NCBI RefSeq assembly: GCF_014042165.1 | Contig: NZ_JACDZE010000001.1 | Coordinates: 828,595-892,594 of the forward strand | Length of the DNA: 64,000 nucleotides | Source: Moheibacter lacus | GTDB taxonomy: Bacteria > Bacteroidota > Bacteroidia > Flavobacteriales > Weeksellaceae | Reading direction: 5' to 3' | In this document: positions 1 through 64,000 of the stretch, in pieces | How the letters are laid out: the number at the start of each line of letters is the position of its first letter | Position numbering within the stretch: the stretch's first letter is position 1 | Program-made: the position numbers and the translations under genes | Notes under the pieces: model-generated | Database searches by the model: none | Seen by the model: only the letters and a program-made list of their open reading frames with translations | Told to the model about the DNA's origin: nothing

Positions 1-853
1 CAGAAGCAATTCCCGGCACACCAGAAGCCGCATATTGGATCAATTTGTAAGCACATTTTCCTTTCTCCCAAAGGGAATTCTGCAAAGGCATGATGCCAAC
101 ATCCATTTTTTGAATTTCAGCTACTTCGGTTTCTTCTGACCAAGGAATAAATTTTACATTTTTTCCCATTCCCATATCTGTCGGAATCCCCACTACATGA
201 AATTTTATTTCCGGATGACTCATTTCCAACTCCCGAATCCAATTTTTACAAGGCGCCAAATGTTTTTCAAACGTACTGCGCGTACCGATCCAGCCTACGA
301 TAAAATCCGAAGAACCCTGTGAATGTTTTTTTTGAGGATAACGATCCAAATCAATTACCGTTGGAATGATTTCAACTTTTTTCGCGCCGGCATTTTTTGC
401 ATAATCTGCCAAATAAGCGTTTCCTGCCACTACAACAGACGCATTTTTCATCACAGTAGCAATTTTTCGGGATAAGAAATGGCGAATGATGGGATTTGAA
501 CTTTGGTCATAATTATGAAAAATCGCATCGTCATAATCCACAATATATTTTACGCCAATCCATTTTAAAAACCATTCAAAACAAGCGGGTAAATAGGGAA
601 ACAATTCTTTTTCGATGATGAGAACATCGTATTTTCCGACAGCAAACAAGGTCAAAAACCGTTGGATATACCCTTTGAGACTTTCCTTAAACGTCGATTT
701 TCCGCTGTACAAATTCTCCAAGTATTTCTCAGAAAACAGCGACGAAACTTCCACTTTAAAACCCGCTTCTTCCAAATACGGTATATACTGAAAGCTTCTC
801 AATCGGCTGCTTCCGGCATTTCGTGCATATTTGGTGAAATAAAGGGTTTTCAT
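1..853 (-). CDS. GT4-type glycosyltransferase, 3' end outside window
   Basis: The reading frame opens with ATG at 853 and stays open for 284 codons to the window edge, so only the N-terminal two thirds is visible. The start reads MKTLYFTKYARNAGSSRLRS; a short basic/serine patch after the first strand is common in GT-B glycosyltransferases that act on surface polysaccharides. Later segments (IVDYDDAIFHNYD, VVAGNAYLADYAKNAG, IVGWIGTRSTF) fit the GT-B linker and the start of the nucleotide-sugar-binding half. It lies 109 bases downstream of another GT4 gene in the same direction, so it is probably the last visible gene of the polysaccharide locus. The fold is fairly sure; the sugar is unknown. 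Confidence 0.85.
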   Translation of the reverse strand, partial: MKTLYFTKYARNAGSSRLRSFQYIPYLEEAGFKVEVSSLFSEKYLENLYSGKSTFKESLKGYIQRFLTLFAVGKYDVLIIEKELFPYLPACFEWFLKWIGVKYIVDYDDAIFHNYDQSSNPIIRHFLSRKIATVMKNASVVVAGNAYLADYAKNAGAKKVEIIPTVIDLDRYPQKKHSQGSSDFIVGWIGTRSTFEKHLAPCKNWIRELEMSHPEIKFHVVGIPTDMGMGKNVKFIPWSEETEVAEIQKMDVGIMPLQNSLWEKGKCAYKLIQYAASGVPGIAS

Positions 854-962
854 GTATTAATATTTATTTTTTTTTAATGGACATATTTCGACTACGCTCA
901 ACACAGGCATGGAACACCCTATTGACATTCCGCTGTTTGATAAAACAATAATAATGGGTGTT

Positions 963-2195
963 TCATTCTTGAATCTTACTAATGGCTGAAATATACGATT
1001 CCGCAGCGGCTTCCAGTGAAAAATAAGTTGCTGCTTTCTCGCTGCTTTTGCTTTGGTCTGCAAAATTAGTCTTTTTAATGAACTCCATTATTTCGGAAAT
1101 ATTATCTCTTGATTCTTTTTTATGGTCATATAAATAACAATCTTTAAAGTTTTCCAAAATCGTTTCTGTATCCCCAATTCCTTTGCTCGCAATTACCGGA
1201 AGCCCGCACAGCAGATATTCTCCCAATTTGATCGGCGCAACGCCTTGCATGCTGAAAGTCGGCTTGCGCAACGCAAATCCGATCTGAGCCACGTTCAGAT
1301 AAGCCGGAACTTCCTCTGATTTTACTTTTTTCAGGAGGATGTCCGATTTCAAATGTTCCGGAATGTTTTGTTCTGCGAATTCTAGATTTCCGGTCAGGAT
1401 CAAAAATTTGGATTTGTTCGTTTTCTGATGGTTTTCAAAAATGGCCAACATTTCCGGGAAACAATATTGGGGACCGAGCGAACCTGCATACACAAATAGG
1501 AATTCGTCTTTTATGCTCAATTCCTTTCTGATTTTCTTTCCCATTTCCGGGTCAAATTTGAATCGACTGGCATCTCTTCCATTCAAGACCACTGAAAATT
1601 TATTCCTGAAATTTTCACCGATGGTTTTCAGGTGTACCTCAATTGCCTTTTGGGATCGTGTGATAACGGCATCTGCGTTTTGAAGCATTTGGGTTTCAGC
1701 GGATTTAAACAACTGATACTGGAAACTTCCTTTTTTCAATCCGGCGAAATCAACGCGTTCTTCGATCGGCAAACCATCGGCATCAAATATCAGTTTCCCC
1801 CTAAATCCTTTGCCCCTAAATCCCCTAAAGGGGAGTTTTTTTGTTTGAATCATTGAATTGACCATCATGGCCGGAAACGTACTTCGGGGCATGAGGATGT
1901 CGATTTGGTTTTCTTGGATGTATTTTTTGAGTTTACGACCCGATGTTTTGGCGGTGACCAAACTTCCGATGGAAGCGATGGGTTTGCGCAAAATGGGAAA
2001 TGCGGTATACTTAATTCCCAATCTTTCTGCAACTTTCCGGGTTTCTTGGATTTTCTTTTCGTCTGCCCAGGTAAATTGGATGACGTGAAATCGGATGGCT
2101 TCTCTTTTGGCGATTTCGTGGAAAATCGGCATGAAAAGTCCTTCCATGTACGAAGTCTGTGGGCCGTCCCAACTGATGAAGAGGAGGTTTTTCAT
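963..2195 (-). CDS. GT4-type glycosyltransferase (410 aa)
   Basis: This predicted cytoplasmic glycosyltransferase has the length and layout of GT-B enzymes. The N-terminal half starts MKNLLFISWDGPQTSYMEGL. The C-terminal half contains FVYAGSLGPQYCFPEML and a nucleotide-sugar-binding stretch ending GEYLLCGLPVIASKGIGDT. Residues 121-134 (LPFRGFRGKGFRGK) are encoded by an intergenic-type palindromic repeat that sits in frame inside the gene, just before the strand KLIFDADG. The 5' end of this gene, with its upstream region, is the source of the repeats scattered at 2.2-5.1 kb and 18.6-20.7 kb. It likely belongs to the polysaccharide locus at 20.8-29.3 kb, from which it is now separated. The sugar specificity cannot be read. 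Confidence 0.88.
   Translation of the reverse strand: MKNLLFISWDGPQTSYMEGLFMPIFHEIAKREAIRFHVIQFTWADEKKIQETRKVAERLGIKYTAFPILRKPIASIGSLVTAKTSGRKLKKYIQENQIDILMPRSTFPAMMVNSMIQTKKLPFRGFRGKGFRGKLIFDADGLPIEERVDFAGLKKGSFQYQLFKSAETQMLQNADAVITRSQKAIEVHLKTIGENFRNKFSVVLNGRDASRFKFDPEMGKKIRKELSIKDEFLFVYAGSLGPQYCFPEMLAIFENHQKTNKSKFLILTGNLEFAEQNIPEHLKSDILLKKVKSEEVPAYLNVAQIGFALRKPTFSMQGVAPIKLGEYLLCGLPVIASKGIGDTETILENFKDCYLYDHKKESRDNISEIMEFIKKTNFADQSKSSEKAATYFSLEAAAESYISAISKIQE
1797..1835. repeat. Palindromic repeat inserted in frame in the GT4 gene
   Basis: The plus strand shows CCCCCTAAATCC, then CCCCTAAATCCCCTAAAGGG followed by GAG. The CCCCTAAA/TTTAGGGG inverted arrangement resembles intergenic repeats common in Bacteroidetes. 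Here it lies within the coding sequence and adds about 14 glycine/arginine/phenylalanine-rich residues (121-134) without breaking the frame. Confidence 0.7.
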
Positions 2196-2212
2196 GATTT
2201 AAATTCAAGTTT

Positions 2213-2220
2213 CAAAATTA
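2213..2220 (-). promoter_or_regulatory. Putative -7 box (TAATTTTG) of the GT4 gene
   Basis: On the minus strand TAATTTTG matches the Bacteroidetes TAnnTTTG box exactly and lies 18 bases upstream of the GT4 start codon. I see no good -33 TTTG at the usual spacing. The same box is carried in the duplicated upstream regions at 4257-4264 and 4768-4775, so the duplications may have copied a promoter. Confidence 0.45.
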
Positions 2221-2448
2221 TGGATATTAACGTGATTTCGATGTAAAAACATTAAGAATTAAGATAGATGCGCATTAAATAAAACTCATATTTATTTGTA
2301 ATTCACTTTATTAAGACATTTTAAGAAATCAACAAGTTGATTTAAGAATAATAGACTTAAAATCATTTAGGATACCATTTTAAACTTTTTTCAATTCAAT
2401 ACTTACTTCTGTCAGGCTGAGCGTAGTCGAAGCCTTATTCGTGCAATA

Positions 2449-2532
2449 AATGTACATTTCGACTACGCTAATGTACATTTCGAACACGCTAATGTACATT
2501 TCAAATACGCTAATGCACATTTCGACTACGCT
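2449..2532. repeat. Tandem repeat, four 21-base units
   Basis: Four consecutive units of the form AATGTACATTTCGACTACGC plus T, with a few substitutions. The other copies of the long repeat (around 4490-4520 and 5005-5030) carry a single unit, so the array expanded in this copy only. It contains the CGACTACGCT core of the intergenic palindrome that is widespread in this window. Confidence 0.9.
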
Positions 2533-2536
2533 CAAT

Positions 2537-2608
2537 GTGACAGAGGGTTGCTGTGTGACAGAGGGTCGCTGTGTGACAGAGGGTTGCTGTGTGACAGAGG
2601 GTCGCTAT
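2537..2608. repeat. Tandem repeat, four 18-base units
   Basis: Four units of GTGACAGAGGGTTGCTGT, alternating T/C at one position, directly follow the 21-base array. The copy near 5036-5066 has about two units and the one near 4520 has one. An open frame across both arrays is repeat-encoded and not a credible gene. Confidence 0.9.
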
Positions 2609-2822
2609 GAGACAACCTCAAGATTGATAGACTTAAATCGAACTGAGGTTAATTATTATTATCGTAATTATAACAATGCCCTGTTTTTCCGAAAATTATA
2701 ATCCTATTTATAATTTTATTTGATTTATCATCGGGATTTTCATTGAAAATGGAGCATGCAAAGTCCTTTCCTATACGAAGTCTGTGGGCCGTCCCAACTG
2801 ATGAAGAGGAGGTTTTTCATTT

Positions 2823-4124
2823 TTATTTTTTTATAAATTCCCAGTGCCCTCCTTTTGCTGCGCCTTCTCTTTTCAAAATACCTTTCGAAACCATATTTTT
2901 CAAATACCGCTGAATAGTTCGTTGAGAAATTTCTAATTTTTCTCCTATTGTTTTAGCAGAAGCTTTATTGTTTTGCAATAGGATTTCGATAATTTTTTGT
3001 TCAGTTTCTACGACAGTTTCTACGACAGTTTCTACGACAGTTTCTACGACAGCTTTGTTTGCAACAAAAACCATCCGAAGGAAATTTTCAGAAAAATGAA
3101 AACTGCTTTTGGGATAATTTTTTAGTATTCTAGGCACTCCCGAACCCAATTGTTCTACCAAATCCAAATCCTTAAAAATACGCATGATCTCCTGATTTCT
3201 AGGAACCGAATAGCCCGAAAAAAATTCATCCTTACTTAATCCTTCCGGTAAACCGCCATAAGAAGTGATTTCGATTCTATCCGAAAAAATCTCAAATTTT
3301 GGAGCCAATTCTTTTGTATAATCATTATGTACAAATGCATTTATCACAGCTTCCCTTAATGCAATTGGATTCCATAAACGAAATTCTTTTCTTTCTTTGG
3401 AAGTAATTTGGGTTAAGGTTTTATTTTCAATTTCCAATTTATCCAAAATGCGTTTGGTAGATTTGACCAATGATTCATAACCATATTCATTATTCTCTAT
3501 CAAATTTTCACGATCCTTTCCATCGTATTTTGCCATTTTTACGGAAAGGGAATTATGGTCAGAAAAAAGATAACCTATCAGATTATATTGACCTTCTTCT
3601 GTTTGGAACTCCAAATTTTTGGAAAACTGTGCATTGAGTCTTTTATCATTCGTTTCATAATAAATTTTTAATTGCTCAAAAGCCAAATCCTGACGAGGCG
3701 AACGAATTTTACGGATAGAATGCCGAATGCGTTTGGAGAATAAATTTTCAATCATTTTTGAAGGCATCGGTTCAGAAGAACTTCCTATACGTACAAAAGT
3801 CCCTTTTTCGGACATTCCGTATTTTCTAAGATAATAAGGCTTTTCAGGTCCGCTAGCCATAATAATTTTCAGAACAGCCTTCCCTTCTTTTTCCTGTAAA
3901 ATCAAATCAAACAATCCCAACGCAGAGGGCAGGATATTATTTTTCAACCGGTCTTTGATAAGCAATTGCACTTTATCTGCATTTTCTATACCTACCGCAT
4001 TCCCCTTATCATCTACGCCCAAATAAATAATACCGCCTTCCGCATAATTTAGAAAAGCGATGACTTCCTTTTCTAAATTCTCGGTGAGTTCTTGTTTATA
4101 TTCAATTCGGTTCGATTCTGACAT
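2823..4124 (-). CDS. AlbA/Schlafen-type DNA-binding domain protein with HATPase-like C-terminal region and HTH
   Basis: Residues about 1-125 (MSESNRIEYKQELTENLEKE, then YAEGGIIYLGVDDKGNAVGI) form an AlbA_2/Schlafen-type domain. Residues about 270-350 (REAVINAFVHNDY, EITSYGGLPEGL, QLGSGVPRI) match the ATPase-like region of RecG-C/HATPase_c_4 proteins. The last 60 residues form a winged helix. In this family such proteins are usually predicted transcriptional regulators, often on mobile DNA. Residues about 358-373 are four VVET repeats. The stop codon lies two bases before a copy of the GT4 start codon, and another GT4 5' fragment lies just upstream, so the gene looks inserted at the GT4 start. 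Confidence 0.85.
   Translation of the reverse strand: MSESNRIEYKQELTENLEKEVIAFLNYAEGGIIYLGVDDKGNAVGIENADKVQLLIKDRLKNNILPSALGLFDLILQEKEGKAVLKIIMASGPEKPYYLRKYGMSEKGTFVRIGSSSEPMPSKMIENLFSKRIRHSIRKIRSPRQDLAFEQLKIYYETNDKRLNAQFSKNLEFQTEEGQYNLIGYLFSDHNSLSVKMAKYDGKDRENLIENNEYGYESLVKSTKRILDKLEIENKTLTQITSKERKEFRLWNPIALREAVINAFVHNDYTKELAPKFEIFSDRIEITSYGGLPEGLSKDEFFSGYSVPRNQEIMRIFKDLDLVEQLGSGVPRILKNYPKSSFHFSENFLRMVFVANKAVVETVVETVVETVVETEQKIIEILLQNNKASAKTIGEKLEISQRTIQRYLKNMVSKGILKREGAAKGGHWEFIKK
3005..3052. repeat. 12-base tandem repeat coding for (VVET)4
   Basis: Four perfect copies of TTTCTACGACAG lie within the regulator gene, between the ATPase-like region and the C-terminal winged helix. The unit is a multiple of three, so copy-number changes alter linker length without shifting the frame. 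Confidence 0.95.
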
Positions 4125-4164
4125 CTTGTCAAAGATAGAAATTTCAATGTGTATTTATATGTTC

Positions 4165-4750
4165 AAAAATCGGCATAAACAATCCTTCCATATACGAAGT
4201 CTGTGGGCCGTTCCAACTGATGAAGAGGAGGTTTTTCATGATTTAAATTCAAGTTTCAAAATTATGGATATTAGCGTGATTTCGGTGTAAAAACATTAAG
4301 AATTAAGATAGATGCGCATTAAATAAAGCTCATATTTATCTGTAATTCACTTTATTAAGACATTTTAAGTAATCAACAAGTTGATTTAAGAACAATAGAC
4401 TTAAAATCATTTAGGATACTTTACTAAACTTTTGTATCAATTCAATACTTATTTCTGTCAGGCTGAGCGTAGTCAAAGCCTGCTTCATCCAATAAATGCA
4501 CATTTCGACTACGCTCAATGTGACAGAGGGTCGCTATAAGACAGCCTCAAGATTGATAGACTTAAATCGAACTGAGGTTAATTATTATTATCGTAATTAT
4601 AACAATGCCCTGTTTTTCCGAAAATTATAATCCTAATTATAATCTTCACCTGATTTTATCATCGGGATTTTTATTGAAAATGGAGCATGAAAAGTACTTT
4701 CCTGTACGAAGCTTCTGGACCATCCCAGGGGAAAAGAGGAGGTTTTTCAT
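4165..4750. repeat. Long repeat copy 2 (GT4 5' fragment plus upstream region)
   Basis: From 4239 down to about 4165 the minus strand repeats the first 75 bases of the GT4 gene (MKNLLFISWNGPQTSYMEGL onward), then diverges and stops after about 31 codons. From 4240 to 4640 the plus strand closely follows 2196-2700 with substitutions. The copy closes with a degenerate GT4 start at 4730-4750. No gene is visible in 4240-5302; the region is built of these repeats. Confidence 0.88.
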
Positions 4751-5070
4751 AATTTAAATTCAAGTTTCAAAATTATGGATATTAACGTGATTTCGATGTA
4801 AAAACATTAAGAATTAAGATAGATGCGCATTAAATAAAACTCATATTTATTTGTAATTCACTTTATTAAGACATTTTAAGAAATCAACAAGTTGATTTAA
4901 GAATAATAGACTTAAAATCATTTAGGATACTTTACTAAACTTTTGTATCAATTCAACACTTACTTCTGTCAGGCTGAGCGTAGTCGAAGCCTGCTTCGTG
5001 CAATAAATGCTCATTTCGACTACGCTCAATGTGACAGAGGGTCGCTGTGTGACAGAGGGTCGCTATTATT
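4751..5070. repeat. Long repeat copy 3 (partial)
   Basis: Begins directly after the degenerate GT4 start at 4750 and follows the GT4 upstream region almost base for base (including the -7 box at 4768-4775). It ends in two GTGACAGAGGGTCGCT units near 5066, after which the sequence is unrelated. This marks the left edge of the accessory region without GT4 homology. Confidence 0.85.
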
Positions 5071-5120
5071 CATTTCACCTATTAACCTGACCTTGGACTT
5101 TGACCAAGGCAACCAAATTT

Positions 5121-5140
5121 AACTCCTTCGGAGTTTTTTT
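5121..5140 (+). terminator. Rho-independent terminator
   Basis: AACTCC-TTC-GGAGTT followed by a run of T. No plus-strand gene lies directly upstream, so it may be a remnant of a gene lost at the repeat boundary. Confidence 0.55.
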
Positions 5141-5302
5141 GATTATATTGTTGATAATCATCACATTAAATGAAGACCTATAATGCAGTACGGGTTTAAT
5201 TTTTGTTTATGGATAAAAGAATAATGGCAGGTATTTAAAAATTGAACAGGTTGATAAAATATGTAAAAACTTAAAGGAAATTAAATGATTTAAAGTAAAA
5301 GG

Positions 5303-5506
5303 CTAATCCATGATCAGGTGTTCAAATTGCTCGTAGTTGATTCCTGTGTAAAGGCAGAAATCGTCAATGGTAAGAAATTCTTTTTCAGGTTTGTTTAATT
5401 CCTTTTTAATTTTTTGAGCTAATCTGGCACTTTGTCTATAACTTTTACCGGTTATCAATTGAATGTCCTTGGGATAAATGCAAATTCTTTTCATTGGTAG
5501 TTTCAT
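5303..5506 (-). CDS. Small hypothetical protein (67 aa)
   Basis: A basic 67-residue protein (MKLPMKRICIYPKDIQLITG start; a second ATG lies at residue 5) with predicted helices around GKSYRQSARLAQKIKKEL and a C-terminal segment FLTIDDFCLYTGINYEQFEH. The helix-turn-helix feel (a family of small Bacteroidetes proteins reads similarly) suggests DNA binding, but I recognise no named family. It stands alone on the minus strand. The 304 bases to the next gene hold AT-rich sequence with a short direct repeat (CTATACTTTAT twice) and nothing else I can name. Confidence 0.6.
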   Translation of the reverse strand: MKLPMKRICIYPKDIQLITGKSYRQSARLAQKIKKELNKPEKEFLTIDDFCLYTGINYEQFEHLIMD

Positions 5507-5810
5507 ACATTATCCAAATTTTATTCATACACTGCTCATACTCTATCTATACTTTATCTATACTTTATCCCTTCTTTGACCTTAGCTTGAAAATCTGGTC
5601 GTTCAGTAGGATTGTTTTATTGCAATATAGTCAAAAATTCCCGTTGCAGGTGTGACTTTTGGTGCGAAAAGTGTCATTTGCGGACATCTCTGCCATCGTC
5701 ATTTTTTTTCCCAGATTTAATGGATAAAATTTGTTGAACATTCAATTGAAAAGTTGCAACGAATGATTGAATCTGAAAATTAATAGAAGTTTAATTAAAA
5801 ATTTTTAATC

Positions 5811-6569
5811 ATGGCAAGACAAAAAGGAATTATTAAAATAAAGGGGACTATCGGAGATATGACCTTTTATAAATCCAAAGACGGTTACATGGTACGGGAG
5901 AAAGGCGGCATAGATGGCAATCGGATCGCAAATGATCCTGCTTTTCAACGCACCCGGGAAAATGGTGCCGAGTTCGGCAGGGCCGGAAAGGCAGGTAAAT
6001 TATTGCGAACCGCTTTTCGGCCGATATTGTTAAAATCGTCAGACAGCCGAATGGTAGGTCGATTTACTAGAGAATTATTAAGGGTTATTCAGTCAGACTC
6101 GGTCAATGCGAGGGGTGAACGAACTCTATCGCAAGGAGATTTGAATTTATTGACCGGATTTGAGTTTAACATTCAAGGAAAGTTAAGCACTACGTTTTTT
6201 GCGCCATATATAACCACGATGAATCGCACGAGTGGTGAAATGAGCGTGGACATAGATCCTTTTGTACCCAATAATATGATTGGTTCACCAGAAGGTGCGA
6301 CTCATTTTCAAATTATTTCGGGAGCTGCAGAGGTCGATTTCGTGAATGAAACGTATAATCTGGCTATTTCCGAAACGCCTCATATGGTTTTGGACGGTGT
6401 AATGACAACGGCCATCAACCAAGTCAACACTTTGACACCTGATTCGACGCAAGCCTTGTTTTTATTGTTGGGCGTTGCGTTTTTTCAGGATATAAACGGC
6501 GAGATGTATCCGTTGAGAAACGGGGCATATAACCCTATGAGCCTTGTGAAATTGGAAAATGCTGTGTAG
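5811..6569 (+). CDS. Conserved Bacteroidetes hypothetical protein (252 aa)
   Basis: The protein starts MARQKGIIKIKGTIGDMTFY and continues with a lysine/arginine/glycine-rich segment (KDGYMVREKGGIDGNRIAND). From memory, very similar N-termini occur in many Flavobacteria proteins without a known function. There is no signal peptide or membrane segment. The C-terminal half is rich in beta-prone stretches (FQIISGAAEVDFV, ALFLLLGVAFFQDI). A strong terminator follows at 6600, so it is a single-gene unit. I do not assign a function. Confidence 0.8.
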   Translation: MARQKGIIKIKGTIGDMTFYKSKDGYMVREKGGIDGNRIANDPAFQRTRENGAEFGRAGKAGKLLRTAFRPILLKSSDSRMVGRFTRELLRVIQSDSVNARGERTLSQGDLNLLTGFEFNIQGKLSTTFFAPYITTMNRTSGEMSVDIDPFVPNNMIGSPEGATHFQIISGAAEVDFVNETYNLAISETPHMVLDGVMTTAINQVNTLTPDSTQALFLLLGVAFFQDINGEMYPLRNGAYNPMSLVKLENAV

Positions 6570-6599
6570 TGCTGCCGGATATTTTCCATTTAAAGAAAG

Positions 6600-6625
6600 C
6601 CCCGATATATTTCGGGGTTTTTTTT
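6600..6625 (+). terminator. Rho-independent terminator
   Basis: CCCCGA-TATATT-TCGGGG followed by eight T, 30 bases after the stop of the preceding gene. It separates that gene from the convergent nuclease gene. Confidence 0.85.
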
Positions 6626-6661
6626 AAGTTAAAAGGTTGTAAAACATTTTCGACTGGCGTC

Positions 6662-7675
6662 TTAAAAATTTCCGGGACTTTTGTCCATTTCTTTTTTGAT
6701 GGTGGTGAGGAGTTGTTTTTTTGTTGGGAGGTAGAGTTTGTATTGGCTAGCAATAATTTGTTTTTGTTCGAGAGGAAGTGTGAATTTAACCATTGCTTCA
6801 TTTTTATTTGCACAAAGTAATATACCAATGGTTGAATTTTCGTGTGGTAATCTTTCAACCCGATCAAAATAGTTTACATACATCTGAAGTTGTCCAATGT
6901 CCTGATGGGTAAGTTTATGGGTTTTGAGTTCAATCAGAACGAAACACTTTAAAAGCCGGTTATAAAAAACGAGGTCAACATAAAATTCATCTCCATCAAT
7001 TGTAATTCTTTTTTGCCTTGCGGTAAAAGAAAAGCCATTTCCCAATTCCAACAGGAATTCCTGGAGGTTTGTAATGATGGCTGTTTCTAGGTCCTTTTCA
7101 TAATAAGACGATTGCATCTTTAATCCTAAAAACTCTAATACCATAGGGTCTTTAATAATTTGTGTGGGATCTGATGGAAGGATTTCCTTCCGTGCGATGG
7201 CTAAAATGCTTTCTTTATCATTGCTTAATTGCAAGCGTTCAAATAAATTGCTGAATATTTGTCTTTCCAATTGCCTTACCGTCCAATTGTTGTGTAGGCT
7301 TTCTGCAATATAGAAGTCACGTTGTTCGTCTGAATCCAATCTCAATAAGAGTTTGAACTGACTCCAACTTAAATGTGCATACGGTGTGGGCAGAATTGGG
7401 AAGGTTCGATAAAATTGTCTATACAGGTGAATCTGACGGACAGAAAAACCGATTCCAAATTCAGGTTGTAATTTTTCAGAAATTTGTTGAATGAGAAAAG
7501 TCCCATATTCGGCTCGTTTTTTTTTGTTTTGTTCTTCCTCGAAAATGCGTTTCCCTATGTGCCAATACATGAGTGTTCGCTGAAAATCTACTGAACGGAT
7601 TGCTTTTTCTTTTGACTGTAGTATGATATTTTTAATGTCTGAAATTAAATTTGAGGGTAGGATATTTTTTTTCAT
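6662..7675 (-). CDS. DUF1016/YhcG-type PDDEXK nuclease domain protein
   Basis: The 337-residue protein has the usual two parts of the family. An N-terminal helical DUF1016 domain covers residues about 15-150 (LMYWHIGKRIFEEEQ, FGIGFSVRQIHLYRQFYR, HLSWSQFKLLLRL). The C-terminal nuclease domain has DEFYVDLVFYNRLLKCFVLI followed by ELKTHK, giving the D...E-x-K catalytic pattern. Members are found on accessory DNA and are presumed nucleases; the substrate is unknown. The start codon overlaps the stop of the upstream 103-aa gene (ATGA), which points to translational coupling. Confidence 0.9.
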   Translation of the reverse strand: MKKNILPSNLISDIKNIILQSKEKAIRSVDFQRTLMYWHIGKRIFEEEQNKKKRAEYGTFLIQQISEKLQPEFGIGFSVRQIHLYRQFYRTFPILPTPYAHLSWSQFKLLLRLDSDEQRDFYIAESLHNNWTVRQLERQIFSNLFERLQLSNDKESILAIARKEILPSDPTQIIKDPMVLEFLGLKMQSSYYEKDLETAIITNLQEFLLELGNGFSFTARQKRITIDGDEFYVDLVFYNRLLKCFVLIELKTHKLTHQDIGQLQMYVNYFDRVERLPHENSTIGILLCANKNEAMVKFTLPLEQKQIIASQYKLYLPTKKQLLTTIKKEMDKSPGNF

Positions 7676-7983
7676 TTTAGTGTGGCTATGGGTTCATCCA
7701 ATTTGTTGATTTTCACTTCACTTCCTTTATAAGGATTAAAGGATGGTTTGTATTCTATTATTTTCCAAAAATGAAGTTCTTTCATGCATTTGTGGTAAGT
7801 GGCGGTTGAAAATATTCTACTTGTTTTCATTATTTCCTCCCTTGATATGGTGACAGGGTTTTTACAATCATTCATCCACCATAAATAATATATGGCTAAA
7901 AAGATGCTAAAATGAGATGGATTTGCTTTCTTGTTATTTTCCATATAGGAAATGAAGTTATTTAAATGGCGAAAGGGGCTCAT
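7672..7983 (-). CDS. Hypothetical protein, possible winged-helix (103 aa)
   Basis: The gene overlaps the start of the DUF1016 nuclease by four bases, so both are probably co-translated. The sequence (PSHFSIFLAIYYLWWMNDCK, then VTISREEIMKTSRIFSTATY and HKCMKELHFWKIIEY) has the helix arrangement of a winged-helix DNA-binding domain. Similar short proteins accompany mobile elements in Bacteroidetes. It has no membrane or export signal. The family assignment is an inference from pattern only. Confidence 0.7.
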   Translation of the reverse strand: MSPFRHLNNFISYMENNKKANPSHFSIFLAIYYLWWMNDCKNPVTISREEIMKTSRIFSTATYHKCMKELHFWKIIEYKPSFNPYKGSEVKINKLDEPIATLK

Positions 7984-8023
7984 AGTTGATCAATTGGGGT
8001 TAAGGAATCGATTTTGTCAAGAT

Positions 8024-8581
8024 TTATTTAGAGCCTTTTTCTTGCATTGAAAAGGTCAAGTCATCCAAAATGGTACTTTCAAAACTTACTATATATGCAT
8101 ACAGAATCGGATAATCTTCAGACTCATTGAGTGTAGTATAGTTAATGATTTCGGTAATAGCATCCCCCGCATTTGATGATAATCCTGACTGGCTTAAAAT
8201 ATCGTGAAATACTTGTTCGGAATCATCCAATATATTTTGAATTAATAGCAAATCTGCGGCTGACGAAATATAATTAATTGCTATCGGATTTGTAAAGTCG
8301 GTAATGTTGTTTACTTCGGTAATTATAAAGTTGAGCGAGGTAAAAATGCTATCTCTTGCCCAAAGATCTTCTACGAATGCGGTGTAGTTTATTCCTACCG
8401 TATCATAAGGATTGTCAAGATTTTCCGGGCTTATCTGTCCCCATTTACTCTGTTTAGCATTTGAATGAGCCGAGGTCTCCCGTTCGTAGGTATGGTTGAC
8501 ATCATCCTCGTTCAGACATGCGTATAAAACGAAAAACAAGAGTTTAAATGAGAGGGCTAATTTATAATAATTGCTGTACAT
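8024..8581 (-). CDS. Putative exported lipoprotein, unknown function (185 aa)
   Basis: The N-terminus (MYSNYYKLALSFKLLFFVLY, then AC) is a hydrophobic signal with a cysteine at residue 22 in a loose lipobox. The mature part is acidic and helical (FIITEVNNITDFTNPIAINY, SAADLLLIQNILDDSEQVFH). I do not recognise a family. It is transcribed away from the TPR/AraC regulator at 8814, with 232 bases between them holding no other gene. Confidence 0.65.
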   Translation of the reverse strand: MYSNYYKLALSFKLLFFVLYACLNEDDVNHTYERETSAHSNAKQSKWGQISPENLDNPYDTVGINYTAFVEDLWARDSIFTSLNFIITEVNNITDFTNPIAINYISSAADLLLIQNILDDSEQVFHDILSQSGLSSNAGDAITEIINYTTLNESEDYPILYAYIVSFESTILDDLTFSMQEKGSK

Positions 8582-8813
8582 AATTTAATGGATTTAAAAA
8601 GTTATTGAATAGATTTCAGCTTTTTAACCCGGGAAAAATTTGACTGTGGTAATGGTTGAATTCGCTTCAAATCTATGTTAAGAAACTCCTCCATTCCAAG
8701 TCCAATAGTGGGGTTTTTTCAAAAATTAGCAGTGAATTTTTCGAATAGTCAAAGTTCTGATTAGCAGAAAATTTCTTATATTTCCTTCATGAACCTATAA
8801 GGTTAACTCTACT

Positions 8814-10451
8814 ATGCTTGTTTTTTTATCTGCCCATAAAAATTCAACTTTCAAGAGCATTCTACTCGTTGTATTTTGTAACTCTTTTTTCATGTTGTTT
8901 GCACAAAACAGCTATGATGATTTGTATCAAAAGATAGAAGAATATGAGGGTTATCCCCGACAGACCATTTATTTGAACCTCTATTTAGAAAAGGCGAAAG
9001 CAGAAGGTGATTTGGAAGAAATGGTGAACGGCTATCGAAATTTTACTTATTATAGAAGTGAGAAGACGGCATTGGCATATGGCGATAGTATGGTATGGGT
9101 CTCCCTATTGAGTCAGGACGACCCTCTGAAAGCGAACGCTCATTTATCAAAGGGCATATTGTTTTATAAATATAAAAGGTATTCAGACGCTTTGGCTTGT
9201 TATTTAATTGCTGACTCTTATCTGCAAGGAAGTAGTGATGAATATCTGGTTTATAAGACACGTTATAATATTGCACAAATCAAAAATTTTTTAGGTTTTC
9301 ACTCAGAAGCGATAGGGTTGTATCAATCCTGTATCCAATATTTTAAATACCATAATGATAGAGGATACATCAACAGCCTCCATGGTTTGGCTTTGTGTTA
9401 TAGCCGTATGGGAGAGTTTAATAAAAGCAATGAAATTATAATAATAGGTATTGCAGAAGCCAAACGTTTGTCCATTCAAAGTATGGATGCATATTTTAAA
9501 CAACTTAGCGGCATCAACCATAGTTATATGTATGATTTGCATTCGGCGATTCAACTTCTTGAAAGTAGTTTGGTGGAAATTGAAAAGAAAAATGATTTTG
9601 CGAACGCTTCCTCCGGTCATTTTTATTTAGGTAAAAACTATTGGACTCTTAATCAAAAGGAGAAAGCCCAGCAACATTTTCAGGAAGTCGATCAAATATT
9701 TTCCGAGCAAGGCTATATGCATCCGGATTTAAGGGAAACCTATCAGTTTCTGGGTATGATTCATGCTGAAAAGGAAGATTTGGATAAAATGGAAAATATA
9801 TTGGTACAAATAGGTAAAGTTGACAACTATCTTCAGGAGAATTTTCAATATCTCAGTTCGAAACTCCATGTTGAATTTGATCAAACCGCCTCCCAAAAAG
9901 AAAATCAAGCCTTAAAAAAATCCTTAAAACAAAACCAAGTGTTGGTCTTTTTCCTGGTCCTAGTTTTTATTGTTTTGTGGGTGTTTTTGGTTCTTTATAT
10001 CCGACCTAAGAAAGATTATGTAGGGGGAATATTTAGGAGAAATTCTTCTCCAACAGCCTCAGATGAGAAAAACGCAGTCAGTCTTCCGACTTTAACTCTA
10101 TTGAATTTAAAAGATCAACTCGAAAAGTTTGAAAAATCTGAAAAGTATTTAAAAAAGGACTGGAATCAAGCCCAGCTTGCTGCAGAATTCAATTCTAATG
10201 TGGTTTACATGAAATCTGCCATCCAAACATTTAGAAATAAGGGCTTTTCTGATTACATCAATGATTTACGCATAGATCATCTGATTCGTTTGGCTGAAAG
10301 GGACAGTAAGCTTAAATATTACGATAATAAATCACTTGCTCAAGAAGTCGGTTTTAGTACTACAGACCGTTTTACAAAAGCTTTTAAATCGAGAATGGGT
10401 ACAAGTCCGAGTGAATATTTCCGGAAATTGAGAGAGAAAAGCGAAGATTGA
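8814..10451 (+). CDS. Membrane-anchored TPR/AraC-type transcriptional regulator (545 aa)
   Basis: An N-terminal signal/anchor (LLVVFCNSFFMLFAQ) is followed by tetratricopeptide-like helical repeats (residues about 60-330) that should face the periplasm. One membrane span comes at about 376-397 (VFFLVLVFIVLWVFLVLYI). A cytoplasmic AraC-family DNA-binding domain fills about 440-545 (NDLRIDHLIRLAERD, SLAQEVGFSTTDRFTKAFK, GTSPSEYFRKLRE). This architecture is a known Bacteroidetes regulator type that senses on the outside and binds DNA inside. It converges with the S9 peptidase-SusD-SusC operon and is the natural candidate to control it. Confidence 0.9.
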   Translation: MLVFLSAHKNSTFKSILLVVFCNSFFMLFAQNSYDDLYQKIEEYEGYPRQTIYLNLYLEKAKAEGDLEEMVNGYRNFTYYRSEKTALAYGDSMVWVSLLSQDDPLKANAHLSKGILFYKYKRYSDALACYLIADSYLQGSSDEYLVYKTRYNIAQIKNFLGFHSEAIGLYQSCIQYFKYHNDRGYINSLHGLALCYSRMGEFNKSNEIIIIGIAEAKRLSIQSMDAYFKQLSGINHSYMYDLHSAIQLLESSLVEIEKKNDFANASSGHFYLGKNYWTLNQKEKAQQHFQEVDQIFSEQGYMHPDLRETYQFLGMIHAEKEDLDKMENILVQIGKVDNYLQENFQYLSSKLHVEFDQTASQKENQALKKSLKQNQVLVFFLVLVFIVLWVFLVLYIRPKKDYVGGIFRRNSSPTASDEKNAVSLPTLTLLNLKDQLEKFEKSEKYLKKDWNQAQLAAEFNSNVVYMKSAIQTFRNKGFSDYINDLRIDHLIRLAERDSKLKYYDNKSLAQEVGFSTTDRFTKAFKSRMGTSPSEYFRKLREKSED

Positions 10452-10700
10452 ATCTGGAAAAAATTATCTGCATCCAATCCGGTATAAGATAATCTATTGA
10501 AACCATTCAGTCGAATTTTCCTCCTTTTTAAATATATAGTCCATTTTTTTATATGGATCGTAAAATATAGGGTGATTAGTTTTGGTATCATGAAAGTCGG
10601 GTATGAAAACTTTGGGTGTTCCTATTCAACGAGTTCCTTACCGGTTTACCAAAACAGTACGTGTACAACACCCATGTTCAGAAGACCGTGATTTAAAAAA

Positions 10701-10732
10701 GGAGGCTATAGTATGTAGCCTCCTCTTTTTTC
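10701..10732. terminator. Hairpin terminator between convergent genes
   Basis: AGGAGGCTA-TAGTATG-TAGCCTCCT followed by C and six T on the plus strand, with A-runs on the other side, so it can act in both directions. The 317 bases between the regulator and the peptidase gene hold this hairpin and no gene I trust. Confidence 0.85.
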
Positions 10733-10768
10733 TATTTGAAATCAAATCATTCTAATCAATCCAATTAA

Positions 10769-13321
10769 CTATTTGAGATATTTTTCAAACCATGCATGAA
10801 TTTCTGAGGATAATAACAATTGATTTTCCTTGATCATCAGGTTATGGTCATCATTTTCAAAAACGATTAGTTTACCCTCCTTTTCTAACTCTTTCATGGC
10901 TGAATACATAAAAACACTTTGGTACCAATTTATGTTGTAATCTTTTTTACCCGTCCACAAAAAAAGAGGTGTGCTTAAATTCGCTGTACTGTACAAAGCC
11001 GAATTATCGTAGTAAGATTTCTTGTCCTGATAAAAAGATCCGGCCATCCTGAACTGCTGGTTGCGCATTCTCCATGACTGCTCATCGTTCCATGACCAAA
11101 CGAAATCATGGTAAAAGCTCACTAAATCAGTGACACCGGCTCCCGCAACCACAGCACTGAATAAATCTGTCTGCGTTGCTATGAAAGCGGCTTGGTAGCC
11201 ACCAAATGAATGACCTATCAAACCCACTTTATTTTTATCAATGGACTTTTCATCAAAAGATTTTTCTACAGCAGATACAACACAATCTAATGCAGATTTT
11301 GCAGTATTTCCAAACTCATACTTAATATCAGGTAATAGGATAAAATAGCCATCCGTTACATAATTAAGAATATTAAACCCCGTGTAACTAAGTTTTGAAG
11401 GTGGATTAAAATAATTGAGATAAACACTGTTTACTTCATAAATATAGGTGATCATCGGATATTTCTTTGATGGGGTGAAATTACTGGGATAGACCAAAAT
11501 ACCGCGCAGATTATTGCCATATTTATCCTGATAAACAATTTGTTTGTATTTCCCTAAATCAAAGTTTAATAGTCCTTCATTGCTTTGATGTATTTTTAAT
11601 GTATCTGAAGTCGTTAAATCAAGACTGTAAATTGCAGGAGGAACGTTTAATTTGTATGCACGATACACCAGCCGTTTGTTATTCTCAGAGACTAAAACAT
11701 CGTCTTTAAATGTTTGGGAATATGTGAGTGTTTTCACCTTTCGCTTGCCTTTCCAAACGGCCAGTCCGCTTTGAAGATCATCTCCCAACATATCCAAAAT
11801 GATAGGCGAATCATCATCATAACTTAACCCCAAGAGATTATTTAAACCTTCCGAAATTCCATCTGTTCTTCTGTTCAACTGCCAATTGATCCTGTACTTG
11901 ATTTTGTCTTCCCGTCCTTTTGTAATTCTGAAACCGGATTTCTTTTCAGGTTCAAATAACCAAATGTCATACTGGTCATATAATATTATGAACTTTTCAT
12001 CTTTGGTCCATCCGGGATTTCCATAAGGTCTTTTATCCACATATTCCCATGAATTTTTATCAACGAAAGAAACATTGCTGTTTTCAGTAAGATTAAATGT
12101 CATTTTTTTATTCGAATCAAATACAAGCCACTGATCATCCTTAAAATATGAAACATATCTTCCTGATGGGGAAACCGATAAATAACGCTGATTAGAATAT
12201 TGCTTTTCTATAACAAGCTCCATATCTCCGGATTTCAGATCTTTTAAATAAAGATCGACATAGGGGCTCTCGGAGTATTGTGGCTCATAGGTCATCGGGT
12301 CATAAACCAAAGCCTTTTCATTGGCAACGTTTGCTTTCGCAACGGGGTGCTGGATATCTGCTATTGGAAAAAAAGTTTCCTTTACAGGATGCCATGCAAT
12401 TTTTATGGGATTGAGCTGTGTCCGCTTATATATTTGTATTTTTGGCTCTATCCATTTATCACTGGTATCTAAAATCCTTACATTTGGGTTGTCTGTCTCA
12501 TTTTCGATATCGCAGTTAAATAGTACTAAATCCCCATTGTCTGAAATTCTTAAGCTGTGTTTGTTTAAAGCTGTAAAGGAGATTTCAGTTCTTAGGTCAT
12601 TAATTTTTAATTCAGAATGTTTACCATGAAGGTCAAAAAGATGGATAGACTGCTCATCCACAATAGTAAAATACTTACCATTGTTGCTCCATATCAGAGA
12701 TGATATCTTACTTGTTGTTTGATAGATGTTCTCTTGCTCTGAATCGCTTAAAGAAATTTTATTTACTAAAAATCCATATCGTGAAGTTGATTTATGAGTA
12801 GTGATCATTACTTCAAGATATGGATGTAAAGAATAATGATAAACACCTTCTAGCTTTCTTTTAGTAAAGTCCTTAAGGTCTATAACTTGCAACGTTCCAG
12901 CTTTTTCAGGAAGTTCGTCTTTCAGGACAATGTATTTGCCGGAAGCCGAGAATTTAAATGATTGTACACCCACTATTTTTTCCACTTTGTCAAATGCGAG
13001 TTCCCGCAAATAAAGCGTATCTTCTGATAAGGATGCGAGCCATTTACTGTCAGAAGTAAATGCATAGCTGCCTGTAAGATTTATATCAAACTTTTTCTCT
13101 TTTAATTGCGTGTGGGCTAAGTAGCCTTTTGGTTTTCTATCTGTGTAGGCTTCTTCAAATAAAACCCAATTCCCGTCGGGGCTTATGCTTTGGATAAAGA
13201 TATTTGAACTCCAAAGTGAATCCATTGAAGTATTGTACTTTAAAGAATTATCATGAACCTGACTGAGTGTATTTCTAAATAACAGACTGAATGAAATAAT
13301 TATTAAATACTTTAAATGCAT
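10769..13321 (-). CDS. S9-family (prolyl oligopeptidase-type) peptidase
   Basis: This 850-residue exported peptidase has an N-terminal signal (IIISFSLLFRNTLSQ), a long beta-propeller-like middle section with repeated WD-like strands, and a C-terminal alpha/beta hydrolase domain. The nucleophile motif GHSFGG puts the catalytic serine near residue 706. WTGKKDYN gives an aspartate near 791 and NDDHN a histidine near 826. It follows SusD by 14 bases in the same direction, so it is the third gene of the SusC-SusD-peptidase operon. The likely role is trimming peptides brought in by, or presented to, the outer-membrane pair. Confidence 0.93.
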   Translation of the reverse strand: MHLKYLIIISFSLLFRNTLSQVHDNSLKYNTSMDSLWSSNIFIQSISPDGNWVLFEEAYTDRKPKGYLAHTQLKEKKFDINLTGSYAFTSDSKWLASLSEDTLYLRELAFDKVEKIVGVQSFKFSASGKYIVLKDELPEKAGTLQVIDLKDFTKRKLEGVYHYSLHPYLEVMITTHKSTSRYGFLVNKISLSDSEQENIYQTTSKISSLIWSNNGKYFTIVDEQSIHLFDLHGKHSELKINDLRTEISFTALNKHSLRISDNGDLVLFNCDIENETDNPNVRILDTSDKWIEPKIQIYKRTQLNPIKIAWHPVKETFFPIADIQHPVAKANVANEKALVYDPMTYEPQYSESPYVDLYLKDLKSGDMELVIEKQYSNQRYLSVSPSGRYVSYFKDDQWLVFDSNKKMTFNLTENSNVSFVDKNSWEYVDKRPYGNPGWTKDEKFIILYDQYDIWLFEPEKKSGFRITKGREDKIKYRINWQLNRRTDGISEGLNNLLGLSYDDDSPIILDMLGDDLQSGLAVWKGKRKVKTLTYSQTFKDDVLVSENNKRLVYRAYKLNVPPAIYSLDLTTSDTLKIHQSNEGLLNFDLGKYKQIVYQDKYGNNLRGILVYPSNFTPSKKYPMITYIYEVNSVYLNYFNPPSKLSYTGFNILNYVTDGYFILLPDIKYEFGNTAKSALDCVVSAVEKSFDEKSIDKNKVGLIGHSFGGYQAAFIATQTDLFSAVVAGAGVTDLVSFYHDFVWSWNDEQSWRMRNQQFRMAGSFYQDKKSYYDNSALYSTANLSTPLFLWTGKKDYNINWYQSVFMYSAMKELEKEGKLIVFENDDHNLMIKENQLLLSSEIHAWFEKYLK

Positions 13322-13335
13322 ATTGAGTTTTTTTA

Positions 13336-14721
13336 TTAATATCCGGGATTTTGAGGTGCCAGATTTGGATTCGCTAACAGCTCAGATTCAGGAATGGGGA
13401 ACAGGACATCAGTCGAACGCCAGTTTGGTTTAATGGGAGCTAAAATATCTGTAGCTATACCAAGTCTTTTTAAATCAAACCATCGGTGCCCATGTTCTGT
13501 AAACAATTCATGTTTTCTTTCATTTATCAGTGCTGTCGTTAATTCAGAAGTGGTTATGTTTTGAATATCGGCTAGACCTGCCCGATTTCGAATAATATTC
13601 AGGTCATCAGCACTTGCTTGAAGATTTCCGGAATTAGCTCTTGCTTCGGCGCGTATTAGATAAAGTTCAGCCAATCTGAAGAGAACTGAATATTCCAAAG
13701 TAGTCCCTGAATTTTCGAGGGATTTATACTTGAAAGGTGCAAACCAAGTGGTAGTGCCATCTGTAATTTCTTTAACCCAATGGCTTCTGCGCAGGTCTTC
13801 CTGCTCAAAAGAAGCCATAAACAATGGATTCAAGGAAACATTGAGTGGAGGTCCCTGTTCAAACAAAAAATACCCCCCTTCTTTTGTGTTTTCTCCGTCT
13901 GAAAGCGGTTTTAGCTGTAAGATGGCTGAAGAACTCTCTTTTAAAAATTCTTTATCGAGATCAGTCTCCAGATTATAATAAGAAGAAAATTCAATAACCT
14001 CAGATGCCTGCAGTTCTGCATTAATCCAATCGCCTTTGTATAAATAGATTCTCGCAAGCAGTGAAGTAGCGGCAAAACGGTTGGCTCGTGTACGCTCTTG
14101 ATCAGGATACTCAATAGAAAGCATTTGTTTTGCCCGAACTAAGTCATTGACTAAAAGTCCGTAAACTTCCTCGGACTGGGTACGTATAACATCCTGATTA
14201 ATGAGGTAATCAGTTGATTCAATATAAGGAATGGCTCCGAAGAGCTGCAAAAGGTAAAAATGAGTCAGTGCCCTGATAAATAGTGCTTCACCGGTTAACT
14301 GTTTTTTCAAATCTGTGCTAAGCGATTGCGATTTGTCTATTTTTTCGATGGCAAGGTTAGCTTTATAAATCAAAGAATATGCGTTATCCCATGTACTCTT
14401 TACTATATCGTTTGAAGGCATGACCTGATGATTAAAAAACATCTCCAAAGAAGATCCCGGAGTGCTGTAGTAGTCTAATTCATCTGAATAGAGCCCCATC
14501 AAAACGCCCAGCCCACCTGAGTTTCCTACAAGGGGTGCATTATCCCTTAAATGTGCGTATAATGAAGTAATAGCTGCATTTGCAGTAGTCGGATTTTCAA
14601 ATACGGCATCGTCCGCTATCTGACCCATAGGATCGTCAACTTCCAGTAAATCTTCACAGGAAGTAGTTAACAATACACTGATTGATAAAGCGTATTTTAA
14701 TAAAAATTTTATTTTAAACAT
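13336..14721 (-). CDS. SusD/RagB-family nutrient-binding outer-membrane lipoprotein
   Basis: I start at 14721 (MFKIKFLLKYALSISVLLTT), because it gives a signal peptide ending in the lipobox cysteine of TTSCEDLLEVDDP; the longer frame would overlap the SusC gene. The 461-residue protein has the TPR-like helices (KLAIEKIDKSQ-type segments, GEALFIRALTHFYLLQLFG) and the C-terminal signature of SusD proteins (ERKHELFTEHGHRWFDLKRL). It should cap the SusC pore at the cell surface. It lies 16 bases downstream of SusC. Confidence 0.95.
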   Translation of the reverse strand: MFKIKFLLKYALSISVLLTTSCEDLLEVDDPMGQIADDAVFENPTTANAAITSLYAHLRDNAPLVGNSGGLGVLMGLYSDELDYYSTPGSSLEMFFNHQVMPSNDIVKSTWDNAYSLIYKANLAIEKIDKSQSLSTDLKKQLTGEALFIRALTHFYLLQLFGAIPYIESTDYLINQDVIRTQSEEVYGLLVNDLVRAKQMLSIEYPDQERTRANRFAATSLLARIYLYKGDWINAELQASEVIEFSSYYNLETDLDKEFLKESSSAILQLKPLSDGENTKEGGYFLFEQGPPLNVSLNPLFMASFEQEDLRRSHWVKEITDGTTTWFAPFKYKSLENSGTTLEYSVLFRLAELYLIRAEARANSGNLQASADDLNIIRNRAGLADIQNITTSELTTALINERKHELFTEHGHRWFDLKRLGIATDILAPIKPNWRSTDVLFPIPESELLANPNLAPQNPGY

Positions 14722-14737
14722 AATATCAGTTTTTAAG

Positions 14738-17700
14738 TTATAATTCGATTTTGGCGCCAATTGAAATTCTGCGTACGGGAGGCAAAAAACCGCGCATCTG
14801 CTCGGGATCACCACCTTTAAATCCGGTAATGGTAAAAAGATTCTGGCCCTGTAAATACACTAAACAATTCAGAATACCGGGAAGTGGGAGCTGGTAGGAT
14901 AGGTTGACTGTTTTCAGTCTGATAAATGAAGCGTCAGATATAGCACCACTGCTATATGCAAATTGGGACTGTGCTTGCAGGGCTTCGCTGTTGTTTTCGG
15001 TTGTAAACTGCTGGTAAGTTGAATTGTCTCCCGGATTTTGCCAATGATTTAGAACGCTGGTTGACTGATTGGACATGGTACCTGCCGGAGCGAAATTGTA
15101 AAATTCATTGAATGCCTCTTTCTTCACAAAATGGAAGGTAAAATCGAAATTGAATCTTTTGTATCTGAACTGATTGGTCAAACTTCCAAAAAATGCAGGC
15201 GTAAAATCAGCAATGTATTTTCTGTCATCAGTCCCAGTAATAATCCCGTCACCGTTAAAATCTTTGAAAGTGAATATTCCGGTTTCCGGATTAATTCCCG
15301 TAAATTCATAAATCTTGATGATATTGAGAGGATAACCAATCTCCAAATAATTGGCGTTGGTAGAATTTTCCAGATCATCGTAGGCAAGTAGTTTTGTTTT
15401 GGGCAGTGTTAACTGAAATTCCGAGGACCATGTAAAGTCGGAAGAACTTAAGTTGGTACTGCTTAAACTCAGTTCCCACCCTGAATTTTCCACAAGTGCA
15501 TTCATGTTGGAATTGATTGAACTAAATCCAGTAGTTCCGGGAAGGGGCGTACCTGCAAGTTGATTACCCGATCGGGAGTTGTAGTATGCAGCGTCCAATT
15601 GCAATTTATTTTGGAAAAGGGCAATTTCAATGGCTGCTTCTGTTTTGGTATTCTTTTCCCATGCAAAATTGGGATTGTAAAGCCGTGTTGGAATCAGGCC
15701 TATGTTTCCATTGTAGGAACTTTCATTTACCGAGTAGGTACTCAAATACTGATAATCTCCAATCTGGTCATTTCCTGTGCTTCCGTAGGATGCTCTAAGT
15801 TTTCCAAAGCTTAGGAAATCAGAATTTTCCATGAATGGTTCTTTGGAAAATATCCATGCAACACCTACTGCACCAAAATTAGCGAATCGATTTCCCGGGC
15901 CAAAACGGCTTGAACCGTCTCTACGTCCCGTCAGGTTAATGATGTAACGTTTCATTAAACTATAATTAATACGGGCATATCCTGCCAGATACCGGTACTG
16001 TCTGTCATCTACATTGAGATAGATAACCTGATTGGCAGCATTGATATTACTTAGTAACTGGTCAGTGGGATAACCTATGCCCAATACTGCGGTCTGGCTG
16101 AAACTCTGATCTTGGATTGTACTTCCCACCGTGATCAAAAATTCAGATAAACCCCAATTTATCTTTCCCTCCAATTGTGGTTCTATTAGCCAGCTACCGT
16201 TCTCCGAATTATTTTCAAAGAAATTGGAAGAAGCACTGGTCAGTCCCCATGCCGGATTAAACCTTGTAACGGGATTAGCCTTTGTTTCATTTAACAAAGC
16301 ATTGGTGTAGCCGAAGCTGGTTTTTACTTTCCAGTTCCTGAATATTTCATAGCTTAAATGGGAGTTGAAGTAAATACTGCGGGAATTGTTCCGGTATGTA
16401 CTTTGCAGATCCCCATAGGGATTTGTCCATGTACTGTTTTCCCAGTTGAGTTCACCATTTTCTGTATATAACGCCGGTGCATTGGGAGGAAGTATATATG
16501 CCCGAGAGGTAATATCACTTGCAGGCAGATGGTTATTGTCCAATCCGTAATTGGCGGAAAGGTTCAACTGAAATTTTTTATCCTTGGAAAAATGCTGGAT
16601 GCTGGTAAATACCGTAGTTCTGTTGTAGCTGTAATCAAAAGGAAATACAGTTGTTTCTTTCATCAGGCTGCTTCCTAAAGTAAAGCGGGTAAATTCGTTT
16701 CCACCGGACAGATTGAATTTTAAGGTGTTGTTGAATGCTGGATTACCAATGAATTCCTTTTGCCAATCGGTGTATCTTTGGGTATCCCAAGTGCCGTTGA
16801 TGTCATAAGCTGTAGCGGGATAGGTTGAAATATCGTTATTTGCAAATGCCTCCTGCCGCATGGCGATGTACTGCTCAGTATTGAGCAAGTCCATCATTTT
16901 GGTCACCGCAATCACTGTGGTAGAAAAATCTGCAGAAAAAGCAGTCTTTCCTGTTTTCCCTTTTTTGGTGGATATTAAAATCACACCATTTGCGCCACGT
17001 GAGCCATAAATGGCTGTTGCATCTGCATCTTTGAGCACTTCAATGGATTCAATCACAGACGGATCCAGCGTATTGAGCGGATTGATATCAGCTCTTGGCA
17101 AAATAGTTCCTGAAATGGATTGAGAACCTAAGGGCGCTGTGTTAAATGGAACGCCGTCAACAATATATAAGGGATCATTCCCTGCGGCAATGCTGTTCTG
17201 CCCCCGAATCCGAACGGTATATCCACCACCGGCAATCCCGGAAGACGGAATGATTTCGAGTCCCGGAACACGACCTTGTAGTGCATCCAGTACATTATTT
17301 ACAGGTTGGTTTTCTATTTCTGTAGCAGTTACTTTGTATATGCTACCTGTCCTTTCCCGATCTTTAACCGTATAATAACCTGCATTGATGACCGCTTCTT
17401 CCAAAGCAACAGAACCCGAAAGCTCAACATCTATGACCAGCTGGTTACCGACCAAAACTTCAACTGTAGCATAACCGGGATAAGCAAATACCAAAACATC
17501 GGAAGGTGATGCTGAAATAGCGTAGGAACCGTCTTCAGATGTATAAACTACGACGTCTGAACCGGTAATGGATACAGAGGCATCGAGGATGGGTCCAACC
17601 GAATCATAGACTGATCCGGTAATTAAAGATTGATTGGATTGGGGAGGTTGTTGCGCCGAGGCGAGCGAGCACAAGGTAATGAGGACAAAAAGGATGTACC

Positions 17701-17740
17701 CCGGCACAACTACTTCCCTTAATAATGAAATTGTTTTCAT
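14738..17740 (-). CDS. SusC/RagA-family TonB-linked outer-membrane transporter
   Basis: A 1000-residue TonB-dependent transporter. It has a signal peptide (YILFVLITLCSLASAQ), a carboxypeptidase-regulatory-like domain at about 38-115 (ITGSVYDSVGPILDASVSI), a plug (VNNVLDALQGRVPGLEI, DPLYIVDGVPFN, VLKDADATAIYGSRGANGVI) and a long beta-barrel ending in an IGAKIEL strand. Together with SusD it imports a macromolecule or oligomer. The peptidase downstream and the absence of any glycoside hydrolase favour peptides, as for RagAB, over glycans. The 5' leader holds two stable hairpins. Confidence 0.96.
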   Translation of the reverse strand: MKTISLLREVVVPGYILFVLITLCSLASAQQPPQSNQSLITGSVYDSVGPILDASVSITGSDVVVYTSEDGSYAISASPSDVLVFAYPGYATVEVLVGNQLVIDVELSGSVALEEAVINAGYYTVKDRERTGSIYKVTATEIENQPVNNVLDALQGRVPGLEIIPSSGIAGGGYTVRIRGQNSIAAGNDPLYIVDGVPFNTAPLGSQSISGTILPRADINPLNTLDPSVIESIEVLKDADATAIYGSRGANGVILISTKKGKTGKTAFSADFSTTVIAVTKMMDLLNTEQYIAMRQEAFANNDISTYPATAYDINGTWDTQRYTDWQKEFIGNPAFNNTLKFNLSGGNEFTRFTLGSSLMKETTVFPFDYSYNRTTVFTSIQHFSKDKKFQLNLSANYGLDNNHLPASDITSRAYILPPNAPALYTENGELNWENSTWTNPYGDLQSTYRNNSRSIYFNSHLSYEIFRNWKVKTSFGYTNALLNETKANPVTRFNPAWGLTSASSNFFENNSENGSWLIEPQLEGKINWGLSEFLITVGSTIQDQSFSQTAVLGIGYPTDQLLSNINAANQVIYLNVDDRQYRYLAGYARINYSLMKRYIINLTGRRDGSSRFGPGNRFANFGAVGVAWIFSKEPFMENSDFLSFGKLRASYGSTGNDQIGDYQYLSTYSVNESSYNGNIGLIPTRLYNPNFAWEKNTKTEAAIEIALFQNKLQLDAAYYNSRSGNQLAGTPLPGTTGFSSINSNMNALVENSGWELSLSSTNLSSSDFTWSSEFQLTLPKTKLLAYDDLENSTNANYLEIGYPLNIIKIYEFTGINPETGIFTFKDFNGDGIITGTDDRKYIADFTPAFFGSLTNQFRYKRFNFDFTFHFVKKEAFNEFYNFAPAGTMSNQSTSVLNHWQNPGDNSTYQQFTTENNSEALQAQSQFAYSSGAISDASFIRLKTVNLSYQLPLPGILNCLVYLQGQNLFTITGFKGGDPEQMRGFLPPVRRISIGAKIEL

Positions 17741-17780
17741 AATTTTGAATGGGTTTTAGTGAAACATTAAGACTCTTGCT

Positions 17781-17812
17781 CTCTGTACCTACGCCAATAG
17801 GTGTACAGGGAG
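17781..17812. other. Leader hairpin upstream of SusC
   Basis: CTCTGTACCTA-CGCCAA-TAGGTGTACAGGGAG pairs with a two-base bulge. It lies 41-72 bases upstream of the SusC start in the 5' leader. A short T-run follows on the plus strand, but no plus-strand gene ends there. Confidence 0.55.
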
Positions 17813-17883
17813 CTTTTTATTCTGTAATTTTTTTGATTAACAGTAAGTATCAAGTAAAAGCGGACGAAATAACTCATCAAAAA

Positions 17884-17945
17884 TCCCCTGCCTCAACCAG
17901 ATCGGTTCTGCTTTCCTGAACAATCACCCAAAGGCAATGCAGGGG
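17884..17945. other. Larger hairpin or multi-arm structure upstream of SusC
   Basis: CCCCTGC (17884-17890) pairs with GCAGGGG (17939-17945) around a 48-base interior that can form further short stems (AACC/GGTT among them). Read on the minus strand the closing arm is followed by ATTTTT, so it could act as a weak terminator or attenuator ahead of SusC. Confidence 0.45.
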
Positions 17946-18062
17946 ACAAATAAATAATTAACACACGATTTTCAGATTATCGCGCTCACTTACTGCTCGT
18001 AATTCTCTAAGTCTCTAAATAATAAATCGTTCTCATTTAATTTAAGTTTTATGTGTTGTTAT

Positions 18063-18305
18063 TATTGCAAAACCCCAAGAGAAGAAAGTAGATTGCTTAG
18101 AAAATGTAAGTGAGAAAACCACATAGAAAAGGCGTGGAACTCAACTTACTGCCTTGGGGTACTGGTATACCTATGCACGATAAGAGAGCCCACGCCCGGG
18201 TCGTGAGCATCTTGCTTATTTTCTCGTGCGTAAAAATTACCAGTTTTCAAGGCGAGATCCTAAGCAATTGCTTCAATATTTTATCCTATTGGAGGAATTG
18301 CAATA
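18063..18305 (+). ncRNA. Candidate structured RNA with two pseudoknots
   Basis: Perfect complementary segments nest into one fold. The closing helix is TATTGCAA (18063-18070) with TTGCAATA (18298-18305). CCCCAAG (18073-18079) pairs with CTTGGGG (18153-18159). GTAAGTGAG (18106-18114) pairs with 18140-18149, with one bulged A. ACTGGTA (18161-18167) pairs with TACCAGT (18238-18244), and GCACGA (18175-18180) with TCGTGC (18224-18229). Two further helices cross these: TTGCTTAG (18093-18100) with CTAAGCAA (18260-18267), and the two hairpin loops kiss through GGCGTGG (18131-18137) and CCACGCC (18190-18196). A terminator follows at 18341. I do not recognise the family; a 72-codon frame overlapping it is probably not coding. 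Confidence 0.6.
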
Positions 18306-18340
18306 TGTTATTTTACAAATATAATTAAAAAATTCAATAA

Positions 18341-18365
18341 TTCGGATTTCAGTCCGAAAGTTTTT
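18341..18365 (+). terminator. Rho-independent terminator after the candidate RNA
   Basis: TTCGGA-TTTCAG-TCCGAA followed by AG and five T. It lies 36 bases after the RNA's closing helix and 26 bases before the HTH gene, so it separates the two and supports plus-strand transcription of the RNA. Confidence 0.8.
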
Positions 18366-18391
18366 AATTTATATCATTTTTATTTGTTTAT

Positions 18392-18613
18392 ATGCAAAAG
18401 GCAAATAGAAAAATAGTTGATTTTATTAGAGATAAATGGGTAATACCTACAGATAATAATAATCTATTTGCAAGAAATCACGGAATTGATGAGAAAACTG
18501 TGAGACGTATACGAGAAGACAGTTCCTACCAAATAGCTTTAGTAACTATAATGAGAATTTGCGAAAGTGAAAATTTGAAACTTCACGAATTTTTTAAGAT
18601 GGTTGGAATTTAA
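18392..18613 (+). CDS. Small helix-turn-helix regulator (73 aa)
   Basis: A 73-residue XRE/Cro-like protein. The helices NNLFARNHGIDEKTVRRI and ALVTIMRICESENLKLHEFF match the short stand-alone HTH regulators common in Bacteroidetes, in which the phrase DEKTVRRI is typical of the recognition helix. It follows the structured RNA and its terminator in the same direction, and its 3' end lies 14 bases from the next repeat copy. Its operator and target are not visible. Confidence 0.8.
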   Translation: MQKANRKIVDFIRDKWVIPTDNNNLFARNHGIDEKTVRRIREDSSYQIALVTIMRICESENLKLHEFFKMVGI

Positions 18614-18626
18614 AATTAAGCTAACA

Positions 18627-18762
18627 TCTTAAATCGAACTGACGTTAATTATAATCTTCACCTGATTTATCATCGGGATTTTCATTGAAAATGGAGCATG
18701 CAAAGTCCTTTCCTATACGAAGTTTATGGGCCGTCCCAAGTGATGAAGAGGAGGTTTTTCAT
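18627..18762. repeat. Repeat copy with GT4 5' end (right part only)
   Basis: From CTTAAATCGAACTGA to the GT4 start at 18742-18762 this follows 2633-2820 with an internal deletion of the AT-rich part. It is about 16 kb from the GT4 gene and in the same orientation. It marks the right-hand part of the accessory region. Confidence 0.85.
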
Positions 18763-18817
18763 TTTTTATCTTTTACGGTTTAGTTTCCATATACTGTAGG
18801 TTTTTTTTTTCGGCTCT

Positions 18818-18833
18818 GAAGTCGGGAGACTTC
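18818..18833. repeat. Hairpin element H1
   Basis: GAAGTC-GGGA-GACTTC, preceded by ten T and CGGCTCT. It is the shortened relative of the elements at 19558, 20208 and 20711. Confidence 0.6.
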
Positions 18834-18852
18834 TTAAAGTGATAAACGGTAA

Positions 18853-19497
18853 TTAGCTAGAGATTAAAACACTTAGTAATCCCAAAAGTAGAGAGACTCC
18901 AATACCGATCCACGCAAGTGTTTGTTGTTTATTAAATTTCAAATCATCTTCTGAACAAAAATCGTTCTTTACCAATTCACGTAATTCTTCTGAAACATAA
19001 AGCACTCCGAAAAAATTATCGATAATCAATTGATAAACATCAGATGGAAGATTAATACCTTCATAAACAATATGATTATCACGTAAGATTTTAGTTGCTT
19101 CATTTGTTACAAGGTAATCTTTGTCATTAAAAAAAATATGTCCCTTTCCATCATCACGTGGATTATCAAAACCCTCTTTCATTATCTGCAAAGCAGCGTT
19201 TTGTGATTCTACTTGATAAATCGAGATATATCTTTTTTCTTTAAGATAAATTATCAAGGATAATAATTCCAAAAATTCTCCCAATTCGGTCTTGCGATCT
19301 TTTATATTGATAAATTTATCATGTTTAATGTATAGAAGTGCTTGCTGAAATTGCATAAATACTAAAAGAGCTTTATTAGAAGTTGCTGTAAAATAATACA
19401 TTTGAAGAAAAAAAGAAAATTTTTCCGTTTCACTAAATGATACTTTACTAAGATCTGATATTAATTTTTTCTCTCGTTCGTTAAATTTCCTCATCAA
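18853..19497 (-). CDS. Unrecognised protein with C-terminal membrane anchor (214 aa)
   Basis: The first 190 residues are charged and helical (NEREKKLISDLSKVSFSETE, ELLSLIIYLKEKRYISIYQV), with no signal peptide. The last 20 (TLAWIGIGVSLLLGLLSVLI) form one membrane span, so the protein is probably tail-anchored with its bulk in the cytoplasm. It sits between two hairpin elements, next to another small membrane protein in the same direction. This arrangement is seen in some membrane-acting defence or toxin pairs, but no motif supports that here. Function unknown. Confidence 0.7.
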   Translation of the reverse strand: MMRKFNEREKKLISDLSKVSFSETEKFSFFLQMYYFTATSNKALLVFMQFQQALLYIKHDKFINIKDRKTELGEFLELLSLIIYLKEKRYISIYQVESQNAALQIMKEGFDNPRDDGKGHIFFNDKDYLVTNEATKILRDNHIVYEGINLPSDVYQLIIDNFFGVLYVSEELRELVKNDFCSEDDLKFNKQQTLAWIGIGVSLLLGLLSVLISS

Positions 19498-19557
19498 TTA
19501 TGTATTTTTTTTTATCCTTACTTTTTTGTTCGGTACGCGGGTTCTTTTTATTCGGTC

Positions 19558-19577
19558 CCGAAGTCGGGAGACTTCGG
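19558..19577. repeat. Hairpin element H2
   Basis: CCGAAGTC-GGGA-GACTTCGG is a perfect eight-pair stem between the two unrecognised membrane-protein genes. It is flanked by a T-rich stretch and AGAGCGGGGGAG, and could act as a terminator for the upstream (minus-strand) gene only weakly. Confidence 0.65.
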
Positions 19578-19599
19578 AGAGCGGGGGAGTTAGCATATT

Positions 19600-20097
19600 T
19601 CAATGGTAAATAATTTTTGTCACTTTACTTTCTAATTGATCAAGCTCTTTACCTAGCTCAATCAAAATTAAATCATTTAAGCGGCTCATTTCCAGAAGAT
19701 CTTTTAACACTTCATTATAATCTATCTTCATTCTCATCTTTTCATTCCCTATATGCTTCTCCATGTTTTTTAAAGAAGCATTTAATTTATCAGTAAGTGT
19801 TTTATCAATTAAATGTGAGATTTTCAGTACATCTTTGAAGTTTTTTGAATAAAAAGCAGCCATTCTTCCGCGATCTTCTAAACTATTCCACTTAACAACA
19901 TTACTTTCTCTATCACTTATCTGAACTTTTATATTTTCTAATTTAAGAATCCGTTTATCTAAAGCATCAATTGTTGATTTCTTTAATTCGATCTCATTTT
20001 GTTTTTGAGAAATTTTCTTAGTGGATTGATTGTTTAAAACTCCTAATATCAGGGAGATAAATGATGCAATGAGTGCAACTATAATTTCTGGTGCCAT
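19600..20097 (-). CDS. Unrecognised protein with N-terminal membrane span and coiled coil (165 aa)
   Basis: Residues about 5-22 (IIVALIASFISLILGVLN) form one membrane span. They are followed by a charged helix rich in heptads (KKISQKQNEIELKKSTIDAL, RILKLENIKV) that should form a coiled coil, and a helical C-terminus (MSRLNDLILIELGKELDQLE). The gene lies 102 bases upstream of the tail-anchored 214-aa gene and ends near hairpin H2. The two may form a membrane pair. I recognise no family. Confidence 0.7.
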   Translation of the reverse strand: MAPEIIVALIASFISLILGVLNNQSTKKISQKQNEIELKKSTIDALDKRILKLENIKVQISDRESNVVKWNSLEDRGRMAAFYSKNFKDVLKISHLIDKTLTDKLNASLKNMEKHIGNEKMRMKIDYNEVLKDLLEMSRLNDLILIELGKELDQLESKVTKIIYH

Positions 20098-20145
20098 TTT
20101 GTTGTTCTTTTAGTATTAAAGCTAAAATATATTATTTTCTACAAG

Positions 20146-20260
20146 TGATGAAGAGCAGGTTTTTCATTGATTCAATTTTCGGTGTAACTTAAGGTGTGGT
20201 TTTTTTTGGCTCCGAAATCAGCAGAATTCGGGGAGCGGTGATGAAGAGGAGGTTTTTCAT
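20146..20260. repeat. Two short GT4-start copies flanking hairpin H3
   Basis: Only about 20 bases of the GT4 5' end (ATGAAAAACCTCCTCTTCAT on the minus strand) are kept at 20240-20260, with one substitution in the copy at 20146-20166. Between them lies hairpin H3 (GCTCCGAA at 20208-20215 with TTCGGGGAGC at 20226-20235, two bases bulged). Confidence 0.7.
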
Positions 20261-20264
20261 GATA

Positions 20265-20501
20265 TTATTTCCATTTGTTGGTTAAAAAACTTCGCAAGTC
20301 TATGGTAATAATTCCCTCGAAAGTATTTCCGGAGAATTCATCCATCGTTACCACCATTTTTGGATAGTTGTCTTTTATTTTCTGCAAATTTCCAAATTCT
20401 CTTTCTATGGTTTTTTCCTCGTTAATTGTCAAAGCCGCTTGAATGTAAAGTTTTTCGCCTTGCTTTTGGGCGATAAAATCAATTTCGTTGTTGTCCAGCA
20501 T
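20265..20501 (-). pseudogene. C-terminal remnant of a DUF4143-type ATP-binding protein
   Basis: The 78 codons match, from family knowledge, only the end of the DUF4143 domain of AAA_14 ATPases: NEIDFIAQKQGEKLYIQAAL, then TIEREFGNLQKIKDNYPKMV and a final IDLRSFL. The whole ATPase domain and most of DUF4143 are missing, and the sequence turns into the GT4-type repeat a few bases upstream. The stop codon lies four bases before a GT4-start copy. It is a truncated gene, not a functional ATPase. Confidence 0.85.
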
Positions 20502-20506
20502 TCTAT

Positions 20507-20667
20507 AATCATAATTATAACAACGCCCAATTTACTTGAGAATTATAATCATACTTATATTTTTTATTTGATTCTATATGGGATTTTCATTGAAAATGGA
20601 GCATGCAAAGTCCTTTCCTATACGAAGTTTCTGGGCCGTCCCAGGTGATGAAGAGGAGGGTTTTCAT
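20507..20667. repeat. Repeat copy with GT4 5' end (right part, diverged)
   Basis: An AT-rich stretch with AATTATAATC motifs, then GGATTTTCATTGAAAATGGA and the GT4 start at 20647-20667 (one G insertion/substitution). It is the rightmost copy and lies 172 bases from the first intact gene of the polysaccharide locus. Confidence 0.8.
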
Positions 20668-20710
20668 GGTTTAGTTTCGCTATAAATTAAAGTGTTTGTT
20701 TCTCAATCCG

Positions 20711-20736
20711 GCACCGAAGGTGGAAAACTTCGGTGC
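20711..20736. repeat. Hairpin element H4
   Basis: GCACCGAAG-GTGGAAAA-CTTCGGTGC is a perfect nine-pair stem followed by GAGGGGGC. The stem sequence differs from H2 but the pairing is kept, so the base pairing itself seems to matter. Confidence 0.65.
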
Positions 20737-20838
20737 GAGGGGGCATCTAAAAGTTCTAAATAATTGTAATCCTTATAAATATCAAAAAGATGTAATTCTA
20801 AAAACTTTGTCAAGGTTTGGAATACTACAAAAGTTGAA

Positions 20839-21324
20839 TTAATCCTCAACCATATTTTTGAAACCAACAACCCTCATTGGATTACCTACAACAATTGCAT
20901 TATCGGGAATATCAATATTTACCAATGTAGAAGCTCCAATTATAGCATTGTTTCCTATTTTTACATTTCCGATGATTATTGCATTCGCTCCAACTACTAC
21001 ATTATCACCAATCTCTGGATAGTCATTTCCAAAGACTAACCTTTTTGTTCCTAAGGTGGAATTTTGATAAATTGTACAATGATTACCCAACTTCACTCCC
21101 ATTCCAATAACAACACCTACTGGATGAGGAAATTTTGTATTTCTTTTGCCCACATACTTGATGGTGCATTTAATGTCACAACTATTTGCAAGTCTCTTGG
21201 TCTGGTAGTATTGATAAGACCAAAATAATTGTTTAAAATAAAATCTCCAACTCAAAAAAGCACGGAGTAACCATTTCGTTAACTTTCCAATAATGCTTTT
21301 TTTCAGTTTTTCTTTAATATTCAT
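20839..21324 (-). CDS. Hexapeptide-repeat acetyltransferase (serine acetyltransferase-like)
   Basis: The 161-residue protein has a short helical N-terminus and then a left-handed beta-helix with hexapeptide repeats (HPVGVVIGMGVKLGNHCTIY, then VVVGANAIIIGNVKIGNNAI and the closing NAIVVGNPMRVVG). This is the LbH_SAT layout, and such short forms in polysaccharide clusters usually O- or N-acetylate a sugar, as for WcaB-like proteins. It is the last gene of the minus-strand polysaccharide operon, 73 bases after the preceding glycosyltransferase. A role in cysteine synthesis is less likely in this context. Confidence 0.88.
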   Translation of the reverse strand: MNIKEKLKKSIIGKLTKWLLRAFLSWRFYFKQLFWSYQYYQTKRLANSCDIKCTIKYVGKRNTKFPHPVGVVIGMGVKLGNHCTIYQNSTLGTKRLVFGNDYPEIGDNVVVGANAIIIGNVKIGNNAIIGASTLVNIDIPDNAIVVGNPMRVVGFKNMVED

Positions 21325-21397
21325 TTTTAAAAGCTATTAATATAAAAAATGAGGATTAATTCCCCTACAATATGATTGATATTCAACCTTCTCCCTG

Positions 21398-22516
21398 TTA
21401 ATTAACCCAATTCTTTTTCAACAATTCTACATACAGTGCTTCCACTTCCTTCACATATCTTTCCTCGGTGTAATTCTGAATCGCTCTTTGGTAGCCGGCT
21501 TCGCCCATGGCGGTGACGGCTTCAGGATGATGGTAGAAATAGTGTATTTTTTCTGCCAACTTCGCTGGGGTATTGGGAGGAACCAAAAATCCGGTTTCTT
21601 CATTCACTACAACATTTTGCAACCCTCCTACTTGGGTTGCCAATACCGGAAGGTGATGCAACATCGCTTCTGCTGCGACCAAGCCAAAGCCTTCCCGTTG
21701 GGAAGCGATACAAAACAGGTTCATCAACCGGTAAAAAGGAGCTGTATCATATTGATAACCCGTAAAAATCACCTGACCTTCTATACCCAATTCCCGGGTT
21801 TTGTCTTTCAATAATTGTTCATCTCTTCCCCCTCCAACAATTAACAGTTTTAAGTGAGTCAAATCCAATTGTTTTACCGCCTCCAAAATATCAGTTATTT
21901 TCTTATGGTCATTAAACAACCTCCCCACGGTTCCCACTACAAAATCACTTTCCCTAATGGCATATTCCGCTTTTAAATCCTGAATTTTCTGGGCTGAAAC
22001 CGCTCTGGGTATTTCGACTCCGTTATTGATGGTGATGACTTTTTTTGGAGATACTTTAGCTCTGTCTCGAAGATAGTTGGCCACATTGGGAGCAATGGCA
22101 ATAAAACGATCGGCACCCCAAGAAAAAATGCGCAACAGAAAGTCTGCTTTTGCACTTCTGTTTTGAGGATCTGAGGTTTCTTCCAAAATCACCACAGGAA
22201 CTTTTTTGATAAAACCGTTGATAGCTGCCATGGTAACGCCTTCGTACACTGCACCATGGATGATATGCGGTTGGAACTCATCGATGATTTTCTGAATTTT
22301 TCGATGTTTTTCCCAGTGGAAAGGTCCGTTAAAATCTCCAACTTCAATTATTTCCACTCCGTTTTCTTCAATCTGCTCTGCAATAGCACCACCTTTGAAA
22401 GTCCCCACGAGTTTCATTTCAAATTCGGTTCCTTTAAAAGCTTTTGCTAAAGAAAGACGTCGGCGTTCTACGCCACCGCCAGTCACGGTGGACATGATGT
22501 GCAAAACTCTAATCAT
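21398..22516 (-). CDS. GT4-family glycosyltransferase
   Basis: This 372-residue GT-B enzyme opens with MIRVLHIMSTVTGGGVERRR, the glycine-rich acceptor loop of GT4. It carries the E-x7-E signature in SQREGFGLVAAEAMLHHLPV and the preceding VGTVGRLFNDHKKITDILEA strand. It transfers a sugar from a nucleotide donor to a lipid-linked oligosaccharide in the cytoplasm. Its start overlaps the end of the upstream GT4 gene by eight bases, which indicates operon organisation. The sugar and linkage are unknown. Confidence 0.92.
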   Translation of the reverse strand: MIRVLHIMSTVTGGGVERRRLSLAKAFKGTEFEMKLVGTFKGGAIAEQIEENGVEIIEVGDFNGPFHWEKHRKIQKIIDEFQPHIIHGAVYEGVTMAAINGFIKKVPVVILEETSDPQNRSAKADFLLRIFSWGADRFIAIAPNVANYLRDRAKVSPKKVITINNGVEIPRAVSAQKIQDLKAEYAIRESDFVVGTVGRLFNDHKKITDILEAVKQLDLTHLKLLIVGGGRDEQLLKDKTRELGIEGQVIFTGYQYDTAPFYRLMNLFCIASQREGFGLVAAEAMLHHLPVLATQVGGLQNVVVNEETGFLVPPNTPAKLAEKIHYFYHHPEAVTAMGEAGYQRAIQNYTEERYVKEVEALYVELLKKNWVN

Positions 22517-23576
22517 GGTGCAATTGGTGATAAAAACGTTCTAAATTTTCAATATATTTTTCAACGGTAAATTGATTTACGACTGTATCATAACCATTCC
22601 TGCCAATCAGATGTAAGGATTCGGCATCCATTGCCATAATTTGGTTGAGTTTTTCAGACAGTTCCGTACTATTTTTAGGATCGAAAAGCCAACCGTTTTC
22701 GCCATCTTTCACAAACTCCGGGATGCCTCCAACCCTGGAACACAACACGGGGATTTTCAAAAACATCGCTTCTGCTGCTGCGATCCCAAAACCTTCCGAA
22801 AAAGAAGGCAATACAAACAAATCAGCATTAGAAAGGTATTTGGAAGGTTCTGAAGTGAAACCGGTAAAGGTAATCTTGGAATCCATCTGTAATTTTGAAG
22901 TCAATGCTTCCAGCTGATGGCGTTCCCGGCCGTCTCCTACAATGGTCAAATGAGCATGTGCATTATTGGAGTGGGCGAAAGCAGTAATTAAGGTTTCCAC
23001 ATTTTTCACGATTTCTAATCTTCCCACATAAACGATTTCGAAATTCGGGCTGTCTTTTCTAGGAAATGGTGTTGGAATGCTTACCGGATTATAAATGACC
23101 TTTCCTTTGCTTTCCGGAATTTCCCCGGTATTCACTAAATGATTTTTTACAGATTGTGAAACGCCAATCACTTGATTTGCCAAGCGGTACACCCATCGAA
23201 AGACTTTTTGGGCAATAGAAGAATGATTGGGAATACCAATTTCTTCGCCGATAATGGTCTTAACTCCGGCCAGTTTTGCGGCGATAATCCCATGAAAATT
23301 AGCTTCTGCTGCCGCAGTATGTACCACATCGGGTTTTACTTTTTTGATTAATTTGTAAACTGTCCAAATATTAAATATGTTCTTTATAGAAAAATTCCGA
23401 TTTAAGACATGAACTTCAAATCCCCTTTCTTTTAAAACTTTCTCTGCATTCCCACCAAAACCGATGGCTGCAAAAACATAGTCATTCTTGAGCAATTCCG
23501 CTTTTTCGGTAAAACTCAAGTATTGTTTTTCCTGACCACCGAAATCAAGCAGTGTAGTGAGGCGTAGGATTTTCAT
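22509..23576 (-). CDS. GT4-family glycosyltransferase
   Basis: A 355-residue GT-B glycosyltransferase (MKILRLTTLLDFGGQEKQYL start). The donor-binding half has VYVGRLEIVKNVETLITAFA and the E-x7-E signature in PSFSEGFGIAAAEAMFLKIP. The mid-domain PDVVHTAAAEANFHGIIAAK is typical of GT4. It lies one base after the upstream glycosyltransferase's start region and overlaps the next gene by eight bases, so the three GT4 genes are tightly coupled in one operon. Confidence 0.92.
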   Translation of the reverse strand: MKILRLTTLLDFGGQEKQYLSFTEKAELLKNDYVFAAIGFGGNAEKVLKERGFEVHVLNRNFSIKNIFNIWTVYKLIKKVKPDVVHTAAAEANFHGIIAAKLAGVKTIIGEEIGIPNHSSIAQKVFRWVYRLANQVIGVSQSVKNHLVNTGEIPESKGKVIYNPVSIPTPFPRKDSPNFEIVYVGRLEIVKNVETLITAFAHSNNAHAHLTIVGDGRERHQLEALTSKLQMDSKITFTGFTSEPSKYLSNADLFVLPSFSEGFGIAAAEAMFLKIPVLCSRVGGIPEFVKDGENGWLFDPKNSTELSEKLNQIMAMDAESLHLIGRNGYDTVVNQFTVEKYIENLERFYHQLHHD

Positions 23577-23577
23577 A

Positions 23578-24714
23578 TTAAATAGAACTATAGAATTGGT
23601 GCCACTTCAACATGATTGATTCTACGCTAAAATCTTTTGAATATTGATAGGATTTCTCTCCCATTTTATTGCGTAGGGTTTGATCTTTTGTTAATAAAAT
23701 TATTTTTTGTGCCAGCTTTTTATGATCTCTGTCGAATATTAAAAATCCGTTATCGTTATCATGAACCAACACTTTTACACCACCCACCGATTCAAAAGCT
23801 ACTAAAGGCAAACCATGTCCTGTTGCTTCTAACATGGTGTTTGGAAAACCTTCATAATGAGCGGTGTGCACATAAATAGAAGAAGAAGCATACTGATCAA
23901 AAATATTTTTGACTGCAGGCCTCAGAAAAATATGATTTTCCATTTTCAATTTTTCGATCTGTTTTTGCAAAATGTTTCTTAAAGAGCCATCTCCAAAAAT
24001 ATTAAGTTTCCAATCCGGAACTTCGTTTGCAACCATTGAAAATGAATTTATTAATGATTCAAAATCCTTTTGCAATTCCAAACGCCCCACCGCAATCACT
24101 GTTTTTGAATCCAGTTTTGACTGTGTCATTTGATTGTGGTCTATAAAATTAGGCATTACAACTACCCTTTTTAAATATTTTCTCCAAAAGTTGGCATCTT
24201 CCTCTGTCAAAGAAATGATATAATCCATTTTTCTCTGAATGCTGATGCTATTTTTAAACAATAATTTTCTCCATAGATTTTGTATTCCAAATTTCTTCTC
24301 AAAACGAAGCATTCTTTGATAAGTAAACCTATGTTCTTTAATCTTTGCAAAATGATGATAATTTTTCTCCTTGTAAAGAAAAGTCTCCGAACCAAACGAA
24401 GTACAAATATCAAATTTCTCTAAACTAATAAAATCGAGCAATTTTTTCTCCTTTTTATAATTGGTTGGTAAGAAAATGGCCAGTTTATCCGCTAACGTTT
24501 TTTTAGAAAAATCAATTGGAATATTAACCACTTTTACCTTATCACTCAATGGATAAAAAGACTTTACTGCACCTGTCAAATTTGTAGTTACAATAGTTAT
24601 ATCGTAATTAAAGTTTTCAATAAGATAGTTGACACGGCTTGATAAAATTCTTTCCAAACCACCTGAACCTTCCATAGAAAGGATGGTAAATAATAATTTT
24701 TTTTTCGTGCTCAT
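23578..24714 (-). CDS. GT4-family glycosyltransferase
   Basis: A 378-residue GT-B enzyme with the acceptor loop SMEGSGGLERILSSRVNYL, the strand VIAVGRLELQKDFESLINSF and the E-x7-E motif in HTAHYEGFPNTMLEATGHGL. The stop of the upstream GT2 gene is one base away from this start. The predicted acceptor is the growing repeat unit on the inner face of the cytoplasmic membrane; the sugar is unknown. Confidence 0.92.
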   Translation of the reverse strand: MSTKKKLLFTILSMEGSGGLERILSSRVNYLIENFNYDITIVTTNLTGAVKSFYPLSDKVKVVNIPIDFSKKTLADKLAIFLPTNYKKEKKLLDFISLEKFDICTSFGSETFLYKEKNYHHFAKIKEHRFTYQRMLRFEKKFGIQNLWRKLLFKNSISIQRKMDYIISLTEEDANFWRKYLKRVVVMPNFIDHNQMTQSKLDSKTVIAVGRLELQKDFESLINSFSMVANEVPDWKLNIFGDGSLRNILQKQIEKLKMENHIFLRPAVKNIFDQYASSSIYVHTAHYEGFPNTMLEATGHGLPLVAFESVGGVKVLVHDNDNGFLIFDRDHKKLAQKIILLTKDQTLRNKMGEKSYQYSKDFSVESIMLKWHQFYSSI

Positions 24715-24715
24715 T

Positions 24716-25663
24716 TTACTGATTGTGGACGTACGTAAAGATGAATTTAAAATATTTTCTGGCTAATTTCTGAATTTTCCTTTTGTTTAAGAAAAAACTA
24801 CCAACTTTATAAGGGATATGATAATACAATTCTGCGAAAAAATATTTTTCACTAATGCTTTCTTTGAGTTCTTTCGCTTGCTGGTGGGTTTCTTTTTGAA
24901 AAAAAATAATGTATAAACTGGAATACATGTATTTGCTAAGAAAATTATAGAAATCCTGGGAATATATTTTTTTGCCATTTTCAAAATACATCGAACCAAT
25001 ATTTGCAATAAATCTTCGGTTAAAATCTTTAGTCAATTTTGTTGCCTGATTAACATCCTCGTCTGAATAATATACTAATACATTATTAATGTAGTAAGCA
25101 CTACCGCCACTTAATATTGCACGAAACCACACGTCTATATCTTCACCACTAATAAGATTTGAATTAAACCCATGATTCTCCAAAAAAAAACTACTCTTCA
25201 CAACAGTAGAACTACTCGTAAACAAGGAGTTTTTAATAGCTTGGTTTTTAAAATAAGAATGTATTTCAAAAAATGAAAAAATGGCATTGGTTTTTTCTAA
25301 ATTACTTTTAACCCTAGTATACTTACATCCTATTATTTTTGCCTTTTTATCATTTTCAATGATTTCAGAAATTGCTTCCAAATAAGATGGGCTCCAATAA
25401 TCATCCGCATCCAAAAACGCAATATAATCATGGGTGGCTGCTGCAATTCCTGCATTTCTTGCTGCTGAAACCCCCTGGTTAACCTGTTGAATTAATTGCA
25501 CTTTCCCCGAATATTTTTCTTCAATAAGTTGAGCAACATCATCTTGGGAACCATCATCTACCAAAATAATCTCAAAATTTTGGTAGGTTTGCGCCAATAC
25601 CGCATCAATACACCTCTCGATGTATTTTCTTTTTTTGTAATAGGGGATGATTATCGAAAACAT
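24716..25663 (-). CDS. GT2-family glycosyltransferase
   Basis: A 315-residue GT-A enzyme starting MFSIIIPYYKKRKYIERCID. It has the nucleotide-binding VDDGSQDD near residue 35 and the metal-binding IAFLDADDYW near residue 90. The C-terminal third is basic and hydrophobic, which fits loose membrane association. The next upstream gene starts 143 bases away; that gap holds AT-rich sequence and nothing I can name. Confidence 0.92.
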   Translation of the reverse strand: MFSIIIPYYKKRKYIERCIDAVLAQTYQNFEIILVDDGSQDDVAQLIEEKYSGKVQLIQQVNQGVSAARNAGIAAATHDYIAFLDADDYWSPSYLEAISEIIENDKKAKIIGCKYTRVKSNLEKTNAIFSFFEIHSYFKNQAIKNSLFTSSSTVVKSSFFLENHGFNSNLISGEDIDVWFRAILSGGSAYYINNVLVYYSDEDVNQATKLTKDFNRRFIANIGSMYFENGKKIYSQDFYNFLSKYMYSSLYIIFFQKETHQQAKELKESISEKYFFAELYYHIPYKVGSFFLNKRKIQKLARKYFKFIFTYVHNQ

Positions 25664-25805
25664 TTTTAGTTATTTTTCCTTTGACCTAATTTGAAAAGAT
25701 TAATACGCACAGCACGAAAATTAAGCAGATTAACGTTATGGATATATAAATTCTTTATTATTTTCAACATGTGATTTTATTTATTATTGATGCAGTCAAC
25801 GCCCG

Positions 25806-26810
25806 CTATAATTTTGGCAATACCTTTTCTAAAAACGCTAATTTAAATGGAAGTCCACTGTTCCATACTTTTTTAATAAATTGATGTTTTTTCACCTTGC
25901 GCAATTGGTGGTGCATTCCGAGATGATCAAGTTCCAAAAGATATTTTTTTATCAATTCTTTCTTTGTAGTCTTCGTTAGTTTCGTTTTTTCATGAAACAA
26001 TTTAATAAGTGACTTGGTAAGTAAATCATGATGAACATTAATGGTAAAGGTACGATACCTTTCACTCATGTTATGATTTTCTATATTGCATAATCGAGCT
26101 TCATACACCGCACTAGCATATAAATGTAATTTATCGTGGGGGATGAATTTGTTTGATAAAGAATTTTCATTATTAAACTTTCTGTAATAATAATTTGCCG
26201 GCTGACCAACTACTATTGAACGAATATATTTTAAATACTCCATAACAAACAGGTGGTCTTCTGCATTACTTAGCTCTTCATTAAATAAATGGTTGTTTTT
26301 TGATAGAATTTCTAACTTGAACAATTTGCCCCATGGCACCTCTAAAACACTATGCTCTATATCTAATTTCTCTATTACTTGATTGAGGTCTGTAGAAAAA
26401 GCACTTTCATCAATAATATATACCGAATTGAATTTGTCAGGACCTACCCACTCAATGTACCCCTGCACATAAAAATCTGCTTCCAGCTCCAAGGAATTGA
26501 AATCCATTAAAAAAGATGGTTTTACTTTATCATCTGCATCTACAAAGGTTACATATTTGCCTTTCGCTGCTTTAATTCCAGTATTTCTTGCGGCACTTAC
26601 GCCTCCGTTTTCTTTATGAAAGACTTTAACCCTAGAATCTTTCAATGCATATTCATCACAAATCTTTCCGCTGGAATCTGTGGAACCATCATTAACCAAC
26701 ACTAATTCAAAATCCAAAAATGTTTGTGATAATATAGAATCTATACATCCTTTCAGATATTTTTCTGAATTGAACACTGGAACGATCACGGAAATTTGTG
26801 GCTTATTCAT
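25806..26810 (-). CDS. GT2-family glycosyltransferase
   Basis: I start at 26810 (MNKPQISVIVPVFNSEKYLK), because this puts the first GT2 strand at the N-terminus. The start then overlaps the stop of the pyruvyl transferase gene by eight bases. The 334-residue protein carries VNDGSTDSSGKICDEYA and the DxD motif in YVTFVDADDKVKPSF, followed by ENGGVSAARNTGIKAAKGK. It is a capsule or O-unit type transferase of unknown sugar specificity. Confidence 0.92.
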   Translation of the reverse strand: MNKPQISVIVPVFNSEKYLKGCIDSILSQTFLDFELVLVNDGSTDSSGKICDEYALKDSRVKVFHKENGGVSAARNTGIKAAKGKYVTFVDADDKVKPSFLMDFNSLELEADFYVQGYIEWVGPDKFNSVYIIDESAFSTDLNQVIEKLDIEHSVLEVPWGKLFKLEILSKNNHLFNEELSNAEDHLFVMEYLKYIRSIVVGQPANYYYRKFNNENSLSNKFIPHDKLHLYASAVYEARLCNIENHNMSERYRTFTINVHHDLLTKSLIKLFHEKTKLTKTTKKELIKKYLLELDHLGMHHQLRKVKKHQFIKKVWNSGLPFKLAFLEKVLPKL

Positions 26811-27741
26811 ATCTTTCAATGCTGCGATATTTATCAATAACTTCAAACGGTGCTGTTAGTAATAGATCTGCCTGTCGTTTCTGGATCATTTCAAACGTAG
26901 GTAATAAATTACTTTTTAATTCATTTGTGATCACTCTTGAAAAACAGTCTTTTTCTAAATTTGTAAACTCAAGAGGTGAATAATCTGATATACCTACAGA
27001 TGAAAAATAATCAAAGAATTTAATATTATCCCCCACCAATCTAGTAAAGGTTAGTCCGGGAAATTCAGCCCAAAGTGAGGGTACTTGATACGCATGGGAT
27101 ACAATAATACCATGCAACGACGTAGAATAAGTAATTGTGCATGAGGAGATTTCATCGATAACTTTTTCTATGGGATCTAACAAATTAATTACTGTAAATT
27201 CTTCACCAAATTTATCTTTTAATTCTAAATAATGTTGATAATGTGGAATAATTCCAATTTTATTCTGAGCCTTTACTTTTGGCTGATAAATTATCGGCAG
27301 TAATAATGCGGGATCTCCAATTGCATCAGGTGCGTTGTTACCCATCTCCCTTAATTTCTGAACCGTTCTTAAACCTCTCACCGCATAAAAAGTCCCACTA
27401 ACCTTTTTCGTTTTCGAACTGATAAATCCGGCACCCCATATTTTATTTTTTGAGGAGTTAGAGGTTTCTAAAATACTACCAATTACCAAAAGTACCTCCG
27501 GCATTTTGATAAAATTATAAAAGATATATTGCAGATAAGTGAATACATTTATTTCTTTTCGAAGTATTGCTTTTGAAATTGTTTTAAAAGCCAACCAACG
27601 ATCATCAAAAAGGTATTTAATATTAATGAACTTGACCTTTTTATATGTCAGACGCTCAATAATATAGGGATTTAGTTCATCCCCAAAATTGCCATATCCT
27701 TGCTTATGTTGATACCAATAAAGGTTTATTTTTTTGCTCAT
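26803..27741 (-). CDS. Polysaccharide pyruvyl transferase family protein
   Basis: The 312-residue protein has the family pattern: GYGNFGDELNPYIIERLTYK at the N-terminus, a central DAIGDPALLLPIIYQP, and the late TYSTSLHGIIVSHAYQVPSL that is highly characteristic of this fold (shared with CsaB/WcaK). It should add a pyruvyl ketal from phosphoenolpyruvate to a sugar of the surface polysaccharide, giving it negative charge. It sits between the flippase (one base away) and the first GT2 gene. Confidence 0.9.
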   Translation of the reverse strand: MSKKINLYWYQHKQGYGNFGDELNPYIIERLTYKKVKFINIKYLFDDRWLAFKTISKAILRKEINVFTYLQYIFYNFIKMPEVLLVIGSILETSNSSKNKIWGAGFISSKTKKVSGTFYAVRGLRTVQKLREMGNNAPDAIGDPALLLPIIYQPKVKAQNKIGIIPHYQHYLELKDKFGEEFTVINLLDPIEKVIDEISSCTITYSTSLHGIIVSHAYQVPSLWAEFPGLTFTRLVGDNIKFFDYFSSVGISDYSPLEFTNLEKDCFSRVITNELKSNLLPTFEMIQKRQADLLLTAPFEVIDKYRSIERYE

Positions 27742-27742
27742 G

Positions 27743-29269
27743 CTAATTGAAAAATTTTAACCATCTACTCTTTATAAATTGATTTATTCTCAGTTTTTCC
27801 CGCTTATTAAATAAGCAGGCGTAACAAACTAATCCCATTAGTACTACGATTATGCCGGATTTAACTATGAAATTTACCCATTGTTTACTCAGTTGAATAT
27901 AATTTGATAAATAATAAATTAAAAAAACAAACGGGATTAAAAAAAGTATTCTCATCAAAACTTCTTTAATAAATAAGGTTATCCCCATGCCCATATGTGT
28001 TTTCAGATAGTACAAGCGAAACCAAAGTGCGATGGATGATATAATGATACTGGTTAAAAAAATCATTTCAGGCCTCGCCGTATTTCTAATGAGTAAATAA
28101 GAAATTGGTAAATTGAGAAAAACCAATGTTCCTACCACAATCTGATACATTCTGATTTTGCCCGTCGCTTGTAAACCAGTCATTAATGGATTTGAAATAG
28201 TGTCGATTAAGATGATCACAAAAGTAAGTTTGATAAAAAGAATGCTTTGTTGTGGATAATTTTTCAACCACACATCTAAAACAAAATTCAGAGAAGAAAA
28301 AATCGGTAATATAATTAAGATCATTAAGCCAAAAGAAAACTTGGCGCTTTGTACAATTAACTGCATTGATTTAGCTTTATTTCCTGCAGCGTAATTCTTA
28401 ACAATCTGGGGATTCACCGCAATCTGAAAATTGGAAACGAAACTACTCACTAAACTTTGAACCTGACTAGTAATGCCATACGCAGCGTTCATAGCAGCAC
28501 CAAAAAACCAGTTTAGAACCAAGTTATTACCTTGTCCTCTTGCAGTAACTGCAATCGTACCAAATAAATTCCAACCACTGAAAGCCAATAAAGTATGGAA
28601 ATAACTTTTGTCAAAATAAAACTTGTATTTACTTTCTGGGAATTCTCTTCTGCAATATACTCTGTAAATCATTCTGATAAAAAATGAAGAACAGAAGAGT
28701 AAAATAGCATATAAAATCAGCTTATCATAATCTACATGAACGATCAAAAATAAAATGGTGATTTTAAATGCGATCTCCAGGAAGCTAATGTAAGCATAGA
28801 CATTAAACCGTTCATGCGCTGTTATCAAAGCGTTATAGGGAACTTGTATAATTCCAAAAAAAGTAGAAAAAACCGAGAACTGAAAAATGATGTTGATCGC
28901 AGGAAGTCGTTCTGCCGGAACATTTAGTTTATGGTTGATGTACCAAAGTCCAAAGGTTTCTAAAGCTAATACAATGATAATAGCAATCGCAAAATGAATG
29001 GTAACCGTCGTACTAAAAGTTTTGCGAAGTTGTTCCTGATCATTCTTTCCTAGATCAAAAGAAAGAAACCGCTGTGTTGCAGAGGACATCGAAGCATTTA
29101 AAAACCCAAACATGGATACAAAACCCGCCACAACATTATAAATTCCATAATCTGTAATTCCCAAAACGTTTAACGTAATCCCGGCAGTAAATAAGCCAAC
29201 GACCATATTCACCAACATCCTTGAATAAAGAAAAAGCGAATTTTTAGCTATCGTTTTTGAACTTGACAT
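27743..29269 (-). CDS. Wzx-like oligosaccharide flippase
   Basis: A 508-residue polytopic membrane protein with about 12-14 hydrophobic segments. The start TIAKNSLFLYSRMLVNMVVG, the phrase SATQRFLSFDLGKND and the pattern of paired helices match MOP-superfamily polysaccharide flippases. It should turn lipid-linked repeat units across the inner membrane. It is the first gene of the minus-strand operon, with the promoter presumably in the 403-base repeat-rich region upstream. Confidence 0.9.
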   Translation of the reverse strand: MSSSKTIAKNSLFLYSRMLVNMVVGLFTAGITLNVLGITDYGIYNVVAGFVSMFGFLNASMSSATQRFLSFDLGKNDQEQLRKTFSTTVTIHFAIAIIIVLALETFGLWYINHKLNVPAERLPAINIIFQFSVFSTFFGIIQVPYNALITAHERFNVYAYISFLEIAFKITILFLIVHVDYDKLILYAILLFCSSFFIRMIYRVYCRREFPESKYKFYFDKSYFHTLLAFSGWNLFGTIAVTARGQGNNLVLNWFFGAAMNAAYGITSQVQSLVSSFVSNFQIAVNPQIVKNYAAGNKAKSMQLIVQSAKFSFGLMILIILPIFSSLNFVLDVWLKNYPQQSILFIKLTFVIILIDTISNPLMTGLQATGKIRMYQIVVGTLVFLNLPISYLLIRNTARPEMIFLTSIIISSIALWFRLYYLKTHMGMGITLFIKEVLMRILFLIPFVFLIYYLSNYIQLSKQWVNFIVKSGIIVVLMGLVCYACLFNKREKLRINQFIKSRWLKFFN

Positions 29270-29390
29270 TGCGTTTATTGAAAAATCAGAATTGGCAAAA
29301 TTACGACAATTAATATTAAGCCTTATCGACCAAAAACTAAATTTATTGTGTTTTGGGTGGCATTTTAAGGTTTATTTAATGTGTAGAGGG

Positions 29391-29584
29391 GTCTCGACTA
29401 CCGCTCGACCTGACTTCTCGACTGTCGCTCGAAGTGACAGACCTTGACTACCGCTCGAAGTGACTTCCCAACTGTCGCTCGAAGTGACAGACCTTGAATA
29501 CCGCTCGAAGTGACTTCCCAACTGTCGCTCGAAGTGACAGACCTCGAGTACTCTTTGATTAAATCACACCCTTGTCACTTCGAG
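29391..29584. repeat. Left array of 24/26-base palindromic repeats
   Basis: About seven units of CTCGACTACCGCTCGAAGTG followed by ACAGAC or ACTT. The array ends in CTCGAGTACTCTTTGAT-(T/A)-AAATCACACCCTTGTCACTT and CGAGC, which recurs at 30346-30420. The unit contains the CTTCGAGC/GCTCGAAG palindrome that is dispersed in this window. Unit sequence drifts, so this is not a CRISPR. Confidence 0.85.
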
Positions 29585-29610
29585 CATGAGCCGGAGGCTT
29601 ACCAGCGCAG
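29582..29610. repeat. Inverted copy of a 27-base segment next to the GIY-YIG gene
   Basis: GAGCATGAGCCGGAGGCTTA followed by CCAGCGC appears here and, inverted, at 30431-30457. In the left copy it replaces the GGAG centre of the CTTCGAGC-GGAG-TCGAGAAG palindrome. It can form two small stems, AGCC-GGA-GGCT and, with the next bases, CAGC-GCA-GCTG. Confidence 0.75.
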
Positions 29611-29672
29611 CTGTCGAGAAGCGAGAAACTAAAAAATCAATAAAATTTGTATTTTTAAGTCAAACTAAACAT

Positions 29673-29996
29673 ATGAAAACCTATTATGTCTACATCTTAA
29701 AATGTAAAGATGGTACCTATTACACTGGGATGACCAATAATCTGGAAAGAAGACTAAATGAACACAATAGTGGATTGAATAAAGAATGTTATACCTTTAA
29801 TAGAAGACCGGTAGAATTGGTATTTCATGAAAGTTTTATGGACGTAAACCAAGCAATATTTTTTGAAAAAAAGATTAAAAAATGGTCCAAAGCAAAAAAA
29901 GAGGCTATCATCAATGGGAATTGGAATGAGTTGAAGACTTTGTCGGAATGTCAAAACAATTCGCATTCTAAAAATTTTAATCAGGATAATGAATAG
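29673..29996 (+). CDS. GIY-YIG nuclease domain protein between direct repeats
   Basis: I start at 29673 (MKTYYVYILKCKDGTYYTGM) because upstream codons lie in repeat sequence. The 107-residue protein is a stand-alone GIY-YIG domain. It shows YVYIL and YYTGM for the GIY and YIG strands, LERRLNEHN with the catalytic arginine, and FFEKKIKKWSK with the metal-binding glutamate. It is not near a tRNA. It lies between two direct copies of a roughly 75-base segment, which is the arrangement of the other GIY-YIG loci in the window. Confidence 0.9.
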   Translation: MKTYYVYILKCKDGTYYTGMTNNLERRLNEHNSGLNKECYTFNRRPVELVFHESFMDVNQAIFFEKKIKKWSKAKKEAIINGNWNELKTLSECQNNSHSKNFNQDNE

Positions 29997-29997
29997 G

Positions 29998-30430
29998 GTC
30001 TCGACTCCGCTCGACCTGACAAACCTCGACTACCGCTCGACCTGACAAACCTCGACTACCGCTCGACCTGACTTCTCGACTACCGCTCGACCTGACTTCT
30101 CGACTAACGCTCGAAGTGACAGACCTTGACTACCGCTCGAATTGACTTCTCGACTAACGCTCGAAGTGACAAACCTCGACTACCGCTCGAAGTGACAGAC
30201 CTTGACTACCGCTCGACCTGACTTCTCGACTACCGCTCGAAGTGACAGACCTTGACTAACGCTCGACCTGACTTCTCGACTGCCGCTCGAAGTGACAGAC
30301 CTCGACTACCGATCGAAGTGACAGACCTTGACTACCGATCGAAGTGACTTCCCAACTGCCGCTCGAAGTGACAGACCTCGAGTACTCTTTGATAAAATCA
30401 CACCCTTGTCACTTCGAGCGGAGTCGAGAA
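29998..30430. repeat. Right array of 24/26-base palindromic repeats
   Basis: About sixteen units alternating between CTCGACTACCGCTCGACCTG plus ACTT (24) and CTCGACTAACGCTCGAAGTG plus ACAGAC (26). Its last 75 bases duplicate the end of the left array. The units are imperfect and there is no spacer, so it is a tandem satellite. 29997-30523 holds no gene. Confidence 0.85.
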
Positions 30431-30488
30431 GCGCTGGTAAGCCTCCGGCTCATGCTCAACCTGACAACGTCAACTTCATACCAAAAAA

Positions 30489-30509
30489 AACCCGCCATCG
30501 TGGCGGGTT
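30489..30509 (-). terminator. Rho-independent terminator
   Basis: On the minus strand AACCCGCCA-CGA-TGGCGGGTT is followed by eight T, 15 bases after the stop of the PID-CTERM-like gene. It ends the two-gene operon. Confidence 0.9.
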
Positions 30510-30523
30510 ATATCAGGTGGACA

Positions 30524-30793
30524 TCAAGCCCAATTCCTTTTTCTATACATGAAATAAAATCCAATGCCTATTCCGACTAGTGGCAATGCCCAAGCCCAAC
30601 CATCAATAGGGGTCGGATCGTTAGGGTTTCCAGGTGAATCCAATCCTTGATCGGGTTGATCATAATCCGGTGCTTCTTGCGAGAACCCATAGTCCTGGGT
30701 TTGTTCTTCTTCTGGTGCGTCTTGTTGACTTTCAAAAAACTGAGCATTTCCGATGAATGAAAAGAATAGGGCAATCAGTTTTATTTTTTTCAT
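30524..30793 (-). CDS. Small exported protein with PID-CTERM-like tail (89 aa)
   Basis: A signal peptide (IKLIALFFSFIGNAQ) is followed by an acidic, low-complexity middle (PEEEQTQDYGFSQEAPDYDQ). The tail PNDPTPIDGWAWALPLVGIG runs into one membrane span and ends YRKRNWA. PxPID, a hydrophobic helix and a basic end are the parts of the PID-CTERM sorting signal, which in Bacteroidetes is presumed to be handled by an exosortase-type enzyme. It lies 14 bases downstream of a large T9SS-type protein. The role is unknown. Confidence 0.75.
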   Translation of the reverse strand: MKKIKLIALFFSFIGNAQFFESQQDAPEEEQTQDYGFSQEAPDYDQPDQGLDSPGNPNDPTPIDGWAWALPLVGIGIGFYFMYRKRNWA

Positions 30794-30807
30794 GTCGGTT
30801 TCTTTCT

Positions 30808-33800
30808 CTACTTGTTGATCATTTTTCGGGATACAATCTCACCTGTTTCTGTTTGCACTTTAATAACGATGATTCCTTTCCCAAATTGTTCAGCCGGTAG
30901 GATTAACTCCTTGGCATTGACCGAATTATTTTGATACAACGACCAGCCCGAAAGATTCAAGATTTCAACTTCTGCTAATTTTTCTTTTTCTGATGAAATG
31001 ACAATCTGTTTGTTGATTTTTTGAATTTTGAGATCATTATTTCCTGTCAATAAGGATTCTTTTGCAATATTTCCTTTTTTGTACACAATCTCAAATCGGT
31101 CTGTAAATTCACCCGGCTCCGCTCCCCATTCAAATGCCGATTCGGACAGATTATGAACCGTTTGGGTTAATTTATCACGCAAATAAATGGTTTGATGAGT
31201 ATTGAATATCCCCAATCTGTCTTCCAACTGTATTTTGTATTTTCCCGGATTCGCTATCTTAACGCCCAGCGGAACGACATCTGATTTCCGGAAAGGTCCC
31301 TGACGACCTTGAATCGCCAGTTTTTTATCGTCTTTGCTGATCGAATAAATATTTTCTGAAACGGATTCATTGAAAATCGGAGAATCATATTTTTCAAATC
31401 CATTGTCCGCTTCCTTAAAATATCCGATTGCCATTTGAACATGAACGCCGTTTGGATTGACCAATTCTATCCAAAATTTAGAATTCTGCTTTCGGGAGCC
31501 ATTGTTTTCCGGGTTTTTATAATAAACGGCTTCATCTCCATCTTCAGTCAAACGGGTAGCCGTTGTACGCATATCGTTGTCCAACAGAAGAGAAGTTGCA
31601 TTTTCGGCCGCTTTGATGATAAATCCCTGTCCCGGTTTTACGATGCCGTTTGGTTTTTTCATTTTGTCTCCTCCTGTCGCCGCAACACCACCTGATAATG
31701 GATTGTAAATCGCATAATTATTGCCGCTGTATCCCGAACCTTGCTGCGTTAATTCCATATTTCCGGTGTTGTCCCAGAAATAAAAAGCCGGGGTTTCTTC
31801 GGTTTCATCATTGTAGAACTGATCTTCATTGGCCAAATACAATTCTTTCAAATTCAAATTGGACGGAAAAGGATTCCCGATCAAATTGTATTTGTTTCCC
31901 AGGGTATCAAGTGGAATCCGGTTTTCTTCTTCATATTCCGATGAATTTTGAGGGACGCCCACAAAAAGAGCGGTCACCCAAATATCTTCCGGATCATCGC
32001 TGCCCTGCGGATAATTGGAAGCAGAGCCCTTGATGGAATATCCTTTCCCGAATGAAGACAAAGTTCCGGCCGGAACGATAGAAAAATAATCATTCCAGGT
32101 GTTATACGTCATGACCCTGTTATTGGGAATACCGGAATAAAGCGCATACAAATTCTGTCCTACAACCGGTGAGGCCCAATAATTATATTGGTTCGAAGGA
32201 ACCGTTGCTTGTCTTTTGAGGGTGATTTTCCCTGTGTTTTGCACCGGATTTATTTGTAAAAGATTGGCATCGTTTTCAATGATAAAACTCGCTCCGTTTT
32301 CGTCGTCCACATTCAATTCATTATCCAGAATCAAACTATATCCCGAATCGATGATCACCTCCACTCCCGCCAAAGCTTCCAACGAACAGCCCACCAATTC
32401 ATGGTTAAGCGTATTGGATTCATCGGTGGTAAAATCGGCCTCTATGATGATTTTAACGGTTGGATCAATCGGAATACCGTTAGACCAGGCAGCTCCATCC
32501 CAAATGGTTTCGGAAGGACAATCTCCATCTCTGAATTGAACGGACCAATCTTGGAGCGCTACTTCTTCTCCGCTTAAAATCCCTACCAATCGAATCTGAT
32601 CAAAAGCCGGCATTTCAGCTAAACTGATGGTATGAAGTCCATCTCCAGCCATAGAAATTGAATCAAACCCTGGCACATCTGACCAAATTTCTCCCGTTCT
32701 TTCCTGAATTTTTAAGGTCAAATTTCCAGTTCCCAATGTTTGGTTCCAACTTAAACTTTGATAAGCTGTCGCTTCCGGAATCGATGCCAAATTTATCGCT
32801 GTAGAACGCAGTTCTCCTTCTGTAGCCGTTGTTGTACGTACGTGATCCAGATTCAATATTTTATGTTGGGCAACGCCGGTTTGCTGGTCGTTCACATAGT
32901 ACATCAGTTGGATTCTTTTTTCTCCGCTCAACATAAAAGATGTAAGGTCAATTTCGAGGTCTTCGGTTGCGAAATTGGAATCAGGAGTCCATTGGTAAAC
33001 CAAGGTTCCAAACTCTTCTTCCGGACCATAAACTTCACTTATATAAACTCTGAGTTCAACATTCATAACACTACTTCCTTCATATTTTGCAGTCATCAAC
33101 AATTGGGAAACGCCGGTTAAATCGACAATTTGATTGATTTGAATGTAATCTCCTTCAAAATATCCGTTTACAAATGGATTTCGATTGTAAAATTCTACTG
33201 AATAATTTCCATCAACTGCCCATTTCTCGCTTATGTCCGCAATATAATTAGAGCTTTGATTGGATTGGGTATTCCAGTTTGTCAAAGCATTTTCAAAACT
33301 TCCGTTTAGAAAGTCATTGCTTTCCGCATCCATCACCCTGACTTCTCCGGAGGAAGTTATTTCGGTAAATTCGTTTTCATCTGACTGAAACTGAGCTTGG
33401 GTCGTTTGGAACCAATCGGCCATTTCTCCGCCCAATTGATGCGTAAAACTTTGCAATGCAGCATTCCAGTCACTCCAAATCCCATGAGAAATCCCTTTTG
33501 CACGGGCGCGCACATAATAAGTAGTATTGTTCACAGGATTAAATCCATTGTCAAAAATAAAACTGACGGCTTCATTTCCGGGGAAACTTCCCGTATAGTT
33601 TTGCATCCAGGAGGTTCCGGTAAAATCGGCCGATGTATTGATTTCAATTTCATATTCGTCCGCAGTATCTCCCTGATGAATTAGCCTGAAAACAGGTGTC
33701 TCCCAATTATAGCGGCTGTTGTTAAAGGTCAGAATCTGGGAACCATCCACATCCAGAAAAGCAATATTCTGAGGTTGGCTCTCCTCCCAGACCCAATGGA

Positions 33801-34680
33801 TTTCCGAATCCTCCAATATATCAATCGTCAATGTTCCGCTCGTTCCCGTTGAAGGCACACTGCCCGTTCCCGTCCAGCCTGTTATCTCATATCCGACCCG
33901 GTTACCCGAAGTCAGCGTAATGTTTGTATTGTTTTGAATGGAATAGGTTCCGTCCGCATAAGTAGCTCCCTCATAAGCACCCGAAACGATTAGGCTGCGG
34001 TTCTGCACATCCGTTGTTCCGCTTAGCACCAGATTATCCAGGATGAATTGAGGTGCCGCACCCCCACAATTATTGGCTTTTGAACGAAAAGCAAGGGTAA
34101 AATTGGGTTGGTTGGCAGCCTCTTCGGGGAATGAAACAATAATGTTTTGGGCGTTGGCCTGATCATGGTAGAAACCATCGCCTGAAAATCCGCCTTCGGT
34201 CAACCAGATAAACGGCGGCCCGCCTGTCGTGCTATAACCTATCTGGCCATAGTCCACCCAATTTCCATTTAAATTTTCGCCCATTCCTTTCCAGTCAAAT
34301 TGAAGTTGAATGTTTTCATGTCCCGAAGTGGAAATGGCTTTATAAGTCGCCAAATCAAAAGGAGTAGGGAACTCACAGGAGGTGTATTGGAATCCAAAAT
34401 AGACCTCTAGATTTTCGTCGCTATAAAGCGAAATTCCCAATGATTGTCCCGAAATGGCTTGACCTCCGGGATGAATGCCAAATTGATGCGTATAATCTAA
34501 AAAGCCATAAGTAGAGCCGGATTGCTGCCAGCTGTCCTGGTGTTCATAGACAATCGCTCCGGGAACCAACTCCTCAAAATCTTCCTCATAAATGGTAGTT
34601 TGAGCGTTTGAATCAATCAAAACAACAAAAAGGAACAGGACACTAAAGACCCGGGAAAATAGGTACAAAGGATTTCGCAT
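30808..34680 (-). CDS. Large secreted protein with T9SS type A sorting domain
   Basis: I use the ATG at 34680 (MRNPLYLFSRVFSVLFLFVV); one at 34698 adds six residues. A signal peptide ending SNAQ is followed by about 1170 residues of beta-rich extracellular sequence. This includes a MAM/jelly-roll-like first domain (IYEEDFEELVPGAIVYEHQD) and repeated segments with N/G/T-rich turns. The last 75 residues (VEILNLSGWSLYQN ... GIIVIKVQTETGEIVSRKMI) match the type A C-terminal domain that directs proteins through the type IX system to the surface. It is probably an adhesin-like protein. No catalytic motif is visible. Confidence 0.88.
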   Translation of the reverse strand: MRNPLYLFSRVFSVLFLFVVLIDSNAQTTIYEEDFEELVPGAIVYEHQDSWQQSGSTYGFLDYTHQFGIHPGGQAISGQSLGISLYSDENLEVYFGFQYTSCEFPTPFDLATYKAISTSGHENIQLQFDWKGMGENLNGNWVDYGQIGYSTTGGPPFIWLTEGGFSGDGFYHDQANAQNIIVSFPEEAANQPNFTLAFRSKANNCGGAAPQFILDNLVLSGTTDVQNRSLIVSGAYEGATYADGTYSIQNNTNITLTSGNRVGYEITGWTGTGSVPSTGTSGTLTIDILEDSEIHWVWEESQPQNIAFLDVDGSQILTFNNSRYNWETPVFRLIHQGDTADEYEIEINTSADFTGTSWMQNYTGSFPGNEAVSFIFDNGFNPVNNTTYYVRARAKGISHGIWSDWNAALQSFTHQLGGEMADWFQTTQAQFQSDENEFTEITSSGEVRVMDAESNDFLNGSFENALTNWNTQSNQSSNYIADISEKWAVDGNYSVEFYNRNPFVNGYFEGDYIQINQIVDLTGVSQLLMTAKYEGSSVMNVELRVYISEVYGPEEEFGTLVYQWTPDSNFATEDLEIDLTSFMLSGEKRIQLMYYVNDQQTGVAQHKILNLDHVRTTTATEGELRSTAINLASIPEATAYQSLSWNQTLGTGNLTLKIQERTGEIWSDVPGFDSISMAGDGLHTISLAEMPAFDQIRLVGILSGEEVALQDWSVQFRDGDCPSETIWDGAAWSNGIPIDPTVKIIIEADFTTDESNTLNHELVGCSLEALAGVEVIIDSGYSLILDNELNVDDENGASFIIENDANLLQINPVQNTGKITLKRQATVPSNQYNYWASPVVGQNLYALYSGIPNNRVMTYNTWNDYFSIVPAGTLSSFGKGYSIKGSASNYPQGSDDPEDIWVTALFVGVPQNSSEYEEENRIPLDTLGNKYNLIGNPFPSNLNLKELYLANEDQFYNDETEETPAFYFWDNTGNMELTQQGSGYSGNNYAIYNPLSGGVAATGGDKMKKPNGIVKPGQGFIIKAAENATSLLLDNDMRTTATRLTEDGDEAVYYKNPENNGSRKQNSKFWIELVNPNGVHVQMAIGYFKEADNGFEKYDSPIFNESVSENIYSISKDDKKLAIQGRQGPFRKSDVVPLGVKIANPGKYKIQLEDRLGIFNTHQTIYLRDKLTQTVHNLSESAFEWGAEPGEFTDRFEIVYKKGNIAKESLLTGNNDLKIQKINKQIVISSEKEKLAEVEILNLSGWSLYQNNSVNAKELILPAEQFGKGIIVIKVQTETGEIVSRKMINK

Positions 34681-34850
34681 AATCCGAAAATTTCTCATTC
34701 ATAATAAATTTCTCTACGTCCGGTTTAAGCGAAGTAAGGTGTGTCAGATCAGGATGTTAGGAAATTTATCCGAATTGAAAAACGGCGTTTTTAACAGCTT
34801 TGAAATTCGAATTAAACTTCGACAAGTATAGGAATAATTCTTTTATATCA

Positions 34851-34864
34851 CATCAAATTTGATG
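34851..34864. promoter_or_regulatory. 14-base palindrome in a 373-base intergenic region
   Basis: CATCAAATTTGATG is a perfect palindrome upstream of the T9SS protein gene and downstream of the nucleotide-sugar dehydrogenase. It could be an operator. The rest of 34699-35071 is AT-rich with no gene I can support. Confidence 0.35.
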
Positions 34865-35071
34865 CAATTCCTAGGTAATGATTTCGTAAATTTTGATTCG
34901 ATTTTTCGCAAACCCAATTCAGAAAAGAATTTGCAGAAATTTTCTTTTTCTAAAGAATTAGAGCCTGTCTAAATTTTAACGGATTTAATTTCGTATAGTA
35001 ACAATAACTAACCCTTTATTATCTTTTTATAAAACTTAAACAGTCTCTTACAAAATTGGGGTTCATGAAAA

Positions 35072-36358
35072 TTATAATCTTCCATCAACAGTTCCCTCGA
35101 TGATGCCTTTTACATCAAAAACGATGGCTTTTTCTTTTTTCAAACTTTCAAAATCCAAATCGCGGAATTCTTGATGTGCTACACCTAGAACGATCGCATC
35201 AAATTTTTGCGTTGCACCATTCAATTGATTCACACTTTTGATCCCATACTCATGGATTACTTCGTCTGGATTGGCCCAAGGATCATAGGTCGAGATTTGG
35301 GTTTCATAGTCCTCCAAGGCATGAATGACGTCTACGATTTTGGTATTTCTAACGTCGGGACAATTTTCTTTAAAAGTCACTCCCAGCATCAAAATCTGTG
35401 CGCCATTTACTTTTATTCCTTGTTTGATCATGCATTTGATGACTTGCGAAGCGACGTATTCGCCCATAGAATCGTTCAACCTTCTTCCCGCCAAAATGAT
35501 TTCAGGATGGTAGCCGTATTCTTGTGCTTTTTGTGCCAAATAATATGGGTCAACGCCTATGCAATGTCCACCGACCAATCCGGGTTTGAACGGAAGAAAG
35601 TTCCATTTGGTTCCGGCAGCTTCCAGGACATCATGGGTATTGATTCCCATGAGGTTAAAGATTTTGGCCAATTCATTTACAAAAGCGATGTTGATATCGC
35701 GTTGCGAATTTTCGATCACTTTTGCTGCTTCTGCGACTTTTATGGTTGGCGCCAGATGGGTTCCGGCTGTAATAACCGATTTATAGAGTTCATCTACTTT
35801 TTTGCCAACTTCCGGCGTGGAACCTGAAGTTACTTTTAGGATTTTCTCAACGGTGTGTTCTTTGTCTCCCGGATTGATTCGTTCCGGCGAATAACCGGCA
35901 AAGAAATCTTCATTGAACTTTAAACCTGACACTTTTTCCAGAATTGGAATACAATCTTCTTCCGTTGCTCCTGGATAAACCGTGGATTCATAAATCACGA
36001 TGTCGCCTTTTTTCAGGACTTTCCCTACCGTTTCACTTGCTTTAAAAAGCGGCGTCAAATCAGGTCGGTTGTTTTTGTCAACCGGCGTAGGAACAGTAAC
36101 GATAAAATAATTGCAAGACTTCAAATCATCCAATTGATGACTGATATAAAGGCCTTTAAGTTCGGATGGATGATTTACCAAAACGGATTTCAATAATTCT
36201 TCTTCTACTTCTAAAGTACTGTCAACACCCGATTTTAGTTCTTTGATTCTGGTTTCATTGATGTCAAATCCTATAGTTGGGAATTTCGTAGCAAATAGTC
36301 GCGCTAAAGGTAGACCCACATATCCTAAACCGATGATTCCTACTTTTATATCGTTCAT
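35072..36358 (-). CDS. Nucleotide-sugar dehydrogenase (WbpO/TviB type)
   Basis: The 428-residue enzyme oxidises a UDP-HexNAc at C6 in two NAD-dependent steps to a uronic acid. An N-terminal Rossmann fold ([20 protein letters not shown]) is followed by [17 protein letters not shown] and the dimer domain. The catalytic cysteine lies in [14 protein letters not shown] (residue near 266), and a C-terminal Rossmann-like domain carries [15 protein letters not shown]. The SPERINPGD and [14 protein letters not shown] segments fit the UDP-N-acetyl-hexosamine branch (WbpO, TviB, WbpA) better than UDP-glucose dehydrogenase. It probably supplies an acidic sugar to the nearby polysaccharide genes. Confidence 0.92.
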
Positions 36359-36531
36359 GTAATTTCTAATTAAAAGCGTTCAAAATTACGGTAATTAATT
36401 TATTTGAAGCCAAATTGAAAAAGAATAAAGCGTTAATTTTTATGGACTATAAACCAATCATGCAAAATGAATACACAAATAATATAATGGAACTCTGAAC
36501 AAATCAAATTAAATCTTCTTAAATTAGCGAT

Positions 36532-36780
36532 ATGAATACAGAAACTTTAAAAATAAATATCGTTCAGCAAATTCTCAATTTGTCTGACGATAATTTATTG
36601 CAACAAATAGAGGGTTTATTAAGTTCTGAAACGGTTGTTGGGTATGAAGCGGACGGTACAACCATAACCAAAACCCAATATCTAAAAGACATGGAAGTGG
36701 TGGACAACCAAATTAAAGCTGGAACACTTAAAACCTATTCCACCGAAGAAGTACGCCATCAAATTTTCAGCAAAAAGTGA
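36532..36780 (+). CDS. Antitoxin of a ParE/RelE-type pair (82 aa)
   Basis: A small acidic protein (MNTETLKINIVQQILNLSDD start) with a helical N-terminus and a C-terminal segment around EADGTTITKTQYLKDMEVVD. Similar proteins precede ParE-like toxins in many Bacteroidetes. Its stop TGA overlaps the GTG start of the toxin. The C-terminal part should wrap the toxin; the N-terminus may bind the promoter. Confidence 0.8.
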   Translation: MNTETLKINIVQQILNLSDDNLLQQIEGLLSSETVVGYEADGTTITKTQYLKDMEVVDNQIKAGTLKTYSTEEVRHQIFSKK

Positions 36781-37073
36781 GTTTAAAGGTAGAATGGCGG
36801 GAAAAAGCAATTGAGGAACTTCAAGCCATCTATGACTATATTTATTTCCGAAGTCCACAAAATGCCGAAAATGTTGTAAATACTATATTGGATTTAGGGA
36901 ACTCTTTAGGCGACTTTCCAAACAAATTTCCGATAGAACCTATACTGAATCAAGAACACACCCGATTTTTTACACAATGGAGTTATAAAATCATTTATCG
37001 TGTAGAATCTGAAAGAATTATTATTCTTAGGGTTTTTGACAGCAGACAGAATCCTGATAAATTACTTTCCTAA
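36777..37073 (+). CDS. ParE/RelE-type toxin (98 aa)
   Basis: The start is GTG at 36777, overlapping the antitoxin stop (GTGA), typical of co-translated pairs. The protein shows the ParE-like pattern: KVEWREKAIEELQAIYDYIY with the basic first helix, a central SLGDFPNKFPIEPIL, and a final strand YKIIYRVESERIIILRVFDS followed by RQNP. The C-terminal arginine/asparagine tail is usual for plasmid-stabilisation toxins of this family. Downstream lies a truncated GIY-YIG copy on the opposite strand. Confidence 0.88.
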   Translation: MSLKVEWREKAIEELQAIYDYIYFRSPQNAENVVNTILDLGNSLGDFPNKFPIEPILNQEHTRFFTQWSYKIIYRVESERIIILRVFDSRQNPDKLLS

Positions 37074-37251
37074 CATCAATTTTTGTTTGGGTTTGAAAAC
37101 TAAACACCAACTCCCAATCATCGGATCTAGAAGTAAATGATGTAGAAAACGCTTTATCTAAATGTAATTTCAATCGAAATGATACATCGGCCGTTTCTCC
37201 AATATAATATCGGTTCAACTTTTTACTGTATAAAATATATAGAAAATGCAT
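37027..37251 (-). pseudogene. Truncated second copy of the tRNA-Phe-linked GIY-YIG gene
   Basis: From the ATG at 37251 the sequence is nearly identical to the full copy at 37333-37617 for about 55 codons (MHFLYILYSKKLNRYYIGET onward). It breaks off after FQTQTK near 37084 into unrelated sequence shared with the end of the toxin gene. The catalytic glutamate region is missing, so it should be inactive. Confidence 0.9.
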
Positions 37252-37261
37252 CTTAAAAAAT

Positions 37262-37287
37262 AAAGCCGATTCTCGCGAAACGGCTTT
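37262..37287 (-). terminator. Duplicated tRNA-Phe terminator
   Basis: A copy of the hairpin at 37628-37653 (AAAGCCG...CGGCTTT, then T-run on the minus strand), placed between the two GIY-YIG copies. Confidence 0.8.
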
Positions 37288-37294
37288 TAGTAAG

Positions 37295-37334
37295 TGGTGC
37301 CTCCAGCCCCGAAGCGTCGGGGGAACCAGGGACT
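37295..37334 (-). pseudogene. tRNA-Phe 3' fragment with hairpin insert
   Basis: The minus strand repeats the T-arm and acceptor 3' strand of tRNA-Phe, GTCCCTGGTTC ... CTGGAGGCACCA. The five bases GATTC of the T-loop/stem are replaced by a 16-base palindrome, CCCCGACGCTTCGGGG (37307-37322). No 5' half exists, so it is not a tRNA. Confidence 0.85.
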
Positions 37335-37617
37335 ATTTTTTTTCTTTTAAGACTTCCTTCAATATTTCAGGATTTCCCATTATTTTTTCAATGAACTTTT
37401 TACTTTTCATTCTTTTGATGAATTTTTCTAGATATAAGGAATCCTCTTTGGTTTGGGTTTGAAAACTAAACACCAACTCCCAATCATCGGATCTAGAAGT
37501 AAATGATGTAGAAAACGCTTTATCTAAATGTAATTTCAATCGAAATGATACATCGGCCGTTTCTCCAATATAATATCGGTTCAACTTTTTACTGTATAAA
37601 ATATATAGAAAATGCAT
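37333..37617 (-). CDS. GIY-YIG nuclease domain protein downstream of tRNA-Phe
   Basis: I start at 37617 (MHFLYILYSKKLNRYYIGET); an upstream in-frame start would lie inside the tRNA. The 94-residue protein is a single GIY-YIG domain: FLYIL and YYIGE strands, a helix with arginine (VSFRLKLHLDKA), and LEKFIKRMKSKKFIEKI carrying the catalytic glutamate. It begins 44 bases after the tRNA's last base, just beyond its terminator, so expression probably needs read-through. A tRNA fragment and a truncated second copy follow. Confidence 0.9.
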   Translation of the reverse strand: MHFLYILYSKKLNRYYIGETADVSFRLKLHLDKAFSTSFTSRSDDWELVFSFQTQTKEDSLYLEKFIKRMKSKKFIEKIMGNPEILKEVLKEKK

Positions 37618-37627
37618 CTTAAAAAAT

Positions 37628-37653
37628 AAAGCCGATTCTCGCGAAACGGCTTT
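37628..37653 (-). terminator. tRNA-Phe terminator
   Basis: AAAGCCG-TTTCGCGAGAAT-CGGCTTT followed by a T-run on the minus strand, eight bases after the tRNA. Confidence 0.85.
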
Positions 37654-37660
37654 TAGTAAG

Positions 37661-37733
37661 TGGTGCCTCCAGGAATCGAACCAGGGACACAAGGATTTTC
37701 AGTCCTTTGCTCTACCAACTGAGCTAAGGCACC
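37661..37733 (-). tRNA. tRNA-Phe (GAA)
   Basis: A complete cloverleaf of 73 bases without encoded CCA. The acceptor stem is GGTGCCT/AGGCACC, the D-arm GCTCAGTTGGTAGAGC, the anticodon loop CTGAAAA with anticodon GAA, and the T-arm CCTGGTTCGATTCCTGG, with discriminator A. Confidence 0.97.
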
Positions 37734-37870
37734 TACTCATTTGGGACTGCAAATATATAAAAATTCTGATATTCCAAAAAAATATTTTTCATGATTTCCA
37801 TTTTCCCTTTGTCAGCCCACATCCTTAACAAACTTTAATAGTTCATTAACAAGCAATTCCTCATGGGTTT

Positions 37871-37901
37871 TTTGCAGTTTCCAATCTAATCATCATATTT
37901 G
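37871..37901 (+). promoter_or_regulatory. Promoter of the barrel-lptC-ppiD genes
   Basis: TTTG (37871-37874), 19 bases, then CATATTTG (37894-37901), seven of eight bases of the Bacteroidetes TAnnTTTG box at the usual spacing. The predicted start of transcription is about 16 bases before the ATG at 37925. Confidence 0.65.
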
Positions 37902-37924
37902 CAAATTGAAATTATAAAAAACGC

Positions 37925-39193
37925 ATGAAAATCAAAAGCGTATTGGTCGTATTGGGTATGGTAGGAATGGGAATTCAAGGATTTGCACAAAGCATTTCTA
38001 CTTCGCCATATTCTGCATTTGGTGTAGGAAGTTTACTTTTTGACAACAACATAGAGCAAGCTGCAATGGGTGGGATTTCGGTTTTTAACACCAATCCTTA
38101 TAGCGCCGGCGCAAATTTTTACAACCCTGCTGCCAATAAAGACCTGAACGTCACTTCTTTTGATTTGGGTGTCAATACGCATATGAGTCAATTTGATGAT
38201 GGAAGTATGGTTTCTAAAAAAAGCACTACTTATCTATCCAACGTTTCACTTGCTTTTCCGGTGGGTACAAAAGCCAGAGCCGGATTTGGATTTCAACCTT
38301 ATTCCTCCATCGGATATGATTTAAGCACCATCACGGAAGGTGATGAGCTCCGCTTTCGAAATGATTATAAAGGCGAAGGTGGTGTCAACTCTTTTCATGT
38401 AATGGGTTCTTATAATGTTTCACCTGAGTTTTCAGTTGGGGTTCGTGCCAATTATTTATTTGGTGACCTCAATCGCCATCAAATCATCACTACAGAAGGA
38501 TTGGCATTGGTGACAGATTATTCGTACGAAGCCAAATTAAGCGGATTTCAATTTACCGCAGGAACCTATTATTCCAAAAAAATCGGTACAAACAAACATT
38601 TTGAAGCCGGAGGAACTTATACACTCGGCGCAAATGTCAATGCGAGAATCGAGGATATGACTTCGACTTATATGTTGATGGACAACATCCCTCAAAACAT
38701 CGACACGATCCAATACCATAAAATATACGGCGACATGAAATTGCCACAATCCGTTTCCATCGGAGCCTCTTACCGCAAAGATTTGCACTGGATGTTTGGT
38801 GCGCAGTTGGATTGGGGTGATTGGGGTGCTTATCAAATGGATGAAGCTGACAACTCCAATATAGACACCAGATTTAGAATTTCCGCAGGAGGATATTGGA
38901 TTCCTAATTTTAATAGTTACAAAAGCTATTTTGACAGAGTTACGTATCGATTGGGAGGATTTTACGAAGCCACACCCTTACAATTTGGTGAAGTTGGCAT
39001 CAAAAAATATGGGATGACTGTAGGATTTGGATTTCCAGTCGGGAAAGACCGTGATGCCTCGATGTTAAATTTAGCGGTTGAATTAGGTCAATTGGGTAAA
39101 CCCAATTCTTCTGTCATTCAAGAAAACTATGCCAACGTAAAAATTGGATTTACTTTGAACGATATTTGGTTTAGAAAACGCGTGATCGACTAA
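37925..39193 (+). CDS. Outer-membrane beta-barrel protein, unknown function
   Basis: A signal peptide (VLVVLGMVGMGIQGFAQ) leads into a 400-residue protein rich in alternating beta-strands (FDLGVNTHMSQFDDGSMVSK, GFGFQPYSSIGYDLSTI, VSIGASYRKDLHWMFGAQLD). The layout resembles OMPP1/FadL-like barrels. From memory the same order, barrel then LptC then PpiD-like isomerase, is common in Flavobacteria. I infer an outer-membrane location, but no substrate. Confidence 0.8.
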   Translation: MKIKSVLVVLGMVGMGIQGFAQSISTSPYSAFGVGSLLFDNNIEQAAMGGISVFNTNPYSAGANFYNPAANKDLNVTSFDLGVNTHMSQFDDGSMVSKKSTTYLSNVSLAFPVGTKARAGFGFQPYSSIGYDLSTITEGDELRFRNDYKGEGGVNSFHVMGSYNVSPEFSVGVRANYLFGDLNRHQIITTEGLALVTDYSYEAKLSGFQFTAGTYYSKKIGTNKHFEAGGTYTLGANVNARIEDMTSTYMLMDNIPQNIDTIQYHKIYGDMKLPQSVSIGASYRKDLHWMFGAQLDWGDWGAYQMDEADNSNIDTRFRISAGGYWIPNFNSYKSYFDRVTYRLGGFYEATPLQFGEVGIKKYGMTVGFGFPVGKDRDASMLNLAVELGQLGKPNSSVIQENYANVKIGFTLNDIWFRKRVID

Positions 39194-39202
39194 TTCGTCA
39201 AT

Positions 39203-39784
39203 ATGGCCGCCCAACCTTTTTCTTCACTTTTATTCTTTCGCAAAAGGTGGTTGCTTATTTATCTTTCTGCTTTGGTTTTTGCTTGTACAAAACCCGAAGA
39301 AGTAGATCTTTCCAAACGCAAAAAAGACTTCCCGAGCCGATCTCTGGTTAATGCAGATGTGATCTTTAAAGATTCAGGATTTTTAAAAATAAATTTACGC
39401 TCACCTTTAATCGAAGAGTACGCCATGATCGACTCGCCCTATACCAAATTCCCAAAAGGTTTGGAAATGGATTTTTACAATAAAAATCCGGACTCACCGG
39501 GATATATGCGCGCCAATTGGGCATTGATGAACGAAATGAAAGGTTGGTACGAAGGAAGAGGCGATGTGATCGTGATCAATGAAAAAGGAGATACTTTGAA
39601 AACCCAAAAACTATTTTGGAACAAAAAGAAAAGAAGCATATTCACACAAGACACGGTTTACATCATCACAATTGAAGGAGATTCACTTCAGGCCAACAAT
39701 GGACTTGAAGCCAAAGATGACCTGAGCGAATACATGTTATTTAACAATCAAGGAATCAAATTCTATGAAGGTGAAAAATTCTAA
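39203..39784 (+). CDS. lptC: LptC, LPS export periplasmic protein
   Basis: The 193-residue protein has a hydrophobic N-terminus with a cysteine in LSALVFACTKPEE (lipobox-like). It continues with the beta-jellyroll layout of LptC: VNADVIFKDSGFLKINLRSP, an aromatic stretch FPKGLEMDFYN, then GRGDVIVINEKGDTLKTQKL and FTQDTVYIITIEGDSLQANN. In the Lpt bridge it links LptBFG to LptA and passes LPS towards the outer membrane. It lies nine bases after the barrel gene. Confidence 0.88.
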   Translation: MAAQPFSSLLFFRKRWLLIYLSALVFACTKPEEVDLSKRKKDFPSRSLVNADVIFKDSGFLKINLRSPLIEEYAMIDSPYTKFPKGLEMDFYNKNPDSPGYMRANWALMNEMKGWYEGRGDVIVINEKGDTLKTQKLFWNKKKRSIFTQDTVYIITIEGDSLQANNGLEAKDDLSEYMLFNNQGIKFYEGEKF

Positions 39785-39916
39785 ATTTTTATCGGTTTTT
39801 CATCAAAACACCAATTTAACCCACTCATTTTCAAAATTTATGGGTTTCAAATTTTCAAATTGATTTAATTATTGTAATTTCGCCAACCAAAAATTTAATA
39901 TTTAAGACTCAAGATA

Positions 39917-42100
39917 ATGGCAATTTTAGGAGATATCCGCAAACAAACCTGGTTACTAGTAGTTGTAATCGGGGTAGCAATGTTGGCATTTGTAGCCGGT
40001 GATTTATTTAGTGAGAATTCTGTCGTAAAACGCATTTTTACAGGTGACCCAAATGAAGTCGGGAACATCAACGGAGAGTCTATTTCTGTTGCAGAATTTA
40101 TCAATGCTCAATCCATCGCGAGCTCTAATCAAAATAATTTGTCTCAAAATCAAGTTTCTCAACAAGTTTGGAACAATTTGATAACCAAAAAAATCATTCT
40201 AGCTCAAGCCGAAAAAGCAGGTTTGGAAGTAAGCGATGACGAAGTTTGGTCTTTTATGGCCAAACAATACGGTATGGTAGATGCTGCCGAATTGAAAACC
40301 CAAATCGGTCAATTAAAATCTCAAGCTGAACAGGGTATTCAAGGAACCGGTCAGGCTTACCAAAATTTCATCATGATGTTTGAAGAAGCCAAGCCAAATA
40401 TTTTGCGTCAAAAATACATGGAATTGGTAACAATGGGCGTTGCGACAACCAGCAAAGAGGCTGAATTCCAACAAGTTGCAAACATTCAAAACGCAACCAT
40501 TGATTATGCTTTTGCGTCTTATGATGATTTGAAAAAGAAATACAAAGTCGAAATCACCGACGACGAAATCAATGCTTACGTTAAAAAATATCCGAAATTT
40601 TATGAAAGCGAAGCTACTGTTGATTTAAGTTACGTGTATTTTCCTGCAACTCCATCTGCTGAAGATGATCAAAATGCATTGAACGATATCAAAAAATATT
40701 TGACCGGAACAGTTGTTGTTGACAAAGTAAACAATATCAACGATACGATTCCTTCCTTTGCAAGCGCAAGCAACGACTCTATTTATGTTTCAAAATATTC
40801 AGATCGTCCATTTGTAGGACAATTCATCACCCGAAAAGAAATACAACAATATGCTGCGCAATTACCGGCAGACTATGTTGATTTTTTAACAACCGGAAGT
40901 GTAGGTCAAGTTGGCGGTCCATTTAAAACCGGAAACGCTTACCAATTGGTAAAAATATCCAAATCAAAAGAAATTGCAGATTCTATCAGTTCTAGCCATA
41001 TTTTGATTTCATACAAAGGAACTGGAAACGAAACCGTTACCAGAACCAGAGATGAAGCCAAAGTTCTAGCTGACAGCATCGTAGCACAAGCAAATGCTGG
41101 TAATTTCACCGCATTGGTAAACCAATATTCAGAAGATCCGGGTTCTAAAGTGAAAAACGGAAGCATCGGTTGGACAAGCCGTAGTGCGCAAAACATCGCT
41201 CCTGAATATTTACAATTCTTGAATACGCATAAAACCGGAGAAATCGGGTTGACTGAATCTCGATTTGGGTTTCATATCATCAAAATCGATGGTGTAAAAA
41301 ACACGACGGGGTATCAATTTGCCAATATCATCAAAGACATCACGCCTTCTCAAGCAACTTCTGATAAGAATTTCTCTGATGCACGTACTTTTGCTCAAGA
41401 TGTACAAGGAAAATCTTTAAATGATTTTGCCAATTTGGCACAGAAAAAAGGATTCAACTACAATACGGCTGAAAATGTAACAAGATATTATACCCAACCT
41501 TTGGTTGATCCTTCAACTGGTTTCAGCAACGAAAAAGACAATGATATTTTGCGTTGGGCGTTTAATAAAGATACCAAGCCGGGAAGTTCATTTCTTTTTA
41601 CGACAACCAATGAAGACCAGATCATCGTTCATTTAAATGCCAAAACTTCAAAAGGATTGGCATCTGCAAAATCTGTAAGAAAAGAAGTTGAACCGATTTT
41701 AATTCACCAAAAATTGGTTGAAGAAGTCAATAAAAAATTAGGCGCAAGCCCGAGTTTGGATGCTTTTGCTAGCAATTTCGGAGCGGTTAAAGGAAATTCA
41801 TCCATTACATTTGGATCAGCTCAAATCGCAGGAAAAGGCGCAGAACCAAACGTAGCCGGAGCAGCATTTGGATTAAAACCGGGATCAGTTTCCAAAGCGA
41901 TTAAAGGAAACACCGGAGTTTACGTCATCCAAGTAAAAACAGTTGCTGAAGCTCCAAAAGTAGAAGATGCTACTTTCTTGGTGGACCAAATCGAACAACA
42001 AACCAAACAAAAATTGACCCAACAATTGATTCCATCAATCATCATGTCTTCTGACATTACCGATTCGAGAATGGAAAAACTGGACAGACAACAGATGTAA
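39917..42100 (+). CDS. PpiD/SurA-like peptidylprolyl isomerase
   Basis: The 727-residue protein has one N-terminal membrane span (WLLVVVIGVAMLAFVAGDLF), a SurA_N-like helical chaperone region, and a parvulin domain at about 355-455 (SSHILISYKG, GNFTALVNQYSEDPGSKVKN, SIGWTSRSAQNIAPEYLQF, TESRFGFHIIKID). A second, weaker PPIase-like section follows. It should help fold exported proteins at the outer face of the inner membrane. Its 132-base upstream gap and own terminator suggest partial independence from lptC. Confidence 0.9.
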   Translation: MAILGDIRKQTWLLVVVIGVAMLAFVAGDLFSENSVVKRIFTGDPNEVGNINGESISVAEFINAQSIASSNQNNLSQNQVSQQVWNNLITKKIILAQAEKAGLEVSDDEVWSFMAKQYGMVDAAELKTQIGQLKSQAEQGIQGTGQAYQNFIMMFEEAKPNILRQKYMELVTMGVATTSKEAEFQQVANIQNATIDYAFASYDDLKKKYKVEITDDEINAYVKKYPKFYESEATVDLSYVYFPATPSAEDDQNALNDIKKYLTGTVVVDKVNNINDTIPSFASASNDSIYVSKYSDRPFVGQFITRKEIQQYAAQLPADYVDFLTTGSVGQVGGPFKTGNAYQLVKISKSKEIADSISSSHILISYKGTGNETVTRTRDEAKVLADSIVAQANAGNFTALVNQYSEDPGSKVKNGSIGWTSRSAQNIAPEYLQFLNTHKTGEIGLTESRFGFHIIKIDGVKNTTGYQFANIIKDITPSQATSDKNFSDARTFAQDVQGKSLNDFANLAQKKGFNYNTAENVTRYYTQPLVDPSTGFSNEKDNDILRWAFNKDTKPGSSFLFTTTNEDQIIVHLNAKTSKGLASAKSVRKEVEPILIHQKLVEEVNKKLGASPSLDAFASNFGAVKGNSSITFGSAQIAGKGAEPNVAGAAFGLKPGSVSKAIKGNTGVYVIQVKTVAEAPKVEDATFLVDQIEQQTKQKLTQQLIPSIIMSSDITDSRMEKLDRQQM

Positions 42101-42125
42101 TCTTTTGATTGCAAATAAAATACAC

Positions 42126-42151
42126 AACCGGAGTTTTACTCCGGTTTTTTT
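42126..42151 (+). terminator. Rho-independent terminator of the ppiD-like gene
   Basis: AACCGGAGT-TTT-ACTCCGGTT followed by seven T, 25 bases after the stop codon. Confidence 0.92.
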
Positions 42152-42244
42152 GTGCCATAATAATTTTAAAGAAATTTCATTAGAATTTTAATTTAAGTTT
42201 GGTGGATATAAAAATTCATGTATATTTGCAGTCCCAAAATGACT

Positions 42245-42318
42245 GATCCGGTAGTTCAGTTGGTTAGAATACCTGCCTGTCACGCAGGTGGTCGCGGGTT
42301 CGAGTCCCGTCCGGATCG
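42245..42318 (+). tRNA. tRNA-Asp (GTC)
   Basis: A 74-base cloverleaf without encoded CCA: acceptor GATCCGG/CCGGATC, anticodon arm CCTGC-CTGTCAC-GCAGG with anticodon GTC, T-arm GCGGGTTCGAGTCCCGT and discriminator G. Its 3' part is the source of the fragments at 42636, 43012, 43388 and 43764. Confidence 0.96.
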
Positions 42319-42322
42319 CATC

Positions 42323-42350
42323 AAGCACTTCAGAAATGAGGTGCTTTTTT
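42323..42350 (+). terminator. tRNA-Asp terminator (copied in each cassette)
   Basis: AAGCACTTC-AGAAAT-GAGGTGCTT (one G-T pair) followed by T-run. The same hairpin recurs before each following GIY-YIG gene, near 42699, 43075 (first pair shared with the fragment) and 43827; near 43450 a related variant starts ACCACTTC. Confidence 0.9.
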
Positions 42351-42362
42351 ATTTTAGTTCTT

Positions 42363-42629
42363 ATGGCCAGTTTTATTGTCTACATCATTTATTCTGAATC
42401 TTTGGACATCTATTACAAAGGTTACACAAACAACTTAGAAATTCGATTGGAACAACACCTCAGAGGTAAAAGTCAATTCACTTCCCAAACCAACGACTGG
42501 CGTTTGGTTTTCACCAGAAGTTTTGAATTGAAATCAGAAGCTTTGAAATATGAAAAAATGCTCAAACGTCAAAACCATCAATATTTGAAATGGCTCATCG
42601 ATGGGGATTTAAATGATTTGAACAATTGA
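42363..42629 (+). CDS. GIY-YIG nuclease domain protein, cassette copy 1
   Basis: I start at 42363 (MASFIVYIIYSESLDIYYKG). Upstream in-frame codons lie in the tRNA and its terminator and are not credible coding. The 88-residue protein has FIVYII and YYKGYTNN strands, LEIRLEQH with the catalytic arginine, and ALKYEKMLKRQNHQ with the glutamate. It starts 45 bases after tRNA-Asp, just past the terminator. Transcription would need read-through. It differs from copies 2-4 at a few residues. Confidence 0.9.
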   Translation: MASFIVYIIYSESLDIYYKGYTNNLEIRLEQHLRGKSQFTSQTNDWRLVFTRSFELKSEALKYEKMLKRQNHQYLKWLIDGDLNDLNN

Positions 42630-42635
42630 TAATTT

Positions 42636-42693
42636 CCTGCCTGTCATCTCGGCTCAGCCGAGACGGGTTCGAGTCCTCCCGGCTCAGCCGGGA
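42636..42693 (+). pseudogene. tRNA-Asp 3' fragment with two hairpin inserts, unit 1
   Basis: CCTGCCTGTCA (anticodon stem and loop) and CGGGTTCGAGTCC (T-arm) are kept. Two segments of the tRNA, CGCAGGTGGTCG and CGTCCGGATCG, are replaced by TCTCGGCTCAGCCGAGA (42647-42663) and TCCCGGCTCAGCCGGGA (42677-42693). Each insert is a perfect palindrome around a central C. No acceptor 5' half is present, so it is not a tRNA. Confidence 0.9.
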
Positions 42694-42737
42694 CATCAAG
42701 CACTTCAGAAATGAGGTGCTTTTTTATTTTAGTTCTT

Positions 42738-43007
42738 ATGGCCAGTTTTATTGTCTACATCATTTATTCTGAATCTTTGGACATCTATTACAAAGGTTAC
42801 ACAAACAACTTAGAAATTCGGTTGGAACAACACCTCAGTGGCAAAAGTCAATTCACTTCTCAAACCAAAGATTGGTGTTTGGTTTTCACCAGAAGTTTTG
42901 AATTGAAATCAGAAGCTTTGAAATATGAAAAAATGCTCAAACGTCAAAACCATCAATATTTAAAATGGCTCATCGATGGGGATTTAAACGAATTAAATAT
43001 TCAGTAA
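42738..43007 (+). CDS. GIY-YIG nuclease domain protein, cassette copy 2
   Basis: An 89-residue GIY-YIG domain nearly identical to copy 1, with the catalytic residues intact (YYKGYT, IRLEQH, KYEKML) and the ending DLNELNIQ. It is one unit of 376 bases downstream of copy 1 and follows the first tRNA-Asp fragment and a copied terminator. Near identity and fixed spacing point to recent tandem amplification or ongoing homogenisation. Confidence 0.9.
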   Translation: MASFIVYIIYSESLDIYYKGYTNNLEIRLEQHLSGKSQFTSQTKDWCLVFTRSFELKSEALKYEKMLKRQNHQYLKWLIDGDLNELNIQ

Positions 43008-43011
43008 TTTT

Positions 43012-43069
43012 CCTGCCTGTCATCTCGGCTCAGCCGAGACGGGTTCGAGTCCTCCCGGCTCAGCCGGGA
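43012..43069 (+). pseudogene. tRNA-Asp 3' fragment with hairpin inserts, unit 2
   Basis: Same content as the fragment at 42636, including both palindromes, displaced by 376 bases. Confidence 0.9.
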
Positions 43070-43113
43070 CATCAAGCACTTCAGAAATGAGGTGCTTTTT
43101 TATTTTAGTTCTT

Positions 43114-43383
43114 ATGGCCAGTTTTATTGTCTACATCATTTATTCTGAATCTTTGGATGTGTATTACAAAGGTTACACAAACAACTTAGAAATTCGATTG
43201 GAACAACACCTCAGTGGTAAAAGTCAATTCACTTCTCAAACCAACGACTGGCGTTTGGTTTTCACCAGAGGTTTTGAATTGAAATCAGAAGCTTTGAAAT
43301 ATGAAAAAATGCTCAAACGTCAAAACCATCAATATTTGAAATGGCTCATCGATGGTGATTTAAACGAATTAAATATTCAGTAA
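43114..43383 (+). CDS. GIY-YIG nuclease domain protein, cassette copy 3
   Basis: An 89-residue copy with all catalytic positions present. It differs from copy 2 at a few residues (SLDVYYKGYT, NDWRLVFTRGF). Frame and length are kept in spite of many synonymous changes between copies, which suggests the proteins are, or were until recently, under selection. Confidence 0.9.
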   Translation: MASFIVYIIYSESLDVYYKGYTNNLEIRLEQHLSGKSQFTSQTNDWRLVFTRGFELKSEALKYEKMLKRQNHQYLKWLIDGDLNELNIQ

Positions 43384-43387
43384 TTTT

Positions 43388-43445
43388 CCTGCCTGTCATC
43401 TCGGCTCAGCCGAGACGGGTTCGAGTCCTCCCGGCTCAGCCGGGA
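43388..43445 (+). pseudogene. tRNA-Asp 3' fragment with hairpin inserts, unit 3
   Basis: Same content as units 1 and 2. It is followed by ACAAAAACCACTTC, a variant of the terminator whose stem ends are changed together (ACCACTTC/GAGGTGGT), so pairing is kept. Confidence 0.88.
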
Positions 43446-43489
43446 CAAAAACCACTTCAGAAATGAGGTGGTTTTTTTTATTGAATCTT

Positions 43490-43759
43490 ATGGCGAATTT
43501 TTTGGTCTACATCATTTATTCTGAATCTTTGGATGTGTATTACAAAGGTTACACAAACAACTTAGAAATTCGATTGGAAGAACACCTCAGTGGCAAAAGT
43601 CAATTCACTTCTCAAACCAAAGATTGGTGTTTGGTTTTCACCAGAAGTTTTGAATTGAAATCAGATGCATTGAAATATGAAAAAATGCTCAAACGTCAAA
43701 ACCATCAATATTTGAAATGGCTCATCGATGGGGATTTAAACGAATTAAATATTCAGTAA
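43490..43759 (+). CDS. GIY-YIG nuclease domain protein, cassette copy 4
   Basis: An 89-residue copy starting MANFLVYIIYSESLDVYYKG. The 5' end and the preceding 25 bases differ from copies 1-3 (TATTGAATCTTATGGCGAAT) but match the fifth remnant. The catalytic pattern is intact. This is the last complete copy of the array. Confidence 0.9.
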   Translation: MANFLVYIIYSESLDVYYKGYTNNLEIRLEEHLSGKSQFTSQTKDWCLVFTRSFELKSDALKYEKMLKRQNHQYLKWLIDGDLNELNIQ

Positions 43760-43763
43760 TTTT

Positions 43764-43821
43764 CCTGCCTGTCATCTCGGCTCAGCCGAGACGGGTTCGA
43801 GTCCTCCCGGCTCAGCCGGGA
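43764..43821 (+). pseudogene. tRNA-Asp 3' fragment with hairpin inserts, unit 4
   Basis: Same content as the other units, followed by a copy of the terminator and the fifth GIY-YIG remnant. Confidence 0.88.
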
Positions 43822-43864
43822 CATCAAGCACTTCAGAAATGAGGTGCTTTTTTTATTGAATCTT

Positions 43865-43879
43865 ATGGCGAATTTTATA
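43865..43879 (+). pseudogene. Fifth GIY-YIG remnant (start codon only)
   Basis: ATGGCGAATTTT repeats the start of copy 4 and then turns into unrelated sequence at about 43878. This gives the right-hand end of the array. Confidence 0.75.
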
Positions 43880-44019
43880 GGATCAAGAACAAAATTCTTC
43901 TATCCTAATTGCACGTCTGCTATGAACATAATTTTAGAAACCACCTCATTTTTTCACCAAACATTCATCATTTTCTAAAAAATGGAGTCCATCTATCTTT
44001 GGCTTCGCAAAGCAACATC

Positions 44020-45834
44020 ATGAAAATGAAAAAACTGAATTTCTTATTAATTTTGGGAAGTCTTTTCCAATTGGGACATGCCCAAATCGACTCTATCACT
44101 TTAGAGGAAGTTTATCTTTCGGACAACCGTATAGCCCTCCCACTATCGCAAACAGATAGAAGTGTGAGCATCATCACAAAGGAAGACATTCAACTTCTTC
44201 CGGTCAATTCCATAGAAGAACTTCTTTCTCATCAAATAGGAGTCGATGTACGCCAAAGAGGCACAAACGGCCTTCAAGCTGACGTGGCCATCCGAGGTGG
44301 CTCATTTGAACAAACCTTGATCATGATCAATGGCGTCCGTATGAGCGACACCCAGACCGGTCACCACTCCATGGACATTCCGGTGAGTTTGGAAGCCATT
44401 GAACGAATCGAAATCGTCAAAGGTCCTGCTTCAAGGCGCTATGGACAAAACGCCTATACCGGAGCCATCAACATTATTACCAAAACCGAATCTACTCCTT
44501 CATTGCAACTTGGGTTGGAAGGTGGCGAATTTGGAACTTTTGGAGTAAATGCTGGTGTGCAAACCGGTGGAACGAAATTTCAGCAGATGTTTCAAGGAAA
44601 TTACAATCAAACCGACGGTTATCGCCACAATACCGATAGTAAAAAAACCAATTTTTGGTACCAAAACGAATTGAATTTAGGGAAACATTCTATCAGTCTT
44701 CAAGGTGGATTTATCGAAAAGAGATTTGGTGCAAACGGATTTTATGCTACACCTTCAGCAACTGAACAATACGAAGAAACGCAATCTTCAGTTGTCAGCC
44801 TTTTAGGTAATTTCAAATTTGAAAACTTAGAAATTTCTCCTTCGGTTTATTGGAGAAGACATCAAGACATGTATGTATTTGTTCGTGAAGATCCTTCGAT
44901 TTACAGAAATATGCACATCGGCAATACCGCCGGAGCAACGATCAACACCAATTATAAAAGCAAATTAGGGATTACCGGATTTGGCGTAGAAGGCAGAAGA
45001 GAATTTTTAAGCAGCAATAATTTGGGAGACTGGGACAGAAGCACGATTTCCTTGTTTTTGGAACATAGAATCAGTTTACTTAAAGGAAAACTAAGCATCA
45101 CTCCAGGAGCGATGTGGGCAGATTACAGCGATTTTGGTTCTTATTTCTATCCAGGAATCGATGTTGGCTATTCGTTCAATCCGCATCATAGGATTTATGG
45201 AAATATCGGAAAAACCTACCGTACACCAACTTATACCGATTTATATTACCAAGATCCTGTAAATGAAGGAAATCCCGATTTAAAACCCGAGGAAGCCCTC
45301 ACTTATGAAATTGGCTATAAATTTAACCATCAATATGTTACCATCGAAGCCAATGTTTTCAGAAGAGAAAATGAAAACCTCATCGACTGGGTCAAAGAAA
45401 ACGAAGATGACAAATGGAAACCTTATAATTTAGCCGAAATCAATACTCAAGGATTCGAGTTAAAGGCTGAACATAGCTTTCACAACATGATTCTGAACAA
45501 AATTTCATTGAGTTATACCTATTTGGACAATGAATTAAAGGACTACGGGGCTTTGTTGTCACGTTATACTTTGGACAATTTAAAACATCAGTTATCTGCC
45601 AAATTGAACCATAATATTATCAAAAACCTCTCTGTTGAGTGGGTGTATCGCTATAACTACAGAGTAGCTTTGGGCGATTATCACCTCCTCGATTCCAAAT
45701 TGATGTACAAAACTCCTAAATGGGAAATTTTTGTTCAGGGAAATAATTTATTCAACACCAATTATACCGAAACCAATCTCATTCCTATGCCGGGAAGATG
45801 GTTCAGCGGTGGCGTCCAGTTCTCCGTATTTTAA
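44020..45834 (+). CDS. TonB-dependent outer-membrane receptor (BtuB-like)
   Basis: I start at 44020 (MKMKKLNFLLILGSLFQLGH), which gives a signal peptide ending GHAQ; the longer frame begins in non-coding sequence. The 604-residue protein has a plug (VNSIEELLSHQIGVDVRQRG, IRGGSFEQTLIMINGVRMSD, EIVKGPASRRYGQNAYTGAI) and a 22-strand-type barrel with a final VQFSVF strand. It lacks the carboxypeptidase-regulatory domain of SusC proteins. The substrate (cobalamin, siderophore or other) cannot be told; I see no riboswitch upstream. Confidence 0.9.
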   Translation: MKMKKLNFLLILGSLFQLGHAQIDSITLEEVYLSDNRIALPLSQTDRSVSIITKEDIQLLPVNSIEELLSHQIGVDVRQRGTNGLQADVAIRGGSFEQTLIMINGVRMSDTQTGHHSMDIPVSLEAIERIEIVKGPASRRYGQNAYTGAINIITKTESTPSLQLGLEGGEFGTFGVNAGVQTGGTKFQQMFQGNYNQTDGYRHNTDSKKTNFWYQNELNLGKHSISLQGGFIEKRFGANGFYATPSATEQYEETQSSVVSLLGNFKFENLEISPSVYWRRHQDMYVFVREDPSIYRNMHIGNTAGATINTNYKSKLGITGFGVEGRREFLSSNNLGDWDRSTISLFLEHRISLLKGKLSITPGAMWADYSDFGSYFYPGIDVGYSFNPHHRIYGNIGKTYRTPTYTDLYYQDPVNEGNPDLKPEEALTYEIGYKFNHQYVTIEANVFRRENENLIDWVKENEDDKWKPYNLAEINTQGFELKAEHSFHNMILNKISLSYTYLDNELKDYGALLSRYTLDNLKHQLSAKLNHNIIKNLSVEWVYRYNYRVALGDYHLLDSKLMYKTPKWEIFVQGNNLFNTNYTETNLIPMPGRWFSGGVQFSVF

Positions 45835-45869
45835 AAAACCAACCCTATTAATCGTTTTTCAATCTCAAT

Positions 45870-45915
45870 TGAGCAGTTGATTTTCCATTTCCAAATTTTA
45901 ATTGTCAACTGCTCA
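45870..45915. terminator. Inverted repeat after the TonB receptor gene
   Basis: TGAGCAGTTGA (45870-45880) pairs perfectly with TCAACTGCTCA (45905-45915) across a 24-base spacer. A weak T-rich stretch follows. It may end transcription of the receptor gene. Confidence 0.45.
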
Positions 45916-46084
45916 TTTGAATTTTCTTTCATGTAGCTAAATCAACATAAAATAACATGAATCTTTAGCGTAAAAAACCGAATTTCTTCGTTAAAAATAC
46001 TCGCCGTAACTAGGCTATGTCTGCGTTTTTTGCCTTGAACTTCAATTTTTTATATCAAAATATTCTATGCCATTTTATATCGAC

Positions 46085-47401
46085 TTAGCTATATTTCAAT
46101 CTAAAATGACCAAATAAACCAGCGGAACGGAATATCATCCAAGTCCCGAAACTTAACCAGATGCCTAGCATCCCTAAATCCAAATTGTAGAACAAAAGCA
46201 AAAACGGAATAAATCCAATGATTACCGCGCCGACCAAAACATTTCGTAAAACCTTGGTTTCGCCCAGTCCTTTGTAAATTCCATCAAATAAAAACGCTAC
46301 CGCATTGATCGGTTGCATAACACAAACCAACCAAAATACTTGTTTGAAAATCGTTTGGACTTCTGTTGAATTTGTTAGTGAATTGGCAATGAAATCAGTA
46401 AAAATAAAATAGGTTATGCCCAAAATTCCTCCAATCAAAATCATGATTTTCAATAAATCTTTCACCAAAATTTTCATTCGATTCAAATCTTTTGCACCAA
46501 ATAATTTACCTGAAATCGCTGTTCCGGCATGCGCATATCCGTCCAATAAATAAGACGAAAACAACCAGATTTGAATCAAAATCGTATGTGCTGCTACAAA
46601 TTCGCTTTCTTCACCATTCCCCAATAAAGTTGCAAATCGGAAGGCTAAAAACAAAGCAAAATTCAATGAAAGCGTCCGGATGAATAAATCCAAACTCATA
46701 CTCAAAGTGCGTTTCAAATCATGGTGAAAAGGAAATATTTTTCCAATTTTAAACGGAGTTTTATTCAAGAAATAAATAATCGCTAAACTGAACATGACCA
46801 ATTGCGCCGTCAAACTCGCCCAAGCAATTCCTTCTACATCAAAATTCCATACAAAGACAAACAATACATCCAATACAGCGTTGAGTATTCCGCCGATGAT
46901 GCTGATTCGCATCGCCCAAGAAGTATTTTGCAAACCTTGAAAAATGCCGTACAACGTAAAAGTCAGCAAAGTCAGCGGAAATCCCCAAACCCGGATTTGA
47001 AAATACCGAACACAGGTTTCGAGCAATTCTCCTTTTGCGCCGTACAAGGAAAAAATTTGCGAAGCAAAGAAATATGCAAGTACCGATAAACAAACGGAAA
47101 CAATGAGATTGAACGATAAAACTTGTGTGACCAGATTTTGTAAACGTTTGACTTGATTGGCGCCGACTCCGTGGGAAACCAAAGCGGAAATTGCGTTGGA
47201 AGTTTGCAAAAAAATCCAAATTAAAGCCGACATAAACGATGCCGCCAAGCCGATTGCGCCCAACGCCATTTCAGAGTTTTCAGGCAATCTTCCTGCAACC
47301 AAAGTATCGGTGAGTGAAATCAAAGGCTCTACAATTCCTGCTAAAATTGCCGGAATCGCCAAACGATTGATTTCTTTGAAAGATATTTTTGTGTTGTTCA
47401 A
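46085..47401 (-). CDS. MATE-family efflux transporter
   Basis: A 438-residue protein with about 12 membrane spans in two similar halves. The first half starts NRLAIPAILAGIVEPLISLT and contains DTLVAGRLPE and SALVSHGVGANQ; the second repeats the pattern with TAISGKLFGAKDLNR. MATE proteins expel drugs or metabolites by cation antiport; the DinF/NorM-like N-terminus fits. It follows a small hypothetical gene by 12 bases. Confidence 0.9.
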   Translation of the reverse strand: MNNTKISFKEINRLAIPAILAGIVEPLISLTDTLVAGRLPENSEMALGAIGLAASFMSALIWIFLQTSNAISALVSHGVGANQVKRLQNLVTQVLSFNLIVSVCLSVLAYFFASQIFSLYGAKGELLETCVRYFQIRVWGFPLTLLTFTLYGIFQGLQNTSWAMRISIIGGILNAVLDVLFVFVWNFDVEGIAWASLTAQLVMFSLAIIYFLNKTPFKIGKIFPFHHDLKRTLSMSLDLFIRTLSLNFALFLAFRFATLLGNGEESEFVAAHTILIQIWLFSSYLLDGYAHAGTAISGKLFGAKDLNRMKILVKDLLKIMILIGGILGITYFIFTDFIANSLTNSTEVQTIFKQVFWLVCVMQPINAVAFLFDGIYKGLGETKVLRNVLVGAVIIGFIPFLLLFYNLDLGMLGIWLSFGTWMIFRSAGLFGHFRLKYS

Positions 47402-47413
47402 ATAAATTTTTGA

Positions 47414-47908
47414 TTAGAATTGGTAAGCTAAACCGAATCCGTTTCCATTGATATTCAAATTCAATTGAGCATTTGATTCTTGAACATCACCATTTTCAAC
47501 ATCAATTGCCTTTTTGATGTTTTTGGAATAACCCATCCACAATGGAATGCTTGAAAGCATAATTCCAGCGCCCAATGCTATTGTCGAACCACTTAAAATA
47601 TAACCCAAAAAATTACCTTCGGTTGATTTAGTGATAACATAAACACCTACCCCCAAACCTAAAATTGCACCGCCCGAATAAGTGAGAATTGAAGCATTAG
47701 ATTTGTTCGTTTTAGCTTTTCGCATATAACCAATTGCTTGTTCGTTTGAAAAAACATTTTCATATTCTTTAAACCTAAATTCCTGAGCATCCTTGATGAA
47801 GAAACTTTTAGAGTTTGCTCCTCGCTCAACTTTTGAAGTTGGTAGCTCTTCAATTTGTGCAAAAGACAATGCCGGAATAAGTAAAATTGCAAATACTAAT
47901 TTTTTCAT
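47414..47908 (-). CDS. Exported protein of unknown function (164 aa)
   Basis: A signal peptide (LVFAILLIPALSFAQ) is followed by a short charged part, then two glycine-rich hydrophobic segments (SGGAILGLGVGVYVI, ILSGSTIALGAGIMLSSIPL) and a final strand GNGFGLAYQF that ends in phenylalanine. The end resembles an outer-membrane or membrane-inserted protein. Similar genes are common in Flavobacteria, without known function. It lies 21 bases downstream of hutU. Confidence 0.7.
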   Translation of the reverse strand: MKKLVFAILLIPALSFAQIEELPTSKVERGANSKSFFIKDAQEFRFKEYENVFSNEQAIGYMRKAKTNKSNASILTYSGGAILGLGVGVYVITKSTEGNFLGYILSGSTIALGAGIMLSSIPLWMGYSKNIKKAIDVENGDVQESNAQLNLNINGNGFGLAYQF

Positions 47909-47929
47909 TTGATTTAAATTTGCGCGAAT

Positions 47930-49909
47930 TTACAATAAATTCTCATCCACCAAATTCGGCAAGGTAACTTTTAACAAAGGTTCTTCTTCCATTGCACGTT
48001 TGATCGCGAAAATGGCTTCTTCGTTTCTTGCCCAAGAGCGACGCGCAATTCCATTGTTCACGTCCCAATGCAACATCGATTTCAATCGGTTCTCCGCATC
48101 TGAAGTTCCGTCCAGCAACATCCCAAATCCGCCGTTGATCACTTCGCCCCAACCTACGCCACCGCCATTGTGAATCGAGACCCAAGTCGCTCCACGAAAA
48201 CTATCGCCGATCACATTGTGAATCGCCATATCGGCCGTGAATTTCGAACCGTCGTAAATATTGGAAGTTTCACGAAAAGGAGAATCTGTCCCCGATACAT
48301 CATGGTGATCTCTTCCTAGAACAACTGGTCCAATTTCGCCTCTAGAAATAGCATCGTTAAAGGCTTTCGCAATTTTAATTCGCCCTTCGGCATCGGCATA
48401 AAGAATTCTCGCTTGTGAACCCACGACTAATTTATTTTCCTGTGCACCTTTGATCCAAGTGATGTTATCTTGCATTTGTTGTTGGATTTCCTGCGGAGAA
48501 TTCTTTTTCATTTCTTCCAAAATCCGGCAAGCAATTTCATCCGTTTTCTGTAAATCTTCCGGTTTTCCAGATGTACAAACCCATCGAAACGGCCCAAATC
48601 CATAATCAAAACACATCGGCCCCATGATGTCCTGCACATAACTCGGATATTTAAAATCAATGCCGTTTTCCGCCATCACATCGGCTCCGGCACGGCTTGC
48701 TTCGAGCAAAAACGCATTTCCATAATCAAAGAAATAGGTTCCTTTTGCGGTATGTTTGTTGACCGAATCGGCGTGTCGGCGCAAACTTTCCTGTACTTTT
48801 TCTTTGAACAATTCCGGATTTTCTGCCATCATTTGGTTGGCTTGCTCAAAAGACAATCCAGCCGGATAATAACCTCCCGCCCAAGGATTATGTAACGAAG
48901 TCTGGTCAGAACCCAAATCGACAAAAACATTTTCCTGATCAAATTTCTCCCAAACATCTACTACATTTCCATCAAACGCAATTGAAACGACTTCTTTCTT
49001 TTCTTTGGCTTCGCGAACTCTTTTCACCAATTCATCCAAATCAGAAATCACTTCATCGACCCAACCTTGTTCGTGGCGCTTCCAAGTTGCCGCCGGATTC
49101 ACCTCAGCCGTTACCGAAACCACTCCGGCAATGTTCCCGGCTTTGGGTTGTGCACCTGACATTCCGCCTAAACCTGCCGTTAAGAATAATTTTCCTGCAG
49201 TTCCGTTTGAATCGATCTTTCTGGATCCATTCAAAACCGTTATCGTCGTTCCGTGCACAATTCCTTGCGGACCAATGTACATATAACTTCCGGCGGTCAT
49301 TTGTCCGTATTGGGTTACCCCCAGTGCATTGAATTTCTCCCAATCGTCGGGTTTCGAATAATTTGGAATCATCATTCCGTTGGTCACCACTACTCTGGGT
49401 GCATTTTGATGCGATGGAAATAATCCCAACGGATGCCCCGAATACATCACCAAAGTTTGTTCATCGGTCATTTCCGACAAATACTTCATTGTCAAGAGGT
49501 ATTGCGCCCAATTGGAGAAAACCGCTCCGTTTCCTCCGTAGGTGATCAATTCTTCCGGATGCTGTGCCACAGCAGGATCCAAATTGTTTTGAATCATCAA
49601 TTGAATCGCTTTGGCTTGTAAGGATTTTCCGGGATATTCCTCAATCGGCCGGGCGTACATCTCATAATCGGGACGAAGTCTGTACATATAAATGCGCCCG
49701 TATTTTTCCAATTCTTGTTTAAATTCAGGAATTAATTCCGCATGAAATTTTGGCTCGAAATAACGCAAAGCATTTTTCAAAGCCAACTTCTTTTCTTCGT
49801 CAGAAAGAATTTCTTTCCGTTTCGGCGCATGACTGAATTTGTCATTAAGCGGTTTCAATGATGGTAAATTCGCTGGAATTCCTTGTTGTATTTGTTGTTG
49901 AAATTTCAT
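47930..49909 (-). CDS. hutU: Urocanate hydratase
   Basis: The 659-residue enzyme turns urocanate into 4-imidazolone-5-propionate in histidine breakdown, using bound NAD. Recognisable stretches are ITYGGNGAVFSNWAQYLLTM, MYSGHPLGLFPSHQNAPRVV, TAGLGGMSGAQPKAGNIAGV (dinucleotide binding) and the late GRDHHDVSGTDSPFRETSNI, GGGVGWGEVINGGFGMLLDG. The protein is about 100 residues longer than the classical enzyme, as is usual in Bacteroidetes. It follows hutH by 41 bases. The other hut genes (hutI, hutG) are not in the window. Confidence 0.96.
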   Translation of the reverse strand: MKFQQQIQQGIPANLPSLKPLNDKFSHAPKRKEILSDEEKKLALKNALRYFEPKFHAELIPEFKQELEKYGRIYMYRLRPDYEMYARPIEEYPGKSLQAKAIQLMIQNNLDPAVAQHPEELITYGGNGAVFSNWAQYLLTMKYLSEMTDEQTLVMYSGHPLGLFPSHQNAPRVVVTNGMMIPNYSKPDDWEKFNALGVTQYGQMTAGSYMYIGPQGIVHGTTITVLNGSRKIDSNGTAGKLFLTAGLGGMSGAQPKAGNIAGVVSVTAEVNPAATWKRHEQGWVDEVISDLDELVKRVREAKEKKEVVSIAFDGNVVDVWEKFDQENVFVDLGSDQTSLHNPWAGGYYPAGLSFEQANQMMAENPELFKEKVQESLRRHADSVNKHTAKGTYFFDYGNAFLLEASRAGADVMAENGIDFKYPSYVQDIMGPMCFDYGFGPFRWVCTSGKPEDLQKTDEIACRILEEMKKNSPQEIQQQMQDNITWIKGAQENKLVVGSQARILYADAEGRIKIAKAFNDAISRGEIGPVVLGRDHHDVSGTDSPFRETSNIYDGSKFTADMAIHNVIGDSFRGATWVSIHNGGGVGWGEVINGGFGMLLDGTSDAENRLKSMLHWDVNNGIARRSWARNEEAIFAIKRAMEEEPLLKVTLPNLVDENLL

Positions 49910-49950
49910 TTTTTAGATTTTAGATATTAGACGCAAGACATTAGATGAAT

Positions 49951-51450
49951 TTAGATTTTGCTAATAATTTCTTTTAATTTTCCTCCTTGAATCAATTCAA
50001 TAATCAATTGAATATCATCCCCAATCAATCGATCGTCTTCCAATTTCGGAACTCGAGTTCGCACCAAATCAAATACTTCTTCAATCATCGGACTTGATTT
50101 TAACGGTCTTCGGAATTCCAATCCCTGACAGGCATACATCAATTCGATGGCGAGAATTTTTTCCAGATTATTCAAAACTTGATTGAACTTCCGACCGGAA
50201 ATACTCCCCATCGAAACATGGTCTTCCTGCCCCAATGAAGTCGGAATACTGTCCGCCGAAGCTGGAAAACACAAAGTTTTATTTTCCGTCACCAATGCCG
50301 CCGCCGTGTATTGTGGAATCATAAATCCGGAATTCAATCCCGATTTCGCAGTCAACAATCTCGGCAATCCAAACTTTCCTTCGATCAACAGATAACTTCT
50401 TCTATCGGAAATATTTCCCAATTCCGCCGCTGCCAAGGTCGCATAATCCAACACCATCGCCATCGGCTGACCATGAAAATTTCCACCCGAAATCGCCGTT
50501 TTTTCATCCAAAACGATTGGATTATCGGTCACGGAATTCAATTCTATTTCCGCCATTTCTTTTAAATGATTCCATGCATTTCGCGAAGCACCATGAACTT
50601 GTGGCATACAACGAAGCGAATATGGATCTTGAACACGGTAATGGTCTTGGTTTTCTACGATTTCGGAATTTTCCAACAATTTCCAAATCCGTTGCGCCAC
50701 CAATTTCGTTCCTTCATATGGACGCACTTCGTGCAATTCCTGCATAAAAGGCGATTTATTTCCGGAAAAAGCTTCCAAACTCATCGTCCCGATCACATCT
50801 GCCAAATCCAACAAATATTTCATTTTGTCCAATCCTACCAATGCGTGCGCGAGAATAAATTGGGTTCCATTGATCAATGCTAAACCTTCTTTGGCTTGTA
50901 ATTCAATCGGTTGAATATTAAGTTGGTTCAAAACTTCCATTGTCGGAACAGGTTTTCCATTTTTCCACACTTTTCCTTCGCCGATCAACGGTAAAAATAA
51001 ATGCGATAACGGCGCTAAATCACCGGAAGCACCGACTGAACCTTGTTCGGGAACGACTGGGATGATGTCTTTCTCGAGGAGCAATAAAATTCGCTCATAA
51101 GTTTCCATCGAAATGCCCGAAAACCCTTTGGCCAAAGCATGTGCTTTGGTGATCAACATCAGTTTGGATAAATCTTTGGAAATTGGGTTTCCGACACCAA
51201 CAGCATGGCTGATCAACAAATTTCGTTGGAGTTTTCCGGTTTCTTCTTTGGAAATTTTGGTATCCCAAAGTGGCCCGAAACCGGTATTGATCCCGTAAAC
51301 CGTCATTTCAGAGTTTACGATAGACTCTACATTGGATTTGGATTTTAGGATTTGGGATTGAGATTTTTCATTTAAAGCTGCTTCAGTGGTGGAATGAACT
51401 GTTTGGATAACGTCCTCCAAACTGAAACGATCAACGCCGTATATTTTCAT
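49951..51450 (-). CDS. hutH: Histidine ammonia-lyase
   Basis: I start at 51450 (MKIYGVDRFSLEDVIQTVHS); the longer frame begins in promoter and palindrome sequence. The 499-residue lyase deaminates histidine to urocanate. The catalytic MIO group forms from Ala-Ser-Gly in EQGSVGASGDLAPLSH. NTGFGPLWDTKIS, LALINGTQFI and the SGNFHGQPMAMVLDY loop are also typical. It is co-directional with hutU and preceded by a TAnnTTTG promoter. Confidence 0.96.
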   Translation of the reverse strand: MKIYGVDRFSLEDVIQTVHSTTEAALNEKSQSQILKSKSNVESIVNSEMTVYGINTGFGPLWDTKISKEETGKLQRNLLISHAVGVGNPISKDLSKLMLITKAHALAKGFSGISMETYERILLLLEKDIIPVVPEQGSVGASGDLAPLSHLFLPLIGEGKVWKNGKPVPTMEVLNQLNIQPIELQAKEGLALINGTQFILAHALVGLDKMKYLLDLADVIGTMSLEAFSGNKSPFMQELHEVRPYEGTKLVAQRIWKLLENSEIVENQDHYRVQDPYSLRCMPQVHGASRNAWNHLKEMAEIELNSVTDNPIVLDEKTAISGGNFHGQPMAMVLDYATLAAAELGNISDRRSYLLIEGKFGLPRLLTAKSGLNSGFMIPQYTAAALVTENKTLCFPASADSIPTSLGQEDHVSMGSISGRKFNQVLNNLEKILAIELMYACQGLEFRRPLKSSPMIEEVFDLVRTRVPKLEDDRLIGDDIQLIIELIQGGKLKEIISKI

Positions 51451-51477
51451 TTCTAATCTTTTATTCGTTTGCGGTCT

Positions 51478-51514
51478 CAAATATACAAATTGCCGGTAGA
51501 GACGCAACGCATTG
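51478..51514 (-). promoter_or_regulatory. hutH promoter, -33 region inside a palindrome
   Basis: On the minus strand TATATTTG (51478-51485) matches TAnnTTTG exactly. A TTG lies 19 bases further upstream within the GCGTTGCG part of the 28-base palindrome at 51496-51523. The -7 box is 28 bases before the start codon. Confidence 0.6.
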
Positions 51515-51523
51515 CGTCTCTAC
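51496..51523. repeat. 28-base palindrome between hutH and folE
   Basis: GTAGAGACGCAA-CGCA-TTGCGTCTCTAC is a perfect 12-base inverted repeat. This sequence type is known as a dispersed intergenic palindrome in several bacterial phyla. It overlaps the hutH -33 region. Confidence 0.9.
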
Positions 51524-51564
51524 AATTTCAACAGTTAATTACCTGTTTTCTGATTTTGATTCAA

Positions 51565-51572
51565 TAAATTTG
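51565..51572 (+). promoter_or_regulatory. Putative folE -7 box
   Basis: TAAATTTG matches the TAnnTTTG box exactly, 19 bases before the folE start codon. The -33 element is not clear. Confidence 0.5.
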
Positions 51573-51591
51573 CAGATTAAAATTTAATAAA

Positions 51592-52269
51592 ATGAGTGAT
51601 CAGGACTTACACGACGAAATAGGCGATGAACATTTTGGTTCTCACCATGACACGCCGATGCGTGATGATGCTTTTGACATGAGCAATGATGAAAAAATCG
51701 CAAAAATAGAAGGCGAATTTAGAAATATCATGGAAACGCTTGGTTTGGATTTGACAGACGATAGTTTGAAGGGAACGCCAAAGCGTGTGGCAAAAATGTT
51801 TGTCAACGAAATTTTTGGTGGATTGCATCCGGACAGAAAACCCAAAATGTCCACGTTTGAAAACAAATACAAATACAATCAAATGTTGGTCGAGAAGGAC
51901 ATTACGGTTTATTCGACTTGTGAACATCATTTTTTACCGATTGTCGGAAAAGCGCACATCGGCTATATTTCCAACGGAAAAGTAATTGGATTGTCCAAAA
52001 TGAACCGAATTGTGGATTATTTTGCGAAACGTCCACAAGTTCAGGAACGCTTGACGATGCAAATCGTAAAAGCGATGCAAGATGCATTGGGAACGGAAGA
52101 CGTAGCTTGTGTGATCGATGCCAAACATCTATGCGTGAATTCTCGTGGAATCAGGGACATCGATAGTTCAACTGTTACCGCGGAATTGGGTGGTATTTTT
52201 AAAACCGATCCGACGACGAGAAGAGAATTCTTGCATTATATCGGAGTTCATACGAAGTTTAATGTGTAA
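51592..52269 (+). CDS. folE: GTP cyclohydrolase I
   Basis: The 225-residue enzyme converts GTP to dihydroneopterin triphosphate, the first step to folate (and to queuosine precursors). The zinc site is given by STCEHHFLPIVGKAHIGYIS and the later cysteine of AKHLCVNSRG. LTMQIVKAMQDALG and the final RREFLHYIG are typical. The first 40 residues are acidic and not part of the fold, a common extension in Bacteroidetes. It is divergent from hutH. Confidence 0.96.
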   Translation: MSDQDLHDEIGDEHFGSHHDTPMRDDAFDMSNDEKIAKIEGEFRNIMETLGLDLTDDSLKGTPKRVAKMFVNEIFGGLHPDRKPKMSTFENKYKYNQMLVEKDITVYSTCEHHFLPIVGKAHIGYISNGKVIGLSKMNRIVDYFAKRPQVQERLTMQIVKAMQDALGTEDVACVIDAKHLCVNSRGIRDIDSSTVTAELGGIFKTDPTTRREFLHYIGVHTKFNV

Positions 52270-52294
52270 TCTTTGGTAGAAGGTAGAAGGTAGA

Positions 52295-52777
52295 ATGAAA
52301 TTAGTTGTCGATATAACAAGAGAAGATTATGCTGATTTTTTTAAATTTCATTTTATGAAAACTGGTTTTAAAAAATCTATAGTTTTTTATTTTTTTCTCT
52401 TAATAATTTGTTTAATAATAATTAATTTAAGAGAATTTGGTTGGACTCAAACAATCATTTTTACTCTTGTTTATGCTATTTTAGTTTATTTTATAATAAT
52501 CCGTTGGATTAATAAATCAAAAAAAATTCCACTTGATGGAGGAAGTTTTTTAACTGAAACAGAATATGATTTTACCGATCATAAAATTTTTTATAAGAAT
52601 GAAAATTCTGAAGGAAGCATTGATTGGTCAATGATTAAAACTTTTGAAGAAAGCAAAACAGCTTATTATCTTTACATTGATAGAATTGTTGCCTATGTAA
52701 TTCCCAAACGATTTTTCCTAAATGAACAAGAAAAATTGACATTTCAAGAACTTGTAAAAAGACAAATTCAAAAATAA
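52295..52777 (+). CDS. YcxB-like membrane protein
   Basis: A 160-residue protein with two adjacent membrane spans (FYFFLLIICLIIINL, IIFTLVYAILVYFIIIRW). They are followed by a soluble domain with EYDFTDHKIFYKNENSEGSI and DRIVAYVIPKRFF, the pattern of YcxB-like C-terminal domains, whose function is not known. It starts 25 bases after folE, preceded by three short GGTAGAA repeats. Confidence 0.75.
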   Translation: MKLVVDITREDYADFFKFHFMKTGFKKSIVFYFFLLIICLIIINLREFGWTQTIIFTLVYAILVYFIIIRWINKSKKIPLDGGSFLTETEYDFTDHKIFYKNENSEGSIDWSMIKTFEESKTAYYLYIDRIVAYVIPKRFFLNEQEKLTFQELVKRQIQK

Positions 52778-52789
52778 TTTAACGCTCAA

Positions 52790-52816
52790 CTCAAAACCCA
52801 TAACCTCCAAGTTTAG
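52790..52816. repeat. Copy of the cysS 5' end upstream of a toxin-antitoxin module
   Basis: TCAAAACCCATAACCTCCAA followed by GTTTA matches the start of cysS at 53542-53566 with two to three substitutions in 26 bases. The toxin-antitoxin module lies exactly between the two copies. Confidence 0.7.
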
Positions 52817-52827
52817 CCTTTCCTTTT

Positions 52828-52863
52828 CACGTAATAAATTTATATCTTTGCACGTAACAAATT
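52828..52863 (+). promoter_or_regulatory. Toxin-antitoxin promoter with flanking direct repeats
   Basis: CACGTAATAAATT (52828-52840) and CACGTAACAAATT (52851-52863) are 12/13 identical and flank an exact -7 box, TATCTTTG (52843-52850). The second repeat covers the start of transcription. This fits autoregulation by the DUF6364-type antitoxin, whose family (ribbon-helix-helix) binds direct repeats. Confidence 0.6.
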
Positions 52864-52871
52864 GTTCGGTT

Positions 52872-53126
52872 ATGAGTACAAAATTAACGTTAAATATTGA
52901 TGAAACTACGATTGCCCAAGCCAAAGCTTATGCAAAAAAAAGTGGTATAAGCGTTTCAAAATTGGTTGAGAATTATTTGAACTCTTTGACCTCTAAAAGA
53001 ATAAATAAAAACAATGAAATCGAAATCACACCATTGGTGAAAAGCCTGACGGGCGTTATCAGTTTACCGGAAGATTTTGATTATAAAAAAGAGATTGCGG
53101 AAATTCTTACAGAAAAATACAAATGA
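52872..53126 (+). CDS. DUF6364-type antitoxin (84 aa)
   Basis: I start at 52872 (MSTKLTLNIDETTIAQAKAY); the longer frame covers the promoter. The N-terminal half is a ribbon-helix-helix DNA-binding domain (KLTLNIDETTI, KKSGISVSKLVENYLNSL). The C-terminal half (LVKSLTGVISLPEDFDYKKE) is acidic and should cover the toxin. The stop overlaps the toxin start (ATGA). The family pairs with PIN toxins. Confidence 0.88.
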   Translation: MSTKLTLNIDETTIAQAKAYAKKSGISVSKLVENYLNSLTSKRINKNNEIEITPLVKSLTGVISLPEDFDYKKEIAEILTEKYK

Positions 53127-53542
53127 AAAAATTACTGATTGATTCCAATATCGCAATTGATTTACTCGCGCAAAGAGATCCGTTTTATGACGAAGCATCG
53201 GTTTTATTTTCGCTTGCCGACAAAAGTAATCTGGAATTGTATATTTCTTCTTTGTCTTTTGCCAATACAAACTATATACTTGCCAAAGCTTCTTCGGCTT
53301 TTCTAGCTAGAGAGATTTTGAAAAACTTCAAACTCATCGTTTCCATTTTGGATTTGAATGAAAAGCTGATAACTTTAGCGTTAAACAATAAAAATTTTCC
53401 CGATTTCGAGGACGGATTGCAATACCATACCGCTCTCGAAAATGATCTGGACATTATCATTACACGTGACAAAAAAGATTTTAAAAACGCTGAAATTCCT
53501 GTAATGACAGCAAAAGAATTTTTAAACATATACCCAAAATGA
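53123..53542 (+). CDS. PIN-domain toxin (VapC-like)
   Basis: A 139-residue PIN endoribonuclease. Acidic active-site residues lie in [20 protein letters not shown] (first aspartate), [11 protein letters not shown] and [14 protein letters not shown]. Such toxins cleave tRNA or other structured RNA; the target here is unknown. Its stop codon overlaps the start codon of cysS (ATGA), so translation of an essential gene is coupled to the toxin gene. Confidence 0.9.
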
Positions 53543-55017
53543 TCAAAAACCACAACCTCCAAGTTTACAATACCCTCAGCGGCGAAAAAGAAAAATTCGT
53601 TCCGATCCATCAAGATTCAGTCGGGATGTACGTGTGTGGGCCTACGGTTTACAGCAATGTACATTTGGGGAATGTGCGGACGTTTATGTCGTTTGATATG
53701 ATTTTTAGATATCTCCAGCATTTGGGTTATAAAGTGCGTTATGTACGAAATATCACCGACGCAGGACATTTGACCGATGACGGAAATGTGGAAAACGACC
53801 GATTTGTGAAACAATCCCGATTGGAAAAATTGGAACCGATGGAAATCGTTCAGAAATACACAGTCGATTTTCATCAGGTTTTGGAAACTTTTAATTTTCT
53901 TCCACCGACGATTGAACCTACTGCAACGGGACATATTCTCGAACAAATCGAATTGTCCGAAAAATTAATCGAACTCGGTTTTGCTTATGAAAGTCAAGGT
54001 TCGGTATATTTTGATGTGGAAGCTTACAATAAAAAAGGGTTGAATTACGGCGAGTTGAGCCGAAGAAATATCGAAGAATTGATGGCCAATTCCCGTGATT
54101 TGGATGGTCAGGACGAAAAACGAAATCCGGTGGATTTTGCTTTGTGGAAAAAGGCATCGCCAAGTCACATCATGCGTTGGAATTCGCCTTGGGGCGAAGG
54201 TTTCCCAGGCTGGCATCTCGAATGTACGGTGATGAGCACCAAATATTTGGGGGAAACTTTTGACATCCACGGTGGTGGAATGGATTTGAAATTCCCACAC
54301 CACGAATGTGAAATCGCACAAGCCAAAGCGGGACTAGGAAAAGAGCCGGTGAACTATTGGTTGCATGCGAATATGCTCACGATGAACGGTCAACGGATGA
54401 GCAAATCGACCGGAAATTATGTTTTGCCGATGGAATTGTTGAACGGTGAAAATGATTTTTTTGAGAAATCATTTCATCCTAATGTGGTGAGATTTTGCTT
54501 TATGCAAGCGCATTACAGAAGCGTTCTCGACATTTCAAATGATGCGATGGTAGCGGCCGAAAAAGGCTATTTGCGTTTGATGGAAGCGATGAAAACTTTG
54601 GAAAATTTGGAAGGAAATGAAACTTCAACATTTGATGTGGAGAATTGGATTCAGACGTCTTATGATGCGATGAACGATGATTTCAACACGCCGATTTTGA
54701 TTTCGCAATTATTTGAAGCAGTGCGCATCATCAATGGCGTGAAAGCCGGTAATGAGCAATTGACTTCCGAAGATTTAAAGAAGTTGAATATGGCGATGAA
54801 AGAATTCATTTTTGACGTCATTGGTTTGAAAAAAGAAGAAATTTCGTCTAATAGTAGGTCCAAATTGGATGGTGTAATGCAAATGTTGATCAAGATGCGC
54901 AATCAAGCGCGAGCCGATAAAAACTGGGCGTTGTCCGATCAAATCAGAGATGAATTGGCACAAGTCGGCATCCAACTCAAAGACGGAAAAGATGGAACGG
55001 ATTATTCTCTCGACTAA
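53539..55017 (+). CDS. cysS: Cysteinyl-tRNA synthetase
   Basis: The 492-residue class I synthetase charges tRNA-Cys. The zinc ligands are in [20 protein letters not shown] and HHECEIAQ. The HIGH-like motif is VYSNVHLGN, and the KMSKS-like loop is [11 protein letters not shown]. The start ([20 protein letters not shown]) is the only one that keeps the family N-terminus. It overlaps the PIN toxin stop, and a copy of its first 25 bases remains upstream of the toxin-antitoxin pair, which was probably inserted here. Confidence 0.97.
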
Positions 55018-55257
55018 ATTTGAGATCATTCATATCCGGATTAAATTGAATTCGATTTAAAAACATGAAGATTTAAATTAGATTCAAATTAACGCAAAGC
55101 CATATAAATTTACAATTCAATTTGTTTAAGTTTTCTTTCCCAACCTTTTGTTTCAATTTGGTGAATTCTAACTATTTTCTTTCTTTTTCAGAAGAAATAT
55201 CAGCTTTAAATCGATTTCTATTTCCTAACTTTAGTTCGATTCAAATTTCAAATAAAT

Positions 55258-55698
55258 ATGAAAACGATATTGGTTCCGATTGACGCAAATAAGGAAGCGG
55301 ATTTGGTCATAAAAAAAGCATTAGAAGTCGCAGAAGTTTTTGACGCACAAGTGCATTTGATGCATGCTACTTCAGAAGGACATTCAAAAGAAGATTCAGA
55401 TTTTGGGAGTGAAAATTTAGAGCCGGAAAATCTATCGGGTCATGAAAAAGAAATGAAGAATTTGAATGTCTTCAAGTCCAAATTTCTGGATGCCGGAATA
55501 AATTGTGAGGTTCATTTGGCCAAAGGAGTTGCGGATTTAGAAATTCTGGGTTTGGCCGAACGCTTGGCAGCAGATTTGATCATCATCGGGCTCATACAGC
55601 ATAGTGCTTTGTATAAATTATTTGTAGGAAGTGTTTCAAATGAGGTCATTAAAGCCACAAAAATTCCGGTGCTTTTGATTCCGGTTGATCATAAATAA
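55258..55698 (+). CDS. Universal stress protein (UspA family)
   Basis: A 146-residue single-domain protein. MKTILVPIDANKEADLVIKK is the first strand and loop of UspA, and the end LIIIGLIQHSALYKLFVGSV leads to IKATKIPVLLIP. The nucleotide-binding G-x2-G-x9-G(S/T) pattern is only partly kept, so ATP binding is uncertain. It stands alone; 241 bases upstream hold no gene. Confidence 0.9.
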   Translation: MKTILVPIDANKEADLVIKKALEVAEVFDAQVHLMHATSEGHSKEDSDFGSENLEPENLSGHEKEMKNLNVFKSKFLDAGINCEVHLAKGVADLEILGLAERLAADLIIIGLIQHSALYKLFVGSVSNEVIKATKIPVLLIPVDHK

Positions 55699-55713
55699 TC
55701 TTGTTTAAAAAAA

Positions 55714-55743
55714 ATAGTCTTCCGTAGGTTTTCAGAAGACTAT
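55714..55743. terminator. Hairpin after the UspA gene
   Basis: ATAGTCTTC and GAAGACTAT form a nine-pair stem. The T-run is on the minus-strand side, so termination of the plus-strand gene is possible but not typical. Confidence 0.55.
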
Positions 55744-55889
55744 TAGGTCCCCTAACTAAAATACGTGGGGGAATTTTGGTGGTTAAGATAGGTTTCTTTA
55801 ATTGAGAGAGGATCCTATTGAATTATTCGTTTTTTTCAATCATCTATAGCATTCTCAGCATTCCTTTACAGAATTGAGATGCGAAGCTC

Positions 55890-55918
55890 TTGAATATTCT
55901 TTATTTTACCTATTTTTG
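55890..55918 (+). promoter_or_regulatory. Promoter of the TPR/LuxR-type gene
   Basis: TTG (55890-55892), 18 bases, then TATTTTTG (55911-55918), an exact TAnnTTTG box. The predicted transcription start is about 50 bases before the ATG, leaving a leader that holds the hairpin at 55946-55967. Confidence 0.6.
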
Positions 55919-55945
55919 TGCGTATAGTTGGAGAGTAGTTTCCAT

Positions 55946-55967
55946 AACCTACCCTTCTGGGTAGGTT
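55946..55967 (+). promoter_or_regulatory. 5' leader hairpin before the TPR/LuxR-type gene
   Basis: AACCTACCC-TTCT-GGGTAGGTT is a perfect nine-pair stem with a four-base loop, ending 10 bases before the ATG at 55978. It would sit in the ribosome landing region. Confidence 0.6.
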
Positions 55968-55977
55968 GCCGTATTTT

Positions 55978-57225
55978 ATGTTAAATAAACTGAATTTGAA
56001 ATTGTTAGGAAGTTTTAGCCCAAAGTTAAAATTGGTTTTATGGTTATTGTTTTCTCCAATGTTTCTTTGGGGACAATCTTTCGACCCCATTCAATTGAAC
56101 AAAGAAATTTCCGATTTAAACAACCAATATAAATATGATTCTTCCATATTAAAATTAGAAGAAATCATCACCCGAAAATCCAGCACTCATTTAGACAAAT
56201 ACTATGCTTTTCTACAAAAAGCCCTTACTTATAAAAGGCTTTTCAATTATCCTGAAACGCTAGATAATTTAGATTTCGCACTGAAAGAAGGCAAGCAAAC
56301 TAATGAACAAAAAGCTGTTAATGCCCGAATTTTAACGGAAAAGATGTTCATCCAATACGATTTATTGAAATTTGATGAAGCCCGTAGTCTTTTTCAACAA
56401 ATCAATCCGGAAGACTTTCATTTGCTCGATGGTATGACCAAAGCTTTTTACCTAAATGTTGCTTCCACTTTCCATTGTTTGGATGGAAATTATGTACAAG
56501 CAGAAAGAGATTTGAACCAAGGGTTAAAAATCTTGGAAAAAGAAAACCCTGAACATCTTGCAGCGGTCTATTGTAAATTGATCAATCTGGCAGAACATTT
56601 AGACAATGAGGAAATGGCTAAATCTGCTTTTGCGTCTGGAATTCAAAATGCTGAAAAATACAATATGCAATTGTATAAAATCCGCTTGTATTATGATTTG
56701 AGTCATTTTTATTTGGTCAAAGAAGATTATAAAAATGCCTATAAATATGAAAAGTTAGGTAGTGATTTATCCGGAAAATACAATGCCCCTTTTGAAAGTG
56801 GAAAACTCAATTTACTCGAAAAAGAATTGATCAATAAAAGAAGAAAATTGGAACTCCAAAACGAAGAAAATCGTCAAATCTTTTTGATCATTATCACCGT
56901 CATTCTCTCTATTTTAATCTTGGTCCTTATCCTATTGGTCAGGTCCAATAAAGAGAAACGAAAATTGACGGAAAGAGAAAATGACAGGATGCGTTTGGAA
57001 CTTGAAAAAATCAACTTTGAATTGAACGAAAAAAAGGAGATAAATACAGGTGAATATCAATTGAACCTTACAAATCGTCAACAGGAGATCATCGATCTCG
57101 TAAAACAAGGATTTACCAATAAAGAAATCGGAAACCAATTATTTATATCAGAAAATACAGTAAAATACCATCTGAAAATCATCTACAACCTATTAGGAAT
57201 CGATAACCGTATGAGTCTCAAATAA
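55978..57225 (+). CDS. TPR/LuxR-type transcriptional regulator (415 aa)
   Basis: I start at the ATG at 55978 (MLNKLNLKLLGSFSPKLKLV); a TTG 12 bases upstream is less likely. A signal or anchor segment (LVLWLLFSPMFLWGQ) leads to TPR-like helices, then one membrane span near 298-318 (IFLIIITVILSILILVLILL) and a coiled coil. A C-terminal LuxR/GerE HTH follows (TNRQQEIIDLVKQGFTNKEI, FISENTVKYHLKIIYNLLGI). This is a Bacteroidetes-typical regulator with its sensor outside and DNA-binding inside. Target unknown. Confidence 0.88.
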   Translation: MLNKLNLKLLGSFSPKLKLVLWLLFSPMFLWGQSFDPIQLNKEISDLNNQYKYDSSILKLEEIITRKSSTHLDKYYAFLQKALTYKRLFNYPETLDNLDFALKEGKQTNEQKAVNARILTEKMFIQYDLLKFDEARSLFQQINPEDFHLLDGMTKAFYLNVASTFHCLDGNYVQAERDLNQGLKILEKENPEHLAAVYCKLINLAEHLDNEEMAKSAFASGIQNAEKYNMQLYKIRLYYDLSHFYLVKEDYKNAYKYEKLGSDLSGKYNAPFESGKLNLLEKELINKRRKLELQNEENRQIFLIIITVILSILILVLILLVRSNKEKRKLTERENDRMRLELEKINFELNEKKEINTGEYQLNLTNRQQEIIDLVKQGFTNKEIGNQLFISENTVKYHLKIIYNLLGIDNRMSLK

Positions 57226-57235
57226 TGCTGATTAT

Positions 57236-58936
57236 TTAATTATAATCCAATGCTTCTTTTGACAACTTACTGTTTCTAAATCCATACAAAAAGTAAATTA
57301 ACAACCCGACTATCATCCAAACCATAAACCATTTCCAACTGACCAGCGGAATTTCAATCATCATATAAGCACACATCAGCACGCCCATGATTGGGATAAA
57401 CGAATAATTTCTGATAAATGTTAATATAGAAATGAGCGCAGCAAATATTAAAAACACCATAAATAGCACCTCTACCGTATTTTCTAAATGAAATCCCGTA
57501 AAAGCATTGATAATTCGATCTTGAAAAGTATAAATAAAAATCAAATATAAAATCGGAATGATCCATTTTCCGTTGATATAAGGTAATTTAAACTTTCCGG
57601 GTTCTTTGATTTTGGGTGGTAAAAATAAGACGCCGCCTGAAACCAAAATAAAAGCAAATAAAGTCCCGATACTCGTCAAATCTGTCACCAAATCGCTTTC
57701 GATAAACAAAGAACCGATTCCCACAATAATTCCGGTAACGATCGTTGAAAAGGCCGGCGTTTGGTATTTCGGGTGAATTTGACCAAATTTTTTCGGTAAA
57801 AGTCCATCACGACTCATGCTCATCCAAATCCGAGGTTGCCCAATTTGAAAAACCAATAAAACCGAAGTCGTCGCCACAACTGCACTGATCGATACAATTT
57901 TTTCAATCCATGGCGCTCGGTCTTCAAATACAAATGCCAATGGATCGCTGACGTTGTTAAAATGCGAATAATGCTCTATTCCCGTTAACGTCAACGCAAT
58001 CAAAATATACAATCCCGTACAAATCAGCAGCGAATAAATCATCCCTCTCGGCATATCGCGCTGCGGATTTTTGGTTTCTTCTGCCATCGTAGATATCGCA
58101 TCAAAACCAATATAGGCATAGAAAACGGCCGAAACACCTTTTAAAACGCCTTCAAAACCGTTCGGTAAAAACGGTCGCCAATTGTTTGTATCCACAAAAA
58201 ATGCGCCTGCAACGATCACAAATAGGATGACCGCCACCTTAAAATACACCATGAAATTGGCCGATTTCTTACTTTCTTTGATGCCGATATACGCCAACCA
58301 AGTGACCAATGCCACGATGATAAAAGCTGGAAGATTGAAAAATATTTTGGTGTCCCCGATCGTCGGTGCAGCGTTATAAGCATTGATTGCGAACTGATAA
58401 CTCTCTATTTTTTTCGCTGTTAAATCCGCTCCTGAACTAAGCGCAGTTGTAGATTCGATAAAAGCATTTTTGGCAGTAGCCGGATCGATGAGCATCCAGT
58501 CAGGTAGATGAATGTTGAATAGATGAACCAATAAATTATTGAAATAACTGCTCCAGGAAATGGCCACCACGATGTTACCAATAGAATATTCGAGGATCAA
58601 TGCCCATCCAATTATCCATGCTGCCAATTCACCAAAAGCCACATACGAATAAGTATAGGCACTTCCCGAAACGGGAATCCGGCTAGCAAATTCCGCATAA
58701 CATAGTGCTGTAAATCCACAAGTTACCGCAGTGATAATGAACAACAAAGATATTCCGGGGCCGCCATTATAAGCTGCTGAACCAATTGTCGAAAAAATCC
58801 CGGCGCCTACCACCGCTGCAATTCCCATAAACGTCAAATCCTTTACGGTCAAAACCTTTTTTAGCGGATTGGAGGTTTCTTGATTCTCTTGAATGAGCTT
58901 TTCGATGGATTTTTTACGGAATAATTTGTTGCGCAT
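57236..58936 (-). CDS. Amino-acid permease (APC superfamily)
   Basis: A 566-residue protein with 12-14 membrane spans. The substrate-binding unwound helix is in MGIAAVVGAGIFSTIGSAAY, followed by CYAEFASRIPVSGSAYTYSY and the later FYAYIGFDAISTMAEETKNP. These match the cationic amino-acid transporter (YfnA/CAT-like) branch. It imports an amino acid by proton symport; specificity not known. It converges with the TPR/LuxR gene, with only 10 bases between the stops. Confidence 0.92.
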   Translation of the reverse strand: MRNKLFRKKSIEKLIQENQETSNPLKKVLTVKDLTFMGIAAVVGAGIFSTIGSAAYNGGPGISLLFIITAVTCGFTALCYAEFASRIPVSGSAYTYSYVAFGELAAWIIGWALILEYSIGNIVVAISWSSYFNNLLVHLFNIHLPDWMLIDPATAKNAFIESTTALSSGADLTAKKIESYQFAINAYNAAPTIGDTKIFFNLPAFIIVALVTWLAYIGIKESKKSANFMVYFKVAVILFVIVAGAFFVDTNNWRPFLPNGFEGVLKGVSAVFYAYIGFDAISTMAEETKNPQRDMPRGMIYSLLICTGLYILIALTLTGIEHYSHFNNVSDPLAFVFEDRAPWIEKIVSISAVVATTSVLLVFQIGQPRIWMSMSRDGLLPKKFGQIHPKYQTPAFSTIVTGIIVGIGSLFIESDLVTDLTSIGTLFAFILVSGGVLFLPPKIKEPGKFKLPYINGKWIIPILYLIFIYTFQDRIINAFTGFHLENTVEVLFMVFLIFAALISILTFIRNYSFIPIMGVLMCAYMMIEIPLVSWKWFMVWMIVGLLIYFLYGFRNSKLSKEALDYN

Positions 58937-59110
58937 CTTTAAACTATGTTTCGGAGAATGAAAGTAGGGATTTTTATTTAAATTTTTAATCCCGACAAAG
59001 CGTTCTATACAATTTTAATTTTAGTAATTGATAAATTCATATTCTATAATTTGCATGTAAAACTTAGATTATGTTCTTCCTATTTTATATAAATAATAGA
59101 TTTAAATAGA

Positions 59111-59148
59111 AATAAAATAAAAAAAATCCCGCCTTTTAAAGCGGGATT
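59111..59148 (-). terminator. Terminator of the thrS-infC-rpmI-rplT operon
   Basis: On the minus strand AATCCCGC-TTTAAAAG-GCGGGATT is followed by a T-run, 25 bases after the rplT stop. Confidence 0.9.
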
Positions 59149-59172
59149 TACAAACGTTTTATATGGGTTAAT

Positions 59173-59517
59173 TTATTTTACTTTTTCAACAATTGCTTTG
59201 AAAGCTTCCGGGTGGTTCATCGCCAAATCTGCAAGAACTTTACGGTTCAATTCGATTCCGGCTTTTTTAGCTGCACCCATAAATTGCGAATAAGACATTC
59301 CGTGAAGTCTAGCTCCTGCGTTGATTCTTTGAATCCACAAAGCACGAAAATTTCTTTTCTTTTGACGACGATCACGGTAAGCATAAACCAATCCTTTTTC
59401 AACCGCGTTTTTCGCTACGGTCCATACATTTTTTCTGCGTCCGAAATAGCCTTTGGCTAATTTCATCAACTTTTTTCTACGCGCTCTTGACGCTACTGAA
59501 TTTACTGATCTTGGCAT
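59173..59517 (-). CDS. rplT: 50S ribosomal protein L20
   Basis: The 114-residue basic protein opens [20 protein letters not shown] and carries [19 protein letters not shown] and [20 protein letters not shown], all standard for L20. It binds 23S rRNA early in assembly and, in some bacteria, its own operon mRNA. Last gene of the thrS-infC-rpmI-rplT group. Confidence 0.98.
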
Positions 59518-59614
59518 AATTTTTAATTTTTTTGTGTTAGGCGAACCTAAAGGCTACTTGATATTTTGCGCTGAACACAGGGTTAATAATTGAATTAATA
59601 AACCTGAAAATGAA

Positions 59615-59812
59615 TTACTTCATTCTCAACATGAACTTTACGTTGTTCTCATCTGCTTTATCAACTAAAGTAGAATGAGTCAAATTACGTTTTTGTTTGG
59701 TCTCCTTTTTTGTAAGGATGTGGCTTTTATAAGCGTGTTTTCTTTTAATCTTCCCGGTTCCGGTAAGCTTAAAACGCTTTTTAGCACTTGAATTTGTTTT
59801 TAATTTTGGCAT
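59615..59812 (-). CDS. rpmI: 50S ribosomal protein L35
   Basis: The 65-residue protein has the typical beginning [20 protein letters not shown] and a basic core [20 protein letters not shown]. It lies between infC and rplT in the usual order. Length and composition fit the family. Confidence 0.98.
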
Positions 59813-59871
59813 AACTGTATGTTTTATAAAACGTCTGTTTTTTTTTTGAATTTCGAAACTCGAACTTCGTA

Positions 59872-60423
59872 TTACTTTTTAGGAGCCATCATCATGATCA
59901 TCCGCTTTCCTTCTAATTTCGGAAGCTGCTCCACCTTTCCTACATCTTCTAATTCTTGGGCCAATTTTAACAATAAAATTTCGCCTTGGTCTTTAAAGAT
60001 GATAGAACGTCCCTTGAAGAAAACATAAGCTTTCAACTTAGAACCTTCTTCCAAAAAGCTTCTCGCATGACGCTTTTTGAATTCATAATCGTGGTCATCT
60101 GTTTGAGGTCCAAATCGAATCTCTTTCAAAACCACTTTCTGTTGTTTGGCCTTTAATTCCTTTTCTTTCTTTTTTTGTTCGTAAAGGAATTTTTTATAAT
60201 CTACAATCCGACAAACCGGAGGATTGGCTTTCTCAGTAATCATAACCAAGTCTAGGGCTTGTTCCTCCGCCATTTGCAATGCTTTTCTGGTCGGATAAAC
60301 ACCCGGTTCTATTCCCTCTCCTACGACCCGAACTTCAGGCACGTTGATTTTGTCGTTAATTTTGTGTTGATCTTCTTTGATCACTCTGGCAGGACCACGG
60401 CCGCCTCTTCTTTTAATTGCGAT
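59872..60423 (-). CDS. infC: Translation initiation factor IF-3, ATC start
   Basis: The family N-terminus [20 protein letters not shown] is encoded from an ATC codon at 60423-60421. An in-frame TAA lies two codons upstream, and the next ATG would not appear for many codons, inside the conserved part. Rare start codons (ATT/ATC) in infC are known from other bacteria, where IF-3 controls its own translation. The 183-residue protein has the N-domain ([20 protein letters not shown]) and C-domain ([20 protein letters not shown]). It binds the 30S subunit. It lies 13 bases after thrS. Confidence 0.9.
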
Positions 60424-60436
60424 AGTTTATAAAATT

Positions 60437-62359
60437 TTAATTAATCTCCATTTCTTTGAGGATACGATTTCTTAATTCTTCCATCGTCATTTCTCCTAAA
60501 TCTTCTCCTCCATGTTTTCGCACCGAAACTGTTCCGTTTTCTGCCTCCTTCTCGCCTACAATCAACATATACGGAATCTTTTTCATCTCAGCATCCCGGA
60601 TTTTCTTACCCGTTTTTTCGTTGCGAGAATCTATCAGGCCGCGAATATCGTGATTTTCTAAGAAATTTGAAACTTTTTCGGCATATTCTTGATATTTCTC
60701 GCTGATTGGCAGGATGATAAAGACATCCGGCGTCAACCATAATGGGAAATTTCCGGCTGTATGTTCGATCAAAATCGCCACAAATCTTTCCATCGAACCA
60801 AACGGAGCTCGATGAATCATCACCGGCGTATGCGCTTGATTATCAGAACCTATATAGCTCAATTCAAATCGTTCCGGTAAATTATAATCGACTTGTATCG
60901 TTCCCAATTGCCACTTTCTTCCCAAAGCATCTTTGACCATAAAGTCCAATTTAGGTCCATAAAAGGCTGCTTCTCCGTATTCGACAACTGTTTTTAAACC
61001 TTTTTCAGTTGCGGCTTGGATGATGGCATTTTCCGCTTTTTCCCAATTTTCATCGGACCCGATGTATTTCTCTTTATTCTCAGGATCTCGAAGCGAAACT
61101 TGTGTCACAAAATCTTCAAAACCTAAAGAATTAAAAACATACAACACCAAATCGATGACATTTTTAAATTCTTCTAACAATTGATCCGGTGTACAAAAAA
61201 GGTGTGCATCATCTTGTGTAAAGCCTCTTACACGCGTCAATCCATGCAACTCACCGCTTTGTTCGTAACGGTAAACCGTTCCAAATTCTGCATAGCGTTT
61301 TGGAAGATCACGGTACGACCATTGGGATGCTTTATAAATTTCGCAGTGATGCGGACAATTCATCGGTTTCAACAAAAATTCTTCTCCTTCGTTCGGCGTA
61401 TGAATCGGCTGGAAACTGTCTGCTCCATATTTGGCATAATGTCCTGAGGTTACATACAATTCTTTCGAACCGATATGCGGTGAAATCACCATTTCGTAGC
61501 CGGCTTTTTGTTGCGCTTTCATCAGAAATGCTTCCAATTTTCTACGCAAAGCAGCTCCTTTTGGTAACCAAAGTGGTAAACCTTGTCCAACTTTTTCGGA
61601 AAAAGTAAAGAAACCTAATTCTTTCCCTAATTTTCTATGGTCGCGTTTTTTGGCTTCTTCCAAAAGATTCAAATATTCGGTTAAATCTTTTTGTTTTGGA
61701 AATGAAATTCCATAGACCCGCGTTAACTGTTTGTTTTTCTCATCGCCTCGCCAATAAGCGCCAGCTGCATTTAAAACTTTAACGGCTTTTACGATTCCGG
61801 TGTTTGGAATATGACCACCTCGACATAAATCAGTGAAATTATCATGTGAACAAAAAGTGATTTCACCGTCTTCTAAGTTTTCAATCAATTCGGTTTTAAA
61901 TTCATTTCCGGCATATTCTTTCAGCGCATCTGCTTTTGAAACCGGATACAATTTGAATTCGGATTTTTTCTGCGCGTTCTCGAGCATTTTCTTCTCGATT
62001 TTCTCGAAATCTTTTTCGGAAAAAGATTCGCCCATAAAATCTACGTCATAATAAAATCCATTTTCGATTGCCGGACCGATGGTCAATTTGGCATTTGGAT
62101 AAAATTCCATGATCGCTTGCGCCAATAGGTGAGCAGACGAATGCCAAAATGCTTTTTTCCCTAAATCATCATTCCACGTCAACAACTGAACGGTAGCGTC
62201 TTCGGTAATCGTGGTGGTGGTTTCCACCTGATTGCCGTTAACTACTGCGGATATGACATTTCGCGCCAATCCTTCGCTTATGCTCAGTGCAATATCCATC
62301 GGCGTTACGCCGCTTTCATATTGCCTGATGCTCCCGTCCGGAAGTGTAATGTTGATCAT
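60437..62359 (-). CDS. thrS: Threonyl-tRNA synthetase
   Basis: I start at 62359 ([20 protein letters not shown]), the family start with the TGS domain; eight more codons upstream are leader sequence. The 640-residue class II synthetase has the editing domain, the catalytic motifs [31 protein letters not shown] and [20 protein letters not shown], and the anticodon-binding C-terminus. It is first in the operon with infC, rpmI and rplT, as in many bacteria. Confidence 0.97.
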
Positions 62360-62380
62360 TTTAATTAAATTTTTGAGGTG

Positions 62381-62447
62381 CAAATTTACGATTTTTGATG
62401 AGATTGGTCATTTAATTTTAAGAACTAAATCTATCTTGGTAAATTTG
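62381..62447. promoter_or_regulatory. Divergent -7 boxes between thrS and the CoA-transferase gene
   Basis: TAAATTTG occurs on the minus strand at 62381-62388 (for thrS) and on the plus strand at 62440-62447 (for the CoA-transferase gene). Both match TAnnTTTG exactly; no clear -33 elements. The plus-strand box is eight bases from the ATG, so its transcript would be almost leaderless. Confidence 0.45.
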
Positions 62448-62455
62448 GTAGCAAT

Positions 62456-63733
62456 ATGGAAAATCATCAATTCATTTCAGGAGAAGAAGCTGTAAATTTA
62501 ATCAACAGCGGCGATCGGGTTTTTGTGCATGGAAGTGCGGCAACGCCTTTGTTTTTGTTGAATCTTTTATTGAAAAGAGCCGGAGAAATATCTGATGTGG
62601 AAATCGTCTCCATCAGCATGTTTGGAGAAGTTGACTGGAAACAACCTGGGGTGACCGATAGTTTTTATTTGAATTCCCTTTTTGTTTCTTCTAACATCCG
62701 CGAATGGGCCAATAGTTCGCGAGGTCGTTATGTTCCGATTTTCTTAAGTGAAATCCCTCTCTTATTTGAAAATGGGTATTTACCGTTGGATGTGGCGATT
62801 GTTCAAGTTTCACCTCCTGACCAACATGGATATTGTAGTTTGGGAACTTCGGTTGATGCGGCTTGGTCGGCGGTTCGAACCGCCAAAAAAGTCATCGCGC
62901 AAGTGAACCCAAAAATGCCGCGAACTCTGGGGGATTCTCCTATTCATAGTTCAAAATTTAGTGCGATGGTTTGGCACGAAACAGAACTTCCTTCGGTGGA
63001 CTATGGAAGCAAAATCAATGAAACAATTCAGAAAATTGGCGAAAACGTGGCAGGCTTGATCGAAGATGGTTCTACTTTACAGGCCGGAATCGGTGCGATT
63101 CCGGATGCGGTTTTGAATTGTTTAAAAAACCATAAAGACTTAGGCATTCATACTGAAATGTTTTCAGATGGTGTGATTCCGCTTATCGCGTCTGGAGTTG
63201 TCAACAATGAAAAAAAGAAAATTCTCAGAGGAAAAACGGTTACTTCTTTTGTTGCCGGAACACAGAAAGTCTATGATTTCGTTCATGACAATCCGAGTAT
63301 GTCCTTTATGAATGTTTCTTTGGTTAACGATTCCGGAACCATACGCCAAAACCCGAGAGTGGTGGCGATCAATAGTGCACTCGAAGTGGATCTGACAGGT
63401 CAGATTTGCTCGGACTCTATCGGAACCTATCAATATTCGGGAATCGGAGGTCAAATGGATTTTATGCGAGGAGCGGCTCTTTCTGCGGGAGGAAAACCCA
63501 TCATAGCGATTCCTTCTGTAACCAATAAAGGAATTTCCCGAATAACACCATTTCTAAAAGAAGGCGCGGGAGTTGTAACGACCAGAGGTCATGCGCATTA
63601 TATCGTAACGGAATACGGCGTTGTGAATTTATATGGCAAAAATCTGGAACAGCGTTCCAAATTGCTCATCGGCATCGCACATCCTGACCATAGAGAAGCA
63701 TTGGAAAAAGCGCATTTTGAAAGGTTTCAATAA
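62456..63733 (+). CDS. Acetyl-CoA hydrolase/transferase family protein
   Basis: The 425-residue protein belongs to the family I CoA-transferases that act on acetate, butyrate or 4-hydroxybutyrate. GDRVFVHGSAATPLFLLNLL is the N-terminal strand set. LIEDGSTLQAGIGAIPDAVL and LGIHTEMFSDGVIPLIASGV (with the catalytic glutamate) are followed by QYSGIGGQMDFMRGAALSAG and VTEYGVVNLYGK. It most resembles acetyl-CoA hydrolases or 4-hydroxybutyrate CoA-transferases; the exact substrate cannot be read. Confidence 0.92.
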   Translation: MENHQFISGEEAVNLINSGDRVFVHGSAATPLFLLNLLLKRAGEISDVEIVSISMFGEVDWKQPGVTDSFYLNSLFVSSNIREWANSSRGRYVPIFLSEIPLLFENGYLPLDVAIVQVSPPDQHGYCSLGTSVDAAWSAVRTAKKVIAQVNPKMPRTLGDSPIHSSKFSAMVWHETELPSVDYGSKINETIQKIGENVAGLIEDGSTLQAGIGAIPDAVLNCLKNHKDLGIHTEMFSDGVIPLIASGVVNNEKKKILRGKTVTSFVAGTQKVYDFVHDNPSMSFMNVSLVNDSGTIRQNPRVVAINSALEVDLTGQICSDSIGTYQYSGIGGQMDFMRGAALSAGGKPIIAIPSVTNKGISRITPFLKEGAGVVTTRGHAHYIVTEYGVVNLYGKNLEQRSKLLIGIAHPDHREALEKAHFERFQ

Positions 63734-63747
63734 GGTTTTAAAAAAAA

Positions 63748-63773
63748 CGGCAGAATCTGAAAAGATGCTACCG
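63748..63773. terminator. Hairpin between convergent genes
   Basis: CGGCAGAATCT-GAAA-AGATGCTACCG pairs with one G-T and one mismatch. The T-run is on the minus-strand side, so it ends the gene at 63799; it also lies 15 bases after the CoA-transferase stop. Confidence 0.65.
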
Positions 63774-63798
63774 CTTATTATAAAACATATGAGGCTTT

Positions 63799-64000
63799 CT
63801 ATTTTTTTGCTTCTATCCGATAGGTTTCTGTATCTGAAAAAGTTCGCCCAAACATATCGGTTATTTTGATTTCGATTTTATGGTTTCCGACACCCAATTT
63901 ATTGGAGATTTTGGCAGACCAAATATGAGAACTTTCCACCGGATTGGATGGTCTTCTTCCGGTCAATAAAGTTACGGACAAGTCCCATTTCTGAACGGCT
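63799..64000 (-). CDS. C-terminal end of a protein starting beyond the window
   Basis: An open frame runs from the window edge to a stop at 63799 (about 66 codons). It reads KWDLSVTLLTGRRPSN, HIWSAKISNKLGVGNHKIEI and KITDMFGRTFSDTETYRIEA. An immunoglobulin-like end with KITDMFG fits the C-terminal domain of calcineurin-like phosphoesterases in Bacteroidetes, but other exported proteins end similarly. The start is not visible. Confidence 0.55.
   Translation of the reverse strand, partial: AVQKWDLSVTLLTGRRPSNPVESSHIWSAKISNKLGVGNHKIEIKITDMFGRTFSDTETYRIEAKK

Follow-up and report, generated by a model that had tools for sequence, protein, structure and literature searches.

Behind an intact tRNA-Asp gene of Moheibacter lacus lies a tandem run of small nuclease genes, each followed by a piece of the tRNA itself. 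We asked what this run is, how it came to stand there, and whether it moves. The window we analyzed is a 64,000-nucleotide stretch of the genome (contig NZ_JACDZE010000001.1, positions 828,595 to 892,594), and coordinates below are positions within it.

A nuclease array behind tRNA-Asp

The host gene, tRNA-Asp(gtc), is intact (42245..42319, + strand) and identical in G001, G002, G003 and G005. Its terminator, AAGCACTTCAGAAATGAGGTGCTT with a T run (42320..42355, +), is followed by four GIY-YIG genes on the + strand: gene 1 (42363..42629, 88 aa), gene 2 (42738..43007, 89 aa, or 98 aa if an in-frame ATG further upstream is the start), gene 3 (43114..43383, 89 aa) and gene 4 (43490..43759, 89 aa). 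A fifth ATG at 43865 opens a remnant (43865..43876, +) whose first 12 bases equal those of the fourth gene, with divergence afterwards. Tandem Repeats Finder reports a repeat at 42319-43878 with a period of 376, 4.2 copies and 95% matches, and the ATG-to-ATG distances along the array are 375, 376, 376 and 375. The first-pass annotation had described four intact genes and a fifth remnant, and the ORFs, the Pfam matches and this spacing of 375-376 bp bear it out.

Behind each gene lies a broken 3' half of tRNA-Asp (+ strand; 42636..42694, 43012..43070, 43388..43446 and 43764..43822). The annotation had each unit repeating the 3' part of the tRNA and its terminator. The terminator does recur, slightly changed, behind each broken half, but the tRNA part has been altered: a perfect 17-bp palindrome stands in place of positions 38-49 and another in place of the bases past 62 (TCTCGGCTCAGCCGAGA and TCCCGGCTCAGCCGGGA). 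The first half thus consists of CCTGCCTGTCA, a palindrome (42647-42663), CGGGTTCGAGTCC and a second palindrome (42677-42693). The palindromes recur every 376, at 43023-43039 and 43053-43069, 43399-43415 and 43429-43445, and 43775-43791 and 43805-43821. On the + strand of 42201-43900, the motif TAnnTTTG, which we take to be the Bacteroidetes -7 box, has a sole match, TATATTTG (42221..42228), upstream of tRNA-Asp. This agrees with the earlier statement that the nuclease genes have no promoter of their own, and the motif is presumably the source of read-through into the array.

All four window proteins exceed the cut-off of Pfam GIY-YIG (PF01541; 48.7-54.5 bits, cut-off 22.6). In an alignment of nine family members, Y7, Y18, R28, H32 and E64 are among the invariant columns; these are presumably the GIY-YIG catalytic positions, in which case the catalytic residues are kept, as had been claimed. 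Some other members, such as L015 and L031, have changes near active-site positions. Most changes among the four array copies fall at third codon positions and dN/dS is 0.14-0.34, which suggests that the genes are maintained for their proteins; dS against G003 was saturated and that value was not used. GIY-YIG is the sole Pfam match in the 88-89 aa, and the structure model has one domain, with no separate DNA-binding domain; in I-TevI-type homing endonucleases the DNA-binding module is separate from the catalytic domain. No NCBIfam model matched the four proteins at E<=0.01. Against PADLOC anti-phage defence models the similarities were weak (best 5e-5; no model hit more than 5 of 13 members), and the window protein had none. 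In both sequence and fold the cassette protein is most like UPF0213 and single-domain GIY-YIG proteins: its best sequence match to a solved structure is UPF0213 (1zg2, E 2.2e-12), and the closest solved folds to the predicted model are UPF0213 (Foldseek 1.0e-5) and SLX1, a branched-DNA nuclease according to structure entry titles. The nuclease activity of the cassette proteins and the target on which they would act are predictions.

The array is not alone in this genome. Related cassettes stand at tRNA-Met and, within the window, at tRNA-Phe(gaa) (37660..37733, - strand), where the family has a second array. There a 94-aa GIY-YIG gene (37333..37617, -) has a tRNA-Phe 3' part behind it with the palindrome CCCCGACGCTTCGGGG in its T loop (37307-37322, -), and a second, truncated copy of the gene lies at 37027..37251 (-).

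Cassettes across Bacteroidota: tRNA linkage, isotype and palindromes

Profile matches at E<=1e-20 were present in 135 of 395 Bacteroidota genomes and 78 of 171 genera. A looser E<=1e-15 raised the count to 185/395 genomes; we used the stricter one because the looser set includes ordinary UPF0213-like matches. Searched across all phyla, the window protein, a query that picks up close relatives only, gave four matches, titled as Bacteroidetes groups. Carriage on phages or plasmids was rejected, since searches for close relatives in phage and plasmid collections gave weak matches only (33-40 bits) and none was found in IMG/VR.

Loci were drawn mainly from the top of the score lists rather than at random, and four (L156, L158, L171 and L183) were left out as duplicates. 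A strict tRNA rule was passed by 126 of the 156 fetched loci with a full-length gene scoring at least 75, by 5 of 9 scoring 65-75, and by 2 of 22 scoring below 65. By eye, 24 of the 30 high-scoring loci that failed the rule also adjoin tRNA-derived sequence. Counted by genome, strict linkage was found in 70 of the 81 with both an E<=1e-20 match and a fetched high-scoring gene. The host tRNAs are of sixteen kinds (17 labels, one of them an aberrant call). The low-scoring members, which we take to be ordinary UPF0213-like genes, are unlike the cassettes in both surroundings and sequence behind the gene: 20/22 lie away from tRNAs, and 4 of 20 have a palindrome behind them.

We built a tree of 132 linked full-length genes (score at least 65, one row per locus and tRNA, the aberrant L101 Gln call as its own label); linkage cannot be read from it because its rows were chosen as linked. 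Isotype required 40 changes on this tree, against a mean of 97 and a minimum of 90 in 200 shuffles, and in 53 of 131 cases (10.1 expected) the nearest row from another family shared the isotype. Host family is also clustered (51 changes, shuffled mean 84). As judged from their sequences, then, the cassette proteins cluster according to the type of tRNA, and do so across bacterial families, with Ile2 not clustered (500/500 shuffles as low) and Pro weakly so (48/500).

Grouping by isotype is also what one might see if the nuclease acted on the neighbouring tRNA as RNA, as a ribonuclease or toxin-like system regulated by the downstream tRNA-like hairpin. Every gene of the window array sits behind a terminator copy, and the RNA of 42627-42730, terminator included, is strongly structured (fold z = -4.95). 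We nonetheless regard this reading as improbable: duplication of tRNA and terminator requires a DNA insertion step, the folds that the protein comes closest to are those of DNA nucleases or UPF0213, and the empty sites, scars, decayed copies and tandem units described below resemble a mobile element.

A tRNA copy of at least 10 bases was found in 152 of 188 regions, counting identical regions once, leaving out the L101 Gln call and including fragments down to 30 bits. Among these copies the anticodon arm is intact in 5, the T arm in 50 and the acceptor 3' strand in 112. Perfect palindromes occur in 98 of the 132 regions (6.1 when shuffled; 4/20 behind the low-scoring control genes), and by the rule used 34/132 have none. 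Arm classes, which were drawn up after viewing the sequences and assigned by hand for seven rows (six Arg and L006), required 12 changes on the tree against a shuffled mean of 40 and minimum of 34 (200 shuffles). The palindrome arms thus follow nuclease lineage in these sequences, a tie that would also be expected if arms were simply inherited along with the cassette. Among the 21 Asp rows, 18 could be classed: nine TCTCG, in the window's clade, and nine TCCCG, in other Asp clades. Palindromes with the same arm vary in length (TCCGCC 14-16, TCTCG 15-20, TCCCG 15-30), and their place within the tRNA varies as well (27-43, 38-49, 50-57, 57-61).

We considered whether the palindromes are genome-wide REP repeats and rejected this: each of 12 genomes has 3-29 hairpins with TCCCGA arms, against 0-1 for the reversed control, and outside cassettes a T run follows 15/21 sampled sites. 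These hairpins are terminator-like, and the arms may therefore partly reflect a favoured stable stem. Nothing clear emerged from a looser CCGNC pattern.

Occupied and empty sites in relatives

We compared the tRNA-Asp site in six genomes of the genus, two of them less than 82% complete. G000 has four units, G003 has one and G001 a scar, while the stretch examined in G002 and G005 holds no unit. In G004 a phage-integrase gene lies downstream of tRNA-Asp, and the tRNA 3' end recurs 13.4 kb away. In G086 and G073, two genomes of another genus, the tRNA-fMet site differs: G086 has a 339-bp unit at the tRNA 3' end and G073 has none. The flanks are 95.6% alike on one side (1.58 kb) and 96.2% on the other (0.69 kb), and the final 68 bases ahead of the next gene are identical. 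The edges of the insert are a 15-bp direct repeat, TCTCGCTACTAAGCT. Behind the unit, terminator and flank are those of the empty site, including the last 9 tRNA bases; the terminator adjoining tRNA-fMet is new, not the empty-site version. The first-pass annotation had suggested looking in relatives for differences in presence and copy number with precise edges, and had named one array with identical edges in all relatives as evidence against mobility; the former were found, at tRNA-Asp in the genus and at tRNA-fMet, and the latter was not.

A third case has a different geometry. At tRNA-Arg, G045 is about 832 bp longer than G119 of the same genus (flanks 94.8% alike on one side, over 1.45 kb, and 90.7% on the other, over 0.77 kb). 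The native 5' part, broken by a palindrome, lies upstream and the native 3' part, from position 55, downstream; between the two halves are an intact tRNA and two units. The extra DNA splits the tRNA-Arg gene instead of standing at its 3' end. In these occupied and empty pairs the difference may have arisen by gain of a unit or by its loss through recombination between repeats.

Further loci add to the variety. Two tRNA-Val loci of G027 are alike over 522 bp at 96.6%, with flanks unlike save for a 22-bp match. In G128 each unit bears a whole tRNA-Val(gac) gene, giving three copies of it; a move of the unit from tRNA-Val(tac) to tRNA-Val(gac) was considered and rejected, since there is an intact Val(tac) immediately upstream, and the unit carries the gac tRNA as a passenger. 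Besides nuclease after tRNA, we found layouts with an intact tRNA behind the gene and with broken 5' copies ahead of an intact tRNA. Some of the broken 5' copies are gene-free; several of these contain a palindrome like those in the cassettes, and some are in tandem. The units measured are 339-471 bp long, with one GIY-YIG gene only and no integrase; they occur in tandem and decay frequently, and an intact tRNA persists in all linked loci.

Ordinary duplication of an immobile host gene that chances to follow a tRNA is close to untenable as an account of these loci. Unequal crossing over can yield tandem copies, and the copies look to be under purifying selection, but sixteen tRNA kinds, the empty sites in the G086/G073 and G045/G119 pairs and the unlike flanks of the two G027 loci contradict it. 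Hardly more credible is a benefit to the host, by which the cassette would occupy or cut the tRNA attachment sites of integrative elements. Such elements do share tRNAs with cassettes, as the integrase gene at tRNA-Asp of G004 illustrates; against a guarding role, cassettes decay often, and in L066, L228 and L249 they adjoin (by eye) tRNA 3' halves whose 5' part has given way to other sequence, as after island integration, which they evidently did not exclude.

The resident tRNA-Asp poses a problem. Between carriers and non-carriers in the genus it is identical or one base apart, so a recoded resident tRNA as the basis of self-immunity was rejected there, and a nuclease that cuts the tRNA gene should cut its own carrier, a puzzle that counts against homing. 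Carrier survival would be explained if the intact tRNA were no cleavage target. In such a reading, a REP/RAYT- or IS200/IS605-like element equipped with a GIY-YIG enzyme, the substrate of the nuclease would be the palindrome, folded into a single-strand hairpin or a cruciform, and the break would excise, duplicate or move the unit. Arm classes track nuclease lineage rather than tRNA type, as the split of the Asp rows into TCTCG and TCCCG illustrates, and the varying length and place of same-arm palindromes are expected of a hairpin rather than of a duplex site with fixed spacing. The gene-free broken 5' copies ahead of intact tRNAs, several of them palindromic, and the nearest folds, with SLX1 among them, point the same way. 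Weighing on the other side are the lack of a Y1 transposase, the terminator role of similar stems, the 34 regions without a perfect palindrome, and the lack of any free palindromic copy demonstrated to move. The split tRNA-Arg of G045 and the gene-free broken 5' copies led us to weigh homing lower and this hairpin reading higher, and we still hold the latter to be rather unlikely.

A candidate homing-like element and its relation to known systems

On balance, and by a modest degree, we favour the view that the array is a run of small tRNA-targeted, homing-endonuclease-like mobile units. The gene stands at sites that are empty in close relatives (G086/G073, G045/G119 and tRNA-Asp in the genus). 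Counting against this view are the lack of a separate DNA-binding domain, the absence of close relatives from the phage, plasmid and IMG/VR collections searched, and the 34 regions in which no perfect palindrome was found. The annotation had proposed a selfish unit that targets a tRNA 3' end and carries a copy of it; the presence/absence comparisons support this interpretation, except that the carried copy is broken by palindromes that the annotation did not mention. A unit comprises a terminator, one single-domain GIY-YIG gene (about 80-100 aa) and a palindrome-broken tRNA fragment, and the nuclease would be expressed by read-through from the tRNA promoter. The nuclease may cut the cassette-free tRNA gene, or the hairpin of the donor unit, after which recombination through shared tRNA and terminator sequence would copy the unit in, in the style of homing endonucleases. 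The three layouts (gene behind the tRNA, gene ahead of it, or broken pieces on both sides) would follow from where crossing over took place relative to the palindrome: to one side, to the other, or on both. Recombination among units would grow or shrink the array. The role of the palindrome is the weakest step: it could be either a hairpin recognised by the nuclease or a recoded, uncuttable site, and in addition it may stop the broken copy acting as a tRNA or as a recombination partner.

Some integrative elements use tRNA 3' ends as attachment sites. The cassette resembles them in targeting a tRNA 3' end and in the 15-bp direct repeat at its edges in G086, and differs in having no integrase, a length of 339-471 bp and a single nuclease gene. 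SegB, a free-standing GIY-YIG homing endonuclease of T-even phages, is frequently associated with phage tRNAs with no apparent preference among isotypes, and segB undergoes segmental amplification with tRNA-Tyr, likely via recombination between short homologies (PMC13096335). In layout, the cassettes share with SegB a GIY-YIG gene beside a tRNA gene, and arrays; they are unlike it in being chromosomal rather than phage-borne, in lineages that group by isotype, and in the broken tRNA half with its palindrome, which does not figure in the part of the SegB account used here (PMC13096335). Fungal mitochondrial mORFs pair an endonuclease gene with a carried C-terminus of atp6, atp9, cox2 or nad3, and the atp9 mORF encodes a GIY-YIG protein (PMC3630166). 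The likeness is one of architecture: an endonuclease unit brings a replacement 3' end and the native one is displaced downstream, as found behind the units at tRNA-fMet (last 9 bases) and tRNA-Arg (from 55). Unlike the cassettes, mORFs concern organelle protein genes, and neither a lineage-specific palindrome nor the mirror form appears in the portion of that account drawn on here (PMC3630166). REP/RAYT systems pair a palindrome with a lineage of Y1 transposase, also a nuclease (PMC3733652). Cassette palindromes likewise go with nuclease lineage; the enzyme here is GIY-YIG rather than Y1, and the palindromes lie inside broken tRNA copies beside the gene.

A full-text literature search found no description of tRNA-nested GIY-YIG cassettes. 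We suggest, tentatively and with more doubt than confidence, that they may be bacterial mobile elements in a class of their own: a single-domain GIY-YIG nuclease with its own lineage-specific hairpin that moves among tRNAs of one isotype, enters on either or both sides, leaves an intact tRNA and gene-free broken copies, occurs phylum-wide and multiplies tRNA genes as a by-product. If this is true, Bacteroidota chromosomes hold a mobile unit that is among the smallest we know of (339 bp at its smallest, with one gene), which aims at essential genes and leaves them whole. It would connect phage SegB, organellar mORFs and REP-like hairpins, allow study of how a nuclease coexists in its host with its own target, and provide a route by which tRNA genes increase in copy, as in the three tRNA-Val(gac) copies of G128.

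The tRNA-Asp array and the states of its site

Downstream of the tRNA-Asp gene (42245-42319) lie four GIY-YIG genes and a fifth remnant, as the first-pass annotation had described; the remnant comprises the initial 12 bases of the gene, and the ATG-to-ATG spacings are 375, 376, 376 and 375 bases. All four proteins passed the Pfam cut-off, none matched an NCBIfam model at E<=0.01, and dN/dS among the gene copies was 0.14-0.34. The annotation had also reported that each unit repeats the 3' part of the tRNA. The repeat is present, but it is not a plain copy: in the tRNA sequence between the genes, two perfect palindromes of 17 bp stand in for the original bases, one at positions 38-49 and the other after position 62.

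The same assembly holds ten GIY-YIG places at E<=0.01. Four of them lie at tRNA-Asp, and tRNA-Phe (window 37660-37733, minus strand) and tRNA-Met have two each; the remaining two are away from any tRNA. The tRNA-Phe and tRNA-Met cassettes follow the tRNA-Asp plan with different palindromes (in order, CCCCGACGCTTCGGGG; TCCGCCGCGGCGGA and CTCCGAAATTTCGGAG). One of the two genes away from tRNAs lies in locus L010; the other starts at 29673 in the window, adjoining a repeat array. We note that this latter gene is flanked by CTCGACTACCGCTCGAAGTGACAGAC-type repeat arrays and CACTTCGAGCGGAGTCGAGAAG motifs (29393-30385), and that several short tandem repeat arrays, with periods of 11, 12, 15, 18 and 21, lie at 1794-5570.

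The first reading called for a presence/absence and copy-number comparison among relatives, and across six genomes of the genus (G000-G005) the states of the tRNA-Asp site do differ. The genome of the window (G000) has four units, G003 has a degenerate scar followed by one unit, and G001 has a scar with the gene absent. No unit was found within the covered stretch in G002, or within the ~0.6 kb up to the contig end in G005. In G004 (L042, G004:C7:44472-47599; L043), a phage-integrase gene (Pfam) lies downstream of the tRNA and a second copy of the tRNA-Asp 3' end lies 13.4 kb away, which together suggest that an integrative element occupies the same tRNA in this sister species. The other five genomes share an identical tRNA-Asp gene, from which that of G004 departs at one base. 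At tRNA-Phe of G001, we saw by eye an apparent truncated start of a cassette gene.

Spread, tRNA linkage and specificity

A profile built from 13 cassette proteins (A1) had matches at E<=1e-6 in 72 of 120 family genomes. In the phylum, at E<=1e-15, it found 185 of 395 genomes (100 of 171 genera); both limits also admit ordinary UPF0213-like genes. At the stricter E<=1e-20 (roughly 75 bits), 135 of 395 phylum genomes and 78 of 171 genera were matched. We analysed 197 loci, most of them chosen for their high rank by score. Among 156 loci with full-length genes scoring at least 75, 116 genes were downstream of a tRNA, 10 were upstream of an intact tRNA, and 30 fell outside our strict distance rule. 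Inspection by eye of 24 of these 30 found tRNA-derived sequence adjoining every one; several were at a contig end, and two (L239 and L265) had only a short tRNA 3' end. Another rule-failing locus, L092, has a tRNA-Arg 182 bases upstream. Linkage was found at 5 of 9 loci scoring 65-75 and 2 of 22 scoring below 65. Of the 81 phylum genomes with a retrieved gene scoring at least 75, 70 genomes in 46 genera had a strictly linked one. At four loci (L066, L228, L249 and L205), cassettes adjoin tRNA 3' halves with different sequence in place of the 5' part, an arrangement resembling that expected after island integration into the same tRNA.

On a tree of 132 cassette proteins (few columns, many weak forks), tRNA isotype required 40 changes (minimum possible 16; shuffled mean 97, lowest 90 in 200), and host family required 51 versus a shuffled mean of 84. 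Pro clustered weakly (48 of 500 shuffles gave as low a value), and Ile2 did not cluster on this tree (500 of 500). For 53 of 131 proteins, the nearest protein from another family was at a tRNA of the same isotype (10.1 expected). In 45 of 49 comparisons, the best same-tRNA relative from another family, picked from a larger candidate pool, was closer than the best other-tRNA relative from the same genome. A scan of all phyla with the Asp protein of the window found four relatives, of which those in Weeksellaceae, Fluviicola and Saprospiraceae are at tRNA-Asp and the fourth is at a cat tRNA.

Layouts and palindromes

The common layout is tRNA, terminator, gene, broken 3' half and terminator. A mirror layout, running from the promoter side through a broken 5' half with palindrome and a gene to the intact tRNA, was found for 16 genes at Glu, Ser, Pro, Arg, Ile2 and fMet tRNAs; in 6 of the 16, the stop codon lies inside the tRNA. 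In a third layout, gene-free broken 5' pieces precede the intact tRNA. Of 119 tRNAs with 250 upstream bases covered, 33 had a 15-base upstream match to their own 5' part. We inspected 22 of these; 21 showed sequence, with a palindrome in most and some in tandem. Gene-free tandem units of this kind (broken tRNA 5' part plus palindrome) precede the intact tRNA at L170, L210, L216 and L255, and the match at L111 is a genuine neighbouring tRNA. All three layouts could arise from a circle that bears a tRNA fragment broken by a palindrome, by crossover on one side, the other side, or both. In G128 (L070), each 471-bp unit includes a whole tRNA-Val(gac) gene, present in three copies in total.

A tRNA copy of at least 10 bases was present in 152 of 188 regions; the acceptor 3' strand was intact in 112, the T arm in 50, and the anticodon arm in five, one of which (L070) is due to the next real tRNA in range. 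Perfect GC-rich palindromes occurred in 98 of 132 broken-half regions (6.1 expected from shuffles) and in 4 of 20 controls taken behind low-scoring genes that lack tRNA linkage. Arm classes, assigned for 105 of 132 rows, changed 12 times on the tree (shuffled mean 40, minimum 34). The TCCGCC/TTCGCC class was found in 17 of 18 fMet rows, and TCCCGA in all Ala (7/7) and Gly (8/8) rows. The 21 Asp rows comprise nine TCTCG, all in the clade of the window, nine TCCCG in other Asp clades, and three unclassed. An exact copy of the first palindrome of the window occurs in Fluviicola, at a different tRNA position. Because palindrome length and position vary while the arms stay constant, recognition as a hairpin would fit. 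Separately, TCCCGA-armed hairpins (L136-L155; G027 and other genomes) number 3-29 per genome in 12 genomes, against 0-1 for the reversed pattern, and a T run lies downstream at 15 of 21 sampled sites.

Mobility and the nature of the units

Two genomes of one genus, G086 and G073, align with flanks that are 95.6% (1.58 kb) and 96.2% (0.69 kb) identical, and G086 carries 339 extra bases at the tRNA-fMet 3' end. The insert is bounded by 15-bp direct repeats (the last nine tRNA bases plus six) and contains a terminator unlike that of G073, a gene, and a palindrome-bearing broken tRNA half. Beyond the insert, the 68 bases leading up to the next gene match the empty site exactly. In another genus, at tRNA-Arg, G045 is ~832 bases longer than G119 (flanks 94.8% and 90.7%) and reads native 5' part broken by TTCCGATTTCAATCGGAA, intact tRNA, two units (the second with a broken gene), and native 3' part from position 55 plus flank. 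G080 has a similar layout, with ~455 extra bases relative to G119 and more diverged flanks. These pairs fit gain or precise loss of units alike. In G027, the units at two tRNA-Val loci are 96.6% identical over 522 bp and sit within otherwise unlike flanks. Comparison of genomes shows that the units are mobile.

Of 46 arrays with two or more matches, 18 have only the first gene intact and 6 only the last (p=0.023); 21 retain both, and 1 retains neither. This bias would be explained by newer units adjoining the tRNA, and also by expression of the first gene only. The AlphaFold model of the cassette protein (pLDDT 83.4) was closest to the solved structures of UPF0213 (1zg2) and SLX1 (entry title: branched-DNA nuclease). 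Weak matches to homing-endonuclease families and PADLOC models were also seen, those to PADLOC in other cassette proteins than that of the window. Full-text searches of a PMC collection with few subscription papers or preprints returned no paper recognisable as a description of the cassette layout; the systems compared are SegB (PMC13096335), fungal mORFs (PMC3630166) and REP/RAYT (PMC3733652). The enzymatic step of mobility would be cleavage of the empty allele by the predicted nuclease. Because this cleavage is putative and the protein is without a DNA-binding module, we file the units as homing-type elements and place them in no named family. Both the observation and the interpretation of the first-pass annotation hold, and the phenomenon is far wider than first noticed.
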